64,000 bases of DNA from the NCBI GenBank assembly GCA_016196225.1, contig JACPXZ010000035.1:1-64000 (forward strand), written 5' to 3'. The stretch comes from Candidatus Peregrinibacteria bacterium (GTDB lineage Bacteria; Patescibacteriota; Gracilibacteria; Peribacterales; Peribacteraceae). Below are positions 1-64,000 of this stretch, one piece after another (position 1 is the stretch's first letter; every line of letters begins with the position of its first letter). The position numbers and the translations under genes were made by a program. The notes below the pieces were generated by a model. It ran no database searches and was not told the origin of the DNA. It saw only the letters and a program-made list of their open reading frames with translations.

Positions 1-68
1 CCGGAAAGGACATGCTCAACGAGCGCAGCCTTCATTTTTGCGAATTGGTAGGCGTGGTGGTACTTCAT
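1..68 (-). CDS. N-terminal fragment of an unidentified protein (runs off window start)
   Basis: Reverse strand ATG at 68..66 opens MKYHHAYQFAKMKAALVEHVLSG... to the window edge; no family recognised. Confidence 0.3.
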   Translation of the reverse strand, partial: MKYHHAYQFAKMKAALVEHVLS

Positions 69-190
69 GCCGCCACGATAGACCCCTAGTGTGTAAGCTT
101 AATTGCTGCAATAAGAACATAAAAAAGCAAAAACATCACAAAGGGTATCCGTTTTTAGTTGCCTGGACAATCTTTTTCTTTAGAATCCCG

Positions 191-844
191 ATGATGCATC
201 CCACCACCGGAGTCTTACTTAAAATAGGAGCGGGGCTTATTGGTACCACTCTTTGTTTGATCCTCTTTTGGAAATTCTGGTTCCTCCGGGACCCGGAGCG
301 AATGATTCCCTCCGGAGACCTTATTGTGAGTCCCGCAGATGGACGTATCATGAGCATCGAGAAGTTTGATATTAGCAAAGGAGAAACGACTTCTATCCCC
401 AAAGGCATGTTCGGCGCGATCGAAACATCCCTCACGGAGGTCGGTTCCGCGGGATACATCATCTCTATTTTTATGTCCCCTCTCGATGTCCACATCAATC
501 GTTCCCCTATCGCAGGGACTATTCTCTCTCAAACACATACGCCCGGCACATTCCATCCGGCCAATCGTTGGCCGGAGTCCTTTCTTGAAAATGAGAAAAA
601 TGAATTCCTCATTCAAGGAGAACATATAACCGTCAAAGTGATCCAGATCGCGGGCTTCCTTGCCCGACGTATCCAATCATTGGTCCAGACCGGACACCAC
701 GTCACCAAAGGGGAACGCATCGGCCTTATTAATTTGGGGAGTCAATGTGTCCTTATTCTTCCGCAGGAACACATTGTACTCAACTTGCGCATCGGAGACC
801 GCGTCTCAGCAGGAAGTTCGATCATCGCTACAATAGAACCATGA
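191..844 (+). CDS. psd: Phosphatidylserine decarboxylase
   Basis: FLRDPERMIP, VSPADGRI, MSPLDVHINRSPIAG, and C-terminal GLINLGSQCVLILP (pyruvoyl GS site); the first ~51 residues of the listed ORF look like non-coding extension. Confidence 0.88.
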   Translation: MMHPTTGVLLKIGAGLIGTTLCLILFWKFWFLRDPERMIPSGDLIVSPADGRIMSIEKFDISKGETTSIPKGMFGAIETSLTEVGSAGYIISIFMSPLDVHINRSPIAGTILSQTHTPGTFHPANRWPESFLENEKNEFLIQGEHITVKVIQIAGFLARRIQSLVQTGHHVTKGERIGLINLGSQCVLILPQEHIVLNLRIGDRVSAGSSIIATIEP

Positions 845-1326
845 AAAGACATATTCCGAATATTCTTACGTTCTGCAACCTCATCAGTGGACTGGGGAGT
901 CTCTCCCTCAGCCTTCAACAAGAATACACATGGGCGGCTCTGCTCATTGTCTTCGCAACGATTGTTGATAAATTGGACGGCGCGGCCGCCCGAAAACTTG
1001 GCACAGAGTCCCCTATTGGAAAATATCTCGATAGCTTGAGTGATCTCGTGTCCTTTGGAATTGCACCATTTGTATTTGTCATCGACCAGCATATGACTCC
1101 CATTCTGCTCCTCACCGGCATCCTCTTTGTCTGTGCCGGCACGTATCGCCTCGCGCGATTTATGGTCAAAGAGAACCCGTTCTTCACCGGCCTTCCTATT
1201 ACACTCAACGGACTCCTATTCCCTCTGCTTTATTTCTTACATTGGAATACCGAGCAGGTATTTACTATTGCGTTCATTGGAATGAGTATGGGGATGGTGA
1301 GTAGAATAAAGATTCCGAAACTATAG
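841..1326 (+). CDS. pssA: CDP-diacylglycerol--serine O-phosphatidyltransferase
   Basis: Complete CDP-alcohol phosphotransferase motif DGAAARKLGTESPIGKYLDSLSD (DGx2ARx8Gx3Dx3D); ATGA overlap with psd. Confidence 0.88.
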   Translation: MKRHIPNILTFCNLISGLGSLSLSLQQEYTWAALLIVFATIVDKLDGAAARKLGTESPIGKYLDSLSDLVSFGIAPFVFVIDQHMTPILLLTGILFVCAGTYRLARFMVKENPFFTGLPITLNGLLFPLLYFLHWNTEQVFTIAFIGMSMGMVSRIKIPKL

Positions 1327-1451
1327 GATGTATCAGTCCCTTTATCGTTCTTCTCTTGCCACTTTTGTCCGGCGACAAAGGTGACAGAAAATGTAGGCAC
1401 CCATTCGACTCGGCTCCAGCCTTCGCTCTACGAGCTACGGCCGGCAAGCAG

Positions 1452-1474
1452 GGTGAAACGCGAAGCGTTTCACC
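1452..1474. terminator. Perfect 10-bp hairpin between convergent genes
   Basis: ggtgaaacgc-gaa-gcgtttcacc; at the convergent pssA/carS-like junction and overlapping the stop of the latter; no strong T tract. Confidence 0.4.
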
Positions 1475-1991
1475 ACCACACTTCTTTTAAACCCATCCAA
1501 AATCCCACAATATTCACCCCAATATGCAAAAAGGGTGTCAGCACCAAAAGCACGGCAATATTTGCCCAAGGGATACCAACAACAGGCAAAACAAAAAGAA
1601 GAGCTCCAACAACATAATCCAACTGATCCAGCGGCATAGAGCATCCTCCCGCAGGGATCCCCATCCTTCGTTTAAAAAAAGAGCCAACCATATCACCAAT
1701 CATCGCCCCTCCCCCCAAGAGTAAGGCCAACAAAAGAATGCTATGGGATCCATAATGGAGCAGGGTGATATCGACCAACATACTCGACCTCCAGAGACCA
1801 TTCTGGATCACAAGAACAAGAAATGCTCCCAATATTCCTGCATAAAAACCCCGGACCGTTTTATGCGAACCGAGTAAGGAGACGGCAACAGGTCTTCCTC
1901 CCGGCCATCGCAGTCGCGCGGCAAACACCGGCGCCATATTCGCCATATACACAGGCGCAAAGAAGTAGATGGACTCAAAAACAATCTTCAC
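1470..1991 (-). CDS. CarS/DUF46-family CDP-archaeol synthase-like membrane protein
   Basis: GDMVGSFFKRRMGIPAGGCSMPLDQLDYVVGALL resembles the CarS signature GDxxxSFxKRRxGxxxG...PxxDQLDFVxGAL; multiple TM segments. Confidence 0.75.
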   Translation of the reverse strand: MKIVFESIYFFAPVYMANMAPVFAARLRWPGGRPVAVSLLGSHKTVRGFYAGILGAFLVLVIQNGLWRSSMLVDITLLHYGSHSILLLALLLGGGAMIGDMVGSFFKRRMGIPAGGCSMPLDQLDYVVGALLFVLPVVGIPWANIAVLLVLTPFLHIGVNIVGFWMGLKEVWW

Positions 1992-1995
1992 ACTT

Positions 1996-2940
1996 CTATA
2001 ATAGAGCGCGCACTGGGATCGTCACAACCCAGAGAACGGAAACGACAAACGCACATCGCAGAAAAATCACCAGGGGCTGGAACATCCGCCGACTACGCGA
2101 GAGAAACGAAAGATCCAATGTATAAAAGAGACGCCATTCCTTTTTAATAATCTCAAGCGGTGTGGTGATAAAACTTGTAACAAGCGACAAGAGCAAAACC
2201 CTATCCGGCTTATCGATCAAAAATGAACGATGATGTAGTGGTTTAATTAATGCATCAAATATCTCCTCATATGCAAACGTATGCGGAACATGGATCTGCA
2301 AGTGGCTCCCGATATCCCATGGATGATGAGCGTCACTCCCCCCAAAAACAATCCCCGCTCCAACAATGTCTTGGGGGATCTCCTCCGTCGCACAGAACGA
2401 CTCATAAAGCCTCGGAACACACGTGGAAAGACCCAACCGTTCAAATACAATACGCAAATACCATACACACATATTGTGACGCTCGACAAACTGCAGTCTC
2501 CTGATGGACTTGCGAATACAATCAACATCGAAATGTGCAATCATCCCCGTTTCACTCAAAACAAACGGATGAGTGACCACGCCATAGAGCCGATCATCCT
2601 GTTCAATACGACACAGTAACTCTTCGAATGAAAGTTTATAGGGTGTGAGAATATCCTTCTGTTGAAAAATATATTCGTCACGGGAAAAAACGATCACATC
2701 CACTCCTTCTTTGGTTAATGCTTCGACGCCCGGAATGAGATGAGTACTCATTCCAACAGGTCGGGAGCGTTTTAAGGCTCGAAACGCCTGAACTGGCTGC
2801 TTAAAGGCATGTTCCGCAATAAGAACGGCATCGAGATTATGATCCGCAAATGCCTTCCATATCTTTCGGGTTTTTCGTCGTGTGAGGTAACGCGAGAAGA
2901 GCTTGAGATTGGGATGCACATGCGTATCAATTCGGAGCAT
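1996..2940 (-). CDS. PHP-domain metal-dependent phosphoesterase-like protein with hydrophobic C-terminus
   Basis: MLRIDTHVHPN, ADHNLDAVLIAEH, GVVTHPF, FGGSDAHHPWDIG. Confidence 0.75.
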   Translation of the reverse strand: MLRIDTHVHPNLKLFSRYLTRRKTRKIWKAFADHNLDAVLIAEHAFKQPVQAFRALKRSRPVGMSTHLIPGVEALTKEGVDVIVFSRDEYIFQQKDILTPYKLSFEELLCRIEQDDRLYGVVTHPFVLSETGMIAHFDVDCIRKSIRRLQFVERHNMCVWYLRIVFERLGLSTCVPRLYESFCATEEIPQDIVGAGIVFGGSDAHHPWDIGSHLQIHVPHTFAYEEIFDALIKPLHHRSFLIDKPDRVLLLSLVTSFITTPLEIIKKEWRLFYTLDLSFLSRSRRMFQPLVIFLRCAFVVSVLWVVTIPVRALL

Positions 2941-2954
2941 AGAAGGGCAGTGTA

Positions 2955-3794
2955 TCAAAACGCATTCTTTTTGCCTAAATCATCCCGGTGATACACCCCA
3001 AATTCGGCGATTTTCCTACAGACCTCCCCCTTCACCACCGGACCATCCGTGCATAATCGAACACCGAGCGGATCTACCGTGCAATTGCCGCAAATTCCAA
3101 ACCCGCACTTCATGTACCGTTCGAGAGAGAGTTGGCAAGGAACATTGTACTTGTCGCATATAGTGAGTACAGACTTCAACATCATCTCCGGTCCACAGGA
3201 AAATACTTTATCGACCGGAGGATCTTGTGTCTCAGCATCCTGTGTAACATTCAATAGTTTATCCAATATATTGGTGTTATATCCCTTAAAGCCCATCGAT
3301 CCATCATCAGTAGAAAGATGAACAGAGACATGCGGGAGACTTTCCAACTCTTTAACGTAGAGCAGATGTTCCTTACTTCGCGCTCCGATAATCGCTTCCA
3401 GCGTACATCCGTGCGTCACCGCTTGTGACGCGACAAAGTACATCGGTGCCGCTCCGTACCCGCCCGCCACCAGCACAATATGGTCACCGGGATCCCACGT
3501 ATAACGCGTGCCAAACGGCCCTCTTAGCCCCACGAGATCACCGACTTTTGCTTCGGCAAGAATTTCCGTCATTCCACCGACTGCAAAAAACGTGATGCGG
3601 GTGTGTGCGCCGTCATCGAACGCCACGCTCATGGGTATCTCGTCAACACCCGGGAGCCACACCATGACAAATTGCCCGGGCTTTGCCCCGAGACTCCCGT
3701 CAAACGTGAAGGTCTTCACCATCGGCGTTTCCTGCCGAATCTCTTTGATACGATAGGTGGTGGGCAGCCGGGACTCGAGGGGGATCTGTGTCAT
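2955..3794 (-). CDS. pyrK: Dihydroorotate dehydrogenase B electron transfer subunit
   Basis: FAD/NAD reductase fold motifs (KPGQFVMVWLPG, VAGGYGAAPMYF) and Cys-rich CGFGICGNCTVDPLGVRLCTDGPV. Confidence 0.88.
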   Translation of the reverse strand: MTQIPLESRLPTTYRIKEIRQETPMVKTFTFDGSLGAKPGQFVMVWLPGVDEIPMSVAFDDGAHTRITFFAVGGMTEILAEAKVGDLVGLRGPFGTRYTWDPGDHIVLVAGGYGAAPMYFVASQAVTHGCTLEAIIGARSKEHLLYVKELESLPHVSVHLSTDDGSMGFKGYNTNILDKLLNVTQDAETQDPPVDKVFSCGPEMMLKSVLTICDKYNVPCQLSLERYMKCGFGICGNCTVDPLGVRLCTDGPVVKGEVCRKIAEFGVYHRDDLGKKNAF

Positions 3795-4738
3795 CTCTGT
3801 GCACGAGAAGCAAGTTCTTTGTGCATACCTCCAATCATTTGATTAATCGAATCAATACCCTCATTCGTGCACCACTCCTGCATCTCATCACACACTTTTT
3901 TAAATACTCCCGCACCAAATCGCGAAACCGCCGACCCGATCCCGACCAAGCTTGCCCCTGCAAGGATAAGTTCCAATGCGTCTTCTCCACTGTAAACCCC
4001 TCCCGTGCCAATAATAGGGATCATCCCCTTCGTCGCGGCATACACATCCGCAATACACTTCACTGCAATCGGCTTGATCCCGGGACCCGAGACTCCCCCT
4101 ACCCGATTGGCAAGGATCGGCATTCGGCTCTTTAAATCAATCGCCATACCCGGACCGACGGTATTGATCACGGTAAATCCATCGGCACCTGCATCCGCGC
4201 AAGACGCGGCCACCGCGGCAATACTCTCTACGTTGGGCGAAAGTTTTATGAACACAGGGATTTTTCCACTCACTTTTTTTACTGCCTTGGTCACTTTGGC
4301 CGCATCCGGAATGGAGCAGGCAAAAGGTTTCCCGAATTCATCCTCAACGTTGGGGCAGCTGATATTCACTTCTAATATATCCGACTTCAACTCAGCAATT
4401 TTCTCCGCGGTCTTCGCAAAATTTTCTATGCTCTCGGCAATGATATTGGCAATCAGGGGAATTGGGTGATCCTTCATAAAATCTCCAATCTCTTCACGCG
4501 CTTTCTCTACTCCGGCATCCGGGACCCCCACCGCATTGAGCATCCAGTGATCGGTCTCAATGATCGTGGGATTGGGATGCCCCTTATGCTCATGCAACCA
4601 CAAAGATTTCGTGGTGATCGCTCCCGCCCCTCCCCGCGCCACCTCCCGCCATCCGCTCGCCGTGATCCCCCAAATTCCCGATGCGAGCACGGTAGGATTT
4701 TTAAACGTAATACCGAGAATGGTTTGAGAGAGATTCAT
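3791..4738 (-). CDS. pyrD: Dihydroorotate dehydrogenase, class 1B catalytic subunit
   Basis: NPTVLASGIWG, LEVNISCPNVE, FIKLSPNV, ANRVGGVSGPGIKPIAV, IPIIGTGGVYSGEDALE; overlaps pyrK by 4 nt. Confidence 0.92.
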   Translation of the reverse strand: MNLSQTILGITFKNPTVLASGIWGITASGWREVARGGAGAITTKSLWLHEHKGHPNPTIIETDHWMLNAVGVPDAGVEKAREEIGDFMKDHPIPLIANIIAESIENFAKTAEKIAELKSDILEVNISCPNVEDEFGKPFACSIPDAAKVTKAVKKVSGKIPVFIKLSPNVESIAAVAASCADAGADGFTVINTVGPGMAIDLKSRMPILANRVGGVSGPGIKPIAVKCIADVYAATKGMIPIIGTGGVYSGEDALELILAGASLVGIGSAVSRFGAGVFKKVCDEMQEWCTNEGIDSINQMIGGMHKELASRAQR

Positions 4739-4782
4739 GGAGGAGTAATAAGTATGTCCCCAATACTCCAATATTCCAATAT

Positions 4783-5643
4783 TCAAATCTCCCGTTGTGG
4801 TGGAAAAAGCGCATCTCTCCGATACCACACCGCACCCAGTAAAATCAGTCCAAACAAAAGCAAACGCACAGGTCCCACTACCCCCGGAGACAGTGGCAAG
4901 AGTCGCAATCCTTCCTTGAGCATCATCAGCAGCGCGGTCGCAAGGATAGCCCCTCCCATACTCCCCGGTTTACCGGCAACAACGCACATCACAACAAAAA
5001 TCATCGCCGGGAATGCAAAGTCCGTTGGGCTTAAGAGGTACAAATACTGCGGGAGGAGTACCCCCGTCAGGAGCGCTCCTCCCGCAGCCACAAGGAACGC
5101 GACAATATGAACATTCTTGCGAGATATTCCCAACGCTTCCGCGTACCAATCGTGCTCGGAAAGCGCTTGGAGCTTCCGCCCAAATGCAGAGCGATCGAGC
5201 AACCATACAAACACGCACCAAACGGATACCGCCACAATGACGAAAATGGCAAACGAAACATTATCTGCCAAGAATGACCACCGGGGAATACCCGGCACGC
5301 CAAGCGCGCCCCGCGTCACCGACTGCCAATTGAGCACAACATTAAGGGCACTTAAATGCACCGCAATCGACATAACTCCAAGACCGTCGGGATCCAGCCG
5401 AAACGAGAGCCATGCCAGTAGCCATGCTGCAACAAACGCAGAAATCAAACCGAGTAACAACCCCATGATGGGGTATTGGTCAAAAAGTACGATCGAAATC
5501 CACAGAGGATACGCAGCCAGAATTTGCAATCCGATCTGACCAAAGTGAAATATTTTCCCTTTCCCAAATACAAGATTATACCCGACAATGGTCGGGAGGA
5601 GAATGCAGGTAACGGTAATGAGATGAAGGAGAAAGGACATCAA
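4783..5643 (-). CDS. livM: Branched-chain amino acid ABC transporter permease (LivM type)
   Basis: NLVFGKGKIFHFGQIG..., SEHDWYAEALGI, PGSMGGAILATALL. Confidence 0.8.
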   Translation of the reverse strand: MMSFLLHLITVTCILLPTIVGYNLVFGKGKIFHFGQIGLQILAAYPLWISIVLFDQYPIMGLLLGLISAFVAAWLLAWLSFRLDPDGLGVMSIAVHLSALNVVLNWQSVTRGALGVPGIPRWSFLADNVSFAIFVIVAVSVWCVFVWLLDRSAFGRKLQALSEHDWYAEALGISRKNVHIVAFLVAAGGALLTGVLLPQYLYLLSPTDFAFPAMIFVVMCVVAGKPGSMGGAILATALLMMLKEGLRLLPLSPGVVGPVRLLLFGLILLGAVWYRRDALFPPQREI

Positions 5644-6525
5644 TCAGGCGGTACGATTCTTAAAACTAAATAAGCCGGATGGGCGGCACAAAAGAAAGAC
5701 AATAATAAAAAGGAGCGCCACCGATTGCTGATATCCCGCAGGGATATAGAAACGCCCAAACCATTCGATCCCGATAACCAACTGCTCCAGTAACGCAATG
5801 AGATACGCACACACGATCGCGCCCCAAAAATTTCCCTTCCCTCCGGCAATAATCGCCGCATACGCTTTGATCGTAATCGGGAACGCCAACACTGGAGTGA
5901 GATTTTGATCAATACCAATGAATATCCCCCCACAGGCCGCCAGCACCCCACTCAATATAAAAATCACACGATGGAGAACCGATGCACGGATCCCCAGACT
6001 CATCGCGGCGTGACTATGCTGAACCACCGCCCGGATCCGTCGCCCAAAGGGAGTGGAATGGAGAACATAAGCAAATACACATAACAGGAGTACCGTCAGT
6101 ACAACTAAATACACCTGTTCCACACTGAGCCGGACCCCCCCAATATCCATGATATTTTTTCCATTCGACAGGATGGACCGCGGACGCGCTTCAAAAAAGA
6201 GCAACATCGCCGCATCCAATATCATGCCGAGTGCAATCGTGGTGACGAGGGGTAAAAACCGATGGCGTTTGTAGAACGGCGCGATAAATACCTCGAATGT
6301 TACCCAGGTTAAACCTCCCGCCATCAATAATCCTCCCACGATGCTCACGGGTAGCGTTAATCCAACACTCTGATGCAACCACCATACGGCATACCCGCCC
6401 AAAAGGACCATTTGTCCAAGAGCAAGATTAAAGATCCCAAGCACTCCGTATACGAGAGCCAGCCCCCCTGCAATGAGTGCCGCAAGGGAGCCGGCAATGA
6501 GTCCATTGATAAGGAGTTGTTCCAT
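5644..6525 (-). CDS. livH: Branched-chain amino acid ABC transporter permease (LivH type)
   Basis: NGLIAGSLAALIAGGLALVYGVLGIFNLALGQMVLLGGY; C-terminal GGKGNFWGAIVCAYLIALLEQL. Confidence 0.85.
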   Translation of the reverse strand: MEQLLINGLIAGSLAALIAGGLALVYGVLGIFNLALGQMVLLGGYAVWWLHQSVGLTLPVSIVGGLLMAGGLTWVTFEVFIAPFYKRHRFLPLVTTIALGMILDAAMLLFFEARPRSILSNGKNIMDIGGVRLSVEQVYLVVLTVLLLCVFAYVLHSTPFGRRIRAVVQHSHAAMSLGIRASVLHRVIFILSGVLAACGGIFIGIDQNLTPVLAFPITIKAYAAIIAGGKGNFWGAIVCAYLIALLEQLVIGIEWFGRFYIPAGYQQSVALLFIIVFLLCRPSGLFSFKNRTA

Positions 6526-6532
6526 TATAACT

Positions 6533-7654
6533 CTAGTCTACCGGAATATCGGCGACCTTTCCCCACGCACCGTCCTTCACTTCGTAGAGAACATAGGGGA
6601 TCCCGACCACGTCACCGTTTTTATCAAACCGGAATCGCCCCACCACCCCGTCATGTCCCTTGAGAGCATAGAGATAATCGCGAATTTTCATACTATCAGT
6701 CCCAACCTCCTTCATTGCTGCCGCAAGAACCCGCATCGCATCATGCGCGTGAGCGGCAAATGCGAGCGAAGCTTGCGCATCGCCAAACTTGGAGAGGAAC
6801 TTTGATCCAAAGGCACTATCGACAGAAACCTCTGGCACATTGATCGCATGCATTCCTTTACTGGCCTTCGGCGCAAGATCAAGGAGTGACTTATCCTGCG
6901 CAACGTCGTGACTCACCATCGGCTGCAAAAATCCTTGTTCACGGAACTGTTCAATCATGGCCGCCACGGTGGCCGATGTCTGACCATTCGGGAAGAACAC
7001 ATCAAACTCCTTACCCTTCAGTCGCGTCAGTAAACTCCGGTAATCCTTCGTTCCCGGTTCCACCACTTCATCAAGAACAAAGTTATCTGCTCCCGTATTC
7101 TCTTTGAGAGAATTGCGAAACGCCATCGCAAAGTCGGTATTCTCGGTGATCAAAACAACACGTGTATACCCTTTCTCTTTAAAGTAGTTGGCCATAGCCT
7201 TGGTCTTGAGCGCGTCATTCGGGTAATCACGGAAGATAAAATCTCCGGCGTTTGTGACATCCGGACTGCTCGAGAGGGGTGACATCATGACCACCTTCGC
7301 TGCCTCTGCAATCGGCGCGGCGGCAAGAGTCTCCCCGCTGCACTGACCGCCAATGATCACGCTCACCTTATCCACATGAATCAGTTTTTGTGCCGCTCCC
7401 GCCGCATCGGTCCCTGTGCACCGTCCGTCTTCGGCAATCAATTCAATTTTTCGACCGTTGATTCCTCCCTCCGCATTGATATCTTCCACGGCAATTTTCA
7501 CTCCATTCAACGTATCCATTCCATACGATGTCGCTTCTCCCGTTAGTGGACCGAGATATCCGACCTTAATGGGATCGGTACCATCCGAAGAACCACCGCC
7601 GGTGCAACCAGAGAGAACGGCAACACACGAAAGGAAAGAGAGTAAACGTTTCAT
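6533..7654 (-). CDS. Branched-chain amino acid ABC transporter substrate-binding lipoprotein
   Basis: Lipobox MKRLLSFLSCVAVLSGC; IKVGYLGPLTGEATSYG, GVKIAVEDINAEGGINGRKIELI, VIGGQCSGETLAAAPIAE. Confidence 0.88.
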   Translation of the reverse strand: MKRLLSFLSCVAVLSGCTGGGSSDGTDPIKVGYLGPLTGEATSYGMDTLNGVKIAVEDINAEGGINGRKIELIAEDGRCTGTDAAGAAQKLIHVDKVSVIIGGQCSGETLAAAPIAEAAKVVMMSPLSSSPDVTNAGDFIFRDYPNDALKTKAMANYFKEKGYTRVVLITENTDFAMAFRNSLKENTGADNFVLDEVVEPGTKDYRSLLTRLKGKEFDVFFPNGQTSATVAAMIEQFREQGFLQPMVSHDVAQDKSLLDLAPKASKGMHAINVPEVSVDSAFGSKFLSKFGDAQASLAFAAHAHDAMRVLAAAMKEVGTDSMKIRDYLYALKGHDGVVGRFRFDKNGDVVGIPYVLYEVKDGAWGKVADIPVD

Positions 7655-7718
7655 ATATATGGGTAAGAAAATGAGGGTAGGATTTTGAAGGACACTCCCT
7701 GGTAAGTCAATGAAGAAC

Positions 7719-8453
7719 TTATGTCGTTGGATCTGCGCCAAAGTATATTTCTTGCAGTTCCTTAGATTGCTTTACCTCATCAGGCGTCCCCTCGAGCACC
7801 ACTTTGCCGACATCCAATACAATCACCCGATCGCAGATGCGCCCGATGAAGGGGAGATCATGCTCAATGATTAATACCGTTTTCCCTTCACGTTTAAGTT
7901 CTGCAATCAATCCTGATACCTGCCCTGTCATCTTGGGACTTACGCCAGCGGTCGGTTCGTCGAGCAAAAAAAGGTCCTTCCCGCACTTAAGTGTCCGGGC
8001 AATTTCCAAGAGACGCATTTGTCCACCAGATAGCGCTCCTGCCTTCTTCTTCGCAGACTTTTCAAGCCCCACCATTGCAAGAGTCCTGTGCACTAAAAAT
8101 TTCATATCTCCTAATAGCTTTTTTTGTTCATGGGGCAAGGCTTCCAATGCCACAAGAATGTTTTCCTCCAACGTCATATCCCGAAAAATCCCAAAATTTT
8201 GAAAGACGCGCCCGATCCCCTTCTGTGCGCGCACCGAGGGGGAACAGTTCGTAATATCAGATCCCCGAAAATGAATAGAACCACCCGTTGGTGCCAAAAA
8301 ACCCGACAACAGATTGAATAATGTTGTTTTGCCCGATCCATTGGGGCCAATGAGTCCCACTACTTCCCCCTGGTTCACATCAAATGACACATGATCAAGG
8401 ATCATGTGTCCCTGAATAGCCAACGAAACCTCCCGGATCGACAAAAATCCCAT
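7719..8453 (-). CDS. livG: ABC transporter ATP-binding protein, LivG type
   Basis: Walker A GPNGSGKTT, LSGGQMRLLEIAR, DEPTAGVSP, IEHDLPFI. Confidence 0.88.
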   Translation of the reverse strand: MGFLSIREVSLAIQGHMILDHVSFDVNQGEVVGLIGPNGSGKTTLFNLLSGFLAPTGGSIHFRGSDITNCSPSVRAQKGIGRVFQNFGIFRDMTLEENILVALEALPHEQKKLLGDMKFLVHRTLAMVGLEKSAKKKAGALSGGQMRLLEIARTLKCGKDLFLLDEPTAGVSPKMTGQVSGLIAELKREGKTVLIIEHDLPFIGRICDRVIVLDVGKVVLEGTPDEVKQSKELQEIYFGADPTT

Positions 8454-8512
8454 AGGAGAATAGTACCAAAAACCGCTACCATGTCACTTTTTTTCCATTA
8501 GACTACTCTTCT

Positions 8513-9412
8513 ATGAGTTGGCGCCATCGCGCGCACCCGCCAGAAGATTGGGTAACGCATCCGATAAACATTCATGCCCACTCGAACGCATCCGATGGAG
8601 TCCTCACCATTCACGATATTGATCAAAAAGCAAAAGAGTGGGGCGGCATCATCGGCATTACCGACCACAATACGGCCCGTGCTCATGAGCTTTTTTCGTC
8701 GCCCAATATTCTCCCGGGGATTGAAGTCAAAACATCCGAAAAAGATTGCGGCGTGGATGTGTTGCTATACAACACACGCGAAAAACTTCTTGTCTTCTGT
8801 GATCGCATCGTCTATCCGGCCCGTTTACCTTCCAATCCACTTTTTGGACCCACTCGCCTGCAATTAAGCGAGCTTCTCGATAGGGCCATCGAGTACGACT
8901 GTGACATCGTCATCCCTCACTATCACCACCTCGAAGGACTAGGCGTCCTTCCACACAAACAACAACGTCATATCGCCGCGCAGTATCCCATTACCATCGA
9001 ACTCAACGGCCGCCTTTCCACGTGGGCAAATCGTCACGCACATCTTTTTGCATTCCTCACGCATAGGCCTGTTATTGCCTCTGCGGACAGTCACTTACCC
9101 CAACACTACACATCCACCTATACAACAATTCCTCTTCCTCCGGCGATCTCCCCAACCAGTAGAAATCTATTTCGATCCCTGCGTCGTTTTCCACAATTCA
9201 GTAGGCGGTTTCTTGAGGAGCCAACGCTCACGGATACTATCGCCATGTCCTGGCAAACCATCCGCAGCATTGGCATCAGTGCCGTTTGGGATTATGTCCA
9301 GCGATTCGTATGTCTCAAACCCAATCCCCTCACAAGCCGCCGGCATGGCAGGCAAGAGCCGCTTCCGCAAACTTGGCAAACATCGGATGAGGATGATGGG
9401 GACGACTTTTGA
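8513..9412 (+). CDS. PHP-domain protein
   Basis: INIHAHSNASDGVLT, GIIGITDHNTA, ILPGIEVKT, IPHYHH, VIASADSH. Confidence 0.75.
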   Translation: MSWRHRAHPPEDWVTHPINIHAHSNASDGVLTIHDIDQKAKEWGGIIGITDHNTARAHELFSSPNILPGIEVKTSEKDCGVDVLLYNTREKLLVFCDRIVYPARLPSNPLFGPTRLQLSELLDRAIEYDCDIVIPHYHHLEGLGVLPHKQQRHIAAQYPITIELNGRLSTWANRHAHLFAFLTHRPVIASADSHLPQHYTSTYTTIPLPPAISPTSRNLFRSLRRFPQFSRRFLEEPTLTDTIAMSWQTIRSIGISAVWDYVQRFVCLKPNPLTSRRHGRQEPLPQTWQTSDEDDGDDF

Positions 9413-11024
9413 ACTCGGGATGGAACTGCGTCCCGACCATAAACGGATGACCTTCGACCTCCACAATTTCCGCTAAGCCTGTCTCTGGCCATATACCCGA
9501 AAAAACAAGACCATGCTTTTCGAGCCTCACACGAAAATCGTTATTGAACTCATACCGGTGACGGTGACGTTCGGATATTTCACTCCGTCCATACGCTTCG
9601 AATGCTTTTGTTCCCGCTTGCACCGCACAGGTATACGCCCCAAGACGAAGAGTCCCTCCTTTTTCTTTCCCCTCGTGTTGTCCGGGTAAAAAGTGCACAA
9701 CATATTTTGAAGGATCGAGAATTTTCTTTTCGTCAAATTCTTGACTGGTGAGAGTGCCATCCTTCAAGACATCGCGTGCAAAATCAATCACCATCAGCTG
9801 TGCCCCAAGACATAGTCCCAAATACGGGACTCCCTGCGTCCGTGCAAAACGTGCCGCCGCCATTTTCCCTTCGACCCCGCGCGATCCAAATCCGCCCGGC
9901 ACAACGATCCCGGCGCATCTTTTAAGATCCTCCCAAAGGGGACTCCCTGCACTTTCCAGCTCTTCACTGTCAATAAGCATAATATCCGCCTTATGATTGT
10001 GGTGAACCGCAGCGGATCTAATCGCCTCATAGACACTTAAATATGCATCCTTCACATGAAGATACTTCCCCACAAGTGCAATGGGGATAAGATGCTCTTG
10101 AGCTTCTTCATGGAGACGTCTCCCCTCCTCCCACTCGGACATATCGGGTGCAAGTGTGAGCCCCAAGTATCGTCCCATCACCTCTGCAATATGATGTTCT
10201 TGTTCGAGATACAAAGGAACATCATAAATCGAGTGAAGGGTTGGAGCGGGGATCACCGCATCGCGTCGAACACCGCAAAAAAGTGAAATTTTATCGAGGA
10301 GTTCCATAGGGATAGCCCGATCGGCTCTCGCAAGAATCATGTCCGGTTGCAGGCCAGATTCTCGCACTTTAATCACAGAATGCTGCATCGGTTTGGTCTT
10401 CAGTTCATCAGATGCTTCCATGTGAGGAACAAATCCCATGTGTACATGACACGTACGATTCGGTCCCAATTCAGAGCGCAGTTGTCGAATGGCTTCCAAG
10501 AAAACCGCTCCTTCGATGTCCCCCACCGTCCCACCGACTTCCACAATCACGATGTCAGCCTTCGATTCTTTTGCAGCACGATGCATCCGCTCTTTGATAG
10601 TGTCTGTGACATGCGGAATATATTGGACGGTCCCTCCGAGATACTCACCACGACGTTCATTATCAAGAACAGTCCTGAATACCTGCCCGGCAGTAATCGA
10701 ACTCATGCGCGTAAGGGATTCATTCACAAATCGCTCATAGTGTCCGATGTCGAGATCTGTCTCCGCTCCATCATCGGTGACAAAGACTTCTCCATGCTGA
10801 AAAGGATTCATCGTTCCCGAATCCACATTGAGATACGGATCGAGCTTTTGGAAAAATACTCTCTGCCTTGCGGCCTTCATAATCGCCCCGATGCTCGCTG
10901 CGGCAATACCCTTCCCAAGGGAACTACTTACCCCTCCCGTAATAAAAATAAAGCGGGTTTCTAACCCGCTCTTCTCGCAAGAGTTTTCACGGCCCGCCGG
11001 AGAATCCTCTGCACGCCGTTTCAT
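9330..11024 (-). CDS. pyrG: CTP synthase
   Basis: FIFITGGVSSSLGKGIAAASIGAIMKA, DPYLNVDSGTMNPFQHGEVFVTDDGAETDLDIGHYERF, glutaminase GLCLGAQL; start may be internal. Confidence 0.95.
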   Translation of the reverse strand: MKRRAEDSPAGRENSCEKSGLETRFIFITGGVSSSLGKGIAAASIGAIMKAARQRVFFQKLDPYLNVDSGTMNPFQHGEVFVTDDGAETDLDIGHYERFVNESLTRMSSITAGQVFRTVLDNERRGEYLGGTVQYIPHVTDTIKERMHRAAKESKADIVIVEVGGTVGDIEGAVFLEAIRQLRSELGPNRTCHVHMGFVPHMEASDELKTKPMQHSVIKVRESGLQPDMILARADRAIPMELLDKISLFCGVRRDAVIPAPTLHSIYDVPLYLEQEHHIAEVMGRYLGLTLAPDMSEWEEGRRLHEEAQEHLIPIALVGKYLHVKDAYLSVYEAIRSAAVHHNHKADIMLIDSEELESAGSPLWEDLKRCAGIVVPGGFGSRGVEGKMAAARFARTQGVPYLGLCLGAQLMVIDFARDVLKDGTLTSQEFDEKKILDPSKYVVHFLPGQHEGKEKGGTLRLGAYTCAVQAGTKAFEAYGRSEISERHRHRYEFNNDFRVRLEKHGLVFSGIWPETGLAEIVEVEGHPFMVGTQFHPEFKSRPHHPHPMFAKFAEAALACHAGGL

Positions 11025-11078
11025 AAAACAGGGGAAGTATACGTCCTTTTTGGCTTAGCGCAAGAGTAATAGAAAAAC

Positions 11079-11107
11079 TTGACAAAAAATGTAAAAATGC
11101 ATAATAA
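11079..11107 (+). promoter_or_regulatory. Sigma70-like promoter with predicted leaderless transcript
   Basis: TTGACA-17 nt-TAATAA; the -10 ends 6 nt before the ATG at 11114. Confidence 0.6.
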
Positions 11108-11113
11108 TGTCAT

Positions 11114-12118
11114 ATGCCCTCCACTGCGGACATTGCAGACATCGTCCGAGAAGAGACAGAAAAAATAAACGATGGACATGTGCGCACACTCTCAACAGAA
11201 CTCCTCTCTCAATGGCTTGAGAACACAACGCCTGAGAGTTTTTGCAAAGACGTGATTTATCTACGGATACGGGAGCTCGAAGGCAATACACGAAGAAATG
11301 CCCGACTTCTTCTTGGCCGCATCAAAAACAGGATTGCAGACGAAGCAGCGAGAGTCGCTATCATGGAAGCTCGGCATCGTCCAAGCGTAAAAAAAATGAG
11401 CAAAGAAATTCTCGATGCCTACAACCTCATTGAACGCCTGGGGAGAGGGATTGTGTACTTCGGATCATCAAAAACAGAACCCGGGGAAACGTACTACGAA
11501 CTGACAAAACAGCTTGGTAGAGAGATATATCTCCTCCTCGGATCAACATCGTGGTCAGGTGCCGGACCCGGCCAAATGGAAGCAGCACTCAAAGGTGCCA
11601 AGGAGGCAGGAGGAAAGATCGGGGGCATCAAAATTCTCCTCGATAAAAACACGAGCCAGAAAGAAGAAAATCCATCTCCAATTCTTCCTCCCGAATGTAT
11701 CGCCTCATGCAATTACTTCGGCCCACGGAAGATTGGACTTGTCGATGCAGGAGTACGGATGACCAAAGAGGACAAAAGTGCATACATCTTCTTACCAGGC
11801 GGATACGGAACGCTTGACGAATACGGTGAAATGCTCTGCCTACAGCAGCTCACAAAAATCGGCTCCAGCGAACCGGTGCCGGTGATCCTCGTCAACTACG
11901 ATAGTCTCGTCGAGAGCGGCGGATACTACGATCACCTCTTACAATTCTTGAGTAGTTGCACGCAAAAAGGAGCAATCGGGAAGGACAAAAGGGCGCTCTC
12001 CCCCGATGATCTCACCCTCTTCCGCGTCTGCCGCACCAACCGCGAAGTACTCGACTTTCTCGCAGACTGGTATGAGATTCCGGAAGAAAAAAGGGGGTAC
12101 GAGAAAAGGATTACTTAA
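11114..12118 (+). CDS. LOG-family (lysine decarboxylase-like) protein with N-terminal extension
   Basis: WSGAGPGQMEAALKGAKEAGG and FLPGGYGTLDEYGEML (PGGxGTxxE). Confidence 0.75.
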   Translation: MPSTADIADIVREETEKINDGHVRTLSTELLSQWLENTTPESFCKDVIYLRIRELEGNTRRNARLLLGRIKNRIADEAARVAIMEARHRPSVKKMSKEILDAYNLIERLGRGIVYFGSSKTEPGETYYELTKQLGREIYLLLGSTSWSGAGPGQMEAALKGAKEAGGKIGGIKILLDKNTSQKEENPSPILPPECIASCNYFGPRKIGLVDAGVRMTKEDKSAYIFLPGGYGTLDEYGEMLCLQQLTKIGSSEPVPVILVNYDSLVESGGYYDHLLQFLSSCTQKGAIGKDKRALSPDDLTLFRVCRTNREVLDFLADWYEIPEEKRGYEKRIT

Positions 12119-12143
12119 AAAATCCCGTTTCCTGAATGCATCC

Positions 12144-12536
12144 CTATACTGCACGAACCCGTATTTTTTTGAATGTACTTCGAACGACACTCTTGGCTCT
12201 CTTTTGTGCACTCTTCGCCGTCTTGAGCGCTGCCCGCTGTGCTTGGATCTCACTTTTTTTAACGACACGTGTTATTTCTTTTTGCATACCGGCAAGGGAT
12301 CGTTGAACAAATGCCTTGGTCTTCTCCACATTCTTCTGGACATCGGGGTTGTCCAAAAAATCACGCACCTGATCCCCCACCTTCTTCCCATCGCGTTGTA
12401 GGTGCTTGCCCAAGATTTTCGCCGCATCCTCCGCATTCTTGGCATCAGCAAGTTCATCGCGCAGCCGGGAATTACTAAATACATATCCCGCTACTGCACC
12501 ACCGAGCGTGCCGATGAGGAGAGAAAGCTTGCGCAT
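12144..12536 (-). CDS. YtxH-like small membrane-anchored protein
   Basis: MRKLSLLIGTLGGAVAGYVFSNS TM anchor followed by a Lys/Ala-rich helical tail. Confidence 0.5.
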   Translation of the reverse strand: MRKLSLLIGTLGGAVAGYVFSNSRLRDELADAKNAEDAAKILGKHLQRDGKKVGDQVRDFLDNPDVQKNVEKTKAFVQRSLAGMQKEITRVVKKSEIQAQRAALKTAKSAQKRAKSVVRSTFKKIRVRAV

Positions 12537-12592
12537 GCGGAAAATTCTACGGGAAAACATGCGGTATTTGCAATTGTTAAATTGCTAAATTG

Positions 12593-14302
12593 TTAGTTGT
12601 TGATCGTACGCCTAAGATGCCGCTTTTCCTGGTGTTGATGGGCGCGACGATGGGACTCGTCGCGCAGTCGCATGAGCAAAAAGACTGCCGGAGAATCGGC
12701 GGGGAACGGAACCGGAAGAGAATCATCCAAACGAAACACCTCCTCTTCGCGCTTGGCCAGCGCAATCACCGGAATATCAATTTGTAATTCTTTCAAAACA
12801 GAAGCCGCCGTGCTTAACTGCCCCTTGCCTCCGTCAACCACAAGAAGATCCGGCGCAGATATGAGGGATACGTCGGGTTTTTTCTTTTTTCCATCAAGTT
12901 CTTCCCGATATGTTTTATTTGAGAGATATATTAACCGTCGCTGTAGGACTTCTTTGAGAGCGGCGTAGTCGTCAATGTCGCCCGACCGTAGCGTACGAAT
13001 GGTGAACGATCGATATTCATCGTTCGCAGGTTTTCCATTTTTAAAAACCACCATACTCCCAACCGTCTCGGTCCCACCGAGGTGGGAGGTATCATATCCT
13101 TCGATACGACGAGGCGCGCGTTTGAGTGAAAGGATCTCTTGCAATTCTTTAAGAGCCTCCTTGAGATTCGCCGCTTCCGCCTCCCATTTGGCATTCTGCT
13201 GCTGCACTTTCTGCTCTGCATTAAACTCAGCCATATTCAAAAGTTTGGATTTCTTCCCGCGGCGCGGGATATGAATCCTCACGCGTGTACCGCCCCGCTT
13301 CCTCCTCAGCCAATCCTCTAACATATTCTTATCCATCACTTCCGTACCACAAACAATGACATCCGGGATATCGGGACTGTCACTATAGTATTGCTGAATA
13401 AACTGCGTGATAACCGAGGACTCCGTCTCAAATTTCCCCACAAGAATAAAACTCAATTCATTGATGAGTCGTCCGCTCCGCTCGTGCAAAAGAACGACCT
13501 GCGCTTTATTGTGATGCACCGCGACCCCCAGAACATCGGCATTTTCTCGAGAGGTATCCGAAACAATCTGTTTTTCTTTTGTTTTCAGTCGTCCCAAGAT
13601 ATCCCGATACCGTGCCGCTCGTTCGAATTGCTTTTGGATAGCTGCTTCCTGCATACATTCTCTCAACCTTGTCATTGCTTCCCTGTGATCTCCCCTCAAA
13701 AACCGCATGACCTTCTCAATCCGCGATCGGTATTCCTCTTGGGAAATTTTTCCAATACACAATCCATTACACTTCCCAATCTGGTACTCAAGACATGGAT
13801 GATCTTTCCCAATCTTCCCACACGCCCGCCATCCCCATAACTCATGGAGCATCTCCAACATCTCCTTTACTTCCCATGTCTTGATAAAGGGACCAAAATA
13901 TTTTCCACGATCCCCAATTATTTTTCTCATCGTTGAAATCCTCGGATAATCTTCATCTGTCGACACATGAATATACGTGTAATTCTTATCATCTTTCATC
14001 AGCACGTTATATTTAGGTCGTAATTCCTTAATAAGATTGGTTTCGAGGATCAGTGCTTCGAGTTCCGATCGCGTTAATGTAGTCTCAAAATCCCGGATTT
14101 TTTCCTGCAGAGATCGCTTCCATGGGGAAGCGGGTTTTTCCTTTGTACTCAAATAACTCCTCAGCCTCGATCTCAAATCCTTCGCCTTACCTACATATAA
14201 AATATCCCCCTTCTCATCAATCCAGCGATATACCCCACAAACATGCGGGACGATCGCCAGGCGACTGCGGAGATGGCGCAAATGATCCACGCGCCATATC
14301 AT
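12593..14302 (-). CDS. uvrC: Excinuclease ABC subunit C, apparently lacking the C-terminal HhH region
   Basis: GVYRWIDEKGDILYVGKAKDLRSRLRSYL (GIY-YIG), UVR motif region, RRIEGYDTSHLGGTETVGSMVVFKNG, LLVVDGGKGQL, RLRDESHR. Confidence 0.9.
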   Translation of the reverse strand: MIWRVDHLRHLRSRLAIVPHVCGVYRWIDEKGDILYVGKAKDLRSRLRSYLSTKEKPASPWKRSLQEKIRDFETTLTRSELEALILETNLIKELRPKYNVLMKDDKNYTYIHVSTDEDYPRISTMRKIIGDRGKYFGPFIKTWEVKEMLEMLHELWGWRACGKIGKDHPCLEYQIGKCNGLCIGKISQEEYRSRIEKVMRFLRGDHREAMTRLRECMQEAAIQKQFERAARYRDILGRLKTKEKQIVSDTSRENADVLGVAVHHNKAQVVLLHERSGRLINELSFILVGKFETESSVITQFIQQYYSDSPDIPDVIVCGTEVMDKNMLEDWLRRKRGGTRVRIHIPRRGKKSKLLNMAEFNAEQKVQQQNAKWEAEAANLKEALKELQEILSLKRAPRRIEGYDTSHLGGTETVGSMVVFKNGKPANDEYRSFTIRTLRSGDIDDYAALKEVLQRRLIYLSNKTYREELDGKKKKPDVSLISAPDLLVVDGGKGQLSTAASVLKELQIDIPVIALAKREEEVFRLDDSLPVPFPADSPAVFLLMRLRDESHRRAHQHQEKRHLRRTINN

Positions 14303-14310
14303 AACGCCAA

Positions 14311-15099
14311 ATGCAGCCACTCGTTTCCGTACTCGTCTTGAATTACCGTACTCCTGGACAAACCGTATTCTGCGTCCAGAATCTCCTTGAACAAACTATT
14401 GCGCAAAAAATGGAAATCATTGTGATCGATAACCATTCGCAAGACGATTCGATTGGGGTATTTAGGAATAGATTGGGAAATGTGCGTATTGTTGAAACAC
14501 CGCACAATCTTGGGTTTGGCGCAGGATACAATTACGGTGCCCGCTATGCACATGGCCTCTCCCTCCTCATCAATAACCCAGCCAAAATACTTCGACATGA
14601 TGCCCTGGCAGAACTCGTCCATTCACTCGACCAAGATCCATCCATTGGCATCATCGCCCCACAGATTTTCCATGCGGATGGGTCACGCCGCAGTGCCATG
14701 CGCTCTTTCCCCACACCGCTCGATATCCTCATCAAACGAACTCTCCTTAAAAACATCTTTCCGCACCGATTAGCGCACTATTTACGACTCGATGCAGACC
14801 CTCTCCAACAACAAGAGACAGATTGGGTTATTGGAGGATGTTTCCTCATACGACGTGAACTCTTCAGCAACATCCGAGGATTCGATGAACGGTTTTTTCT
14901 TTTCTTCGAAGATATCGATCTTTGTCGACGGGTACACATGACAAACCAACGAGTTATGTACAACCCATCCGCAACCGCTGTTGATAAAAAAGAACGCCTT
15001 AGCGGCGAGGGGTTTTGGGATCTCATCCTCTCTCAAACAGGGAGAACACATCTTATAAGCGCTGGAAAATACTTCTGGAAGTGGGGCATGACTCCTTGA
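14311..15099 (+). CDS. Glycosyltransferase family 2
   Basis: VSVLVLNYRTPGQT, IIVIDNHSQDDSI, NLGFGAGYNYGARYA, DWVIGGCFLIRRELF, FFEDIDLCRR. Confidence 0.85.
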   Translation: MQPLVSVLVLNYRTPGQTVFCVQNLLEQTIAQKMEIIVIDNHSQDDSIGVFRNRLGNVRIVETPHNLGFGAGYNYGARYAHGLSLLINNPAKILRHDALAELVHSLDQDPSIGIIAPQIFHADGSRRSAMRSFPTPLDILIKRTLLKNIFPHRLAHYLRLDADPLQQQETDWVIGGCFLIRRELFSNIRGFDERFFLFFEDIDLCRRVHMTNQRVMYNPSATAVDKKERLSGEGFWDLILSQTGRTHLISAGKYFWKWGMTP

Positions 15100-15136
15100 C
15101 CACGCGTCCACCCCTCCACTACCCTCTTCTGGCTCT

Positions 15137-15826
15137 ATGGACATGATTCCGCTATCGGCCCAGATGCGCCTTCCCGTGCCATCCGCGCGCGTTTTACGCA
15201 GACAGGGGGTCGTCCCATGCATTCTCTATGGATATAAAACCGACAATACTCTTCTCTCCTGCAAGGAAATCCCTTTACAAAAGGCCTTTACTGCCGCCGG
15301 ACAGAGTACGCTCGTAGAGCTCGATATTGGAACACATAAAGTTCCCGCGCTCTTTTATCACGTGGCGTATGATCCGGTCACCGACAACATTGCGCATGTT
15401 GACTTTTATGCCGTGAATATGAAAGAAGAAGTGGAAGCAGAGGTCCCTATCCGCTTTACCGACACCGCGCCGGCCACGAAAGAAGTTGGCGTCATTCTCG
15501 TGACTCCTCTTACACGTGTTACGGTAAGATCCCTCCCCGCCTCCCTCCCTCACTCCCTCAATATTTCGCTCTCTCCCCTCCAAAAAATTCACGATGTCCT
15601 CTACATTCGAGACATCCCTCTTCCGGCAGGAGTCACCATCACCGACGATGCAGACACCGTGATCGCCATCGCTCAGGAACAACGCATCGAAGAGGAGCCG
15701 GAACCCACGGTAACGGCAGAAGCGGTGGAAGGGGCAACACCCGCAATCGCGGAAGGGGAAGAAGCTGCTCCCACGGTAGCCACCAAAGACGCACCCAAAG
15801 GAAAAAAGGAGAAAAAAGAAGAATAA
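15137..15826 (+). CDS. rplY: 50S ribosomal protein L25 (CTC form)
   Basis: QGVVPCILYGYK, VPALFYHVAYDPVTDNIAHVDFYAVN, VEAEVPIRF; acidic/Lys-rich C-terminal tail. Confidence 0.87.
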   Translation: MDMIPLSAQMRLPVPSARVLRRQGVVPCILYGYKTDNTLLSCKEIPLQKAFTAAGQSTLVELDIGTHKVPALFYHVAYDPVTDNIAHVDFYAVNMKEEVEAEVPIRFTDTAPATKEVGVILVTPLTRVTVRSLPASLPHSLNISLSPLQKIHDVLYIRDIPLPAGVTITDDADTVIAIAQEQRIEEEPEPTVTAEAVEGATPAIAEGEEAAPTVATKDAPKGKKEKKEE

Positions 15827-15840
15827 CGTTTGGTATTTTT

Positions 15841-16845
15841 GTGATGACAAAGATCCTCTCCGGGCTGCTGCTCCTCCTGACAATTGTTGTGGGATGGAAT
15901 ATTTCCCTGTCCGGTACCATCCCTTCGACTACATTAGAATCCAAACCCATCGAAGCAGCGAACAGCGTGTCGATGGGAGAGGTACCGGACTTTTTATCGC
16001 GCCTCTCGCTTCTCCCCGTCACCCCCAAGTCACCGCCTCTCATCGCGATCGTCATCGAAAATCATGAAGATGCGCGGCCTTTTCAAAAAGGATTGGACCA
16101 TGCACTCTTTATCAGTGAGTTTTTGGTGGAAGGATTTATATCAAGATTTGTCGCACTCTTTTCTATTACCGATCTTCCCGAGACCGTTGGTCCTGTCCGA
16201 TCACTGCGCCCGTATTTTGTCGACGCCCTACAATCCTGGACGTCGCTCTTTTTATACGCCGGCGGAAGTCCCGAGGCATTGGAACATATCCAACAAACAA
16301 CCATTCCCCATATCAACGGACTCTTCCTTCCTGAACACTTTATTCGCAACCCGGCAATCTCCGAACCTCACAATGTATTTCTATCCAAAAAAGCCATGAT
16401 GGATCTTTTGACACGTTCACCTCAAACAAATAAACACTCTCTCAATCTCCCCCGCGGTCCCCTGTCATCGGATCAATCTATACGCGAGATACGCGTCAAT
16501 TTTTTTAACCCCGTCCACAATGTACGGTTTACCTATGACCCCCCGACCGCGAGTTACATCCGCATGAACGGTGTCATAGAGACTGGAACGAGTCCGCGGA
16601 ACATTCTTATGATCCAAGCACCGATAAAAAACGTCGGATCGTATGGACGATTGGATATTCCACTCGAGGGCACCGGATCACTCCTCCTCTTCCAATCTGG
16701 AAAAATGAGTACGGGGATATGGCAAAAAGACTCTGCCGATAAACCGTTTTCTTTTGTCGATCAACAAAATCAAATACTACCGTTTGCAAACGGACAGATC
16801 TGGATGATGGTGTTGGAGACGTTGGAGAGGGTACGGTGGGAGTGA
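15841..16845 (+). CDS. DUF3048-family (YerB-like) exported protein
   Basis: N-terminal TM; PPLIAIVIENHEDARPFQKGLDHALFISEFLVEGFISRFVALF, GPVRSLRPYFVD. Confidence 0.75.
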   Translation: MMTKILSGLLLLLTIVVGWNISLSGTIPSTTLESKPIEAANSVSMGEVPDFLSRLSLLPVTPKSPPLIAIVIENHEDARPFQKGLDHALFISEFLVEGFISRFVALFSITDLPETVGPVRSLRPYFVDALQSWTSLFLYAGGSPEALEHIQQTTIPHINGLFLPEHFIRNPAISEPHNVFLSKKAMMDLLTRSPQTNKHSLNLPRGPLSSDQSIREIRVNFFNPVHNVRFTYDPPTASYIRMNGVIETGTSPRNILMIQAPIKNVGSYGRLDIPLEGTGSLLLFQSGKMSTGIWQKDSADKPFSFVDQQNQILPFANGQIWMMVLETLERVRWE

Positions 16846-16850
16846 AACTA

Positions 16851-19220
16851 TTACTCCTCCTGTAAAAATTCCGGGAGCAGTAGTGGAGGTTTAAGCCCTG
16901 GTATCTTTTCTATTAATTCGAGATCCTCAAGCGCGATCTTCCCGACATACAGCCGCCGGAGATCTCCTTGTCTCTGTACAAAATCATCGATAGCCCGCCA
17001 TCCGCGGAAATACACGATCCCTTTGGTAAATGCACCCGGTTGAGAGGTGTCTGCCATACCTCGTTTGAGACCAATAGCCGTTGTCAATGATTTCGATTGG
17101 TCATACCCCAATTCTTCTTCCAAATATTTTCGGGTATCCGCAAAGGAATGACTGATCGCGTATGCTGTTGCAAGAACCATTTTGGCAGCGGTGTATCGCT
17201 TTTCATGATCCGGAGGCAGCACACGGTTCTGATTGAAAATGGCCAACCCTTCCTGCGTATCAAGATAATTGGCGCACCCCCGTCGTAAGAGATCGAACGG
17301 TTGGTGTTCCCCGTTTTCTGCCGTAAGGACATGCGTTTCGACTTCGTGAGCAATAAGTGATGCGACGTGATCATGTGAAAATACTGCCCCACGGCGAATA
17401 TAGATGTATTTTCGTCCCACGGTACAGTCCGCGACCAACGATGCGCGTACCGACACCTGCCAGTCATGCAGTCCGTATCTCTCCAGTACATCATAAAATA
17501 ACGGAACCGTATCATCGGCATACAAAAGCTCTGCAGTCTGCGGAGGTAACCGACAGGATGTTCGTGCCGCGAGAAATCCCCTCGCATATGCGATGAGAGC
17601 GGGACTCGGCGCGCCAAAGAGAGCCTGCGAACATTCCATCAAGCGCGCGGGATCTCCACGCGATAAAATTAAATGAAGACGCATGAGGAGTTCCCGCCGT
17701 TTCTTCTCAAGGAGAATCCCTAATGGAGATTCGTCCGGTGCAAGATTGTGCAAGCGTTCTTCCAGTTCATCCATATCATCCGGACCGGCACGGTACAGAA
17801 AAGAAGGATTGTATTTTGGGTCTTGTTCTATCCGGGAACGCTCCTCCCGAAGATTGAGCGGTTTTAAGTATTTAAGAATAAGAATCTTACGATCGATTTG
17901 CGAGAGCACCCGATCAACGGCACGAAGATTGTCACGGACCGTCGAATGGATGAGTGTGTGAAATACCTTTTTTGTGGGATCAATGAGAAACCCCGTAAGA
18001 TCCCGCCGCCCGACTGCCGCACGCGCAGAGGCGGATTGTACATCCCCTTCGTGCACGACGGTTTGAATTTTGCGACCACCCAAAATAAACTTTACTTTAT
18101 ATCCTTCGTCGCTCGTTTCGCCGCTCTCCACCGCCTTTTCTCGCTTGAGTTGCTTTATGAGCGATGAAGTAAATATGCTCCATTCCGCATCGGGCGTAAT
18201 GAGGCATGGCACATCGATCGTCGATCCGTCTCCGGCAATTTGCAACACTTCGCGCGGACCTAAAATGGGCCGATCTTCTTTTTCCTCCATACGCCCAATA
18301 CGTTCTCCGAAGAGTTCTTGCGCGAGACGAACCCCCTTCTCCGGCGAACTGACATGCACCCCCTCAACGCGCTCCAGTCGCGTGCGAAGCGGCGTAAGAT
18401 TCGCCACCTGTACCATCAATCCCGCACGCGCATTCACCTCAAGGAGCATCGGACCGCCGTGCGCATCAATCGTGATATCCACGGCAAGATAACCGATATT
18501 CGTGATGTACTGGATGTTGGAACACACATGCAAAATCTCCTCCCAAAAAGGAATTTTAACACCCGATGGATCGCCTCCATGAGGCAGACATTCGATGAGA
18601 TGATGATACTGCGCAGCATGGGTCGTCACTCCTTTGGCAATATCGACACCGATCCCGATTCCACCCAGATGTACATTGGCTTTCCCCTCGCTCTCGCGTG
18701 TCGGGATCCGCACCATCGCCATCACCGGCACAAGATTAAAGACAACGACACGAATGTCAGGGAGTCCCGCAGGACGAAAGGGAGCAAAACACTCGTGACT
18801 CACAAGGATCTGTTCAAAAAATGCCGTGTCGCGACGGCCCCCAAGAGAAAACTTTCCGTCAATAATATCTTCGATATGATGACGCAGATCCATGTCACTC
18901 ATGGGGGTTTTTCCCTGAATAAGGAGTTGATCGTCTTTCCGTCCTTTAAAGACAATAATCCCCTCTCCACCAAACCCCTGATTGGGCTTGAGTACGCATG
19001 CATCCGGAAGAGTCGAAAATGCAAATTCATGCAACTGTTCACGTGACTCGATCCGCGCATAAATCTTTGCGGTGGGAACTCCCCGCGCGGCAAGGAAAGC
19101 CTTGGTCTTTAATTTGTCATCCGCAAGAGCAATGGCCTTCTTGGGATTAAAGGGTTTGATATAGAGAAGATTTCTCGCATTTAAACCAAGGACACCATGA
19201 TGTTTAAAAAATGGCCACAT
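16851..19220 (-). CDS. Fusion: RimK-related ATP-grasp ligase / degenerate retropepsin-like region / DUF1704 'QEGLA' zinc peptidase-like domain
   Basis: GLPDIRVVVFNLVPVMAMVRIPTRESEGKANVHLGGIGIGVDI and LLEVNARAGL (ATP-grasp); AAVGRRDLTGFLIDPTK (retropepsin-like); AHEVETH at 17331..17348 and QEGLA at 17242..17256. Confidence 0.85.
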   Translation of the reverse strand: MWPFFKHHGVLGLNARNLLYIKPFNPKKAIALADDKLKTKAFLAARGVPTAKIYARIESREQLHEFAFSTLPDACVLKPNQGFGGEGIIVFKGRKDDQLLIQGKTPMSDMDLRHHIEDIIDGKFSLGGRRDTAFFEQILVSHECFAPFRPAGLPDIRVVVFNLVPVMAMVRIPTRESEGKANVHLGGIGIGVDIAKGVTTHAAQYHHLIECLPHGGDPSGVKIPFWEEILHVCSNIQYITNIGYLAVDITIDAHGGPMLLEVNARAGLMVQVANLTPLRTRLERVEGVHVSSPEKGVRLAQELFGERIGRMEEKEDRPILGPREVLQIAGDGSTIDVPCLITPDAEWSIFTSSLIKQLKREKAVESGETSDEGYKVKFILGGRKIQTVVHEGDVQSASARAAVGRRDLTGFLIDPTKKVFHTLIHSTVRDNLRAVDRVLSQIDRKILILKYLKPLNLREERSRIEQDPKYNPSFLYRAGPDDMDELEERLHNLAPDESPLGILLEKKRRELLMRLHLILSRGDPARLMECSQALFGAPSPALIAYARGFLAARTSCRLPPQTAELLYADDTVPLFYDVLERYGLHDWQVSVRASLVADCTVGRKYIYIRRGAVFSHDHVASLIAHEVETHVLTAENGEHQPFDLLRRGCANYLDTQEGLAIFNQNRVLPPDHEKRYTAAKMVLATAYAISHSFADTRKYLEEELGYDQSKSLTTAIGLKRGMADTSQPGAFTKGIVYFRGWRAIDDFVQRQGDLRRLYVGKIALEDLELIEKIPGLKPPLLLPEFLQEE

Positions 19221-20753
19221 TTATTCTTCCTGTAGATGCTTAAATACTTCGCGGAACCGGAAGTACTCAACAAGCCGCAATCCCGTCCACTGACCCAAGA
19301 ATATATTCACAACAAAAGTAAGAAGGATGAGTTCGGGATACCCAAGGATCAACGATTGGAACGCCGACCACTGTACGATCCATACGCAGAGAAGCGCGGC
19401 AAGAATGGTTTCGCCGATGCCCACGACGGCAGACCACCAGCCTTCCTCTGTTTTGAGATTGAGAAAACTTTCCGCAAGTGTAGACATAATAAGAAGAATA
19501 AAAATGGCATCTCGGGGGAGAGTTACCCCAAGTACCGCACCCAGAGCAAGAAGGAGGAGAAGCGTCACGCTGACCACACTCAAAATAATCGCGACCTTCG
19601 GGATGTAGAGCAACCTCCACCGGCGCATGAAAGACCGTGTCGCATACCCCGTAACAATAATGAGGAGAAGAAACACCATTCCGATCAACGGACCAAGAGC
19701 AAGAAAACTCAATGCGACAATGGACGGCGTATACAAGCCAAACGTTGTGATCCCGATGACCTGCTTGAGGAAAGTAAGAATCATCGCAATCACCGGGAGC
19801 ATGAGAAGAAAAATAATGGTTTGTGATGAAACTCCATGTGTCAGCATAACATTGACCAGCGATGTTAAGAGATTCCATGGTCTAAGTCGCACCGTGGACT
19901 CATCAATGACCAATGTATCAATGTCGCGTGCCTCGATATCCTGCAAAAATCCGGTCACATTGGGGGCAAGGAGAAGCGGATTGAGCGCCTCTTTTCGGGT
20001 AACAATGATCTGCCGAGGTTTGAGCACCGAGAATGGCCCACGAGAGGTTCGTGCAAGAGTTTGCAAACCACGATTGGTAATCAGAACAATGGATTGCTTG
20101 GCCAGCGCTCCTTGCAGTTCCTGATTCCCTTTCACCGTTCGCATCACGGCCTGCAAGCCTGCAATACCGTCGGTCCAAAGCACCAGCACTTCCGCACCAA
20201 CCAGTGCATCACCCTGCTCGGATAATTGGGTGACAATCGCTTCTTCTTGTCCCAATGGCGCAGAAACCGGCAATTGCAATACCCGGAGAAATACTCCCGC
20301 CTCCTGAGCGCTTCGTTGATGGAGACCCAGTTTTTCCGCAGGAACGGAGGCATCGGCAATGAGAACAATTTTACGATTATAGGCGATCACCGCATGAATC
20401 GCCTCCGATGTGTACTCCTCTCCCTCACGAATAAGAGTCATACGAAGACGAAAAATCAGGACACCGGCCTTCTCAGGCGTATATACCGCTTCCACGGTCC
20501 GGCTGATCGGTGTGCGGTCCTGCCCCACGTACCACCGGTACTCGGTGTTCTCTCCTTCGATTCGACTCGCCGACGCATCGAGCACCAGCGTTCGGCCAAC
20601 GGCAATATCTGTCGGGCCAGTGACGACGGCTTTTAAGGGGCCACTCGAATCATCAGTGCTGGACACGCCTTCAGGAATCCCCGGAATACTCTGTGCAAGT
20701 GCTGTACTGGTCCAAAAAAAACAAAGGAGAATTGCTTTTAGCATCCGTATCAT
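19221..20753 (-). CDS. Secreted Ig/PKD-like domain plus 7TM membrane protein (7TM_transglut-like)
   Basis: Signal peptide; VTGPTDIAVGRTLVLDASASRIEGENTEYRW (PKD-like); ITTFGLYTPSIVALSFLALGPLIGMVFLLLIIVTGYATRSFMRRWRLLYIPKVAIIL resembles the 7TM unit normally fused to inactive transglutaminases. Confidence 0.7.
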   Translation of the reverse strand: MIRMLKAILLCFFWTSTALAQSIPGIPEGVSSTDDSSGPLKAVVTGPTDIAVGRTLVLDASASRIEGENTEYRWYVGQDRTPISRTVEAVYTPEKAGVLIFRLRMTLIREGEEYTSEAIHAVIAYNRKIVLIADASVPAEKLGLHQRSAQEAGVFLRVLQLPVSAPLGQEEAIVTQLSEQGDALVGAEVLVLWTDGIAGLQAVMRTVKGNQELQGALAKQSIVLITNRGLQTLARTSRGPFSVLKPRQIIVTRKEALNPLLLAPNVTGFLQDIEARDIDTLVIDESTVRLRPWNLLTSLVNVMLTHGVSSQTIIFLLMLPVIAMILTFLKQVIGITTFGLYTPSIVALSFLALGPLIGMVFLLLIIVTGYATRSFMRRWRLLYIPKVAIILSVVSVTLLLLLALGAVLGVTLPRDAIFILLIMSTLAESFLNLKTEEGWWSAVVGIGETILAALLCVWIVQWSAFQSLILGYPELILLTFVVNIFLGQWTGLRLVEYFRFREVFKHLQEE

Positions 20754-20754
20754 T

Positions 20755-21072
20755 CTAGCGTAATCCTTTATGCTTTTCCTTATATTTCTCCAATTGCGGT
20801 TCGAGCTTCTCAATACACCGATCCACCGCCTCTATGACTGTATTCTGGCGTGATTCGGCGCAGAGGAAGGTATGAGGAAGGGAAATCGTCATGAGCATCT
20901 TGATGCTGTCTTTCTTTTTTACCGTATCGCGATGTTCTGCCTCAATGCGGATCCATGAGTCCTCACTTTTAATCCTCTTGCAGAGAGTGGCCAACTTGCT
21001 GATCTTTCGCATGAGGATAGTCCGTTCACGGTCAGTGTAGGTAAGGCCTTTTTCGAAATGTTGGATATTCAT
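20755..21072 (-). CDS. hpf: Short ribosome hibernation promoting factor / S30EA-like protein
   Basis: MNIQHFEKGLTYTDRERTILMRKISKL... with a typical beta-alpha pattern and length. Confidence 0.7.
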   Translation of the reverse strand: MNIQHFEKGLTYTDRERTILMRKISKLATLCKRIKSEDSWIRIEAEHRDTVKKKDSIKMLMTISLPHTFLCAESRQNTVIEAVDRCIEKLEPQLEKYKEKHKGLR

Positions 21073-21079
21073 ACGTGAA

Positions 21080-21108
21080 TTGTATCAAAAAGCGTTTTCT
21101 GCTACAAT
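21080..21108 (+). promoter_or_regulatory. Sigma70-like promoter
   Basis: TTGTAT-17 nt-TACAAT upstream of the ATG at 21139. Confidence 0.45.
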
Positions 21109-21138
21109 AATAGAGAACATACATCCCTTTATCGTCCT

Positions 21139-22230
21139 ATGCCTACCCCTCCGGAATCGGCTCCGACTACGCCGTCCTTGACCCCCCAGGAGCAACTGGA
21201 GAGCTTGCGAACGGAAGTTCAAAATGCCCGTAATGCTCCACCGATCACGCCCGATCGAAGAGCGGCCATGCAGCACAGCCTTAATACTCTCCGGACGGAT
21301 GCATCGCTTGATCAAACAGAACTTGAACGATTGGACCAGGAAATACAATCACTCCCAAATCCGCCCCCCGCACCCGAACCCTCTATCGAAGAAGCACTCA
21401 CCGCCGCCGGTATGCCTCTCGATACGACTCAACGGGAACAAATACGGCAGGCAACGGGGATGTTCGAAAAACTGAAAAAGGGAATATTCCTATTGATCGG
21501 GAGGATTCCATTTTTACGAAAATGGGCCCAGACACAACTTAAAGAAATGGGTATGGAAGAATACGCGAATGAGCTCCGGAGTCCCGAGGAGAAGAAAAAG
21601 GCAGAAGATGAGAAGAGAAAAACGGAAGAGGATCAACGGAAACAAGAAGCCGATAGACGAAGACAATTACCGGAAAATATCGAAAACCTCGACGCACAGC
21701 GAAAGAAAGCATACGCATTTGCTCTTGTAAAAGCATTCAATGATGCCGCTGGTTCGGAAATCGTACCTATCGCACAAAATGAAAATGAGCATAACCTCGA
21801 CTATGCACGACGTATCGGTACTGCTCTTGCCGAAGCACTCAAGACAGAACAGTTTCAAGATTCACTGGCATTAGAACTGGACCCCCATCTAGAGGCAACA
21901 GACACAACATCCTCGGGTGCATTGGGTGCGATATTTTCAGTTGGCATAGCCGATTATAACATTCATGATCAACCGGCCGCAGCAGGAGTGAAGGAATTTG
22001 GCCATAACCTAAAAAATGATCCTAAAAAGGCTTTTGACGACTTCATGAAGATTGATAGCAGCCTCCTCGATAAAAAATCGGGAGACGCCGTAGATAAAAT
22101 TCAAGCCTCATTACTTGCGGCTGAGAGAATGATGTCAAGAGATCTTCGGCAGAGTCCTCCATCATCCACAAATCAACAACCAAATAGACCAGCTGCTCCC
22201 CCCACACCACCCACTCCTCCAGTCACATGA
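21139..22230 (+). CDS. Uncharacterised Pro-rich / coiled-coil protein
   Basis: Long ORF; charged coiled-coil SPEEKKKAEDEKRKTEEDQRKQEADRRRQ; Pro-rich termini; ATGA overlap with the next gene. Confidence 0.7.
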   Translation: MPTPPESAPTTPSLTPQEQLESLRTEVQNARNAPPITPDRRAAMQHSLNTLRTDASLDQTELERLDQEIQSLPNPPPAPEPSIEEALTAAGMPLDTTQREQIRQATGMFEKLKKGIFLLIGRIPFLRKWAQTQLKEMGMEEYANELRSPEEKKKAEDEKRKTEEDQRKQEADRRRQLPENIENLDAQRKKAYAFALVKAFNDAAGSEIVPIAQNENEHNLDYARRIGTALAEALKTEQFQDSLALELDPHLEATDTTSSGALGAIFSVGIADYNIHDQPAAAGVKEFGHNLKNDPKKAFDDFMKIDSSLLDKKSGDAVDKIQASLLAAERMMSRDLRQSPPSSTNQQPNRPAAPPTPPTPPVT

Positions 22231-25200
22231 TCCCTCCCGCTCCCGCACCGGTGGAATCGCTCTACCAAAGAGCACCGAGTCTTACACCGGAAGTACTACG
22301 AGAAGAAATTCAGCGTCTCACAGCCGATCAACTCGATCAGCTCGTCCTCGAAATGGACAAGGCACGAAATATTCCCGGTATCTTTCGTAATGCTCTTGTT
22401 CGCAATGCCATCGACGAACGCATTGCCCTTGCTGACGCCACACGCGAACAGTGGAAAGAGCTCCAACGCCTCATTGAGACTGGACTCCAACCCGTCCCCC
22501 TCACTCCCCCTCCCGTCCCTCTCCCTTTTCGTTCCGCCCCGCCCTCCTTCCCCCCACCACAATTCGCACCGCCCTCAAGCCGGAGGATTACCGGTGAAAC
22601 CGGACTAAAGGAATGGACTGGAGATCATAAAGGAATGATTGTCGCCACTGCGGGACTGGCAATCCTCGGATTCTTTGCGATCCGCTACTGGGCGCAAAAG
22701 CGGGCGGAGCGGGCAACGGAAGCACAGGAAGAAGCAGCCGCCATTGCAGAAGGACGAGAACCGCCAAAACCAAAAAGCTGGTTGTGGAAGCTCCTCATCC
22801 CCAGTATCGCTGTCGGTGGAGGCGCAATCGCAATCGAAGCATATAAAAATCGAAAAAAGATCGCCGAGAAGGCAAAGGAAGCAAAACAAAAAGTGGATGC
22901 ATCCGCCGAAGCACAGGAAGGGATTGAGAACGCGCGATATGGTCTTGTCAGCACCGGCCTCCTCCTCCTCGATCGCGATCTCATGCCGGAGTCCACACGT
23001 ATCTCAGATGCGCAGCGCCGCCATATCCTCACCGGATTCCTCGAGGATCAGCGGGTACAGAATGTTCCGGTGAGCCAGGTCTTGAGTATTGATAGTGAAA
23101 GTGATGTAGCCAACGTATTTGGAGATGTCATCGCCAACCGCCCGGCGGATGACCGGCGCGTCCTCTTTTTCCTCGCGCAGTCTTGCAAAAAGCATCAGGA
23201 ATACGTCACCGACAAAGCCCGTCGACTGGGACTCTCGGATGAAGAGATCATGCAAATGCCCTTGATCGAATACGTTGACCAGCTTGCCGAGGTCTCATCC
23301 ACATTCGGACAACTCACCGACGATATCGCCACCAAACTTGCCAACAAAGATATCGATATCGGCAATATCGACTGGAAAAACATCTTCAGCGGCCCGCAAT
23401 TTATTCATAATCTCAAGACCGATCGGGTCTTTATGCGACGGATCATCGAGCATTACCCGGAGCTCCAGACCAAAGAAAACGACTTCATGTTGTTTTGCGC
23501 CGCAAATGGAAGTAAGACCATGCACAATCTCCCCGAGCAACTGCGACAAAATATCCCCGACGAAAAAAAACAGGAATGGCAGATGTTCCAGGGGATCCTC
23601 GAGAGGATGCACCAATACATACAAGATCAAACCGAATATCTTATGCAATACACGCATGGAGAAGAACGCTTCGCCGGTCCTCTCAAAAACTATTTGCAAA
23701 ATTATCTTACGGTACTCGATACCGTCCAGCTCTACTACTACATGCAACAGATGGTGGGCCGGGATGGGAACTTCCTCGCACTCAAAGAGAGCCCGCATTT
23801 CACGTCATTCCTCCTCCAAACCAAAATCATCAGTATGGTCAAAAAGGCGGACGTAGGTCAAGGGAAACGGATGTTCGTCAACCTCGCGGCACGCGGTACC
23901 GGGGCGGCCCTCGGGGCGGCAACCAATATCGAGCTCCCCGAAAAGGCCAAAGAGCTCCTTCAAAGTGCGGCCGGAACCATCACGGACGCCGCACACAAAA
24001 TGCTTACCGAAGCCGTTGATAAAGTAAAAATCATGTATCAGGAAACCGTGCGAACCGCGCCCGTAGCAGCCGGAACGGCATCGGCTGTCGGTTTCTATCT
24101 CCTCCAAACAAAATTAAAAAACGTCATCGATTCCTACGATGCCAAGTGGATTGCGCGATCAGAGCCGGCCAAAATAGCACGACGATTCGGTATATCCCTA
24201 GAGGGCGCGGACAGAATACAGAGAACGGTACCCGGTCGCCTCATCGGAAAAACCGGGTTACAAAACTACACATCGCCGGGATACGAGACAAACATCATGC
24301 ACGGGATACTCAAAGACATTGAGAAGGAACAGGACATCGCGAATGTGCTCCTTACAAAGGGGGGCATCGGCAAACACTTTGACGACCTCCAATCACAACT
24401 GCGCACGCATGGCGGTACGTTGGAGGGTCAACTCAAAGGCGCCACCAACCGCGCGCAGACAAAGCAGATTATGAGGACATTCAATGCGACAAACCAAAAG
24501 ATCATCGATGATACACTCGACAAAATTGCTCCGCAGATTTCTCAAAAAGGCGCGACGACATTTGCTGAACTTGCGGAACACGAACCCCGTCTCGCCGAAG
24601 CAATCGGGCGCGGATTGAAGCAAAAAAATTTCGTTACCGCGTTCGGTCATAAGGTCAATATCTTTAAAAGAAATATCGGAACAGCCATGGAAGGAACACG
24701 ATCCCGAACAAAAATGTTCGCTCCGCTCCTTGTGCTCCGGGCACTGACCTCGGAAGAAAAAATCCCTCTCGCCAACCTTGCCGGTTCCACCGCCATTCAA
24801 CTCACTCCTATTGCCGGTACCCTCTATGATCTCGATGCACTCATTGCCGGACGAGATCGCATCACCGGAGAAGAAATCTCCCGGTGGCAATCCGCAGGAT
24901 TCGTTGCCATCGGTGCCGCAACCGATACCATCACCGTCCTTGGTGCGATCTTCGGATTCGGAGCGGGTGGAGGTATCGGAGTTGTCGCTCGCACCGCGGC
25001 TTTTGGAACCCGCGCCGGAGTCAAAGCGGTCAAGGCGACAAAAACCGCCGTCAAGGCATCGGAGGCCATGGCCAAAGCCACCCGCGTCGCCTTAAAGGCG
25101 GAAAAAATCGCGACAGTTGCCCGATTTGCCCGCGTTGGAGGATACACATTCACGATTGGAAATATCAGTTATGGTTTGTTCTCATCTGACGGACAAACAC

Positions 25201-25232
25201 CACCGGAGGACTCGGAGAATGTCATCGCATAA
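22227..25232 (+). CDS. Uncharacterised 1001-aa membrane protein with a pre-toxin-TG-like motif near the C-terminus
   Basis: Long ORF; Pro-rich N-terminus; TM segments; IAGTLYDLDALIAGRDRITGEEISRWQSAG at about 24805..24897. Confidence 0.75.
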   Translation: MIPPAPAPVESLYQRAPSLTPEVLREEIQRLTADQLDQLVLEMDKARNIPGIFRNALVRNAIDERIALADATREQWKELQRLIETGLQPVPLTPPPVPLPFRSAPPSFPPPQFAPPSSRRITGETGLKEWTGDHKGMIVATAGLAILGFFAIRYWAQKRAERATEAQEEAAAIAEGREPPKPKSWLWKLLIPSIAVGGGAIAIEAYKNRKKIAEKAKEAKQKVDASAEAQEGIENARYGLVSTGLLLLDRDLMPESTRISDAQRRHILTGFLEDQRVQNVPVSQVLSIDSESDVANVFGDVIANRPADDRRVLFFLAQSCKKHQEYVTDKARRLGLSDEEIMQMPLIEYVDQLAEVSSTFGQLTDDIATKLANKDIDIGNIDWKNIFSGPQFIHNLKTDRVFMRRIIEHYPELQTKENDFMLFCAANGSKTMHNLPEQLRQNIPDEKKQEWQMFQGILERMHQYIQDQTEYLMQYTHGEERFAGPLKNYLQNYLTVLDTVQLYYYMQQMVGRDGNFLALKESPHFTSFLLQTKIISMVKKADVGQGKRMFVNLAARGTGAALGAATNIELPEKAKELLQSAAGTITDAAHKMLTEAVDKVKIMYQETVRTAPVAAGTASAVGFYLLQTKLKNVIDSYDAKWIARSEPAKIARRFGISLEGADRIQRTVPGRLIGKTGLQNYTSPGYETNIMHGILKDIEKEQDIANVLLTKGGIGKHFDDLQSQLRTHGGTLEGQLKGATNRAQTKQIMRTFNATNQKIIDDTLDKIAPQISQKGATTFAELAEHEPRLAEAIGRGLKQKNFVTAFGHKVNIFKRNIGTAMEGTRSRTKMFAPLLVLRALTSEEKIPLANLAGSTAIQLTPIAGTLYDLDALIAGRDRITGEEISRWQSAGFVAIGAATDTITVLGAIFGFGAGGGIGVVARTAAFGTRAGVKAVKATKTAVKASEAMAKATRVALKAEKIATVARFARVGGYTFTIGNISYGLFSSDGQTPPEDSENVIA

Positions 25233-25270
25233 ATAAAAAGGGGCAGTCACGATAGTATCCGTGACTGCCC
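25231..25270 (-). terminator. Rho-independent terminator on the minus strand
   Basis: Perfect 11-bp stem gggcagtcacg/cgtgactgccc (25241..25270), followed on the minus strand by ctttttattt. Confidence 0.75.
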
Positions 25271-25294
25271 GCAGTAATCTTCCCCGGGTCCGTG

Positions 25295-25387
25295 TTACAC
25301 GAGCCACTCGTACAGTTTTCCGACGATGGCTCCCACAGCCCATAACGTGACTGCCAACAGCCCCATCCCCAAAAGGACACCTTCCAC
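25295..25387 (-). CDS. Candidate 30-aa single-TM small protein
   Basis: GTG-started ORF MEGVLLGMGLLAVTLWAVGAIVGKLYEWLV*; Shine-Dalgarno ggaggaatt just upstream; strong terminator just downstream. Confidence 0.6.
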   Translation of the reverse strand: MEGVLLGMGLLAVTLWAVGAIVGKLYEWLV

Positions 25388-25483
25388 GGCAATTCCTCCT
25401 AAAAAAAGGAACGGATGCGTCCGCAATGCCACCAACGGCACTGCACTTTGGACAAGCTAACATACTATAAAATAAAAGTCAAT

Positions 25484-26755
25484 GGTATGACATCCCATAA
25501 ACAAATCGGGGTCTTCCTGTACGATGTCAATATGCTTCTCCTCTCCCGTCTCTTCACCAAAACTTCTAAAGAATCTGCCGCGGATGCCGGGAGTATCAAT
25601 GCGGATCTCCTCACCCGCGCCGGATTTATCCATAAGACCATGGCGGGGGTCTACTCCTTCCTCCCGCTCGGATTAAAGGTACTGCGAAAGATCGAAACCA
25701 TCATTCGCGAAGAGATGGATGCACTGGGTGCGCACGAACTCCTCCTCTCCGCGCTCTCCCCCAAAGAAGTATGGGAACAAACGGGTCGCTGGGAAGGCTT
25801 CGACGCGCTCTTCAAAGTCCCGGCCCATAGTTCTTCTTCGCAAGCTACGAAGAATGAGTACGGACTCAATCCCACACACGAAGAAGTGGTGACTCCGCTT
25901 GTCAAACACTTTGTCCAATCCCATAAAGATCTCCCGTTTGGTTGCTATCAGATCCAGACAAAATTTCGCAACGAACCGCGGGCAAAATCGGGGTTACTCC
26001 GCGGACGCGAATTCGGGATGAAGGATCTCTACTCATTCCATACTGATCAAACATCCCTGGACCAATACTACGAACGCGTTGCAGAGGCGTACCGACAGAT
26101 TTTTAAACGACTCGAACTTGCAGATGCAATGTATTACACCACCGCCACCGGAGGAACATTCTCCCCATTCTCTCACGAATTTCAGGTTCTCCTCCCACAA
26201 GGAGAAGACACCATCTACGTGAATGAAGAAGCGGAAAAAAAGGGCAATCGCATCGCAGTGAATAAAGAAATCTATAAAGGCGAAAAGGGCTTCCGGGAAG
26301 AACATGCCGCAGAAGCTGCCAATATCTTTAAACTGGGGACCAGATTTTCCGACCCGTTCAAATTACAATTCGCCAACCAAAAGGGCGAACTCCACCCCAT
26401 CCTTATGGGATGTTACGGTATGGGAACAACGCGGCTCCTCGGTATCTGCGCGGAGTTCTTTGCGGATACATCCGGTCTCATTTGGCCCGCCTCTATTGCA
26501 CCATTCCAGTATCACATCATTCCGATCGCCCGCTCTCCCGAGGATGATACGTTCCAAAAAGCCCTCGCGATCGCCAAGAAAAAAAAGGATTGCATTGTTG
26601 ATGACCGTCTTGATCTCTCTGTTGGACAGCGTCTCGCCGATGCTGATCTCATGGGTCTCCCCACCCGCATCGTCATTTCACCAAAAACACTGGAAAAAAA
26701 TTCGATGGAAGTAAAAGATCGCCGAACAGTCACCCTCACTATGCAACCACTTTGA
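25484..26755 (+). CDS. proS: Prolyl-tRNA synthetase, short form without a typical INS editing insert
   Basis: AGVYSFLPLGLKVLRKIE, FRNEPRAKSGLLRGREFGMKDLYSFH, YGMGTTRLLGICAE; SHEFQVL to FKLGTRFSDPF separated by only ~70 aa; exact start uncertain. Confidence 0.88.
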   Translation, partial: GMTSHKQIGVFLYDVNMLLLSRLFTKTSKESAADAGSINADLLTRAGFIHKTMAGVYSFLPLGLKVLRKIETIIREEMDALGAHELLLSALSPKEVWEQTGRWEGFDALFKVPAHSSSSQATKNEYGLNPTHEEVVTPLVKHFVQSHKDLPFGCYQIQTKFRNEPRAKSGLLRGREFGMKDLYSFHTDQTSLDQYYERVAEAYRQIFKRLELADAMYYTTATGGTFSPFSHEFQVLLPQGEDTIYVNEEAEKKGNRIAVNKEIYKGEKGFREEHAAEAANIFKLGTRFSDPFKLQFANQKGELHPILMGCYGMGTTRLLGICAEFFADTSGLIWPASIAPFQYHIIPIARSPEDDTFQKALAIAKKKKDCIVDDRLDLSVGQRLADADLMGLPTRIVISPKTLEKNSMEVKDRRTVTLTMQPL

Positions 26756-26756
26756 G

Positions 26757-26831
26757 TGGCAGCCCCACGGGGAATCGAACCCCGGTTTCCAGGATGAGAA
26801 CCTGGTGTCCTAACCGCTAGACGATGAGGCC
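26757..26831 (-). tRNA. tRNA-Glu (anticodon CTC), CCA encoded
   Basis: Reverse complement ggcctcatcgtctagcggttaggacaccaggttctcatcctggaaaccggggttcgattccccgtggggctgcca folds as a cloverleaf; anticodon loop ttctcat. Confidence 0.95.
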
Positions 26832-26855
26832 TTTTGCCTGCATTATAGTGGCATA

Positions 26856-28286
26856 GTGCCACCGTTGCGACAACTCATCATCGGCGCATTCCTCGTACTC
26901 ACCCTCCCTATCACAGGATGGGCGCAGGAACCGACGCAGAGAGTCGATGAAACAACTCTGCGTGCGCTCTATGAAAAATCCCTTTTGAGTCCCGAGAACG
27001 AATACCTTCAAAAACGGATTCTTGAGGAGCGCACTTCCATCCGCAGTATCGTAGAAGAAGATCTGCGTAAACTCACGGAGACGACTTCCGAAGAAGAAGT
27101 ATCCGGAGAAGTCGAACTGACCAAAGCCCTCGACCGTCAACACGCAACCATTAATTCTCTCCAAGAGCGTCTCCAGGAACGACGCGTGGATCTCGATATT
27201 CTCCTCGCAGAGGAAAACCAGTACTACCGGGAACCCCGGACCCAAACAGGTGCGATCGAACCCTATCGTCTCACGCGCTCACATGCCGATCTCTTGACCA
27301 AAAAGGCCATCCTCGAAGAACGTATTGCCCTCCTCGAATCGGTCATCCCCCTCCAGGAAGAACGTCTGAGCAAACTGCAGATCGAGCAACGTCTCCAACA
27401 ATTCTCTTCTGTTATTTCCATAGGAAAATATTTCCTTTTGATTGTTGCGATCTGGCTTATCGAACGGACCATCCGCCTCAAGATCTTCGCACGTATTCAA
27501 GACGTCCATCGGCGGTACACGCTCACCAAAGTTGTTTCCATCACTACCTACACCCTCATTATCCTGTGGCTGATCGCACTCCTCCTCGGGAAGTTTCCCA
27601 ATGCTCTCGCCTCTCTCGCCATCGTCGGCGCGGGTCTCGCCATCGCCACACAAAATGTGGTGAAGGACGTTCTTGGCGCTGTCATGATCTTCCAATACCG
27701 CCTCTTCTCCAAAGGAGACCGCATTACGGTCGGACACACCACGGGGGAAGTGATTGATATCGGCATCCTCCGCACCCTCCTCCTTGAGATCGGTCTCCCC
27801 AAAGATCCGACGGCAGAAGTATTGGAACGCAGTGGACGCGTCTTATCACTCCCCAACGAACTCTTTCTCACTTCTACCGTGTACAACCATAACACCACTT
27901 CTGACTACATGAAGGCAGAGATAACATTTGCTATTACCTTCGACAGTGATTGGCGCAAAGCAAAACATATTCTTGAGCAAATCCTCCAGGAAGAAGCGGG
28001 AGAATTTGCAGAGGCCGAACGTAAACAACATATCAAACGGACGTGGATGTTCTATATTCCCCACCGTACCGGAGGCAACCAAGTTCATCTTAATATTGCT
28101 TCCGACGGGATCGAATGCACATTGCGATTTACGGTCCCCATTGGAGATCGCCGCCCGATCATCACCAAGATCACCGACAAAGTCCTCGATCGCTTCAATT
28201 GCGAAACTGATCTCGCCCTTGCGTACAAAACCACGCGCGTTATTGCCAATCCCGGCCCCGCTCTTCCTCCTGTCCCCGGTATCTAA
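26856..28286 (+). CDS. MscS-family mechanosensitive channel with N-terminal signal and coiled-coil region
   Basis: ASLAIVGAGLAIATQNVVKDVLGAVMIFQYRLFSKGDRITVGHTTGEVIDIGILRT, SLPNELFLTSTVYNH. Confidence 0.85.
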   Translation: MPPLRQLIIGAFLVLTLPITGWAQEPTQRVDETTLRALYEKSLLSPENEYLQKRILEERTSIRSIVEEDLRKLTETTSEEEVSGEVELTKALDRQHATINSLQERLQERRVDLDILLAEENQYYREPRTQTGAIEPYRLTRSHADLLTKKAILEERIALLESVIPLQEERLSKLQIEQRLQQFSSVISIGKYFLLIVAIWLIERTIRLKIFARIQDVHRRYTLTKVVSITTYTLIILWLIALLLGKFPNALASLAIVGAGLAIATQNVVKDVLGAVMIFQYRLFSKGDRITVGHTTGEVIDIGILRTLLLEIGLPKDPTAEVLERSGRVLSLPNELFLTSTVYNHNTTSDYMKAEITFAITFDSDWRKAKHILEQILQEEAGEFAEAERKQHIKRTWMFYIPHRTGGNQVHLNIASDGIECTLRFTVPIGDRRPIITKITDKVLDRFNCETDLALAYKTTRVIANPGPALPPVPGI

Positions 28287-28287
28287 T

Positions 28288-29601
28288 CTACCCCTCAAGT
28301 AAGTATCCCCATGTGTGCAATTTGTCGTTGTCTTCAAACCAACGATCGCCGATATCGGTACGATAGTACATATTGGGAATCAGGATATTTGAGATGCGAT
28401 AGTACATCTGGCGCTGCGCTTCCCGCATGGTCGATCCTGTCCCGGTAACCGTGAGGACCACCCCGGCCGTCCCCGTAATCAGCCACTCCTCCTTCACCAG
28501 TTTCACATCCTCAATATGCACCCCCTCGGGGACGGGTTTTTTAAAAACAATCGCCGTATCTTTGGAAAACGAGTCGAACGTTTTAGGATCATCAAATGGG
28601 AAAGGCGGAACAACAATGCGCGCCCCGACCTGAAACCCTTTTTTTGTTTTTAGGGGATACGACTCTCCCTTTGCAAGCGCGGCAAAAAAATCACCAATGG
28701 GGTTCTGCATCCCGTCTGCTTGAATGAAAATTGTCGGATACCCGAATCGACATGTAAACTCCAACGGATAAATCCCCTGTCCGTTCACGATGCAATTGAT
28801 ATCGATATATCCGATATACCCTTCTCGTTGTAAGGTAGGTTCCATTTTTTTTAATGTCGCATTAAAGAGATAATTAGGTCTGCTCCAAAACATCGATGTT
28901 CCCATCTCTCCAGTCGATACACCCAAATCTCCGGGAAACAGCTTCTTATGTTCAAAATTCACATTGATCGGCTCGAGGAACTTCTGCCCATCAAAAAAAG
29001 AACCAACGGCGACTTCGACACCGGAGTTGACCTTCTTTTGGAGTTGGTAAGACTTCACTCGGTCACTCCATGCATGTTGGTATGCCGTGAGAATGCGAAT
29101 CACATCACTACCGTCTTCTTCATTCCCCACATAGAGGAGATTTTTTGGTGCATCGCCCAGTGACGGTTTAAGAACATATCGGCCAGGATTCTGTTGAATA
29201 TACAAAATACCCTCATCGAAATCCTTGAACTCCTGATACGAGAGAATAGAAACACCGTGATTTTTGAGCTCCTCCTGTCCAAAAGCGCGATCATCTTCCA
29301 GTCGATCCGTATAAGGGGTCCCTCCAATGACCGCTTTGCCCTTATTGCGTAGCTCCTGCGCTGTCTTCCCATGTCCACAGACATCATCAAAAACGATGAC
29401 ATCCGCCCAGTCAATCTCCGATTCCCAGTTCTCTACCTTTGGAACAAATCCGTCAGAAACTTCCTTCTCTTCGGGATCTTTAATGTAGTATTTCACCTCA
29501 TGTCCTTCCCGCCGCACCTGCCACGCAATGTCCCCGATAAGTGCGGTTAAGGAAACAAAAAGAAACTTCTTCGGGCTGGTCGTCTGGATAATATTATTCA
29601 T
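28288..29601 (-). CDS. PurD-like ATP-grasp (phosphoribosylamine-glycine ligase-related) protein
   Basis: FLFVSLTALIGDIAWQVRREGHEVKYYI, RYVLKPSLGDAPKN, GYIGYIDINCIVNGQGIYPLEFTCRFGYPT. Confidence 0.7.
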   Translation of the reverse strand: MNNIIQTTSPKKFLFVSLTALIGDIAWQVRREGHEVKYYIKDPEEKEVSDGFVPKVENWESEIDWADVIVFDDVCGHGKTAQELRNKGKAVIGGTPYTDRLEDDRAFGQEELKNHGVSILSYQEFKDFDEGILYIQQNPGRYVLKPSLGDAPKNLLYVGNEEDGSDVIRILTAYQHAWSDRVKSYQLQKKVNSGVEVAVGSFFDGQKFLEPINVNFEHKKLFPGDLGVSTGEMGTSMFWSRPNYLFNATLKKMEPTLQREGYIGYIDINCIVNGQGIYPLEFTCRFGYPTIFIQADGMQNPIGDFFAALAKGESYPLKTKKGFQVGARIVVPPFPFDDPKTFDSFSKDTAIVFKKPVPEGVHIEDVKLVKEEWLITGTAGVVLTVTGTGSTMREAQRQMYYRISNILIPNMYYRTDIGDRWFEDNDKLHTWGYLLEG

Positions 29602-29647
29602 GACAAAACGTCGCGCAGTTTACGCCGAGTGATCCTGAATGCAATAC

Positions 29648-31129
29648 TCAAGAGTCTTTTCGTTGCAGCACCGTTACCGTTTCAATATGCACCGTGTGAG
29701 GAAACATATCGACCGGTTGCACGCTGCGGAGTTCATATCCTCCTTTTAAAAAACCTCCCATATCTCGGGTGAGCGTCGCGAGATTACACGAAATGTACAC
29801 TACCTGCCGTGGACGATGCGCAAGCACTGCCTGGAGCGCTTTGGGATGAAGTCCCGCACGAGGCGGATCGAGAACCATAACATCAAAGGCATATTTGCCA
29901 CCCGGCGGCAATTGGTGAGCAAGCACTTGTTCCGTACGACCCTTATAAAAACTGATGTTTGCAACTTTATTTTTACTGCTGCTGCGCAGGGCATCTTCAA
30001 TGGAGCCAGGATGCGATTCGATGCCAACCACCTTTTGACAAAAACGTGCAAGGTATTGTCCAATTGTCCCCATACCGCAGTACGCATCCAATACAATATC
30101 CCGGAGATTGATATCTGCCTGTTCGACGATCGCCTGATACAGCTTTTCAGCCGCAAATGTGTTTGTCTGGAAAAATGAAAATGGAGAAATTTCGAATTCA
30201 AGATCAAAAAGCCGTTCGGTTACCGACGGTTTCCCATGGAGACAATGAATCTTGGGATGGTCCGGTCGTTCGTTAACACCGGTATTTTCTACCAACAGCA
30301 ACGAAACTAATCCCGGACGACCGGTGAACCTCATAAAATGCTGAAAAAGCGGTTCGAGATCTTTCTTTTTGGCATTCACCGTAAAACAAATCATCTGTTC
30401 TCCGGTATTGAGACCCCGCCGGAGAACAAGTGTCCTTAAAATTCCTTTGTGTGTTTTTGGGTTATAAACCGGAAGCCGGGTGTCATGAACAAAACGCCGT
30501 ACTTCATTCAAAAGAACGGCTAACTGCTCATCGTACAGGTGACAGTCCGTCACTGGTACGATTGTTGACCATTCTCCCGGCTGGTGAAATCCGATATTGG
30601 GATTTTCATCGAAAAATTTTCGACGTCCTCCGCTCTCTTCCACTCGCATATTTTCATATCCAAAGTTCAATTCAATCTTGTTGCGGTAATAAAATACATG
30701 CGGACTCGGAATGACGCGCAGTACTCTTCCGGGAAGCGTCATACGAAGCTGCTCATCAACCGGCACTCCATACGTAAGTGCATCCCGAACCATTCCTTCT
30801 TTCAGTGCAACTTGCTTGTTGTACGGGATGCATTGCCAAGATGCACTGGCCGCATCATGCACATGATCACAACGGGGTGGTCCTTCGTCTTTCGCCTTAC
30901 GCATTACCTGAAGAACTTTTGATTCCGGCCTTTCTCCATGCATCCGCGTAATGACTATACGTACTTGCTGGCCGGGAAGGGCGCCGGCAACAGATATTTC
31001 CTTCCCTTCAATGTGTGCCAGTCCTTCTCCACTCCAAAGAAGGCTCTCAATAACACAGGTATACTCCTGCCCTGGATAGATGGCAGAATTCTGCAACGAA
31101 TCGCCTGATAGCCCCTCCGTTTTGCCAAT
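29648..31129 (-). CDS. 23S rRNA (uracil-5-)-methyltransferase, RlmD/TrmA family
   Basis: TRAM-like N-terminus, FFQTNTFAAEKLYQAI, LDAYCGMGTIGQYLA, VLDPPRAGLHPKAL, VVYISCNLATLTRD. Confidence 0.9.
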   Translation of the reverse strand: MGKTEGLSGDSLQNSAIYPGQEYTCVIESLLWSGEGLAHIEGKEISVAGALPGQQVRIVITRMHGERPESKVLQVMRKAKDEGPPRCDHVHDAASASWQCIPYNKQVALKEGMVRDALTYGVPVDEQLRMTLPGRVLRVIPSPHVFYYRNKIELNFGYENMRVEESGGRRKFFDENPNIGFHQPGEWSTIVPVTDCHLYDEQLAVLLNEVRRFVHDTRLPVYNPKTHKGILRTLVLRRGLNTGEQMICFTVNAKKKDLEPLFQHFMRFTGRPGLVSLLLVENTGVNERPDHPKIHCLHGKPSVTERLFDLEFEISPFSFFQTNTFAAEKLYQAIVEQADINLRDIVLDAYCGMGTIGQYLARFCQKVVGIESHPGSIEDALRSSSKNKVANISFYKGRTEQVLAHQLPPGGKYAFDVMVLDPPRAGLHPKALQAVLAHRPRQVVYISCNLATLTRDMGGFLKGGYELRSVQPVDMFPHTVHIETVTVLQRKDS

Positions 31130-31131
31130 CA

Positions 31132-31159
31132 TTGACAGATTGTACAAATATTATATAAT
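31132..31159 (+). promoter_or_regulatory. Consensus sigma70 promoter
   Basis: TTGACA-16 nt-TATAAT, 17 nt before the ATG at 31177. Confidence 0.7.
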
Positions 31160-31176
31160 AAATTCCTTTTACACCT

Positions 31177-31971
31177 ATGCAAGGAAACACTGCCCAAAAA
31201 ACAGGCCTTCTCTCCCTGTTCCTCACGCTCACGGTGCTTGCTCCCAACATAGCACTCTCTCCTGTTTATGCAAGGACATCCCACCAGGCAGCCGACCCGG
31301 CGTCGTCTTCACTTGTTTCATCTGCATTCCCCATCTCCGCCCTTAATCATCCGGACATCCATCCAATCCATAAACAGATCGCTTATGAGACTCTCTCCGC
31401 CATGTCGACCCCCTGTGTCTCTCAGCTCGAATCACTGTATGTCCGTTATGAAAAACCGACGAGCAGAGGGTTGGCAGGAAAGACATCAATCATTTTGGAT
31501 GGCACAGTCTCCGCCAGCGAGTTTCGGGCACTTCTGATTCATGAATTCGGACATATTGTGGATCTCGGGTGTTTCGCGGGCGCACAATCTGCCGGCGAGT
31601 CCGCATTTCGTGATGGATCCGAGATCATTTTTAAAGACGACCCCAGCATAGAGTTTTACGCATTATCCTGGTTAAACGATCAACACCGCCGGGACGATGT
31701 CGATCCCGATGACTTCGTATCCGGTTACGCCGCTTCGGATCCATTCGAAGATTTTGCGGAAACATTCGCATACTTCATCCTTCAGCGAAACGCATTTCGC
31801 ATCCGCGCAGCAACCAACCCCACCATCGCCAAAAAATATAACTGGATGCGCGATCACTTTGATACCGTCTTAAGCGCAACCGGCCAACACCGATGGGATG
31901 GTTCTGTGCCTTGGGACATCACAAAACTGCCATATATATGGCATAGAAAAACGGTTGCCATAAAAACCTGA
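31177..31971 (+). CDS. Secreted zinc metallopeptidase-like protein
   Basis: Signal peptide; LIHEFGHIVDLGCF (HExxHxxD) and SDPFEDFAETFAYF. Confidence 0.7.
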   Translation: MQGNTAQKTGLLSLFLTLTVLAPNIALSPVYARTSHQAADPASSSLVSSAFPISALNHPDIHPIHKQIAYETLSAMSTPCVSQLESLYVRYEKPTSRGLAGKTSIILDGTVSASEFRALLIHEFGHIVDLGCFAGAQSAGESAFRDGSEIIFKDDPSIEFYALSWLNDQHRRDDVDPDDFVSGYAASDPFEDFAETFAYFILQRNAFRIRAATNPTIAKKYNWMRDHFDTVLSATGQHRWDGSVPWDITKLPYIWHRKTVAIKT

Positions 31972-31983
31972 TAAACTGGGGCG

Positions 31984-32787
31984 GTGCGGTATCGCCTGCT
32001 ACTTATCCTCTGGCTCCTCACCGATCTCCTCCTTTTTGTAAGCCTGTATACTCTCGCATATTTCCTCCGTGTGGGGTGGATCCTCTCGACTGATTTTCCT
32101 TTCGATCGTTTTCTTTTCACCACAATAATAACCGCACCCTTGTGGCTGCTCGTATTAGGAACAACACGAACATTTGGTCTTACGCGCAATCAGGCAACAA
32201 TCCGCAATGGGGCATACATTGCCTATACCGCATTGGTCGGAGTCGCACTTTTCACCCTTGCATACTATTTTCGATACATCACATTCTTCAGCCGGCTGCT
32301 TTTGCTCCACGCACTATTCTACACATTTGTCGGAGTGTGGGTATGGCATATTCTTTTTCAGCGCTTTGAGCGTTGGTGTCTCCGTCTCAACCCCCCGACT
32401 TTTCCCACCCTCATTATTGGGACAACACGCGAAGCGGCAGAACTCATTCGTTCTCTCAACAAAAACCGAAACCCCCTTGTCCCGGTGGCAATTCTTGATA
32501 GTCAGGGAAACAAAGAAAACTTTATCGAGAGTGTTCCTATTCGGGGGAAACTCCACAAACTGGAACAAGTCCTCGCGGCGGAAAATATTACTCATCTCAT
32601 TCAATGCAGTGATCTCGAACAATCTCTTAATTTTTTAACTGCCTGCCGTAAACGCAGAATCACCTATATGCTCCTTCCATCGACCATGGGAATGGTGGAA
32701 CGCGATGAATGGATCGATTCTGTGGAGGGACAACCCGTAACTGTTGTAAGCCCGTCTTTGCAGTGGTGGCATTGGTTTATCCGTTAA
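31984..32787 (+). CDS. Membrane protein resembling the N-terminal half of polyprenyl-phosphate sugar phosphotransferases (no catalytic domain)
   Basis: GTG start; N-terminal TM segments, then a Rossmann-like PTLIIGTTREAAELIRSL...GKLHKLEQVLAAENITHLIQC; ends without the sugar transferase domain. Confidence 0.6.
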   Translation: MRYRLLLILWLLTDLLLFVSLYTLAYFLRVGWILSTDFPFDRFLFTTIITAPLWLLVLGTTRTFGLTRNQATIRNGAYIAYTALVGVALFTLAYYFRYITFFSRLLLLHALFYTFVGVWVWHILFQRFERWCLRLNPPTFPTLIIGTTREAAELIRSLNKNRNPLVPVAILDSQGNKENFIESVPIRGKLHKLEQVLAAENITHLIQCSDLEQSLNFLTACRKRRITYMLLPSTMGMVERDEWIDSVEGQPVTVVSPSLQWWHWFIR

Positions 32788-32807
32788 CAATTTAGTCATT
32801 TCGCCAT

Positions 32808-33779
32808 ATGCTGCATTCCATGCAGTGTTTTATTCTTGCAGGCGGCTTTGCCACACGCCTCTGGCCATTGACCGAGAAGCGGGCAAAACCTTTACTTCCT
32901 CTCGCAGGAAAGCCTCTTATCACCTACTTAATCGAAAAAATTCCAAAAGACCTCCCCATCACGGTGAGTACGAATGCAGTGTTCAAAGATGCATTTGAAA
33001 AGTGGAAAAAAGGAATGAAACGAAGTGTGGATATCCTCATCGAGGATACCGTTCAGGACGATCACAAACTTGGAGCTCTGGGAGCGGTCGCCCAGTGGAT
33101 ACGCGAAAAAAATATCGACGATGACGTCCTTCTCCTCACCGGCGACAATTACTGTGGATTTTCGTTTGAAGATTTTCTCCATACCTTTCATGGAATAACA
33201 CTTATCGCGGTGTATGACATCCATAAAACCGATCGCGCCAAACTTTACGGAACCGTCATCACAAACCAAAACACCGTCACCGGTTTTGAGGAAAAACCAA
33301 TACAGCCGAAAACGACACTTATTAACACGGGCGCTTCTGTTCTCCCCTCACATATTCTCCCAATCCTTACCGAATGGGCCATCTCACATCCCGATAATAT
33401 CGGCGGTATTTTTGAGGAATTACTCCGCCGCAAACAACACATCGAATGCTTCAGGTTTTCGGAACCCTGGTTTGATATTGGATCGTTTGACACATACCTC
33501 GAAGCAACAACCACACTCGTTGGGGATAACATCATCAGTAGTGGCAGTATATCTCCCGATTCGAAGATAGAAGGTAGTGTGGTGATCGGGTCTCATTCGC
33601 AGGTGATAAAAAGCAACCTGCACAATGTCGTATTATTCGAAAACTGCCATATCACCGATTGTGTCCTGGAGAACTGCATCATTGATGACAACTCCACTCT
33701 CTCGCATGTGGATCTCACGCACAAAATGATCCGGGAAGGAACGATCCTTGTCCCGAAGGGATCCCCTTGGGAAACGTAA
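32808..33779 (+). CDS. Sugar-phosphate nucleotidyltransferase with left-handed beta-helix-like C-terminus
   Basis: CFILAGGFATRLWPLTEKRAKPLLPLAGKPLITYLIEKI; C-terminal hexapeptide-like VVIGSHSQVIKSNLHNVVLFENC. Confidence 0.85.
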   Translation: MLHSMQCFILAGGFATRLWPLTEKRAKPLLPLAGKPLITYLIEKIPKDLPITVSTNAVFKDAFEKWKKGMKRSVDILIEDTVQDDHKLGALGAVAQWIREKNIDDDVLLLTGDNYCGFSFEDFLHTFHGITLIAVYDIHKTDRAKLYGTVITNQNTVTGFEEKPIQPKTTLINTGASVLPSHILPILTEWAISHPDNIGGIFEELLRRKQHIECFRFSEPWFDIGSFDTYLEATTTLVGDNIISSGSISPDSKIEGSVVIGSHSQVIKSNLHNVVLFENCHITDCVLENCIIDDNSTLSHVDLTHKMIREGTILVPKGSPWET

Positions 33780-33821
33780 ATGATTGCTCCTCCCCCCACC
33801 CTCCCCTACACTCCTTCTCCC

Positions 33822-34484
33822 ATGCGCCCATCCATTCTCCCTCTCCTGCTTACGGCACTGCTGCTCTCTGCGTGCGGAGAAGTCACGATAACCTACAACC
33901 TTCATACGGACATCCCAATGGCCGATCAAAAAAGCGAACTGACCCTCGCCAGTATGCGCGTCATTGAACGACGGTTAAAACGCATCGGAGAGGATATATT
34001 GGAAAAAGATATCACTGCGCAGGATGGGCTCCCTTCAATCACATTGACCCTGGGGAATACTATCGCACGAGATATTCTCACCGAAGAACTCATACAACCG
34101 TTTACTCTCCGTATTATGACCGAAACAACAGATGAAGAATCCGCCGACATCACCGTTGCCGGTCACGGCGGATTTACCGAAACAGGCATCACCGAAGAAC
34201 ACATTATTTGGGCCGAAGCCGGTCAGGACGCTGATCCATCCAAAGGACTCGTTACGCTCAGCTTCACCGAAAGCGGACGGACGCTTATGAACTTTATCTT
34301 CGCGCAAAATAATGGAAAGCATGTTGGATTATTTGTCCGCGAACGCCTCATGAGCAAACTTCTGGTAGAGTCGGCTGTACTTAGAGATGACATTGTCATC
34401 CGGGATATTCCGAGCACCGGGATCGCCAATATATTCGCGGATGATATCAATGTCGGTCTCCATGTCACCTTTGTTCCTCACTGA
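33822..34484 (+). CDS. Lipoprotein with SecD periplasmic-head-like region
   Basis: Lipobox LLLTALLLSAC; SMRVIERRLKRIGEDILEKDI and LVTLSFTESGRTLMNFIFAQNNGKHVGLFVRERLMSKLLVESAVLRDDIVI resemble SecD P1 segments. Confidence 0.6.
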   Translation: MRPSILPLLLTALLLSACGEVTITYNLHTDIPMADQKSELTLASMRVIERRLKRIGEDILEKDITAQDGLPSITLTLGNTIARDILTEELIQPFTLRIMTETTDEESADITVAGHGGFTETGITEEHIIWAEAGQDADPSKGLVTLSFTESGRTLMNFIFAQNNGKHVGLFVRERLMSKLLVESAVLRDDIVIRDIPSTGIANIFADDINVGLHVTFVPH

Positions 34485-34486
34485 TC

Positions 34487-36907
34487 ATGAGCAACCGCCC
34501 CCAGAGATGGGTTATCCTCACCGGCATCATTGCCACTACAATGATCGTCATTGCTCTCCCAAACCAATGGAAGCCATGGGCGCCGAAGTTTATCCGTGAG
34601 TTTGATTTCCACTTTGGCCTAGATTTGGCAGGAGGAACGCAGCTGGACTTTCGTATTTCGGAAGATGAGCTCCGTCAGCAAATAACAATGATGGACGACG
34701 AAATAGCCCTCTTAGAACAACAAGGATTAGCCGGTGACCGCCTCTTCAGTATTCGGACACAACAACAAGCCGCTCTTGAACAACAAAAAAATATCGTAGA
34801 AGCCATCCGGACCGTTCTCGAGAGGCGTATCAACGCACTCGGAGTCAGCGAAACCACCATCACCCCCTCCTATGTGGGAGACGAAAAACATCTCCTCGTG
34901 GAGTGTCCCGGTGTTGTGAATACTCAAGTATGCATCGACACTGTCGGGAAAACCATCCAACTGGAATTCAAAGAGGAATTCACCGAGCCAACGAAAGAAT
35001 TTGAGGCCGAAGTGCGTTCCCGCGCCAATAACATCCTTACGCAGATGAAAAAAGGAGATGATTTACAAAAGATCGGTCAAGACCTCGGCGATGAACTCGG
35101 CATCGCCTTCCGTCCCGAAAGACCGTACTTCAAAGACGAATTGCCGAAAGGTCTCGAATCGCTCTGGAATAAAAAACCAGGGGGACGCATTGAAAAAATC
35201 GAAGGAGAAATCGTCGTTCAACAACAAAATCAGGACGGTGAAATAAGTGAAAAGCCTGTCCCAGGAATCTTCCTCGTTGAGATTACAAAACCAAAATCTC
35301 AAATCGGTCGAACCATCAATGAAGCTTCAACCGCCTTCGATATCCTTGAAAACCGAGAGCCACATCTCCAACACGGGTCGTATACCAATGTCTCTCTGAA
35401 TGCGCCGGAAATGCTGAGCATCGCTCCGCTCATCCGGGAAATGCAACCCGGAGAAATGAAGGTTGTTCCTAAACCCGATGGAACCGCTGCGCTTGTATAT
35501 CTCCGCTCTTACAACCCCCCGCGGGAAGAAATGGCCGCCAGTCACGTGTTGATTGCCTACAAAGGTGCCAGTGCCGCCGATCCATCCATCAAACGCACCA
35601 AAGATGAAGCGTTAGCCCGTGCACAGGAATTGAAAAAACAATTGGACGCCGGCGCTCGTTTTGAAGATATTGCACGCAAACATTCCGATGGGCCGTCGGC
35701 TTTAGATAATGGAAATCTTGGCACATTTGGACGAGGAACCATGGCCCCTGTATTCGAAAAAGCTCTTCTTGCTCTTCAACTCGGTGAGATCAGCCAACCC
35801 GTCGAAACACAATTTGGATTCCATCTGATTCGTTTCGACCAACTCCCATCGTTAACTCCCGATGTCGCAAGCTTTGAGGAATTGTCCGTCGGTGGAACCG
35901 ATGCGCAAAACCAGGCACAATCCTTCCTCTCCCGCCTGCAATCCGGACAAATCACCCAACAACAAGAGGTGATATACCTTCGCACACTCTTTTTCTCACT
36001 CCTCCCCACCGGATGGAAGGACACCCCCCTGGATGGCAAACATTTCCGCGCTGCAACCGTGACCCTCGATTCGATCACCAGTATTCCCGTTGTCCAGATC
36101 ATGTTTGATGACGAAGGGGGAAAAATTTTCCAGGAGCTGACCAGGCGGAACGTGGGGAAACGCATTGCCATTTTTGTCGGAGGAGAACTGGTATCCGCAC
36201 CGGTCGTTCAACAGGAAATCTCCGGCGGCACGGCCATCATCACGGGAAATAATTCCTTTGATGATGCACGACGACTTGCGCAGGATCTCAATACCGGCGC
36301 CATTCCTGCTCCCATTCACTTAAGCGGTCAGCGAACGGTCGAAGCAACCCTTGGCGCCCAGGCTCTCCGTACTTCTCTCCAGGCCGCCATTCTCGGCTCG
36401 ATTGCTCTTATCCTCTACCTCCTCGCCGTATACCGCTTTCTCGGTTTGATCGCGAGCGCAGCTCTCTTGATTTATGCCGTATTATTTTGGGTTCTTCTTA
36501 AGCTTCCACTTTTCTTTTTCTCATCACAGTACATTGTGCTGACGCTCGCGGGTATGGCAGGTATCATCTTGAGTATCGGTATGGCGGTGGATGCCAATGT
36601 CCTCGTATTCGAACGGTTTAAAGAGGAACTGCGCAAAGGGAAATTATTTAAAACAGCGATAGAAGTGGCCTTCGATCGGGCATGGCCGAGTATCCGTGAC
36701 AGCAATATTTCGACCATCCTTACCTGTATCATTCTCTTTGTTATTGGGACATCGATCGTGCGAGGATTTGCCGTGACGCTGGGAATAGGAGTCATGATCT
36801 CCATGTTTACCGCGATCACGATCACCCGTTGGATGCTTCGCTACGTCGCAACAACAGACCTCCCCAACCGTCCGTGGTTGTTTGGGATTGAAAAAAAGGA
36901 ATTATGA
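34487..36907 (+). CDS. secD: Protein translocase subunit SecD with embedded PpiC (parvulin) domain
   Basis: FGLDLAGGTQLDF, VLERRINALGVSE, IAIFVGGELVSAPVVQQEISGGTAIITG, LSIGMAVDANVLVFERFKEELRKG; PpiC region ASHVLIAYKG...FGRGTMAPVFEKALLALQLGEISQPVETQFGFHLIRFDQ at about 35520..35855. Confidence 0.9.
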   Translation: MSNRPQRWVILTGIIATTMIVIALPNQWKPWAPKFIREFDFHFGLDLAGGTQLDFRISEDELRQQITMMDDEIALLEQQGLAGDRLFSIRTQQQAALEQQKNIVEAIRTVLERRINALGVSETTITPSYVGDEKHLLVECPGVVNTQVCIDTVGKTIQLEFKEEFTEPTKEFEAEVRSRANNILTQMKKGDDLQKIGQDLGDELGIAFRPERPYFKDELPKGLESLWNKKPGGRIEKIEGEIVVQQQNQDGEISEKPVPGIFLVEITKPKSQIGRTINEASTAFDILENREPHLQHGSYTNVSLNAPEMLSIAPLIREMQPGEMKVVPKPDGTAALVYLRSYNPPREEMAASHVLIAYKGASAADPSIKRTKDEALARAQELKKQLDAGARFEDIARKHSDGPSALDNGNLGTFGRGTMAPVFEKALLALQLGEISQPVETQFGFHLIRFDQLPSLTPDVASFEELSVGGTDAQNQAQSFLSRLQSGQITQQQEVIYLRTLFFSLLPTGWKDTPLDGKHFRAATVTLDSITSIPVVQIMFDDEGGKIFQELTRRNVGKRIAIFVGGELVSAPVVQQEISGGTAIITGNNSFDDARRLAQDLNTGAIPAPIHLSGQRTVEATLGAQALRTSLQAAILGSIALILYLLAVYRFLGLIASAALLIYAVLFWVLLKLPLFFFSSQYIVLTLAGMAGIILSIGMAVDANVLVFERFKEELRKGKLFKTAIEVAFDRAWPSIRDSNISTILTCIILFVIGTSIVRGFAVTLGIGVMISMFTAITITRWMLRYVATTDLPNRPWLFGIEKKEL

Positions 36908-37410
36908 CCGATGTCTTCATCGGCATCGGATCGAATATCGATGCGTCAAAAAATATTCAGCGAGCAATAGATATGTTGCGGAAAACATTTCCCGATATTC
37001 AATTTTCTTCCACCTACAAAACCGCAGCGCGGGATTTTGAAGATCAGGAAGATTTTCTCAATGCGGTCGCTTTCGTAAAAACAGACATGGATCCCCATGA
37101 TATTCTTCGCTCACTCCAAAATATCGAACATGTTCTTGGCAAAGCTACCCCCTTCAAATTCGGTCCCCGCACCCTCGATCTCGATCTCCTTCTCTATAAC
37201 GATCAAATCATCCAGGACCCCCAACTTATTGTTCCCCATCCTCGTATGTACCAAAGACGGTTTGTATTAGAACCGTTATGTGAACTGATCAGTTCAACCA
37301 AGAAGCATCCTGTTCTTCAAAGATCATGGAAGGAATTGTTATCTAACACGCTTGATCAGGAGTGTCAAAAATTAGAGTGGAAGAGTACCTCCCCCACTGG
37401 GGGAGGATAA
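36904..37410 (+). CDS. folK: 2-amino-4-hydroxy-6-hydroxymethyldihydropteridine diphosphokinase
   Basis: VFIGIGSNIDASKNIQRAIDML, NAVAFVKTDMDPHDILRSLQNIEHVLG, FGPRTLDLDLLLYND, VPHPRMYQRRFVLEPLCEL. Confidence 0.93.
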   Translation: MTDVFIGIGSNIDASKNIQRAIDMLRKTFPDIQFSSTYKTAARDFEDQEDFLNAVAFVKTDMDPHDILRSLQNIEHVLGKATPFKFGPRTLDLDLLLYNDQIIQDPQLIVPHPRMYQRRFVLEPLCELISSTKKHPVLQRSWKELLSNTLDQECQKLEWKSTSPTGGG

Positions 37411-37492
37411 AGGAGGGGGGCGTGTGATTGGTTTTGATGATTCTCTTTTCGGACCCTCTCCCCTTAGTCCCCTCCCTCCAGGGAGGGGTGCC
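37385..37492 (+). repeat. G-rich palindromic dispersed repeat, copy A
   Basis: gtacctcccccactgggggagga...gtgtgattggttttgatgattctcttttcggaccctctccccttagtcccctccctccagggaggggtg; matches the reverse complement of copy B. Confidence 0.8.
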
Positions 37493-37539
37493 CTTATATA
37501 AAGGGTTGTTTTTAAGCCAAAATTCTCTATCATTTCCCT

Positions 37540-38493
37540 ATGGCAAAAGACACATCGCGTCGTCTTGTCGTTTCTACAAAAGATTTTGGGGTTGGATGCG
37601 CTGCCTTTGCGGCCAAACTCCCCGTATGGGAAAAGAAAAAGGAACTAAAGATCTACGGTATCCCCAAAAGCGGATCCATTGTCGCTGTCGAACTCGCCCG
37701 AGCTAATGATCATCTGCATGTCGTTTACCGTCCGGAAGAAGCAGATTGTTTTGTCGACGATATTCTCGACACGGGACGAACAATGAAGCTATATGAGGAG
37801 CGGTATCAGAAAAAGGTATACGCCCTCTACGGAAAAGGGAAATACAGAAACTGCATTTATAATGTCCCAGCCACCCAGTGGGTGGAATTTCCATGGGAAA
37901 GTCAGGAACAGACCAGTAAGGAACATCAGGATTTCGTTATTCGATTGATCGAAGAACTCGGTGAGAACGCTTCTCGGGAAGGCCTTCGGGATACCCCCGC
38001 ACGCTTCCTCAAGGCTTGGCGGGAGATGACCTCGGGATACGAATTGCAACTCGATGAGATCCGAGGACTCAAACCCGATACCACCCTCTTCCGCGCCGAT
38101 ACCCACGGTATGGTCGTCGTGAAGGACATCGAATTTTATTCTCTCTGCGAACACCACCTCCTTCCTTTCGTCGGGAAGGTCCATGTCGGATATCTCCCTG
38201 ATAAATTCGCCATCGGTCTCAGTAAAATTCCACGCATTGTCGATATGTTTGCGCAACGTCTCCAGGTTCAGGAACGCCTCGGGCAACAGATTTGCGACAA
38301 ACTGGATGAACTCCTCAAGCCCCGCGGCGTGGGTGTGATTATCGAAGCCTCACATTTCTGCACCATGATGCGGGGCATCAAAAAACAGCACTCCGCGATC
38401 ATCACCAGTCATGTCAAAGGGTATTTTAAAGAAAACGCCCGGACGCGGGAGGAGTTTTTGACTCTCGCAGGGATGAGCCGTCCCTCGCATTAA
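37540..38493 (+). CDS. folE: XGPRT-like phosphoribosyltransferase domain fused to GTP cyclohydrolase I
   Basis: N-terminal FVDDILDTGRTMKLYEERY and NVPATQWVEFPWE (XGPRT-like); C-terminal EFYSLCEHHLLPFVGKVHVGYLP, GLSKIPRIVDMFAQRLQVQERL, ASHFCTMMRGI (FolE). Confidence 0.9.
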   Translation: MAKDTSRRLVVSTKDFGVGCAAFAAKLPVWEKKKELKIYGIPKSGSIVAVELARANDHLHVVYRPEEADCFVDDILDTGRTMKLYEERYQKKVYALYGKGKYRNCIYNVPATQWVEFPWESQEQTSKEHQDFVIRLIEELGENASREGLRDTPARFLKAWREMTSGYELQLDEIRGLKPDTTLFRADTHGMVVVKDIEFYSLCEHHLLPFVGKVHVGYLPDKFAIGLSKIPRIVDMFAQRLQVQERLGQQICDKLDELLKPRGVGVIIEASHFCTMMRGIKKQHSAIITSHVKGYFKENARTREEFLTLAGMSRPSH

Positions 38494-39115
38494 TCTTCTC
38501 CTGCAGCCCCACAATATCCCCACTCTCGATTGCGGCATCGATAGGAGCGCGGGACCCCAAGTATGATGCTACCTGTCGGAAGATATTCCGATATTGAATA
38601 TAGGAAGGCACCAAATCACTATCCGGTTGATGTTGTGTCGCTCGGCCTTCCGTGAGCGTCGGACGTGCGGCATATGTTCTCCCCCTAAACGTAATTCCTC
38701 CGCTATTGAACATATTGGCCTCACCCTGATGCTGCTCTTCGTGTGTGCGTGTCCGAGCCCAGTATCCTTTATCGGCATCTTGGTCCATCACGCTCTCATC
38801 GAAAACGGTTTTCCCCGATCCCGGCTCAAACCATGCCGCCGCCCCCTTTTGCGCCGTATCATCAATTTCATAACTTGAACTTAAGAGAGCGCGCTTGCTC
38901 TCAGCCCATCCCCGTACTGTCGCCATTGCTTCCCCCGCAATACCTCGCACATCATCCCCTGACTCTTCGCGCATATCCCCGACAGATTCTTCGACCCGCG
39001 CCTCGACATGCCGCATGAATGTCCCGACGGTCTCCCGACCGCCTTCATCCTTTTCGGCATCGATCTGATCTTCGAGGATTGATGCTGCTGAATACATACC
39101 TGCCAGTATGTACAA
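38426..39115 (-). CDS. Uncharacterised protein with an HEEQH (HExxH) motif
   Basis: YWARTRTHEEQHQGEANMFNSGG (motif at 38726..38743); overlaps the folE 3' end by 68 nt. Confidence 0.5.
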   Translation of the reverse strand: MYILAGMYSAASILEDQIDAEKDEGGRETVGTFMRHVEARVEESVGDMREESGDDVRGIAGEAMATVRGWAESKRALLSSSYEIDDTAQKGAAAWFEPGSGKTVFDESVMDQDADKGYWARTRTHEEQHQGEANMFNSGGITFRGRTYAARPTLTEGRATQHQPDSDLVPSYIQYRNIFRQVASYLGSRAPIDAAIESGDIVGLQEKINARDGSSLRESKTPPASGRFL

Positions 39116-39198
39116 TTAAAGATAGGAACTGAAACAAATAAGGATGCGAACCCATCTAACAATAAAAATTTGTCTTACTTAAGCCAAAAAATAGAGTC

Positions 39199-39328
39199 AC
39201 CCCTCCCGACGGGAGGGGGTTAGGGGGAGGGGGTCTGAAAAGATAATCATCCAAACCAATCACACACCCCCCCCTCCTTAATCCTCCCTCCTTCGTCAAG
39301 CTCAGGACAGGCTCTCAGGGGGAGGTAC
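39199..39328 (-). repeat. G-rich palindromic dispersed repeat, copy B
   Basis: Reverse complement gtacctccccctgagagcctgtcctgagcttgacgaaggagggaggattaaggagggggggg...gtgtgattggtttggatgattatcttttcagaccccctccccctaaccccctccc. Confidence 0.8.
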
Positions 39329-39808
39329 CTTACGTTCCCACGTCTCAAATGTAAACGCATATTGATGTTTCGCATCAATCGGATGATGGAGGCTCTTCTT
39401 TAAATTCCAATCCGAACGATCAACTACTGGAAAAAATGCATCCCCTTCAACTGTTGCATGCACTCGCGTAAATTCAATTCGATCTGCTATCGCAAGTGCC
39501 TCACGATATATCCCCCCCCCTCCGATCACCCAAACTTCAGATTCATCCGCACATACCTTCAGTGCCTCTTCGAACGAATGCACCGTCTCACACCCATCAA
39601 ATATTCGATCGGAATGCGTAACCACGATATTTCTCCGCTTGGGCAGAGGTTTCCCTAATGACTCAAACGTCTTTCGTCCCATGACGATGGCACGCCCTTG
39701 CGTAAGATCACGAAAATGCTTTACATCATCCGGTAAATCCCATGGGATCTTGCCATTCTTTCCGATGACATTATTTTCAGAAGCAGCAGCAATCAGGATG
39801 ATCTTCAT
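39302..39808 (-). CDS. folA: Dihydrofolate reductase
   Basis: [76 protein letters not shown]. Confidence 0.95.
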
Positions 39809-40584
39809 ACTGCAATCGGAGCTTTTATTGCGGGATATGGATCGTAGTTCACAAGCGTTATATCCTCATATGTAAAGCCAAAAATCGATATAATGTCTGG
39901 ATTCAATTGTAATTGCGGAAGTGCTCGCGGAATGCGCATGAGTTGCTCTTGCGCCTGAATAATGTGATTCTTATACAGATGAACATCGCCAAACGTATGG
40001 ACGAATTCTCCGACCTTGAGATCGCACACCTCCGCCACCATATGAGTGAGCAGTGAGTACGACGCAATATTAAATGGAACTCCGAGGAAGATGTCGGCAC
40101 TCCGCTGATAGAGTTGGCAACTTAAGCAACCACCAACAACATAAAATTGAAATAAACAATGACACGGCGGTAATGCCATGTTAGGAATATCCACAGGATT
40201 CCATGCAGAAACAATCAATCGTCGTGAGTTGGGATTCTTCTTGATCTCCTCGATCACCTGCCGGATCTGATCAATTCCTCCAAAATCTCGCCACTGCTTC
40301 CCATACACCGGTCCTAAATCACCATCCGCTGCCGCCCATTCATCCCAAATATGTACATCATGGTCTTGGAGATATTTTACATTCGTATCACCGGTCAAAA
40401 ACCACAAAAGTTCATGGATGACCCCCTTCATATATACCTTCTTGGTGGTAAGGAGTGGGAAGCCATCCTGCAAATTAAACCGCATTTGATGACCAAAGAT
40501 CGACACTGTGCCAGTGCCGGTCCGATCATCTTTGGGGATACCTTCCGTAAGAATCTTACGAAGGAGATTCAAGTACTGCTGCAT
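39805..40584 (-). CDS. thyA: Thymidylate synthase
   Basis: [99 protein letters not shown]. Confidence 0.97.
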
Positions 40585-40603
40585 GCGTTCATTCTACCAA
40601 CAT

Positions 40604-42475
40604 TCATGATCCAAAGGTAAATGCATAGCCCGAAAGACCCGCTCCCCGGATACGCAGGATAATCTCGTGTTCCCCGTACGGCCCCTTCCAAAGTTCATAG
40701 AGATCATCGAACTCAACCTCGATGGTCTTAAAGCGTTCTCCATCAACCTCCACAGCCACCGTAGAAACATTCTGCGAAGCTTGCGAAGCAGAACCGAGAA
40801 CGAGATTAATCTCTCCACCCAAAAACTTCATTCGGATTTCTCCCTCCTTTGACCGGAGGATTTGCCGCTCCCCATCCTCAATCTGCCAATCTCCTACAAG
40901 ATAATAATGGTGCAGTTCCATCTCTTCCGGAACGATGTACGTCACCACCTTCCCCGTTGGAACTCTTGGACCATTCCCCAATTGCTTGATGCTCCTCGTC
41001 CCCAAGTATGTTTCGGGTGAGAGTGATTGCCCTGCCCCGCGAAGCTCTTTGAGCGAAGTGGGGTCGGACCCTTCGGCATCCATCGTTACTCCAATTTCCT
41101 GCAACAAACTCTGAATCGCCAAATCCGTCTCTTCATATGCCCCTTCCCCAAAATGGGTATAACGGATGTATCCCTCCGTATCGATAAGATATTTTGCGGG
41201 CCAGTAGTGATTCGAGAACGCCTTCCATGTCCCGTAATCGTTATCCTGCGCCACGGGGTACGTAAGACCGTGCCGTTTGATTGCTTCGGCAACATTTTTC
41301 TCGCTTTTCTCGAATACGAACTCCGGTGTGTGAACACCAATAAGAACAAATGGTGTGTTTTTGCCTGTGATGAGCGAAGTCGAACCAAACTTCTCCCAAT
41401 ACCCCTGAATATACGGCAAGGTTCGAATGCAATTGATGCAGCTATACGTCCAAAAATCGACCAGCACGACTTTTCCTCGCAAACTCTCGAGCGTAAAAGA
41501 TTCACTGTTGTGCCAAGGTCCGAGATCCGTGAACTCTGGCGCGCGTGTAATTTTGGGGAGTTTCGGGAACATTGCCATAACCGAAGAAGTGGAAGAAGAG
41601 CTAAAATCAAGGGACTTCTCCTCCATCGCTTCGAACATATCGCGCTCGAAGAGCTTCTCCTCAATCCGGGTCCCAAGATCGCCGAAATTTGTGTGATCGA
41701 GGAGCCAGATCTGGGCTCTCTCGAACAGACGAAACTGGAGAGCGATGGCGGTAACGATCAACAACAATCCGGCAACCTTCTTTATCATACCCGTATAGCG
41801 ACTCATCGCACGAACGGAGTGCACAGCAGCTTGTCCTCCGTAACCGATCGCCAGCAGAGGCACACCCGTGCCAAGTCCATAGGACGCGAGCGCAAGCAGA
41901 GCTCGCGGTCCCGGCTCATCACGCACAAGCGTGAACGCAAACCCGAGAGCGGGGCCGGCGCAGGGCACCCACACGAGACCGAGCGTGAGCCCGATAACGA
42001 ATGCGGTCCATGGTGAATCTCGTCCGAATTCCTCCTCTGTTTTCTGTTGAACGTCCACTCCAAACTGCTGGATGCATGCAGCCATCCTGCCACCAAGTTC
42101 GAGTGCGATGACCCCAAAAACCGCTCCGATGATCACAGCCACCAACCCCTTGGAGAGGAAGAACGTCGAACCAACGATTGCACCCAGCAACTGGACCGGG
42201 CGACTATGCGTCAGAAACCCAAGCCCAAAAAGGATCAGGATGTAGTACGTGGCGATCCGAATATAATCCGCAAACTCTACGAACTGATCCAGAACAACGA
42301 GGAGCAGAAAAGAAAACCCGACAAAACTCACGACCATCCCAAGCACCGTCAGGACCGGACGCCACCGGCTCCTCCCTGCAATACTTACTCCGAGCACTAT
42401 GGGAATAAGAGGAAGGATACAAGGAAGAAGAATGGTAAGAACCCCTGCAACAAAAAGCGTCAGCGCGAGCATCAT
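40604..42475 (-). CDS. dipZ: DipZ-like CcdA/DsbD membrane domain plus thioredoxin-like domain
   Basis: TM half with VWVPCAGPALGFAFTLV; redoxin VVLVDFWTYSCINCIRTLPYIQGYWEKFG; C-terminal beta-rich DipZ-type region. Confidence 0.88.
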   Translation of the reverse strand: MMLALTLFVAGVLTILLPCILPLIPIVLGVSIAGRSRWRPVLTVLGMVVSFVGFSFLLLVVLDQFVEFADYIRIATYYILILFGLGFLTHSRPVQLLGAIVGSTFFLSKGLVAVIIGAVFGVIALELGGRMAACIQQFGVDVQQKTEEEFGRDSPWTAFVIGLTLGLVWVPCAGPALGFAFTLVRDEPGPRALLALASYGLGTGVPLLAIGYGGQAAVHSVRAMSRYTGMIKKVAGLLLIVTAIALQFRLFERAQIWLLDHTNFGDLGTRIEEKLFERDMFEAMEEKSLDFSSSSTSSVMAMFPKLPKITRAPEFTDLGPWHNSESFTLESLRGKVVLVDFWTYSCINCIRTLPYIQGYWEKFGSTSLITGKNTPFVLIGVHTPEFVFEKSEKNVAEAIKRHGLTYPVAQDNDYGTWKAFSNHYWPAKYLIDTEGYIRYTHFGEGAYEETDLAIQSLLQEIGVTMDAEGSDPTSLKELRGAGQSLSPETYLGTRSIKQLGNGPRVPTGKVVTYIVPEEMELHHYYLVGDWQIEDGERQILRSKEGEIRMKFLGGEINLVLGSASQASQNVSTVAVEVDGERFKTIEVEFDDLYELWKGPYGEHEIILRIRGAGLSGYAFTFGS

Positions 42476-42627
42476 TGAAGAGCCGGGACTTTCGGTGGGG
42501 CCGGGAACGATACTGCTGCCGCATCGTTAGCGGCATCTTTTGTATCAGAACTATCCGAGAAGGGCGGGCGGGCGGTGCAGGAGAAAAGTGTCAGGAGTGC
42601 GACGACGAGAAGGACATGTTTTACCAT
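42472..42627 (-). CDS. Candidate 51-aa small lipoprotein upstream of dipZ
   Basis: MVKHVLLVVALLTLFSCTARPPFSDSSDTKDAANDAAAVSFPAPPKVPALQ*; lipobox LTLFSC; TGA overlaps the dipZ ATG (ATGA). Confidence 0.65.
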   Translation of the reverse strand: MVKHVLLVVALLTLFSCTARPPFSDSSDTKDAANDAAAVSFPAPPKVPALQ

Positions 42628-42691
42628 CGCCCATCACTGTACCAGAAAATATGCTGGTGAAGTATCTGACCGATAGGTATATTCCCCACCT

Positions 42692-43270
42692 GTGTCGACC
42701 TTTCCCGCATTCACCGTCTTCGACCTCGAAACGACCGGCCTTGATCCACGAAAAGGCGAACGCATTATCGAAATTGCCGCTCTGCGCATCGAAGAAAAAC
42801 AAATCACCGAAAAAAAATTTCAATCTCTGGTAAATCCCGAACGCTCTATCTCATGGGAAGCAAAACAAATTCATAAAATCTCTAATGATGATGTCCGTCT
42901 TGCTCCCACCATTGACATTGTCCTCCCCAAGTTCCTGGATTTCGCTTGCGACTCCATCCTGATCGCACATAACGCCCAATTTGATATGAGTTTTTTGGAA
43001 CAAGAGAAGGAATGTTGTTGGGGATACGTCGATCTCCCCGAATGCTTCTGCACGATGCGCCTGAGTCAGAGAGTTTTCCCTCGCGAATTTCGGCATAATC
43101 TCGATGCTCTTGCTGTGAGACTCGGTATTCCTCTGCCAACGGAGCGTCACCGGGCAATGCCTGATGTTCTTGTCACCGCTCTGGCACTGCTCAAACTTAT
43201 CGATACGGGGAATATCCGATCCATTGAAGAACTCCGTAAAAAGTCTACAATAGCGCTATTGCAAGCCTAG
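42692..43270 (+). CDS. DnaQ-like 3'-5' exonuclease
   Basis: FTVFDLETTGLDPRKGERIIEIAALRI (DxE), LIAHNAQFDMSFLE, HRAMPDVLVT; alternative start. Confidence 0.85.
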   Translation: MSTFPAFTVFDLETTGLDPRKGERIIEIAALRIEEKQITEKKFQSLVNPERSISWEAKQIHKISNDDVRLAPTIDIVLPKFLDFACDSILIAHNAQFDMSFLEQEKECCWGYVDLPECFCTMRLSQRVFPREFRHNLDALAVRLGIPLPTERHRAMPDVLVTALALLKLIDTGNIRSIEELRKKSTIALLQA

Positions 43271-43701
43271 AAATAGTCACCGGCTCCAATACGAAGATCC
43301 TGCGTACCCGCACGGAGCCCATTCCCCGTGTCACCAAACGCATTCTCAAACTTATAAAAGATATGGAACAGACGCTCATCGACGTTGAGGGGTTGGGACT
43401 CGCTGCCCCCCAAGTAGGACTTTCTCTCCGCCTCTGTCTTGCAAAAATAGGTGCCCGCATCACACCGTTGATTAACCCATCTATCACCTGGAAAAGCACC
43501 GAACAGGATATTGCCGAAGAGGGGTGTCTCAGTCTCCCCGGAATCAGTGTCAATGTGAAGCGCGCCACACACATCATTGTGCAGTTTATCGATACAAAAG
43601 GTAAATCCCAGGAACGCAAACTCTCCAATCTCTCCGCTCGCATCGTTCAACACGAGGTGGATCATCTCGATGGTATCTTGATCGTCGATTATTGTTCCTA
43701 A
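43258..43701 (+). CDS. def: Peptide deformylase (apparent ATT start)
   Basis: GLGLAAPQVG, EEGCLSLPG, QHEVDHLDG; conserved N-terminus IVTGSNTKILRTRTEPIPRVTKRILKLIKDM lies upstream of the listed ATG. Confidence 0.88.
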   Translation: MASLEIVTGSNTKILRTRTEPIPRVTKRILKLIKDMEQTLIDVEGLGLAAPQVGLSLRLCLAKIGARITPLINPSITWKSTEQDIAEEGCLSLPGISVNVKRATHIIVQFIDTKGKSQERKLSNLSARIVQHEVDHLDGILIVDYCS

Positions 43702-43994
43702 GATTTCTTATCACGCTCACTGCCCGGTGCTTTACGCATCACTCGTTTCCCACGCGGCTCCCAGGATATCGGCGGCTCGTATACCTTCCCCCTTACCGCC
43801 ATGCGCACGTTCCGTTCCAAAAGTTCCTTTACCTTCCTTTTGACTGCATCTTCAGCAGATGTTCTATCTTTGACAGCATTCTGAATGATGATCGAGAGCA
43901 CGGCACGATAATCATCCACTATGCTCCCAAAAGATTTTCTCGTCAGTTGTAAAAGCAATCCTGTGTGCATATCGGATTCACGCTCGCTACTCAT
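43698..43994 (-). CDS. Small uncharacterised protein
   Basis: ORF MSSERESDMHTGLLLQLTRKSFGSIVDDYRAVLSIIIQNAVKDR...; overlaps def by 4 nt. Confidence 0.45.
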   Translation of the reverse strand: MSSERESDMHTGLLLQLTRKSFGSIVDDYRAVLSIIIQNAVKDRTSAEDAVKRKVKELLERNVRMAVRGKVYEPPISWEPRGKRVMRKAPGSERDKKS

Positions 43995-44060
43995 ATTAAT
44001 CAATCTAACATATTTTTTTTAAAAATCAAATTTTTACAGATATCAATCATCCATTAGAAT

Positions 44061-45515
44061 ATGGATCAAATAGACCCATTGGACGCTATCATCGGCTTAG
44101 AAATCCATGCCCAGATGAATACCCGCACCAAGATGTTCTGCGGTTGCAGCAACGATGCGTATGGTGTCCCTCCTAATACCCTCATTTGTCCGATCTGCAC
44201 CGGTCATCCGGGGACCCTCCCTGTTCCCAACAGGGAGGCGATATTTAAAGCTATTCGTATGGCTCTCGCTCTTCATTGTACCGTACAAGAACACTGCCAT
44301 TTTGATCGCAAACACTACTTTTATCCGGACCTTCCTCTTGGATTTCAAATCTCGCAGTATGACTTTCCACTCGCACGCTCCGGAGTCGTTCAATACGACA
44401 TCATTGATCACAGTGGAAACGCAACTTCTTCCCATGAGTGCCGCATTCATCGGCTCCACATAGAGAATGATGCCGGGAAATTAACGCACCGTGGGACTCA
44501 TACGCTCTGTGATTTTAACCGTGCGGGGACTCCGTTGATGGAAATCGTCACCGAACCGGATCTCGGGAGCGCTCGTCATGCGGTCGCTTTTGCACAGGAA
44601 CTGCGTCGCATGCTTATTGCCGCACATGCGTCGGATGCCGACATGTTCAAAGGGATGATGCGCTTTGATGCGTCGATTTCTCTCCGCGAAAAAGGGAGTA
44701 CGGTCCTCAATCCCCGGAGTGAAATAAAAAATCTCAACTCGTTTAAAGCCCTCGAGCAAGCGCTCACCTACGAGGAAAAAAGACTGCGGTTGGTATGGGA
44801 AAAAGAAGGAGGCCCCCTCCATCACAACATCACCGTCGGCTGGCTGGATGACGAAGGCAAAACACGACTCCTGCGCGATAAAGAAGAAGCGGCGGATTAT
44901 CGGTATTTCCCCGAACCCGACATCCCTCCCATGCACTTCACGCGCAAAGATATTCAAGCACTTCAAAAAGATCTCCCACCTCCTCCTCGTGAACAAAAAG
45001 AGGCCCTTATCAAACTGGGACTTACTCATAGCGAAGCCCGGGAGCTCATTGATGAACCGCAGTTGCGACTCCGCTTTGATGCGATATTCAAAAAAACTGC
45101 CGACGCGAAGCGATCATCCGGCATCATCCTCACCCAATTGCAGGGATTTTTAAATGCAGCCGAAAAAAACGTTGCCGACGCACCTCCGCTCGAACATCTC
45201 CTCGAATTGGTGGAACATATTGATAACGGAACCGTTTCCGCCAACACCGGGAAGGAAATTCTTCAAAAAATGGTAGAGACAGGGAAACCTCCATCGGCAA
45301 TTATCAAAAGTGAGGGACTGGAAAACATAACGGATGACCGTGCATTGGAAGCAATCATTCAACAGGCAATCGCCGCTAATCCTCAGGCAATCGATTCCTT
45401 GAAAAAAGGTAAAGAAGCCGCTCTCGGAGCCATCGTGGGATGGGTGATGAAAGAGAGTAAAGGGAAAGCAGATCCTCGCAAGGTCAGTGACCTCCTAAAG
45501 AAAATTTTAAAATAA
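44061..45515 (+). CDS. gatB: Aspartyl/glutamyl-tRNA amidotransferase subunit B
   Basis: IIGLEIHAQMNTRTKMFCGCSN, NTLICPICTGHPGTLPVPNREA, RKHYFYPDLPLGFQISQY, DFNRAGTPLMEIVTEPD, C-terminal YqeY-like tail. Confidence 0.96.
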   Translation: MDQIDPLDAIIGLEIHAQMNTRTKMFCGCSNDAYGVPPNTLICPICTGHPGTLPVPNREAIFKAIRMALALHCTVQEHCHFDRKHYFYPDLPLGFQISQYDFPLARSGVVQYDIIDHSGNATSSHECRIHRLHIENDAGKLTHRGTHTLCDFNRAGTPLMEIVTEPDLGSARHAVAFAQELRRMLIAAHASDADMFKGMMRFDASISLREKGSTVLNPRSEIKNLNSFKALEQALTYEEKRLRLVWEKEGGPLHHNITVGWLDDEGKTRLLRDKEEAADYRYFPEPDIPPMHFTRKDIQALQKDLPPPPREQKEALIKLGLTHSEARELIDEPQLRLRFDAIFKKTADAKRSSGIILTQLQGFLNAAEKNVADAPPLEHLLELVEHIDNGTVSANTGKEILQKMVETGKPPSAIIKSEGLENITDDRALEAIIQQAIAANPQAIDSLKKGKEAALGAIVGWVMKESKGKADPRKVSDLLKKILK

Positions 45516-45530
45516 TGATCACTTAAACAC

Positions 45531-45580
45531 CTATCCCCCTCCCCCTTTTAAGGGGGAGGGCTAGGGAGAGGGTTTTAAAA
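45531..45580. repeat. G-rich palindromic repeat, copy C (short form)
   Basis: ctatccccctccccctttta agggggagggctagggagagggttttaaaa. Confidence 0.6.
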
Positions 45581-45605
45581 GTGGAAAGCGGAATGCAGTG
45601 GACAA

Positions 45606-46046
45606 CTAATCGGCAACCCGTACTTCAATGGAGCCATCGATAAATCCAACTGGATTTTGGTCATCCTTCATTAATTCTTCAATTTTTCTAACAACTTCTT
45701 CACGAGTGAATGCAAAAAATGAACCGATACCTTCAAGAACTCTGTAGATATGCATTTCACCAGGACTTCTCTGGGCGGCGGCTTGGACTACTCCAAAGTT
45801 CTGATACACAGTCGCATCAAGACCAAGTGCATCTGCTTCTTTGCCTGCTTCGCTGGAATACAGACTTACTTTTATATCGTTCTGACCTGTTGTTTCAATC
45901 ATTTTTCTCATCGCCTCTCTCAAACGTTCTGTTAGTTGATCGCGCACTCGTCTGCTGTCTTCCAGATTGCGTGTTCTAACTGGCTCTATCCCTTCAGTCA
46001 AATTGGAGAATACTCCTATCCATGTTTTCACTGCGTTTGTGCTCAT
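45606..46046 (-). CDS. Uncharacterised protein
   Basis: ORF from MSTNAVKTWIGVFSNLTEG...; the upstream part of the listed ORF is antisense to the DUF559 gene. Confidence 0.5.
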   Translation of the reverse strand: MSTNAVKTWIGVFSNLTEGIEPVRTRNLEDSRRVRDQLTERLREAMRKMIETTGQNDIKVSLYSSEAGKEADALGLDATVYQNFGVVQAAAQRSPGEMHIYRVLEGIGSFFAFTREEVVRKIEELMKDDQNPVGFIDGSIEVRVAD

Positions 46047-46124
46047 GCTCAATAAGGGAGAGAATACAGTTACTGAGAGTATAATTTTAAAAGCCCGTAA
46101 GGCAATCAAATCTTTCTCTTCATT

Positions 46125-46514
46125 ATGAAAAATCATAGACCTACCAAACGACTGCCTCATTCCATTTCCTTTGCACGCACACTTCGCACAAACCAAACCA
46201 CGATAGAAAAAATCATCTGGAAACAACTGAGAGCACGACGATTTCATCATTTGAAATTTCGAAGGCAAGTTCCTATCGGACCATATATTGCAGATTTCTA
46301 TTGTGCGGAGCACAATCTCATCATCGAGATAGACGGTGGTGTTCATGCCCTACAACAAAAATACGATTGTGATCGTGATACATACCTGCGCAAAAACGGT
46401 TACACCCTTATACGCATTAACAATAGTTTTGTAAAAGAATGGTCTATTGAGACACTCGAAAAAATCGGCAGGGCAGTCGGCATCAACTATGAAAACCAAC
46501 AACCCTCTCTCTGA
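46125..46514 (+). CDS. DUF559 / Vsr-like endonuclease-fold protein
   Basis: ARTLRTNQTTIEKIIWKQLRARRFHHLKFRRQVPIGPYIADFYCAEHNLIIEIDGGVH...DRDTYLRKNGYTLIRINNSFV. Confidence 0.9.
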   Translation: MKNHRPTKRLPHSISFARTLRTNQTTIEKIIWKQLRARRFHHLKFRRQVPIGPYIADFYCAEHNLIIEIDGGVHALQQKYDCDRDTYLRKNGYTLIRINNSFVKEWSIETLEKIGRAVGINYENQQPSL

Positions 46515-46545
46515 CTCTCTCCCTTCAAAGGGAGAGAGGAACTAC
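46501..46545. repeat. G-rich palindromic repeat, copy D (short form)
   Basis: aaccctctctctgactctctcccttcaaagggagagagg. Confidence 0.55.
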
Positions 46546-46556
46546 GATCTCCTACC

Positions 46557-47114
46557 CTAAGCCCTTTCCCGATACTCCCCTGTCTCCGTATTCACCCGAA
46601 CCATCTCCCCTTCGTTGATAAACAGAGGAACCTGAATAGTAAGACCGGATGAGAGAGTTGCGGGTTTTGTACCCCCTTGAGCGGTGTCTCCCTTCACACC
46701 CGGTGGCGTTTCGACGACTTTGAGATCAACGGTGGGAGGAAGTTGGATCCCGATAGGATGTTCCTCAAACACCAGTGCATCGACTTCCAATCCTTCCGTT
46801 AAATACGGTACTAATTCTTCAATAAGATCAGCCCCGAGCGTGAACTGATCATATGTACTCAGATCCATGAATGTAAAAGAGCCCCCCCCTCCATATAAGT
46901 ACTGACAGTGGCGATATCCGACATCTGCGGGTTCTATTTTTTCACTCCCCTGAAAATTTTGCGCAACGACCGCCCCTGTTTTTAAATTCCGCAACTTGCA
47001 TTGCATATTGGCCTTACTCTGACTTTTGCGTCCAAACTTTGACGCCACAATCAAAAACGGAATCCCGTCAATCTGAATAGCACGGCCGGGCTTGAGGTCG
47101 GTAATCTCATACAT
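46557..47114 (-). CDS. efp: Elongation factor P
   Basis: LKPGRAIQIDGIPFLIVASKFGRKSQSKANMQCKLRNLKTGAVVAQNFQGSEKIEPADV, LPPTVDLKVVETPPGVKGDTAQGGTKPATLSSGLTIQVPLFINEGEMVRVNTETGEYRER. Confidence 0.96.
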   Translation of the reverse strand: MYEITDLKPGRAIQIDGIPFLIVASKFGRKSQSKANMQCKLRNLKTGAVVAQNFQGSEKIEPADVGYRHCQYLYGGGGSFTFMDLSTYDQFTLGADLIEELVPYLTEGLEVDALVFEEHPIGIQLPPTVDLKVVETPPGVKGDTAQGGTKPATLSSGLTIQVPLFINEGEMVRVNTETGEYRERA

Positions 47115-47126
47115 AAACCAAGTCTA

Positions 47127-48971
47127 CTACAAGAGCCCCTGTTCCTCGCGCAAAAACTTCATTTCTTCCCGCACATATGCCGCATACCACGGTTCTTCCG
47201 CAAAATCTTGATACAACCGGCGCAAAATCCGTGCCCGGTCCGGGTGTCCACGCACGGCTCTTATTTCAGTAAAAAGCTGATTTTCTCGACTCCGTCGCAT
47301 GTTGAAGGTATTCAGTACACGAGCAACAATGCTATGTGCAATTTTTTGTACTTCTTCATCGGTTAAATGAATCACCGGTGGTTGAGGTGACATCGGGAGA
47401 TACGTTACAATATCATTATAAAATGAAGCATTGATATCCCCGACGGTATTTCGTCGTCTTTGCACAGAAAGTGCAAGGTCCGAAAGGAATGTTTTTATTT
47501 CCTTTCGAAGATCCGCCCCCAAATCCTCCTTTGCTAAATTGGAATCAATGAAAGGCTTGATCGCGGTAAAACCATCATACGCTGCAATGACTTGTCCCAA
47601 TCGAACATATTCCGATAGTGCCATCAACGCATCACCTACAAGCACTCCTTCGAGTTCCGCCAGATGCATACTCCCATCGGATCCAACTGTCGCTGTTGCT
47701 TCCAAAACCGCCTGCTTGAGCAGGTATCCCTCTTCTCCGGGGAATGCCACTCCAATGGAAGCAGTATCTTCTCTTAAGACCTGCTCAATTAACTCGGCAA
47801 ACACTTCATCCGATACTAAACCTCCCAATGTTTGCAAAATATCACGATATTCCACAAGAAGCTGTTCGGGTTCGCCTCCGGCAACAATAAGAGCCGATGC
47901 TTCGTTGAGACGACGACTTGCTTGCTTAAGTTGCTTCCTGACTTTCGCTTCTTTTCCAAAAGTCAAAAAAAGATCGATATCTTCCGCCACTCGTTTGACA
48001 GGATACAAAGAAGACGTAGGGAGAATCCCCGCAATGGCGATACGCTCCTCGCGCTCAAGCAGTGCGATGTCCCGACGATGTACCGCATCACGATCAAGAT
48101 TTTGACTGACCCATGTTTGCCCTAAAATCTCCGGAGTAACCCGCTGTACGGTAGGAATATTGCGCTCCCAGAGCCACGTCTGTTCTCCCGCAACAAGGGG
48201 TAGACGCTCTGTATCGTGTAGAATGGTTGCACGCCGATCCCAAACCGATACCGTCACCGTTGTCCCCTCCTCGATCGATACACTCCCTTCATGCAGCAGC
48301 ATGTCGCCATACGACATGGCGATATGCAATGGTTCCACATATGTCGGGAGCAATCCCTGCACCCAAATCTTACCATGGATCAGTGTCAGTGTCGGACTGT
48401 CCAGACCGACCGGACGATTCGACAGATCATGCAATTCGATCGCCGTATATGGCGCAAGTCGAATAACACCGTCATCGTGTAATATAACGGTCGCCTCTCC
48501 GTCACGTGTACGGACAATCGAGTGTTCGTATAATATTTGTTCCTTTGTAAGATTGAGCCACCCGGTATCTCCACTCGATACCGATACTTCCCCCTGAGTG
48601 GGAAAAACCATCACGCGGGACTGTGCGGAAATCGGTGTCACCACAAATAATGCGGGCATTAACTTTAAAACAACAACTGCCGCAACCACTCCAGCCCCCC
48701 ACTTTACAAAACGAATATTGCTAAAAAATCCGTACGGAACGACCAACTGCTCCTGTATGAGCATCCAGATCGATTGCTGATATTCTTTTGGTGCTTCAAG
48801 AACACGTCGCAACTCATGCAGTACCGGCATACTTGTTTGCGTGGCAACACGACGCCAAATACGCTGCTCCACCCCCGGTGAAGGGACAACGCATTGCCGA
48901 ATGGAATGGAGAATTGCTTTTGAGAACATTGGCACAGATAAGAACGAATAAAAATGGCTTCTGTTACGCAT
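47127..48971 (-). CDS. Anti-sigma-factor-like membrane protein with FecR-like and DUF5667-like regions
   Basis: Single TM; GDTGWLNLTKEQILYEHSIVRTRDGEATVILHDDGVIRLAPYTAIELHDL (FecR-like); SSLYPVKRVAEDIDLFLTFGKEAKVRKQLKQASRRLNEASAL (DUF5667-like); downstream of a sigma gene; exact start uncertain. Confidence 0.65.
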   Translation of the reverse strand: MRNRSHFYSFLSVPMFSKAILHSIRQCVVPSPGVEQRIWRRVATQTSMPVLHELRRVLEAPKEYQQSIWMLIQEQLVVPYGFFSNIRFVKWGAGVVAAVVVLKLMPALFVVTPISAQSRVMVFPTQGEVSVSSGDTGWLNLTKEQILYEHSIVRTRDGEATVILHDDGVIRLAPYTAIELHDLSNRPVGLDSPTLTLIHGKIWVQGLLPTYVEPLHIAMSYGDMLLHEGSVSIEEGTTVTVSVWDRRATILHDTERLPLVAGEQTWLWERNIPTVQRVTPEILGQTWVSQNLDRDAVHRRDIALLEREERIAIAGILPTSSLYPVKRVAEDIDLFLTFGKEAKVRKQLKQASRRLNEASALIVAGGEPEQLLVEYRDILQTLGGLVSDEVFAELIEQVLREDTASIGVAFPGEEGYLLKQAVLEATATVGSDGSMHLAELEGVLVGDALMALSEYVRLGQVIAAYDGFTAIKPFIDSNLAKEDLGADLRKEIKTFLSDLALSVQRRRNTVGDINASFYNDIVTYLPMSPQPPVIHLTDEEVQKIAHSIVARVLNTFNMRRSRENQLFTEIRAVRGHPDRARILRRLYQDFAEEPWYAAYVREEMKFLREEQGLL

Positions 48972-49542
48972 TTTTTTGGTCACTTTGCACATCTGGCGGC
49001 AGGAGCTTCTCGAGTTTGCGGAGTGCTCTTAGCTTTAAAATGCGAACCCCCCCCTCTGTCAATCGCAGTACTCGCGCAACGGCTTTGTTCGGCAAATCAC
49101 TTACAAAACTCAACACCAGGACCTCCCGGTATCGCTTTGGGAGTTGCTGCATGGCACGCCGTACGATATTGAGGAGATCCTGCCGTTTCACTCGCGTATC
49201 CGCCCGACTAAACTCATCCGGATCTTCCAGATCCTCCGGAATTTCATCAAATCCCCGTTGGGTCCGGTATACATCAATAACCGTATACCGCGCGATGCGG
49301 AAGAGCCATGCCCCAAACGGCACATGCCGACGCCAGTGATACGTATGCAGTTTCTCCCAGGACTTCACAAAAATATCCGCAACTGCATCTTCCACAAGAT
49401 CCTCCGGGAGACGGAATGCCGTGTACCGGTACACCGGATCAAAGAATACGTTGTATAGTTTTTCGAATGCCTGGGTACTCCCCCCCTGTGCCTCCTGCAC
49501 AAGTGTTTGCAACTCCTCCTCTGTAAGAGACCGATGGTTCAT
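48964..49542 (-). CDS. RNA polymerase ECF-type sigma-70 factor
   Basis: AFEKLYNVFFDPVYRYTAFRLPEDLVEDAVADIFVKSWEKL, FGAWLFRIARYTVIDVYR, LPKRYREVLVLSFVSDLPNKAVARVLRLTEGGVRILKLRALRKL. Confidence 0.9.
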   Translation of the reverse strand: MNHRSLTEEELQTLVQEAQGGSTQAFEKLYNVFFDPVYRYTAFRLPEDLVEDAVADIFVKSWEKLHTYHWRRHVPFGAWLFRIARYTVIDVYRTQRGFDEIPEDLEDPDEFSRADTRVKRQDLLNIVRRAMQQLPKRYREVLVLSFVSDLPNKAVARVLRLTEGGVRILKLRALRKLEKLLPPDVQSDQKNA

Positions 49543-49574
49543 CGGACAGCCAGTATAGCGTATTTTTTGCCCAT

Positions 49575-51362
49575 TTATTCCCACTCAATAGTTGCAGGCG
49601 GTTTGCTGGTAAGGTCATAGAAAACCGCATCAATACCGGGAAGAGCCAGTAATTCTTCTGCTATATGGTGCAACATTGCCTCCGGCAAACGTGCCGCATT
49701 TGCCGTCATCGCTTCGGTTGATTCCACCGGTCGCAGAACAATCGACTCTCCCCCCGTTTTGATACCGACGGGAAGTAAAACCACGGGAAATTGCCATATT
49801 TTTTCATACAGGTCAGCGGCACGCATCTCTTCGTCTATAATGTTATCAGCAGTGCGCAAAAGATCCGCTCGTTCTCGGGTAACGTATCCCGGCGTGAGAA
49901 CAAACTCCAAAGGTTCAGTATGTGAAAGACAAAAAAGAACACGATTAATGTTTGGATATTTATTCGGAATCTCTGTTGCCAAATTCCAATGTTCTTCGGC
50001 TGGCAATTTCGAATCTGAAAATAATACGATCGCATGTTTGTACGTCCGACTATCCCCCTGTACTCCAACTGATTTGATAGGAAGTATGACATGTTTTGTC
50101 ATCCCGAGCCCTCTTTTTCTCACCATGACATGACTATCCTCGGGTACACACAGTATCCGCACCGCAAGTCCCGGCCCCGGGAACGGATGTCGCCATACAA
50201 GTTCATGCGGCAATCCCAATTCTTCTCCCAAACGTCGCACCTCGTCTTTGTAAAGATCCTTGAGAGGTTCGATCACCTCTCCCCGATCAATCATCGACTG
50301 AATTTCTGGAATACGATTGTGATGCGTTTTGATATGATCAGCGTGCGCCGTTCCTCCGGTTTCGATGGTATCCGGATAGATGGTACCCTGACCCAATAAC
50401 CAGTTTTTTGTTTTACGTGCTAATTTCTTAACGCATACCCGATGCTGAACATTTAAAAATGCTTTGCCGATAATCTTTCGCTTTTCTTCCGGATCATAGA
50501 TGTCTTTGAGTGCAGAAAAAAATTCATCGGAGGCATCTTCCACATGGAGATTGGTCATCCCTACCTTCTTAAATGCATCCTGTACCTCCCGTATTTCGCC
50601 CTTTCTCATCAAACCGATATCAATGAGTAACCCCTGCACATGATCCTGTCCAAGAACCTCGTTAAGGAGAGCAAATGCTACTGTCGAATCCACTCCCCCC
50701 GAAACAAGCATAAACACATTGTAAGTTCCGGCATCTTTACGGACTTGCTCACGGATCTCTTGATGAAAACTCTGCACCGACCACGGAGCGGCATCACATA
50801 GCCCAACAAAATTTTTCAGGATTTGAGTCCCGTACTCCGTATGTGTCACCTCTGGATGAAACTGCACGCCATAAAACTTCCGTTTTTCATCCGCAATCGC
50901 CGCATTGGCGCACGCATCTGATGTCGCCGCCTGAACAAAGCCCTCCGGAACCTTTACTACCTCATCCCCATGACTCATCCACACAGTAAATTCCTCCGGT
51001 ACATTCTGCATTTTACATTCAAGATTCTTAATTTGTGTTCTTCCATATTCCTTCGTCTTCCCTGCTTTGACCTCGCCTCCAAGAATCTTCGCCATCCACT
51101 GGAGTCCATAACAAATCCCAAGGACCGGGATTCCTAATTCAAAAATCTTTCGGTCCCCCTGTGGCGCGCCCCTGTCATACACACTTTGGGGACCTCCGGA
51201 AAGGATAATTCCGGCAGCACCTTTGAGGAGAATCGCCGGTGTCTCCGGTGGCAGAATTTCCGAGAAGGCCCCGCATTCCCGAACCCGCCGTCCGATCAAA
51301 TGCGCATATTGGCCTCCAAAATCGAGGATCACGACGGAGCCCTTGCGTATATACTTCTTCAT
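49575..51362 (-). CDS. guaA: GMP synthase (glutamine-hydrolysing)
   Basis: VVILDFGGQYAHLIGRRVRE, GICYGLQWMAKILGG, FMLVSGGVDSTVAFALLNEVLG, WRHPFPGPGLAVRILC, PPATIEWE C-terminus. Confidence 0.96.
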   Translation of the reverse strand: MKKYIRKGSVVILDFGGQYAHLIGRRVRECGAFSEILPPETPAILLKGAAGIILSGGPQSVYDRGAPQGDRKIFELGIPVLGICYGLQWMAKILGGEVKAGKTKEYGRTQIKNLECKMQNVPEEFTVWMSHGDEVVKVPEGFVQAATSDACANAAIADEKRKFYGVQFHPEVTHTEYGTQILKNFVGLCDAAPWSVQSFHQEIREQVRKDAGTYNVFMLVSGGVDSTVAFALLNEVLGQDHVQGLLIDIGLMRKGEIREVQDAFKKVGMTNLHVEDASDEFFSALKDIYDPEEKRKIIGKAFLNVQHRVCVKKLARKTKNWLLGQGTIYPDTIETGGTAHADHIKTHHNRIPEIQSMIDRGEVIEPLKDLYKDEVRRLGEELGLPHELVWRHPFPGPGLAVRILCVPEDSHVMVRKRGLGMTKHVILPIKSVGVQGDSRTYKHAIVLFSDSKLPAEEHWNLATEIPNKYPNINRVLFCLSHTEPLEFVLTPGYVTRERADLLRTADNIIDEEMRAADLYEKIWQFPVVLLPVGIKTGGESIVLRPVESTEAMTANAARLPEAMLHHIAEELLALPGIDAVFYDLTSKPPATIEWE

Positions 51363-51395
51363 AGAGACACTCTACCACTGTCATCCCCCTCTCTC

Positions 51396-52028
51396 ATGAC
51401 ACAACTCCTCGACATCTTCCTCAATCTTGACGTCCACCTTGAGAGCGTCATTACGTCCTACGGTCCTTGGACATACGCCCTTCTTTTCCTCATTATCTTC
51501 TGCGAAACCGGTCTCGTCTTTATTCCCTTCCTCCCCGGGGACTCTCTCCTCTTTGCTGCCGGCGCCATCGCCGGACTTGGGGTCCTGAACCCTCTCACGC
51601 TGATCCTCCTCCTCTCCATCGCTGCCATCATTGGAGACTCCGTGAACTACGCCATCGGAGCGCATATCGGTCCCAAGGTTTTTCGTAAGGAGTCTCGATT
51701 CTTTAAGCATGAACATCTCATACGCACGGAGCACTTTTATGAAGAACACGGCGGCAAAACCATCATCCTCGCCCGTTTTATCCCCATCATCCGAACATTC
51801 GCACCGTTTGTCGCGGGCGTTGGAGCGATGACCTACTCTCGATTTCTTACCTTCAATGTCACCGGTGGAATCTTATGGGTAACACTCTTTGTGGGTTCCG
51901 GAACACTCTTTGGAAACCTTCCCGTCGTTCAGGAATACTTCGAATTCGTCATCCTCGGAATCATTTTTATCTCGCTCCTCCCGGTAGTGCGGCAGTGTCA
52001 GAAGAGAAAGAAAGAAGTGCGCTGCTAA
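51396..52028 (+). CDS. DedA-family membrane protein
   Basis: IIFCETGLVFIPFLPGDSLLFAAGAIAGLG, GDSVNYAIGAHIGPKVF, HGGKTIILARFIPIIRTFAPFVAGVGAMTYSRFLTFNVTGGILWV. Confidence 0.9.
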   Translation: MTQLLDIFLNLDVHLESVITSYGPWTYALLFLIIFCETGLVFIPFLPGDSLLFAAGAIAGLGVLNPLTLILLLSIAAIIGDSVNYAIGAHIGPKVFRKESRFFKHEHLIRTEHFYEEHGGKTIILARFIPIIRTFAPFVAGVGAMTYSRFLTFNVTGGILWVTLFVGSGTLFGNLPVVQEYFEFVILGIIFISLLPVVRQCQKRKKEVRC

Positions 52029-53403
52029 GGAGCATCCACATCGTGTAAGCGGTAGCACTATCCTCCCACGCATGGAGAAAGAGAGCGGCAATGCTTACCC
52101 CTAAGAACATCAGTTGCGCATCTGCCCAGGTGCGGAGAATAATCAGAACAACAAGAATCAAAAACAAAATAAGTCCGACCACCCCCAGTTCAACACCAAT
52201 TTGCAAATACCAATTCTCTGAGAGGAAAGGACAATCACATATTTTGTTCGCCGGTTGTATTTGAGTATCACCTACAAATACACATAAATCCGGCCGATTA
52301 CCCGCCCATGACACATCCGAATCCAATTCAAGATACACACACGCATCACTCACTCTATTACTCGCAGGTCCCGCTGACCCGAGCCCAAGACCAAAGGGAT
52401 GATCGATCATTGTTTGAATGGCTGCTAATGGTTTTTCGAAGTGCCCGCGTGTCGAAGCGGCACGAAGCAGCACATTGGGTGCAATCAGTGCAAACAAAAC
52501 GAGCACCGTGCAACCTGCAACGAACACCTTCACCCCCTGCTTTAAAGATACATACTGCCATCCTGCAACAACGGTTATCACCATCGCCCCTACCCACGCT
52601 GCCCGGGAGAAGGTAAAAAAGATGGCCAATCCTAAAAATAAAAGAAATGCGAGATTTCCCCTCTCCCGGAGGGGTGCGGTTAGGGAGAGGGGGTTTGAAA
52701 ATAGATGAAATTCACCATTGCTCATACCCCCCCACCTCAATCCTCCCCCGTCGGGGGAGGAAGATCTTCGAAACAAATAATAAACAGCCACGCTCCATGG
52801 TATCAACAGCCAAATCCCCAACTGATTCGGCCCTGACATGGTCGATTGAATGCGTCGTATCCCCGTTCCCCCGATTTGTTGAAATGCCGCCAACGGCCCA
52901 TCAGGAACGTATAACGAATGCAGATCTGAGTATCCAAGCCACGTGAAGAATTCGAGCGGCAGGAAAAACGTGAGGATCCCATACCCTGCAATAATGCCCC
53001 CAACAACCAAAATCACATTCATGATCCTCTGTTTGAATTCCTCACTCCACTTCACTCGCCGCAGAACAAAAAACAAACATAATGGGAACAATGTGTATTT
53101 AAATCCAAAAATAAAATTCGAACTGGGAATAACCACTCCCAACAGCACCAATCCCATGACCAACCAATCAAGTACATCCATTTTAAATTTTACATTCTTC
53201 ATTGTTAACGTTTCCAGCACCTCCAACGCCGCAACTATCAATATCACTCCTAATAAAAATTCTTTCCACATCGCCAACCACAAGAGTGGACTACGATCTG
53301 GTCCTATCATCAACCTTGTTCCCACTGTTACCAAAAGCGCATGGAATGGGAGGAGTGCAATAAGCAAGAGAACCAATGATTCGCGCGTATACCGAAGCAT
53401 CAC
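51967..53403 (-). CDS. O-antigen ligase-like polysaccharide membrane protein
   Basis: Multi-TM; IFFTFSRAAWVGAMVITVVAGW, HPFGLGLGSAGPAS, ENWYLQIGVELGVVGLILFLILV; contains an in-frame repeat copy. Confidence 0.8.
   Translation of the reverse strand: MMLRYTRESLVLLLIALLPFHALLVTVGTRLMIGPDRSPLLWLAMWKEFLLGVILIVAALEVLETLTMKNVKFKMDVLDWLVMGLVLLGVVIPSSNFIFGFKYTLFPLCLFFVLRRVKWSEEFKQRIMNVILVVGGIIAGYGILTFFLPLEFFTWLGYSDLHSLYVPDGPLAAFQQIGGTGIRRIQSTMSGPNQLGIWLLIPWSVAVYYLFRRSSSPDGGGLRWGGMSNGEFHLFSNPLSLTAPLRERGNLAFLLFLGLAIFFTFSRAAWVGAMVITVVAGWQYVSLKQGVKVFVAGCTVLVLFALIAPNVLLRAASTRGHFEKPLAAIQTMIDHPFGLGLGSAGPASNRVSDACVYLELDSDVSWAGNRPDLCVFVGDTQIQPANKICDCPFLSENWYLQIGVELGVVGLILFLILVVLIILRTWADAQLMFLGVSIAALFLHAWEDSATAYTMWMLLSSALLSFSSDTAALPGGAR
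52657..52762 (-). repeat. G-rich palindromic repeat, copy E, within the O-antigen ligase-like ORF
   Basis: Reverse complement cctcccccgacgggggaggattgaggtgggggggtatgagcaatggtgaatttcatctattttcaaaccccctctccctaaccgcacccctccgggagagggga. Confidence 0.7.
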
Positions 53404-53423
53404 CTACAGTGTACAATCTCTCC

Positions 53424-54413
53424 ATGCCAAAAAAACGGATTCTTGTTACCGGCGGCGCAGGGTTCATTGGATCGAATTTTTGCAACACTCATTGCGAAAA
53501 GTATGGCATCGTCGCGCTCGATAATCTCCTACTCGGAGACCCCGAGCACCTTTTACCCAACATAAAATTTGTTGAGGGAGATGCAACGAATCGCGAAACA
53601 CTCGATTCGCTTGGGTCTTTTGATTATATCGTTCACTTTGCCGGGACATCATCCGCACCGATGTTTCATAACGACATCGTGAGTGCATACCGAAACAGCA
53701 TTCTCTCCTTTCTTGAAGTATTAGAATTCGCGAATCGCACCGGAGTAAAAAAGGTCCTCTATGCGTCCACCTCTTCACTCTACGGGAACACCCCTCCTCC
53801 CCTGACCGAAGATCAACCCCCCGTCCCCACCAATCATTACGCCGTGACAAAGATCGCAATGGAAAATATCAGTGCCTGTTATCACCGGACGCACCCGAAT
53901 CTCGAAATAATCGGATTCCGTTTTATGTCGGTCTTTGGACCCCACGAAGAACATAAAGGGATCTACGCCAATCTGATCAGTCAATTCATTTGGGCGATGC
54001 GACGGGGTGATCAACCCCTTGTCTATGGAGATGGCATGCAAACCCGAGACTTTACGAATGTACTGGATGTCGTTCAGGGCATCACCCTCGCAATGGAAAC
54101 GGAGAAAAAACTCGGGAATCAAATTTTCAACATTGGTCGGGGAGAGTCCATGACCGTCCTCGAACTTGTGGACGTGATCAACAAAACTCTTGGCACAAAT
54201 ATTAAACCCAAACACGTCGACAATCCGGTCACAGAAAACTATATCCGACTCCAACAAGCGGATATCACCAAAATTCAATCCACCCTCGGATACACACCAT
54301 CCGTTTCACTTGAGGACGGGATCCGACAAATCATTAATCAACTGAACAATCAAAAGCAACGCTCCTCGCGTAATCGGACAAGTGAGGCAAATGCGATCCC
54401 GAAAAGGGCATAA
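53424..54413 (+). CDS. NAD-dependent epimerase/dehydratase (extended SDR)
   Basis: ILVTGGAGFIGSNF, VHFAGTSSAP, YASTSSLYGN, HYAVTKIAMEN, GDGMQTRDFTNVLDVVQG. Confidence 0.92.
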   Translation: MPKKRILVTGGAGFIGSNFCNTHCEKYGIVALDNLLLGDPEHLLPNIKFVEGDATNRETLDSLGSFDYIVHFAGTSSAPMFHNDIVSAYRNSILSFLEVLEFANRTGVKKVLYASTSSLYGNTPPPLTEDQPPVPTNHYAVTKIAMENISACYHRTHPNLEIIGFRFMSVFGPHEEHKGIYANLISQFIWAMRRGDQPLVYGDGMQTRDFTNVLDVVQGITLAMETEKKLGNQIFNIGRGESMTVLELVDVINKTLGTNIKPKHVDNPVTENYIRLQQADITKIQSTLGYTPSVSLEDGIRQIINQLNNQKQRSSRNRTSEANAIPKRA

Positions 54414-54419
54414 AACAAA

Positions 54420-55085
54420 TTACACCCTCCCTTCCTTTACGCTCTTTTCTGTCGTCGATGCTCCTTTGGTGACAATACCCGGAACCTCGATGACTTTTTT
54501 GTTCATCATTTTTTCTCCCTCAAATGTATACACATACGGTGTACAGAGGCCAATTTCCAATGCGGCGGTCGTATCCGGATCGAGTCCCTCCAAATTCTTC
54601 ACAATCGGCCGAAGACTGTTGCCATGCGCCGCAATCAAAACCGTTTTGCCCTTACCAATATGAGGAAGAATGTATTCTTTAAAAAAGGGCCACGTTCGTC
54701 GTTCGCAATCCTCCATACTTTCCCCATTCGGTGGACGAGTAAAAAAATCGCGTCTCCATAATTGCACTTGTTTTTCGCCATGTTTGGCAACAGTCTCGGC
54801 CTTATTCAATCCCTGCAAATCACCATAATGCCGTTCGTTGAGTGCCGAATCCACTTCGATCGGCACAGTTTGCTTCAATGTCTTTAGAATAATTTCTAAC
54901 GTTTGAGATGCACGCTCGAGGCGCGATGTGAATGCCATATCAAACTGATACGCAGCAAGTGCTTTTGCACACAAAACAGCATCACTTTTTCCTCGTTCTG
55001 TTAATGAAATATCTGTCCATCCCGCAAAACGGTTCTCAAGATTCCACTGCGACTGCCCGTGACGCACACAAACGAGTATACCCAT
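54420..55085 (-). CDS. gpmA: 2,3-bisphosphoglycerate-dependent phosphoglycerate mutase
   Basis: ILVCVRHGQSQWNLENRFAGWTDISLTERG, SALNERHYGDLQGLNKAETVAKHGEKQVQLWRR, VLIAAHGNSLRPIVKNLEG. Confidence 0.95.
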   Translation of the reverse strand: MGILVCVRHGQSQWNLENRFAGWTDISLTERGKSDAVLCAKALAAYQFDMAFTSRLERASQTLEIILKTLKQTVPIEVDSALNERHYGDLQGLNKAETVAKHGEKQVQLWRRDFFTRPPNGESMEDCERRTWPFFKEYILPHIGKGKTVLIAAHGNSLRPIVKNLEGLDPDTTAALEIGLCTPYVYTFEGEKMMNKKVIEVPGIVTKGASTTEKSVKEGRV

Positions 55086-55124
55086 AGTCCCCACGCTACC
55101 ATTTTGAATAGAATTCTGCTACAA

Positions 55125-55457
55125 ATGAATCGCATCCCCATGCTCATCAATCGTCTCTCCACCCGTCGCTATCTCCACACAACCTTCTGGGCACTCCTCA
55201 TGAGCGGCGTTATTGTTGTTGGGGCAGCACTCCTCGGACGTGCAACCATCAATATTAAAGGAGCACTCATCGATAAACCGGATATTGCGATTTACCTGCT
55301 CTTACCCAATGAAAAGATCGGCACGACAACACTCCTGCGCGAAACTACCAATGAACGACACTATCTTGCCGAAACAAAGGATGGACCAAAACTGGTGATC
55401 CTTGAACAAGTGAATGGGAAGTGGGAAGTGAAGTTAGTAGAAAAACTTAGGGAGTAG
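55125..55457 (+). CDS. Small single-TM protein of unknown function
   Basis: MNRIPMLINRLSTRRYLHTTFWALLMSGVIVVGAALLGRATINIKGALIDKPDIAIYLLL... Confidence 0.5.
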   Translation: MNRIPMLINRLSTRRYLHTTFWALLMSGVIVVGAALLGRATINIKGALIDKPDIAIYLLLPNEKIGTTTLLRETTNERHYLAETKDGPKLVILEQVNGKWEVKLVEKLRE

Positions 55458-56193
55458 CTGGTCCGTGTTTCCCGTATCGCAGCACCAATAACGGGAACAC
55501 GACTGCCGCATTCCAGATACGTTTGAATCGTTTTGGCTCATGGATAAAACGCCATAACCATTCCAGTCCCATCCGTTGAAGGAAAACCGGTGCACGTTTC
55601 TGTATACCGGCAATAAAATCAAACGTTCCCCCCACCCCCATCGCCACACGTACGCTCGGCATCTCTGAGAGATATTTCTCAATCCAAAGATCCTGCTCCG
55701 GCGCGCCATATGCAACAAGTAACAAATGAGGCTTCGCATCATTGATGCGTTGAATAATCTCTCTTCCTTCTTGGGGATCCGGCGATCCTTCGTACACTTC
55801 CACCACGTTCAATCGGGGATTTCGTTCCCGAAGAACATGCGCCGCGCGACGTGCGGCGTTGTTTCTTCCCCCCAATAAAAACACCGGCGTCCTTTCGTCC
55901 AACTGCAAACAGAGCTTTTCCACGATATCCACCCCAGCCACCCGCTCCGGGAACCGTTGCCCCGTGAGTCGTGCCATCCATAAAAGCCCCATACTATCGG
56001 GCAGATTAAGGGATGTGTGATGAAGAATGTGACGAAAGTGGGGATCCCGCATGCTCTTTACAAGCATTTCGCTATTGGGAGTTACGACATGCCGCTGGCA
56101 TCCCTCTTCCTTGAGAAAGCTCTGCAACCACTCAAGGGTCTCCGCAAAGGTAACCCTATCAATAGGCACTCCAAGGAGCTCAATACGGGACAT
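55447..56193 (-). CDS. WecG/TagA/CpsF-family glycosyltransferase
   Basis: IELLGVPIDRVTFAETLEWL, VTPNSEMLVKSMRDPHF, PDSMGLLWMARLTGQRFPERVAGVDIVEKLC, MGVGGTFDFIAG. Confidence 0.93.
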   Translation of the reverse strand: MSRIELLGVPIDRVTFAETLEWLQSFLKEEGCQRHVVTPNSEMLVKSMRDPHFRHILHHTSLNLPDSMGLLWMARLTGQRFPERVAGVDIVEKLCLQLDERTPVFLLGGRNNAARRAAHVLRERNPRLNVVEVYEGSPDPQEGREIIQRINDAKPHLLLVAYGAPEQDLWIEKYLSEMPSVRVAMGVGGTFDFIAGIQKRAPVFLQRMGLEWLWRFIHEPKRFKRIWNAAVVFPLLVLRYGKHGPATP

Positions 56194-56259
56194 ATACAAA
56201 GAATACCGCCAAAACGGCCTAAGGGTGCAAAATTTTGTGCTCTGGGGCATAAGAATTGT

Positions 56260-56288
56260 TTGACATTTTAATAAAAATGTTTCAATAT
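56260..56288 (+). promoter_or_regulatory. Sigma70-like promoter with very short leader
   Basis: TTGACA-17 nt-CAATAT just upstream of the ATG at 56300. Confidence 0.4.
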
Positions 56289-56299
56289 ATGTATCCAAT

Positions 56300-57841
56300 A
56301 TGGCTCCAGAACATCCGAATGGTTTTGGCTTGGAAGAGGAGTATTTTGACTCCCCTCTCCCCCTTCTCACCCGAGAGGAGGAACTCACCTATACCAAGGA
56401 CGTCGAACACACCCGACGGGAATTTACCCATGCAATTCTTTCGACCCCTCTCGGCATCCGCAGGGCGCTGGAGACTCTCCACGATATTCAGAACGGGGTA
56501 CTCCCATTCGGTCGCTTCATTCGTGCGTCTCAAACCGAACCGGCATACGCAACAAAAAACGGTCAACCGGTTTCTCTATCGGAGTCAGCCATCCACAAAC
56601 GCCTACCATCGACCCTTCGCCAACTCGATATATTACTCGCACAACATCAATACAAAGAGATGGCACATATCGCACTCACTCTTCCTCTCGATATCGACAA
56701 AGTACATATCCCCGTCCTGAAAGAATTACGAACTACTGCAACTCATCAACGCCTCACCGATAAATATGCCACATACAACCAAGCTCGTCACAATCTCGCC
56801 AATGGCAATCACCGCCTCGTCAAATTCTTTGCAAATAAATATATCGGTAAGGGGGTATCGCGCGCAGACCTTTGTGGCGAAGGAGAGATCGGCCTCTTAC
56901 GCGCGGTGGATAAATTTGAATGGCGCATGGGATTTAAATTCGGCACCTATGCAACGTGGTGGATTAGACAGGCCATGCAACGTGCGGTTGACAATCAATC
57001 GTCAATCATCCGCATCCCTCTCCATAACACCGAACTTGAAACCTCTGTCCGCTCGTATCTCACACGCTTTCAGGAAGAATATGGACGATCCCCGCGCAAT
57101 ACCGACGGGGATATCTGGCGTCTGGAAGCATTATCGGGGATCTCCGAGGAAGCACTCCGAGAATATTTCCAGATCTTCAACCTACGCAATACCCGTAACT
57201 TTGATGACCTGATGCCGCAGAACAAACCCGACAAAGGAACACCGGACGAATCCTTTACTCTCGGTTCCATCCTCAAGGATACGCATACCGCAGAGGTTCC
57301 ACTCACAGTCCACCAAAACGACATCCGCGATGCGGTCATACGGGTACTTCGCACGATCTCCCTCACCTGTCGTCTCCCATTTAAGATACGCAATGGGATC
57401 GCTCTCACCGATGAAGATGATACATCGATCCCCGAACGATCGCTGTTAAAGGCTATCATTCGCCATCGCAATGGCCACCGACTCACCAAAGACGAAAAAG
57501 AACTTCTGCTCTCCTATTTGGATCTCCAAGGCAAAAGAGATATAAAGAGTTTCCCCGTATCCAAACTTGGACGTGCCCCAGTGCTCGCAGACGCAGATGA
57601 CCAATATCTTGGATCATTGCTTGTCAGAAAATCCGAAAATCCTCACGGTCACAGAAGAAGAAGAATTCTTAAACCTGTCGACTTCTTCGAAGGCGCCACC
57701 TATACCCTCGATGAAGTCTCAACAATCTTCGCTGTCACCCGCGAACGCATCCGTCAGCTGGAAACGCAAGTCTTTAAAAAGTTAAAAAACAGCGAGCGCC
57801 AGTCAATGCTGCAACCATATGCGGACGCAGCACTACTCTAA
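56300..57841 (+). CDS. Sigma-70 factor (RpoD/SigA-like) with an interrupted region 4
   Basis: NHRLVKFFANKYIGKGVSRADLCGEGEIGLLRAVDKFEWRMGFKFGTYATWWIRQAMQRAVDNQSSIIRIP (regions 2-3); YTLDEVSTIFAVTRERIRQLETQVFKKLK (region 4). Confidence 0.88.
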   Translation: MAPEHPNGFGLEEEYFDSPLPLLTREEELTYTKDVEHTRREFTHAILSTPLGIRRALETLHDIQNGVLPFGRFIRASQTEPAYATKNGQPVSLSESAIHKRLPSTLRQLDILLAQHQYKEMAHIALTLPLDIDKVHIPVLKELRTTATHQRLTDKYATYNQARHNLANGNHRLVKFFANKYIGKGVSRADLCGEGEIGLLRAVDKFEWRMGFKFGTYATWWIRQAMQRAVDNQSSIIRIPLHNTELETSVRSYLTRFQEEYGRSPRNTDGDIWRLEALSGISEEALREYFQIFNLRNTRNFDDLMPQNKPDKGTPDESFTLGSILKDTHTAEVPLTVHQNDIRDAVIRVLRTISLTCRLPFKIRNGIALTDEDDTSIPERSLLKAIIRHRNGHRLTKDEKELLLSYLDLQGKRDIKSFPVSKLGRAPVLADADDQYLGSLLVRKSENPHGHRRRRILKPVDFFEGATYTLDEVSTIFAVTRERIRQLETQVFKKLKNSERQSMLQPYADAALL

Positions 57842-58480
57842 ATGAGCCTGTCTCCACTCTTTGATCGCCGTGTGATTCCCGCTTAAAAGAATATCGGGGA
57901 CGCCGAGCCCACGGAATTCTTCCGGGCGTGTGTAGTGTGGATACTCGCAACGACGGTCGAGCGCCTTACTAAAACTTTCTTCTGCTGAAGACTCTTCTTT
58001 GCCAAGAACTCCGGGCAACTGTCTTGCAATAGCATCAATAAGGACCATTGCGGGGAGTTCCCCGCCCGTGAGCACATAATCCCCGATCGAAATCTCTTCA
58101 TCAATCCACCCTCCTTCTACGACTCGCTGATCAACCCCCTCATAATGTCCACACACAAAAAGCAACCAATCTTTTTTTGCGAGCTTCTCCACCTTCGATT
58201 GTGTTAACCGTTTTCCTCTTGGGCTTAAGTAAATTCGATGTGGTTGTTCTCCTTTGGAGATTGATTCAATAGCATTGACGAGAACATCCACCCTCATGAC
58301 CATCCCAGCTCCCCCTCCATACGGACTATCATCCACCTGACGATGGTTCCCCATCCCAAATTCCCGAAGATCATAAAGATGCAATTCAACAATCTTCTCC
58401 TCTTGCGCTCGACGAAGAATGCTCTCATTCATCGGCCCGCTAAACATCCCCGGGAACAGCGTCAACACATCAATCCGCAT
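57833..58480 (-). CDS. trmD: tRNA (guanine-N1-)-methyltransferase
   Basis: MRIDVLTLFPGMF, DDSPYGGGAGMVMRVDVLV, YLSPRGKRLTQ, FVCGHYEGVDQRV, EISIGDYVLTGGELPAMVLIDAIARQLPGVLG. Confidence 0.96.
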   Translation of the reverse strand: MRIDVLTLFPGMFSGPMNESILRRAQEEKIVELHLYDLREFGMGNHRQVDDSPYGGGAGMVMRVDVLVNAIESISKGEQPHRIYLSPRGKRLTQSKVEKLAKKDWLLFVCGHYEGVDQRVVEGGWIDEEISIGDYVLTGGELPAMVLIDAIARQLPGVLGKEESSAEESFSKALDRRCEYPHYTRPEEFRGLGVPDILLSGNHTAIKEWRQAHLE

Positions 58481-58505
58481 ATGGTAGAATGATACTGTTT
58501 TTCCT

Positions 58506-59483
58506 ATGGAGAAGCCACGTATAGACATTTTGGTCCCGCTGTTCAACCCAAACCCGGAGTTCCTCCGGCAAGCGCTCGATTCTATTCTCCACCAAACGGA
58601 ACAGCGTTTTAACGTATTTGTTAATGATGACGCATCGGATAACGATGTTTCTTCGGTCATCCAACCATACCTCCAAGACCCCCGTTTTCACTTTTCCAAA
58701 AACTCGGTGCGGCTGGGGATCGGTGGAAATTGGAATGAGTGCCTCAATGTTGCGCTCTGCGCGAAGCCGGGCTCTCCTTTCATCCAGTATCTCTTCCAAG
58801 ATGACCGATGGTACTTCACCTACCTGAATGAAATGCTTGCCGTCTTTGATACCCACCCGACCATTGGTTTTGCATCCGCCGATCATCTCTATGACTGTGA
58901 GAAAAATATTCCGACAGAATCATTATATGATAACCTTCGTACATTCAAGAATGATCACCTTGCTCCCGGCATTCATCAGGGAGAAAAGTTCCTGCAGTGG
59001 TGGTTAACCCACCAACTTCATCCCAATGTCATTGGAGAACCAAGTTTTGTGATGATGCGGCGGGAGGTGGTACATGGGATGGGGAAATTCCGAGAAGACA
59101 TGCCGCAATTTTTGGATGTCGAATACTGGACTCGCCTGCTCCTCTGCACCGACTGGTACTTCCACCCGCAAGAGTTGGGGGTATTCCGGGTGCACCGCAA
59201 GGCAGCAAGCTTCATCAATGATGAACAAGGCACAGGGATATTTGACCGGTTCCGATGTTTTCAGCATCTCTTGAAGGCGGCCCCGCCATACCTCCACCGT
59301 GATATAGAACAATCTCGAAATGCCGCTCTTAAAACCATGGTGGGGAAGTTTTTTGATCGCATTCACAATAAAACGAGCGTCTCCACCAAAGGCAGTGGAA
59401 CTCTTCCTGGTTTCTGCCTTCGCCACCCTCTCCTTATTGGGAAAGCCGTGGTGAAGGTCCTTCGGGAAAGACTTGCTAAATAG
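58506..59483 (+). CDS. Glycosyltransferase family 2
   Basis: IDILVPLFNPNPEFLRQALDSILHQTEQRFNVFVNDDASDND, YLFQDDRWYFTYL, GEPSFVMMRREVV. Confidence 0.85.
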   Translation: MEKPRIDILVPLFNPNPEFLRQALDSILHQTEQRFNVFVNDDASDNDVSSVIQPYLQDPRFHFSKNSVRLGIGGNWNECLNVALCAKPGSPFIQYLFQDDRWYFTYLNEMLAVFDTHPTIGFASADHLYDCEKNIPTESLYDNLRTFKNDHLAPGIHQGEKFLQWWLTHQLHPNVIGEPSFVMMRREVVHGMGKFREDMPQFLDVEYWTRLLLCTDWYFHPQELGVFRVHRKAASFINDEQGTGIFDRFRCFQHLLKAAPPYLHRDIEQSRNAALKTMVGKFFDRIHNKTSVSTKGSGTLPGFCLRHPLLIGKAVVKVLRERLAK

Positions 59484-59537
59484 ATTTTTCTTGGCATCCC
59501 CCCTAACTTTCCGGTAGGCTATCCGCAATTCCTCATT

Positions 59538-60497
59538 ATGAAGCTCCGTACACTCTTCCAGCAGGCAGTTGAACATGGGATTGCCGCCGATCCCCGCGGA
59601 AAGGACGCCGTTGCTAAACTCCTCAAAAAGGAAAAGAGGAACTACGACAAACTCACAGGGAAAGAAAAAGAACTCTTTGATCAGGAGCGTCTCTGGAATC
59701 CCTTCGCGGACTCACGGATCCTCCATGGGACCGGCAACGAAGAGCTTCGACGTCTTATGGTCGGGATAGACATCGAGACTGCCGAAATCCTCCTTGCCGA
59801 TCGTATGCGCGAACGCGGGGAGAAAATCGACGCCATCTTTATTCATCATCCCGAAGGACGGGCTCTCGCCGATCTCGATTACGTCATGTCTCTCCAAGCC
59901 GACGTCCTCGCACACGTCGGCGTCCCCGTGAATCACTCCGAAGGGCATTTGGGTCCTCGGATGGATAAGATCCGACGAGCGATCCATGCGGATAACCTTT
60001 TTAGAACAGAACGCGCGGCTGAACTCCTCAATATTCCGATCTTCACCTGCCATACCGTCACCGATAACTTGGTCTGGCAGTTTATGGAAAAAACAATCTG
60101 CTCCAAAAAGTATGATGACCTCGGCGAGGTCATCAATGCTCTCCTTGCCATCTCCGAATATAGTACGTATGCCAAAAAGGGAAATCCTCCCATTATTGTG
60201 AATGGGTCCAAATCCGGACGTCCGGGAAAAATCACTGCGACAGAATTTACCGGAGGCACCAACGGCCCAGAGGAACTTCTGGAAGCTCAATCGCGCGCGG
60301 GGATCGGTACCATCCTCTCTATGCACGTAACGGAAAAAACTCTGGAGAAAGCCAAAGAACACCACGTGAATATGATCCAATGCAGCCATATGGCCTCAGA
60401 CACCATCGGCATCAACCTCCTCCTCGATAAATTGGCAAAGGAGGAAAAAAGGCTCTCGACATTCGATGTCTCGGGGTTTATCCGGGTAAAACGATAA
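59538..60497 (+). CDS. NIF3-like (NGG1p-interacting factor) metal-binding protein
   Basis: LMVGIDIETAEILLADRM, DAIFIHHPEGRALADL, VNHSEGHLG, IFTCHTVTDNLV, MIQCSHMASDTIGINLLLD. Confidence 0.75.
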   Translation: MKLRTLFQQAVEHGIAADPRGKDAVAKLLKKEKRNYDKLTGKEKELFDQERLWNPFADSRILHGTGNEELRRLMVGIDIETAEILLADRMRERGEKIDAIFIHHPEGRALADLDYVMSLQADVLAHVGVPVNHSEGHLGPRMDKIRRAIHADNLFRTERAAELLNIPIFTCHTVTDNLVWQFMEKTICSKKYDDLGEVINALLAISEYSTYAKKGNPPIIVNGSKSGRPGKITATEFTGGTNGPEELLEAQSRAGIGTILSMHVTEKTLEKAKEHHVNMIQCSHMASDTIGINLLLDKLAKEEKRLSTFDVSGFIRVKR

Positions 60498-60526
60498 TTC
60501 CACTCCAGTGTCCATAGGATTTCCAC

Positions 60527-61285
60527 ATGTCCAACATCTTTTCTATCATCGGGACAGCGTGGGAGTTTCAGAGACGGCAACCCATCCTGGTGATCGTCCT
60601 CTTTTGGCTTATTATTCTCCCACTTACCGGACAGAGTATCGTGATGCGATTCATGACATCCGCGTCAGGTATGATGACGATGGAGGTCTCTCCGCAGTTT
60701 GTTATCGGGTGGCTTGGCATCCTCCTCTTCCAATTGATCCTGCTCTGGGGAACCGCCTGTGTACTCCTTATCGGAGGTCGTCTCCTGTCTCACAATGCCG
60801 GTCGTAGCCGCTCCTCATTTCGCGCCGTGCATAGTCAAGCTCTTACTTTTGTCATCCCCCTCTTCCTCACGGGGATTCTGCGAGCATGTATTACGTCTTT
60901 GTGGACACTCCTCTTCATCATCCCTGGCATCATCTATCAGGTACGGACCGTGTTTTACGCGCTTATCACCGTTTGCGAAAAAACGCCGTACCGCGCCGCA
61001 CTCACAAAAAGCAAAGAACTCGTGCGCGGACAAACGTGGCGGGTATGTAAATATCTCCTCGGACTCTCCATCCTCACATTTATTCCTGCGTATCTCCTCT
61101 CAACCATAGCTTCACTTATGATTGATGCTGTGGATAGTCGGTTTCTTCCTATCACTGATTTGATCGATGGAACAGTGAATGGAATTGCGCTCCTCTTCTT
61201 CACCCTCTCCATCGTGATTCTTTATCGAGACATCCAAAAGAATCCCCGTCTCATCCCTCCTCCCCCGATTGAGGGGACAGATTAA
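60527..61285 (+). CDS. Multi-TM membrane protein (DUF975/GDPD-membrane-domain-like)
   Basis: LWTLLFIIPGIIYQVRTVFYALITVCEKTPYRAALTKSKELVRGQTWRVCKYLLGLSIL. Confidence 0.6.
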   Translation: MSNIFSIIGTAWEFQRRQPILVIVLFWLIILPLTGQSIVMRFMTSASGMMTMEVSPQFVIGWLGILLFQLILLWGTACVLLIGGRLLSHNAGRSRSSFRAVHSQALTFVIPLFLTGILRACITSLWTLLFIIPGIIYQVRTVFYALITVCEKTPYRAALTKSKELVRGQTWRVCKYLLGLSILTFIPAYLLSTIASLMIDAVDSRFLPITDLIDGTVNGIALLFFTLSIVILYRDIQKNPRLIPPPPIEGTD

Positions 61286-61297
61286 GTAATGGCCGGA

Positions 61298-61457
61298 GTA
61301 CCTCCCCCCTGAGAGCCTGTCCTGAGCCTGACGAAGGAGGGAGGATTAAGGAGGGGGGGTCCGTGTGATTTGCAATACAACAAATGTATCTTACCCCTTC
61401 CCCTGGCAAGTCGGTCGCGACCGACGTGCCCTTCCCCTTCCTCCAGGGAGGGGTGCT
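61298..61457 (+). repeat. G-rich palindromic repeat, copy F (composite)
   Basis: gtacctcccccctgagagcctgtcctgagcctgacgaaggagggaggattaaggagggggggtccgtgtgatt; left half nearly identical to copy B; also contains aagtcggtcgcgaccgacgt palindrome. Confidence 0.8.
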
Positions 61458-61460
61458 CCT

Positions 61461-61808
61461 CTATTTCTTCATTGCGCTCTCCAGTATCTTCCCGAATACT
61501 TCCGGTTCGTGCATCGCAAGTTCCGAAAGCGTTTGCCGATCGAGAGTAATGGAATGATGTTTGAGTCCGCTTACAAACCGTGAATACGATACTCCACGCA
61601 CACGAACCGCTGCGCTTAGCCGCGCAATCCAGAGTGAACGAAAATCCCGCTTCTTTTGACGGCGTCCGCGATATGCATGCTGCCCCGCCTTGATCACCGA
61701 CTCATTAGCTTTATGATAGGCACGATGACGCATCTCCTGGTGTCCCTTTGCACGTTTAAGAATCTTCTTGTGTCGATGCCGGCGGGTAAAACCACGTTTG
61801 ACGCGCAT
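61461..61808 (-). CDS. rplT: 50S ribosomal protein L20
   Basis: MRVKRGFTRRHRHKKILKRAKGHQEMRHRAYHKANESVIKAGQHAYRGRRQKKRDFRSLWIARLSAAVR. Confidence 0.97.
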   Translation of the reverse strand: MRVKRGFTRRHRHKKILKRAKGHQEMRHRAYHKANESVIKAGQHAYRGRRQKKRDFRSLWIARLSAAVRVRGVSYSRFVSGLKHHSITLDRQTLSELAMHEPEVFGKILESAMKK

Positions 61809-61816
61809 ACAAATTC

Positions 61817-62011
61817 TTAAAGGTATGGAAGAAGACTGGTAAGCGCACGCCGATCCCGTGTATGGACTATAAGCGTCCGACTTAGTCGCTTTTGCCGTGC
61901 GTTTTTTTGCTGCAGAAGATGATTCCGACGACTCCGCTTAAGAGCCAATCGCCCCGAACCGGTTCGTCGAACTCGCTTTTTGGCACCACTATGGGACTTG
62001 ATCTTAGGCAT
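61817..62011 (-). CDS. rpmI: 50S ribosomal protein L35
   Basis: MPKIKSHSGAKKRVRRTGSGRLALKRSRRNHLLQQKNARQKRLSR. Confidence 0.93.
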   Translation of the reverse strand: MPKIKSHSGAKKRVRRTGSGRLALKRSRRNHLLQQKNARQKRLSRTLIVHTRDRRALTSLLPYL

Positions 62012-62090
62012 AATGTGGGGGAAGTATAGAGAGTTATTAGGCGACTACAAGAGAAAAATCGTCAATGAACAATATACAAAAAACACATAC

Positions 62091-62193
62091 ATGTCATCCT
62101 GAGGTGCATTGCGTCATTTTTTATGATGCTTCGAGGCTCGGCTAACGCCTCGCACCTCAGCATGACATAGGGCAATGCCTCGAAGGATCATAA
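62091..62193. repeat. Interleaved inverted-repeat (REP-like) element
   Basis: atgtcatcctgaggtgc (62091..62107) / gcacctcagcatgacat (62152..62168), and ttatgatgcttcgaggc (62121..62137) / gcctcgaaggatcataa (62177..62193), each pair with one mismatch. Confidence 0.75.
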
Positions 62194-62207
62194 ACAATAG
62201 CCAAAAA

Positions 62208-62729
62208 CTATCGTTTCGGCCGCAGCACCACGATAAATTGGTTCCCCTGCCTCTTCATTTCCTGATCCACTTCTGCCGTATCGGATAAACAAGCCACCAC
62301 GCCACTTAATTTTTCTTTCGCATAACTTGTATTGGTTAATTCCCGTCCCCGAAGACGAATGACCAACTTGACCATATGGCGCTCTGCAAGGAATTCTTTC
62401 GTACGGTCAACAATACGATCGAGATCGTGCTTCTCTGTCCTAAATGACATCCGGAGCATCTTCACCTCCCGCTGTTTGCTATGCACGCGCTGTTTGCGCT
62501 CCTTCTTTTGGATATGATAAAGATGCTGTCCGAAATTCCCGATCTTTACAACCGGAGGATGAGCCTTGGGAGAAATTTCAATCAAATCAAGTTCCTGTTC
62601 TCTTGCCAATGCCAATGCTTCGGTCGGTGTCACCAGTTTTGTCGATCCGTCGTCATGCACCAACAGAACTTCCGGAGATTTAATGTCCTCATTGCTCCGA
62701 GGACGCTTATCGTGAGATAACCCTCGAAT
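62208..62729 (-). CDS. infC: Translation initiation factor IF-3 (apparent ATT start)
   Basis: RPRSNEDIKSPEVLLVHDDGS... upstream of the listed TTG; TPTEALALAREQELDLIEISPKAHPPVVKIGNFG, LRMSFRTEKHDLD, VKLVIRLRGRE. Confidence 0.92.
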   Translation of the reverse strand: MRGLSHDKRPRSNEDIKSPEVLLVHDDGSTKLVTPTEALALAREQELDLIEISPKAHPPVVKIGNFGQHLYHIQKKERKQRVHSKQREVKMLRMSFRTEKHDLDRIVDRTKEFLAERHMVKLVIRLRGRELTNTSYAKEKLSGVVACLSDTAEVDQEMKRQGNQFIVVLRPKR

Positions 62730-62777
62730 AACTTGTCGTCTTTGACGCAGAAAAAAAGGGGGGAATGCTTAAACAAG

Positions 62778-62806
62778 AATGTAGAATGAGATGTGCTATA
62801 CGTCAA
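62778..62806 (-). promoter_or_regulatory. Sigma70-like promoter for the infC-rpmI-rplT cluster
   Basis: Minus-strand TTGACG-17 nt-TACATT. Confidence 0.6.
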
Positions 62807-62811
62807 GAACT

Positions 62812-63681
62812 TCACCTTCTGCTATACGCCGAAATTTCGAATGCCGCTTCGAGTATTCCTGCTCCCCCCTGCGTTACGGTCACCGCATCCACCGTTATAA
62901 AACGAAGGGGCCAGAGATTGTTTCTTCGTAGCCGCTCCCCGAGTGGTCCCCCCAAAAGTAGACGAACGTCTCTCAGGAGAGAATCTTCCTGCAATCCCGT
63001 AAATAGCCGGTCAAACGCAGGGGATACAAACGATTTACGAACCATACCCATCAATGACTGATATTCACCCGTGTACTTGAGGAGATCTGCAGATAAAAAT
63101 TGCTCCAAAGCGATGATGCTCACGGGATTCTCCGATTCGGCATACAAAAAAAGCTGACGGATCTCCTGCTCCGTAAGAACATCAGCAACGGTAAAAAATC
63201 CGGCAATATCCAAAAATAGCGATACTGTTCGCAATCCTTCTTCGGTCACCTTCACCGTAAACCTCACCGGCCATCGTGTCATCTCTCCCTCCTGTATGTT
63301 GCCTTCGATATCGATGGACGTCATCCCCAAAAGTTTTCCGTCTTCCATTAACACATCACGAAGTACCTCGAGCGAAGACACCAACCTATCCATCGACGCA
63401 TCGCGCGGCAAGACATACACATGAACGAATTCTTCCTGGGATCCTCGATTGATCGCCATATTTATACGAGAAAGTTCGACTTGTTCTTCAAGAATGTTCA
63501 ATCTTTTTTCGATGTCGGGGACAACGGTTGCAAGGGGTAAACCGATATCCCGCGCTTTCCGCGCTTCAAGAATATGAGCGCCGAGAAGCAGCATGGATAA
63601 CACAATCGCTATGCCCCCTCCCCCCCACATTGCATGTGTTTTGTTTAAGGACTCCCAACGCTGGATCCATTCTCTATTCAT
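62812..63681 (-). CDS. Uncharacterised single-TM protein, possibly PilO-like
   Basis: N-terminal TM, heptad-like segment, then an alpha/beta region; inference only. Confidence 0.35.
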   Translation of the reverse strand: MNREWIQRWESLNKTHAMWGGGGIAIVLSMLLLGAHILEARKARDIGLPLATVVPDIEKRLNILEEQVELSRINMAINRGSQEEFVHVYVLPRDASMDRLVSSLEVLRDVLMEDGKLLGMTSIDIEGNIQEGEMTRWPVRFTVKVTEEGLRTVSLFLDIAGFFTVADVLTEQEIRQLFLYAESENPVSIIALEQFLSADLLKYTGEYQSLMGMVRKSFVSPAFDRLFTGLQEDSLLRDVRLLLGGPLGERLRRNNLWPLRFITVDAVTVTQGGAGILEAAFEISAYSRR

Positions 63682-63682
63682 A

Positions 63683-63994
63683 CTAAGGAACAGAAGGGGA
63701 AGTGAGTTGCGCGCGTATTAAAAAAGGTGAAAAAAATCCATTCGTATCCTCCTGCCGGGTAAATGCAGGCTGATCGAGCGATGCAATAACATGCGATTTC
63801 AATAACGCATCGGTCAGTTGCGCAAGAACCGTCATGCTCCGTGGGCCGACGTGGCCGGTGCGACCATAAATTTCCAGTACTCCTGTATCCGCCACAAAAC
63901 GCAAGCGTTCTATATCAACTGCATTCGCAATATCAGGGACAACCTGCAAAGCAGTTTGCCGCACTTCTTCATGTACATGCAAAAATGAGGGCAT
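63683..63994 (-). CDS. Uncharacterised protein, possibly partial at the window end (PilN-like?)
   Basis: ORF MPSFLHVHEEVRQTALQVVPDIANAVDIERLRFVADTGVLEIYGRTGH..., adjacent to the PilO-like gene. Confidence 0.3.
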   Translation of the reverse strand: MPSFLHVHEEVRQTALQVVPDIANAVDIERLRFVADTGVLEIYGRTGHVGPRSMTVLAQLTDALLKSHVIASLDQPAFTRQEDTNGFFSPFLIRAQLTSPSVP

Positions 63995-64000
63995 CGCTAA

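Follow-up and report, generated by a model that had tools for sequence, protein, structure and literature searches.

A bacterial RloC-like ligase fused to a degenerate retropepsin domain and a MATCAP metallopeptidase, next to an RloB-type protein with a Glu-Glu tail

The bacterial rlo and rim systems are known to pair a ligase with a protease that takes off the added residues. In Pseudomonas aeruginosa, the published account (PMC12239564) describes RloA as a secreted retropepsin that cuts runs of 8-10 glutamates, RloB as an inactive-transglutaminase membrane protein, and RloC as an ATP-grasp protein; it reports RloB matches as 96% proteobacterial. According to the same account, losing the three RloA proteases is compensated when either rloB or rloC is deleted, as expected if a writer opposes an eraser. 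In the rim system, RimB removes glutamates from RpsF, requires the aspartate of its DTG motif, and also stimulates the glutamate ligase RimK, to which it is fused in the RimBK hybrid (PMC11957791). Human MATCAP1/2 (TMCP1/2; PDB 7z5g) are zinc enzymes that act on the acidic C-terminal tails of tubulin (PMC10499314, PMC13269789), as deglutamylases that shorten post-translational glutamate chains as well as detyrosinases (PMC10499314), and they are separate from the ligases. MATCAP-family genes also stand beside ATP-grasp ligases in bacteria, as in rhizobial operons (for example, locus L310) that combine a QEGLA gene and a GshB-like gene with N-formylglutamate amidohydrolase. Bacterial MATCAP-family enzymes are annotated only as 'flavohemoglobin expression-modulating'.

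Here, we describe a locus in a 64,000-nucleotide stretch of a Candidatus Peregrinibacteria genome (contig JACPXZ010000035.1, hereafter the window). As in the P. aeruginosa rlo operon, an RloB-type 7TM protein, an RloC-type ATP-grasp and an RloA-type retropepsin occur together. Unlike that operon, the window encodes RloC and RloA as a single polypeptide that lacks a signal peptide, the RloA motif has been lost, and a MATCAP domain has been added. The general kind of system is thus known, and what is new is a different putative eraser, its union with the ligase in one polypeptide, and a candidate tail. The features are as follows, with the basis of each assignment in parentheses.

16851..19220 (-), three-domain fusion of RloC-like ATP-grasp, pseudo-retropepsin and MATCAP, 789 aa (frame, Pfam, NCBIfam, homologs, model)
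18303..19208 (-), ATP-grasp ligase domain, aa 5-306 (Pfam, NCBIfam, conserved residues, Foldseek)
17973..18275 (-), degenerate RimB/RloA retropepsin-like domain, aa ~316-416, ending in GRRDLTGFLIDP (homolog alignment)
18189..18197 (-), codons at the catalytic DTG position, read as T-P-D, aa 342-344 (homolog alignment)
16860..17888 (-), MATCAP (PF08014) metallopeptidase domain, aa ~445-787 (Pfam, profile, Foldseek)
17331..17348 (-), HEVETH zinc/catalytic motif, aa 625-630 (homolog alignment, MATCAP alignment)
17241..17255 (-), QEGLA motif, aa 656-660, with the putative third zinc ligand E657 (homolog alignment, MATCAP alignment)
19221..20753 (-), RloB-type membrane protein with signal helix, PKD, Rossmann-like and 7TM_transglut parts (Pfam, NCBIfam, model)
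19224..19229 (-), the two C-terminal glutamate codons of RloB (GAA GAA), beside its stop and followed by the fusion ATG (sequence)
20755..21072 (-), HPF/RaiA-type ribosome hibernation factor gene, just upstream of RloB (Pfam, NCBIfam, related loci)

The three-domain fusion and its RloB-type neighbor

The fusion is read in a single unbroken frame from ATG to TAA. The preliminary description had recognized this 789-aa frame and its three domains, and had named a frameshift or assembly error among the outcomes that would undo the proposal. All three domain calls were correct, as judged by Pfam, homolog alignment and structure matches, and an artefactual join is ruled out by the many full-length homologs: a class-wide survey found a match in 206 of 289 genomes, mostly as one full-length frame. 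Its named relatives belong to Candidatus Peribacteria and Peregrinibacteria, and a few records under other names are probably mislabelled bins. The genome of the window has one MATCAP gene and one ATPgrasp_ST gene. Among plasmid records, none had one place covering 80% of the fusion query, and MATCAP and ATP-grasp were matched in parts only. Four loci (L052, L053, L065, L068) carry the fusion split into a ligase/retropepsin frame and a MATCAP frame, by either gene fission or sequencing error.

The N-terminal domain matches PF14397 (ATPgrasp_ST) at aa 16-286 (E-value 1.6e-59, 201.9 bits against a cut-off of 31.4) and TIGR02291, a RimK-related glutamate ligase-like model (2.6e-74), the latter at 250 bits against an equivalog cut-off of 314, so that it belongs to the family and falls outside the equivalog. 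Residues K78, E261, N263 and R265, in the region of the motifs VLKPN and LLEVNAR, are nearly invariant across 42 aligned homologs, as is D248, and among solved ATP-grasp structures Foldseek places RimK (5zct/5zk6) closest. We predict a glutamate ligase of the RloC/RimK type; where glutamate and tyrosine had both been entertained as the added residue, glutamate is likely and tyrosine is not. RimK itself modifies ribosomal protein S6.

At the other end, PF08014 (MATCAP, formerly DUF1704) matches aa 467-773 (8.5e-47, 160 bits against a cut-off of 27), and TIGR02421 (QEGLA) matches at 5.2e-56, under its strict equivalog cut-off. The HExxxH and QEGLA motifs noted previously are present at the positions listed above, and H625, E626, H630 and E657 are invariant in all 42 aligned homologs. 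The family profile matches human MATCAP at 6.2e-27, aligning HEIETH with HEIGTH and QEGLA with EEGLA, and KRGxxDTSxPGxF is shared; the putative zinc site is assigned by alignment to 7z5g. The likeness to the human enzymes extends over fold, HExxxH, the EEG-type third ligand and KRGxxDTSxPGxF, and tubulin plays no part here. An AlphaFold2 model of the fusion, built with 40 homologs (mean pLDDT 88, pTM 0.51), bears out the fold assignments: Foldseek returned human MATCAP 7z5g first (1.1e-11), followed by RimK 5zct (4.5e-9) and 5zk6, RimK with RpsF.

When searched alone against Pfam, the central region of the protein in the window gave no match. Its aligned homologs match PF05618 (RimB/RloA) at 9.2e-12 and two crystal structures of the RloA type, 9g59 and 9g58, at 3.5e-6. 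Relatives of this domain retain an IDTGA motif, and the window protein has ITPDAEWS in its place, as the preliminary description had read it, with TPD at the DTG position. Homology to PF05618 is thus established through the aligned homologs, the catalytic aspartate is absent, and the domain is a pseudo-protease rather than an active member of the family. A still active retropepsin is unlikely, although D-T/S-G survives in 11 of 125 fused homologs, in none of them with the usual alanine after it. The RloA-type domain sits behind the ligase in the same chain, where RloA of the rlo operon is secreted. RimB is N-terminal in RimBK, whereas the order here is ligase then retropepsin, with the motif lost and a metallopeptidase present.

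The gene directly upstream of the fusion encodes an RloB-type membrane protein, and its end immediately precedes the fusion ATG. Most homologs likewise have RloB close upstream. The frame extends to a TTG at 20813, and the probable start is ATG 20753 or 20744. Its C-terminal part matches 7TM_transglut (PF14402, 1.2e-26) and is the only part to match NF052267; the N-terminal part is formed by PKD and Rossmann-like domains. In comparison with P. aeruginosa RloB, no inactive transglutaminase domain is recognized, and the protein ends in -EE. In a model of RloB (pLDDT 85), a signal helix is followed by the PKD and Rossmann-like domains and then by a membrane part made of helices, with the last residues on the final helix; Foldseek matched the PKD part, gave a weak sialyltransferase match, and returned nothing else. 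If the long second hydrophobic stretch is counted as two, hydropathy and the positive-inside rule would fit seven membrane passes and a cytosolic C-terminus. Since this gene lies directly upstream, we conclude that the fusion belongs to a rewired rlo (RloA-RloB-RloC) system, an assignment that the preliminary description did not contain. Within the phylum, 87 of 287 genomes encode the RloB membrane domain.

The surroundings of the two genes vary. The gene order HPF/RaiA-RloB recurs in the home family, at 15 loci besides the window, and hints at a stress-related operon. In some Peribacteria (L003, L006, L007, L009, L011, L013, L149), telomere-like GGGTTAGGGTTAGGG or GGGCTAGGGCTAGG repeats lie between RloB and the fusion. 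In the window, 21139-25232 (+) holds two long frames, of 363 and 1001 aa, that have no equivalent at the related loci compared, and all Pfam matches of the 363-aa frame are insignificant.

Retropepsin motif, MATCAP and RloB tail across loci

We compared 200 non-redundant loci, gathered by homology searches rather than at random, so the proportions below describe this sample. The common arrangement in other Patescibacteria lacks MATCAP and has a two-domain ATP-grasp/retropepsin protein after RloB. Of the loci without MATCAP, 42 of 43 retain an intact retropepsin motif, as do 14 of 143 with MATCAP fused (11/125, all of them the alanine-lacking cases above) or adjacent (3/18); in adjacent-MATCAP loci that have lost it, the change is mostly D to N.

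The C-terminus of RloB follows a similar division. It is Glu-Glu in 105 of 110 cases with a fused MATCAP and 13 of 18 with an adjacent one (together 118/128), against 1 of 45 without MATCAP and 9 of 747 other genes of the same loci. Glutamate occupies position -1 in 95% and -2 in 94%, and at -3 no residue exceeds 28%; over the final eight residues, net charge averages -1.7 where MATCAP is present and +1.4 where it is absent. RloB of Legionella and Aeromonas has no terminal glutamate. Being predicted to be cytosolic, C-terminal and acidic, and following MATCAP in its occurrence, the tail of RloB is the strongest candidate substrate. In retropepsin-type systems, the RloB tails are non-acidic and therefore cannot be acceptors in the same form. 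Ribosomal protein S6 was considered as an alternative co-varying tail and rejected; the S6 tails examined show no -EE pattern with MATCAP. The end of the fusion itself was also rejected, as the window fusion ends LQEE and its homologs do not.

On a tree of the ATP-grasp domain, MATCAP, motif loss and the -EE end of RloB are combined in three separate places: the large home clade, another clade in which MATCAP is a gene of its own, and the group L142/L144/L242. There are exceptions. Three loci (L108, L109, L111) have a separate adjacent MATCAP, an intact DTGA and RloB without EE, so the presence of MATCAP is not enough to bring the change about, and two others (L247, L040) have lost DTG yet have RloB without EE. 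A raw Fisher test of motif loss against -EE gives p = 1.4e-22 with relatives counted as independent. MATCAP changed at least seven times on the tree, but it was gained too rarely for a test that corrects for the tree to reach significance: an independent-pairs test with four well-supported contrasts gave about 2 of 4 for DTG loss and 1.3 for EE, with almost none in the opposite direction, a sample at which significance is unreachable.

A proposed eraser swap and its alternatives

We think it moderately probable that an eraser has been exchanged within the rlo system, with a zinc carboxypeptidase replacing the retropepsin on glutamate chains made by RloC, and with the cytosolic tail of RloB as the likely substrate. 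The domains, the loss of the motif, its association with MATCAP and the tail are read directly from the sequences; the chemistry, the substrate and the physiological output are proposed as follows. By precedent from their families, the RloC-type ATP-grasp would add glutamates to a C-terminal carboxylate, and in the ancestral patescibacterial form the fused RimB/RloA retropepsin would cut the resulting chain. In this lineage, the retropepsin would have lost its active site and MATCAP would trim the chain instead, so that the middle domain appears to be the older, displaced eraser. The dead domain may have been retained for stimulating or positioning the ligase, as RimB does RimK. The tail of RloB, whose Glu-Glu end occurs almost only with MATCAP, would be lengthened and trimmed, thereby setting RloB activity in envelope or osmotic homeostasis. 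Displacement of one eraser by another is plausible because RimB/RloA and MATCAP both act on glutamate chains. The case for the swap rests on the two terminal residues being conserved among deeply diverged sequences, on the three separate co-occurrences, and on the RloB genes encoded elsewhere.

The idea that one polypeptide both adds and removes C-terminal amino acids had been advanced in the preliminary description. This logic is strengthened by the human deglutamylases (PMC10499314), by the polyglutamate proteases RimB (PMC11957791) and RloA (PMC12239564), and by the adjoining Glu-Glu candidate tail; what changes is the amino acid, which is likely glutamate instead of tyrosine. A fuller version, in which the locus is a bacterial counterpart of the tubulin code, writing and erasing glutamate on the cytosolic tail of a membrane protein by one polypeptide, with MATCAP having displaced an HIV-protease-like domain while the tail changed to -EE, is offered tentatively and with somewhat less than even confidence.

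The same swap could be real with a different role for the tail: the Glu-Glu of RloB may serve for docking or mimic the product, recruiting or restraining MATCAP at the membrane, the substrate being, say, free poly-alpha-glutamate or a peptide exported by RloB. The tail is encoded and mostly has two or three glutamates only, RimK/RimB also make and process free poly-glutamate (PMC11957791), RloB in its model resembles a membrane protein with an outside domain and might be a transporter, and RloB of the retropepsin-type systems lacks an acidic tail. We nevertheless regard docking as less likely, as docking motifs need not lie at the very last two residues, and the conservation here is anchored at the C-terminus, as for the substrate of an exopeptidase or a C-terminal ligase. 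It is improbable that the fusion modifies no protein at all and instead makes and trims a small peptide or an amino-acid-tagged metabolite, as the GshB-like ATP-grasp/MATCAP operons of rhizobia and vibrios may do. PF14397 is a broad ligase family, a Sinorhizobium gene row consists of N-formylglutamate amidohydrolase, QEGLA and a glutathione-synthase-like gene, and low salinity strongly induces both the QEGLA and the GshB gene of Photobacterium (27- and 38-fold; PMC10308900 table), whose locus tags are neighbors. However, the ATP-grasp domain has RimK and not GshB as its nearest solved structure, RloB and the retropepsin domain are its neighbors as in rlo, and the tail of RloB follows MATCAP. 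The rhizobial operons, in turn, consist of separate genes with another ATP-grasp family, and the locus examined has no adjacent RloB or retropepsin.

We reject the explanation that the -EE end arises incidentally from a Shine-Dalgarno sequence or from base composition, with no link to the enzyme, which seems very improbable even though the codons of the window (CAG GAA GAA TAA ATG) resemble a ribosome-binding site for the fusion. EE is kept in 34 of 37 loci in which the next domain lies at least 70 nt from RloB, and, as predicted, in nine of nine RloB genes not seen beside the fusion in genomes with a typical one (seven of them clearly unlinked or on another contig or in another place, and two on recoded contigs read with TGA as sense). 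Conversely, 38 of 39 MATCAP-free RloB genes equally close to RloC lack it, and all four glutamate codon pairs are in use. One RloB, accompanying an aberrant fusion (L047, G008), ends in EEV.

The swap would give a concrete candidate substrate to the bacterial MATCAP-family enzymes and to RloC, for which the literature searched names no target. It would also be an apparent displacement of one protease class by another within the same polypeptide, with the old one decaying, and suggests that the deglutamylase chemistry MATCAP applies to tubulin also serves glutamate tails in bacteria; if so, lengthening and trimming of the RloB tail would act as a switch. The locus extends the rlo stress system, in which RloB is almost purely proteobacterial according to the published report, to many Patescibacteria with very small genomes; the carriers of the fusion are tiny, uncultured bacteria. 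In a literature search with most subscription papers outside its coverage, where an earlier mention of a related gene neighborhood is possible, we found no publication pairing Patescibacteria with these ligases, and mentions of DUF1704 or QEGLA were confined to two papers.

Through the Photobacterium and rhizobial gene pairs, MATCAP-family enzymes may be tied to hypo-osmotic stress, as rlo is. Other arrangements of the same parts also occur. In two patescibacterial loci (L127, 1908-4673; L132, 3218-5782), the ATP-grasp and an intact retropepsin are followed by at least ~400 additional residues, in proteins of 854-921 aa. On a plasmid of the haloarchaeon Halobacterium sp. DL1 (L075, 4164-5918), an unannotated frame joins the 7TM region of RloB directly to the RloC ATP-grasp.
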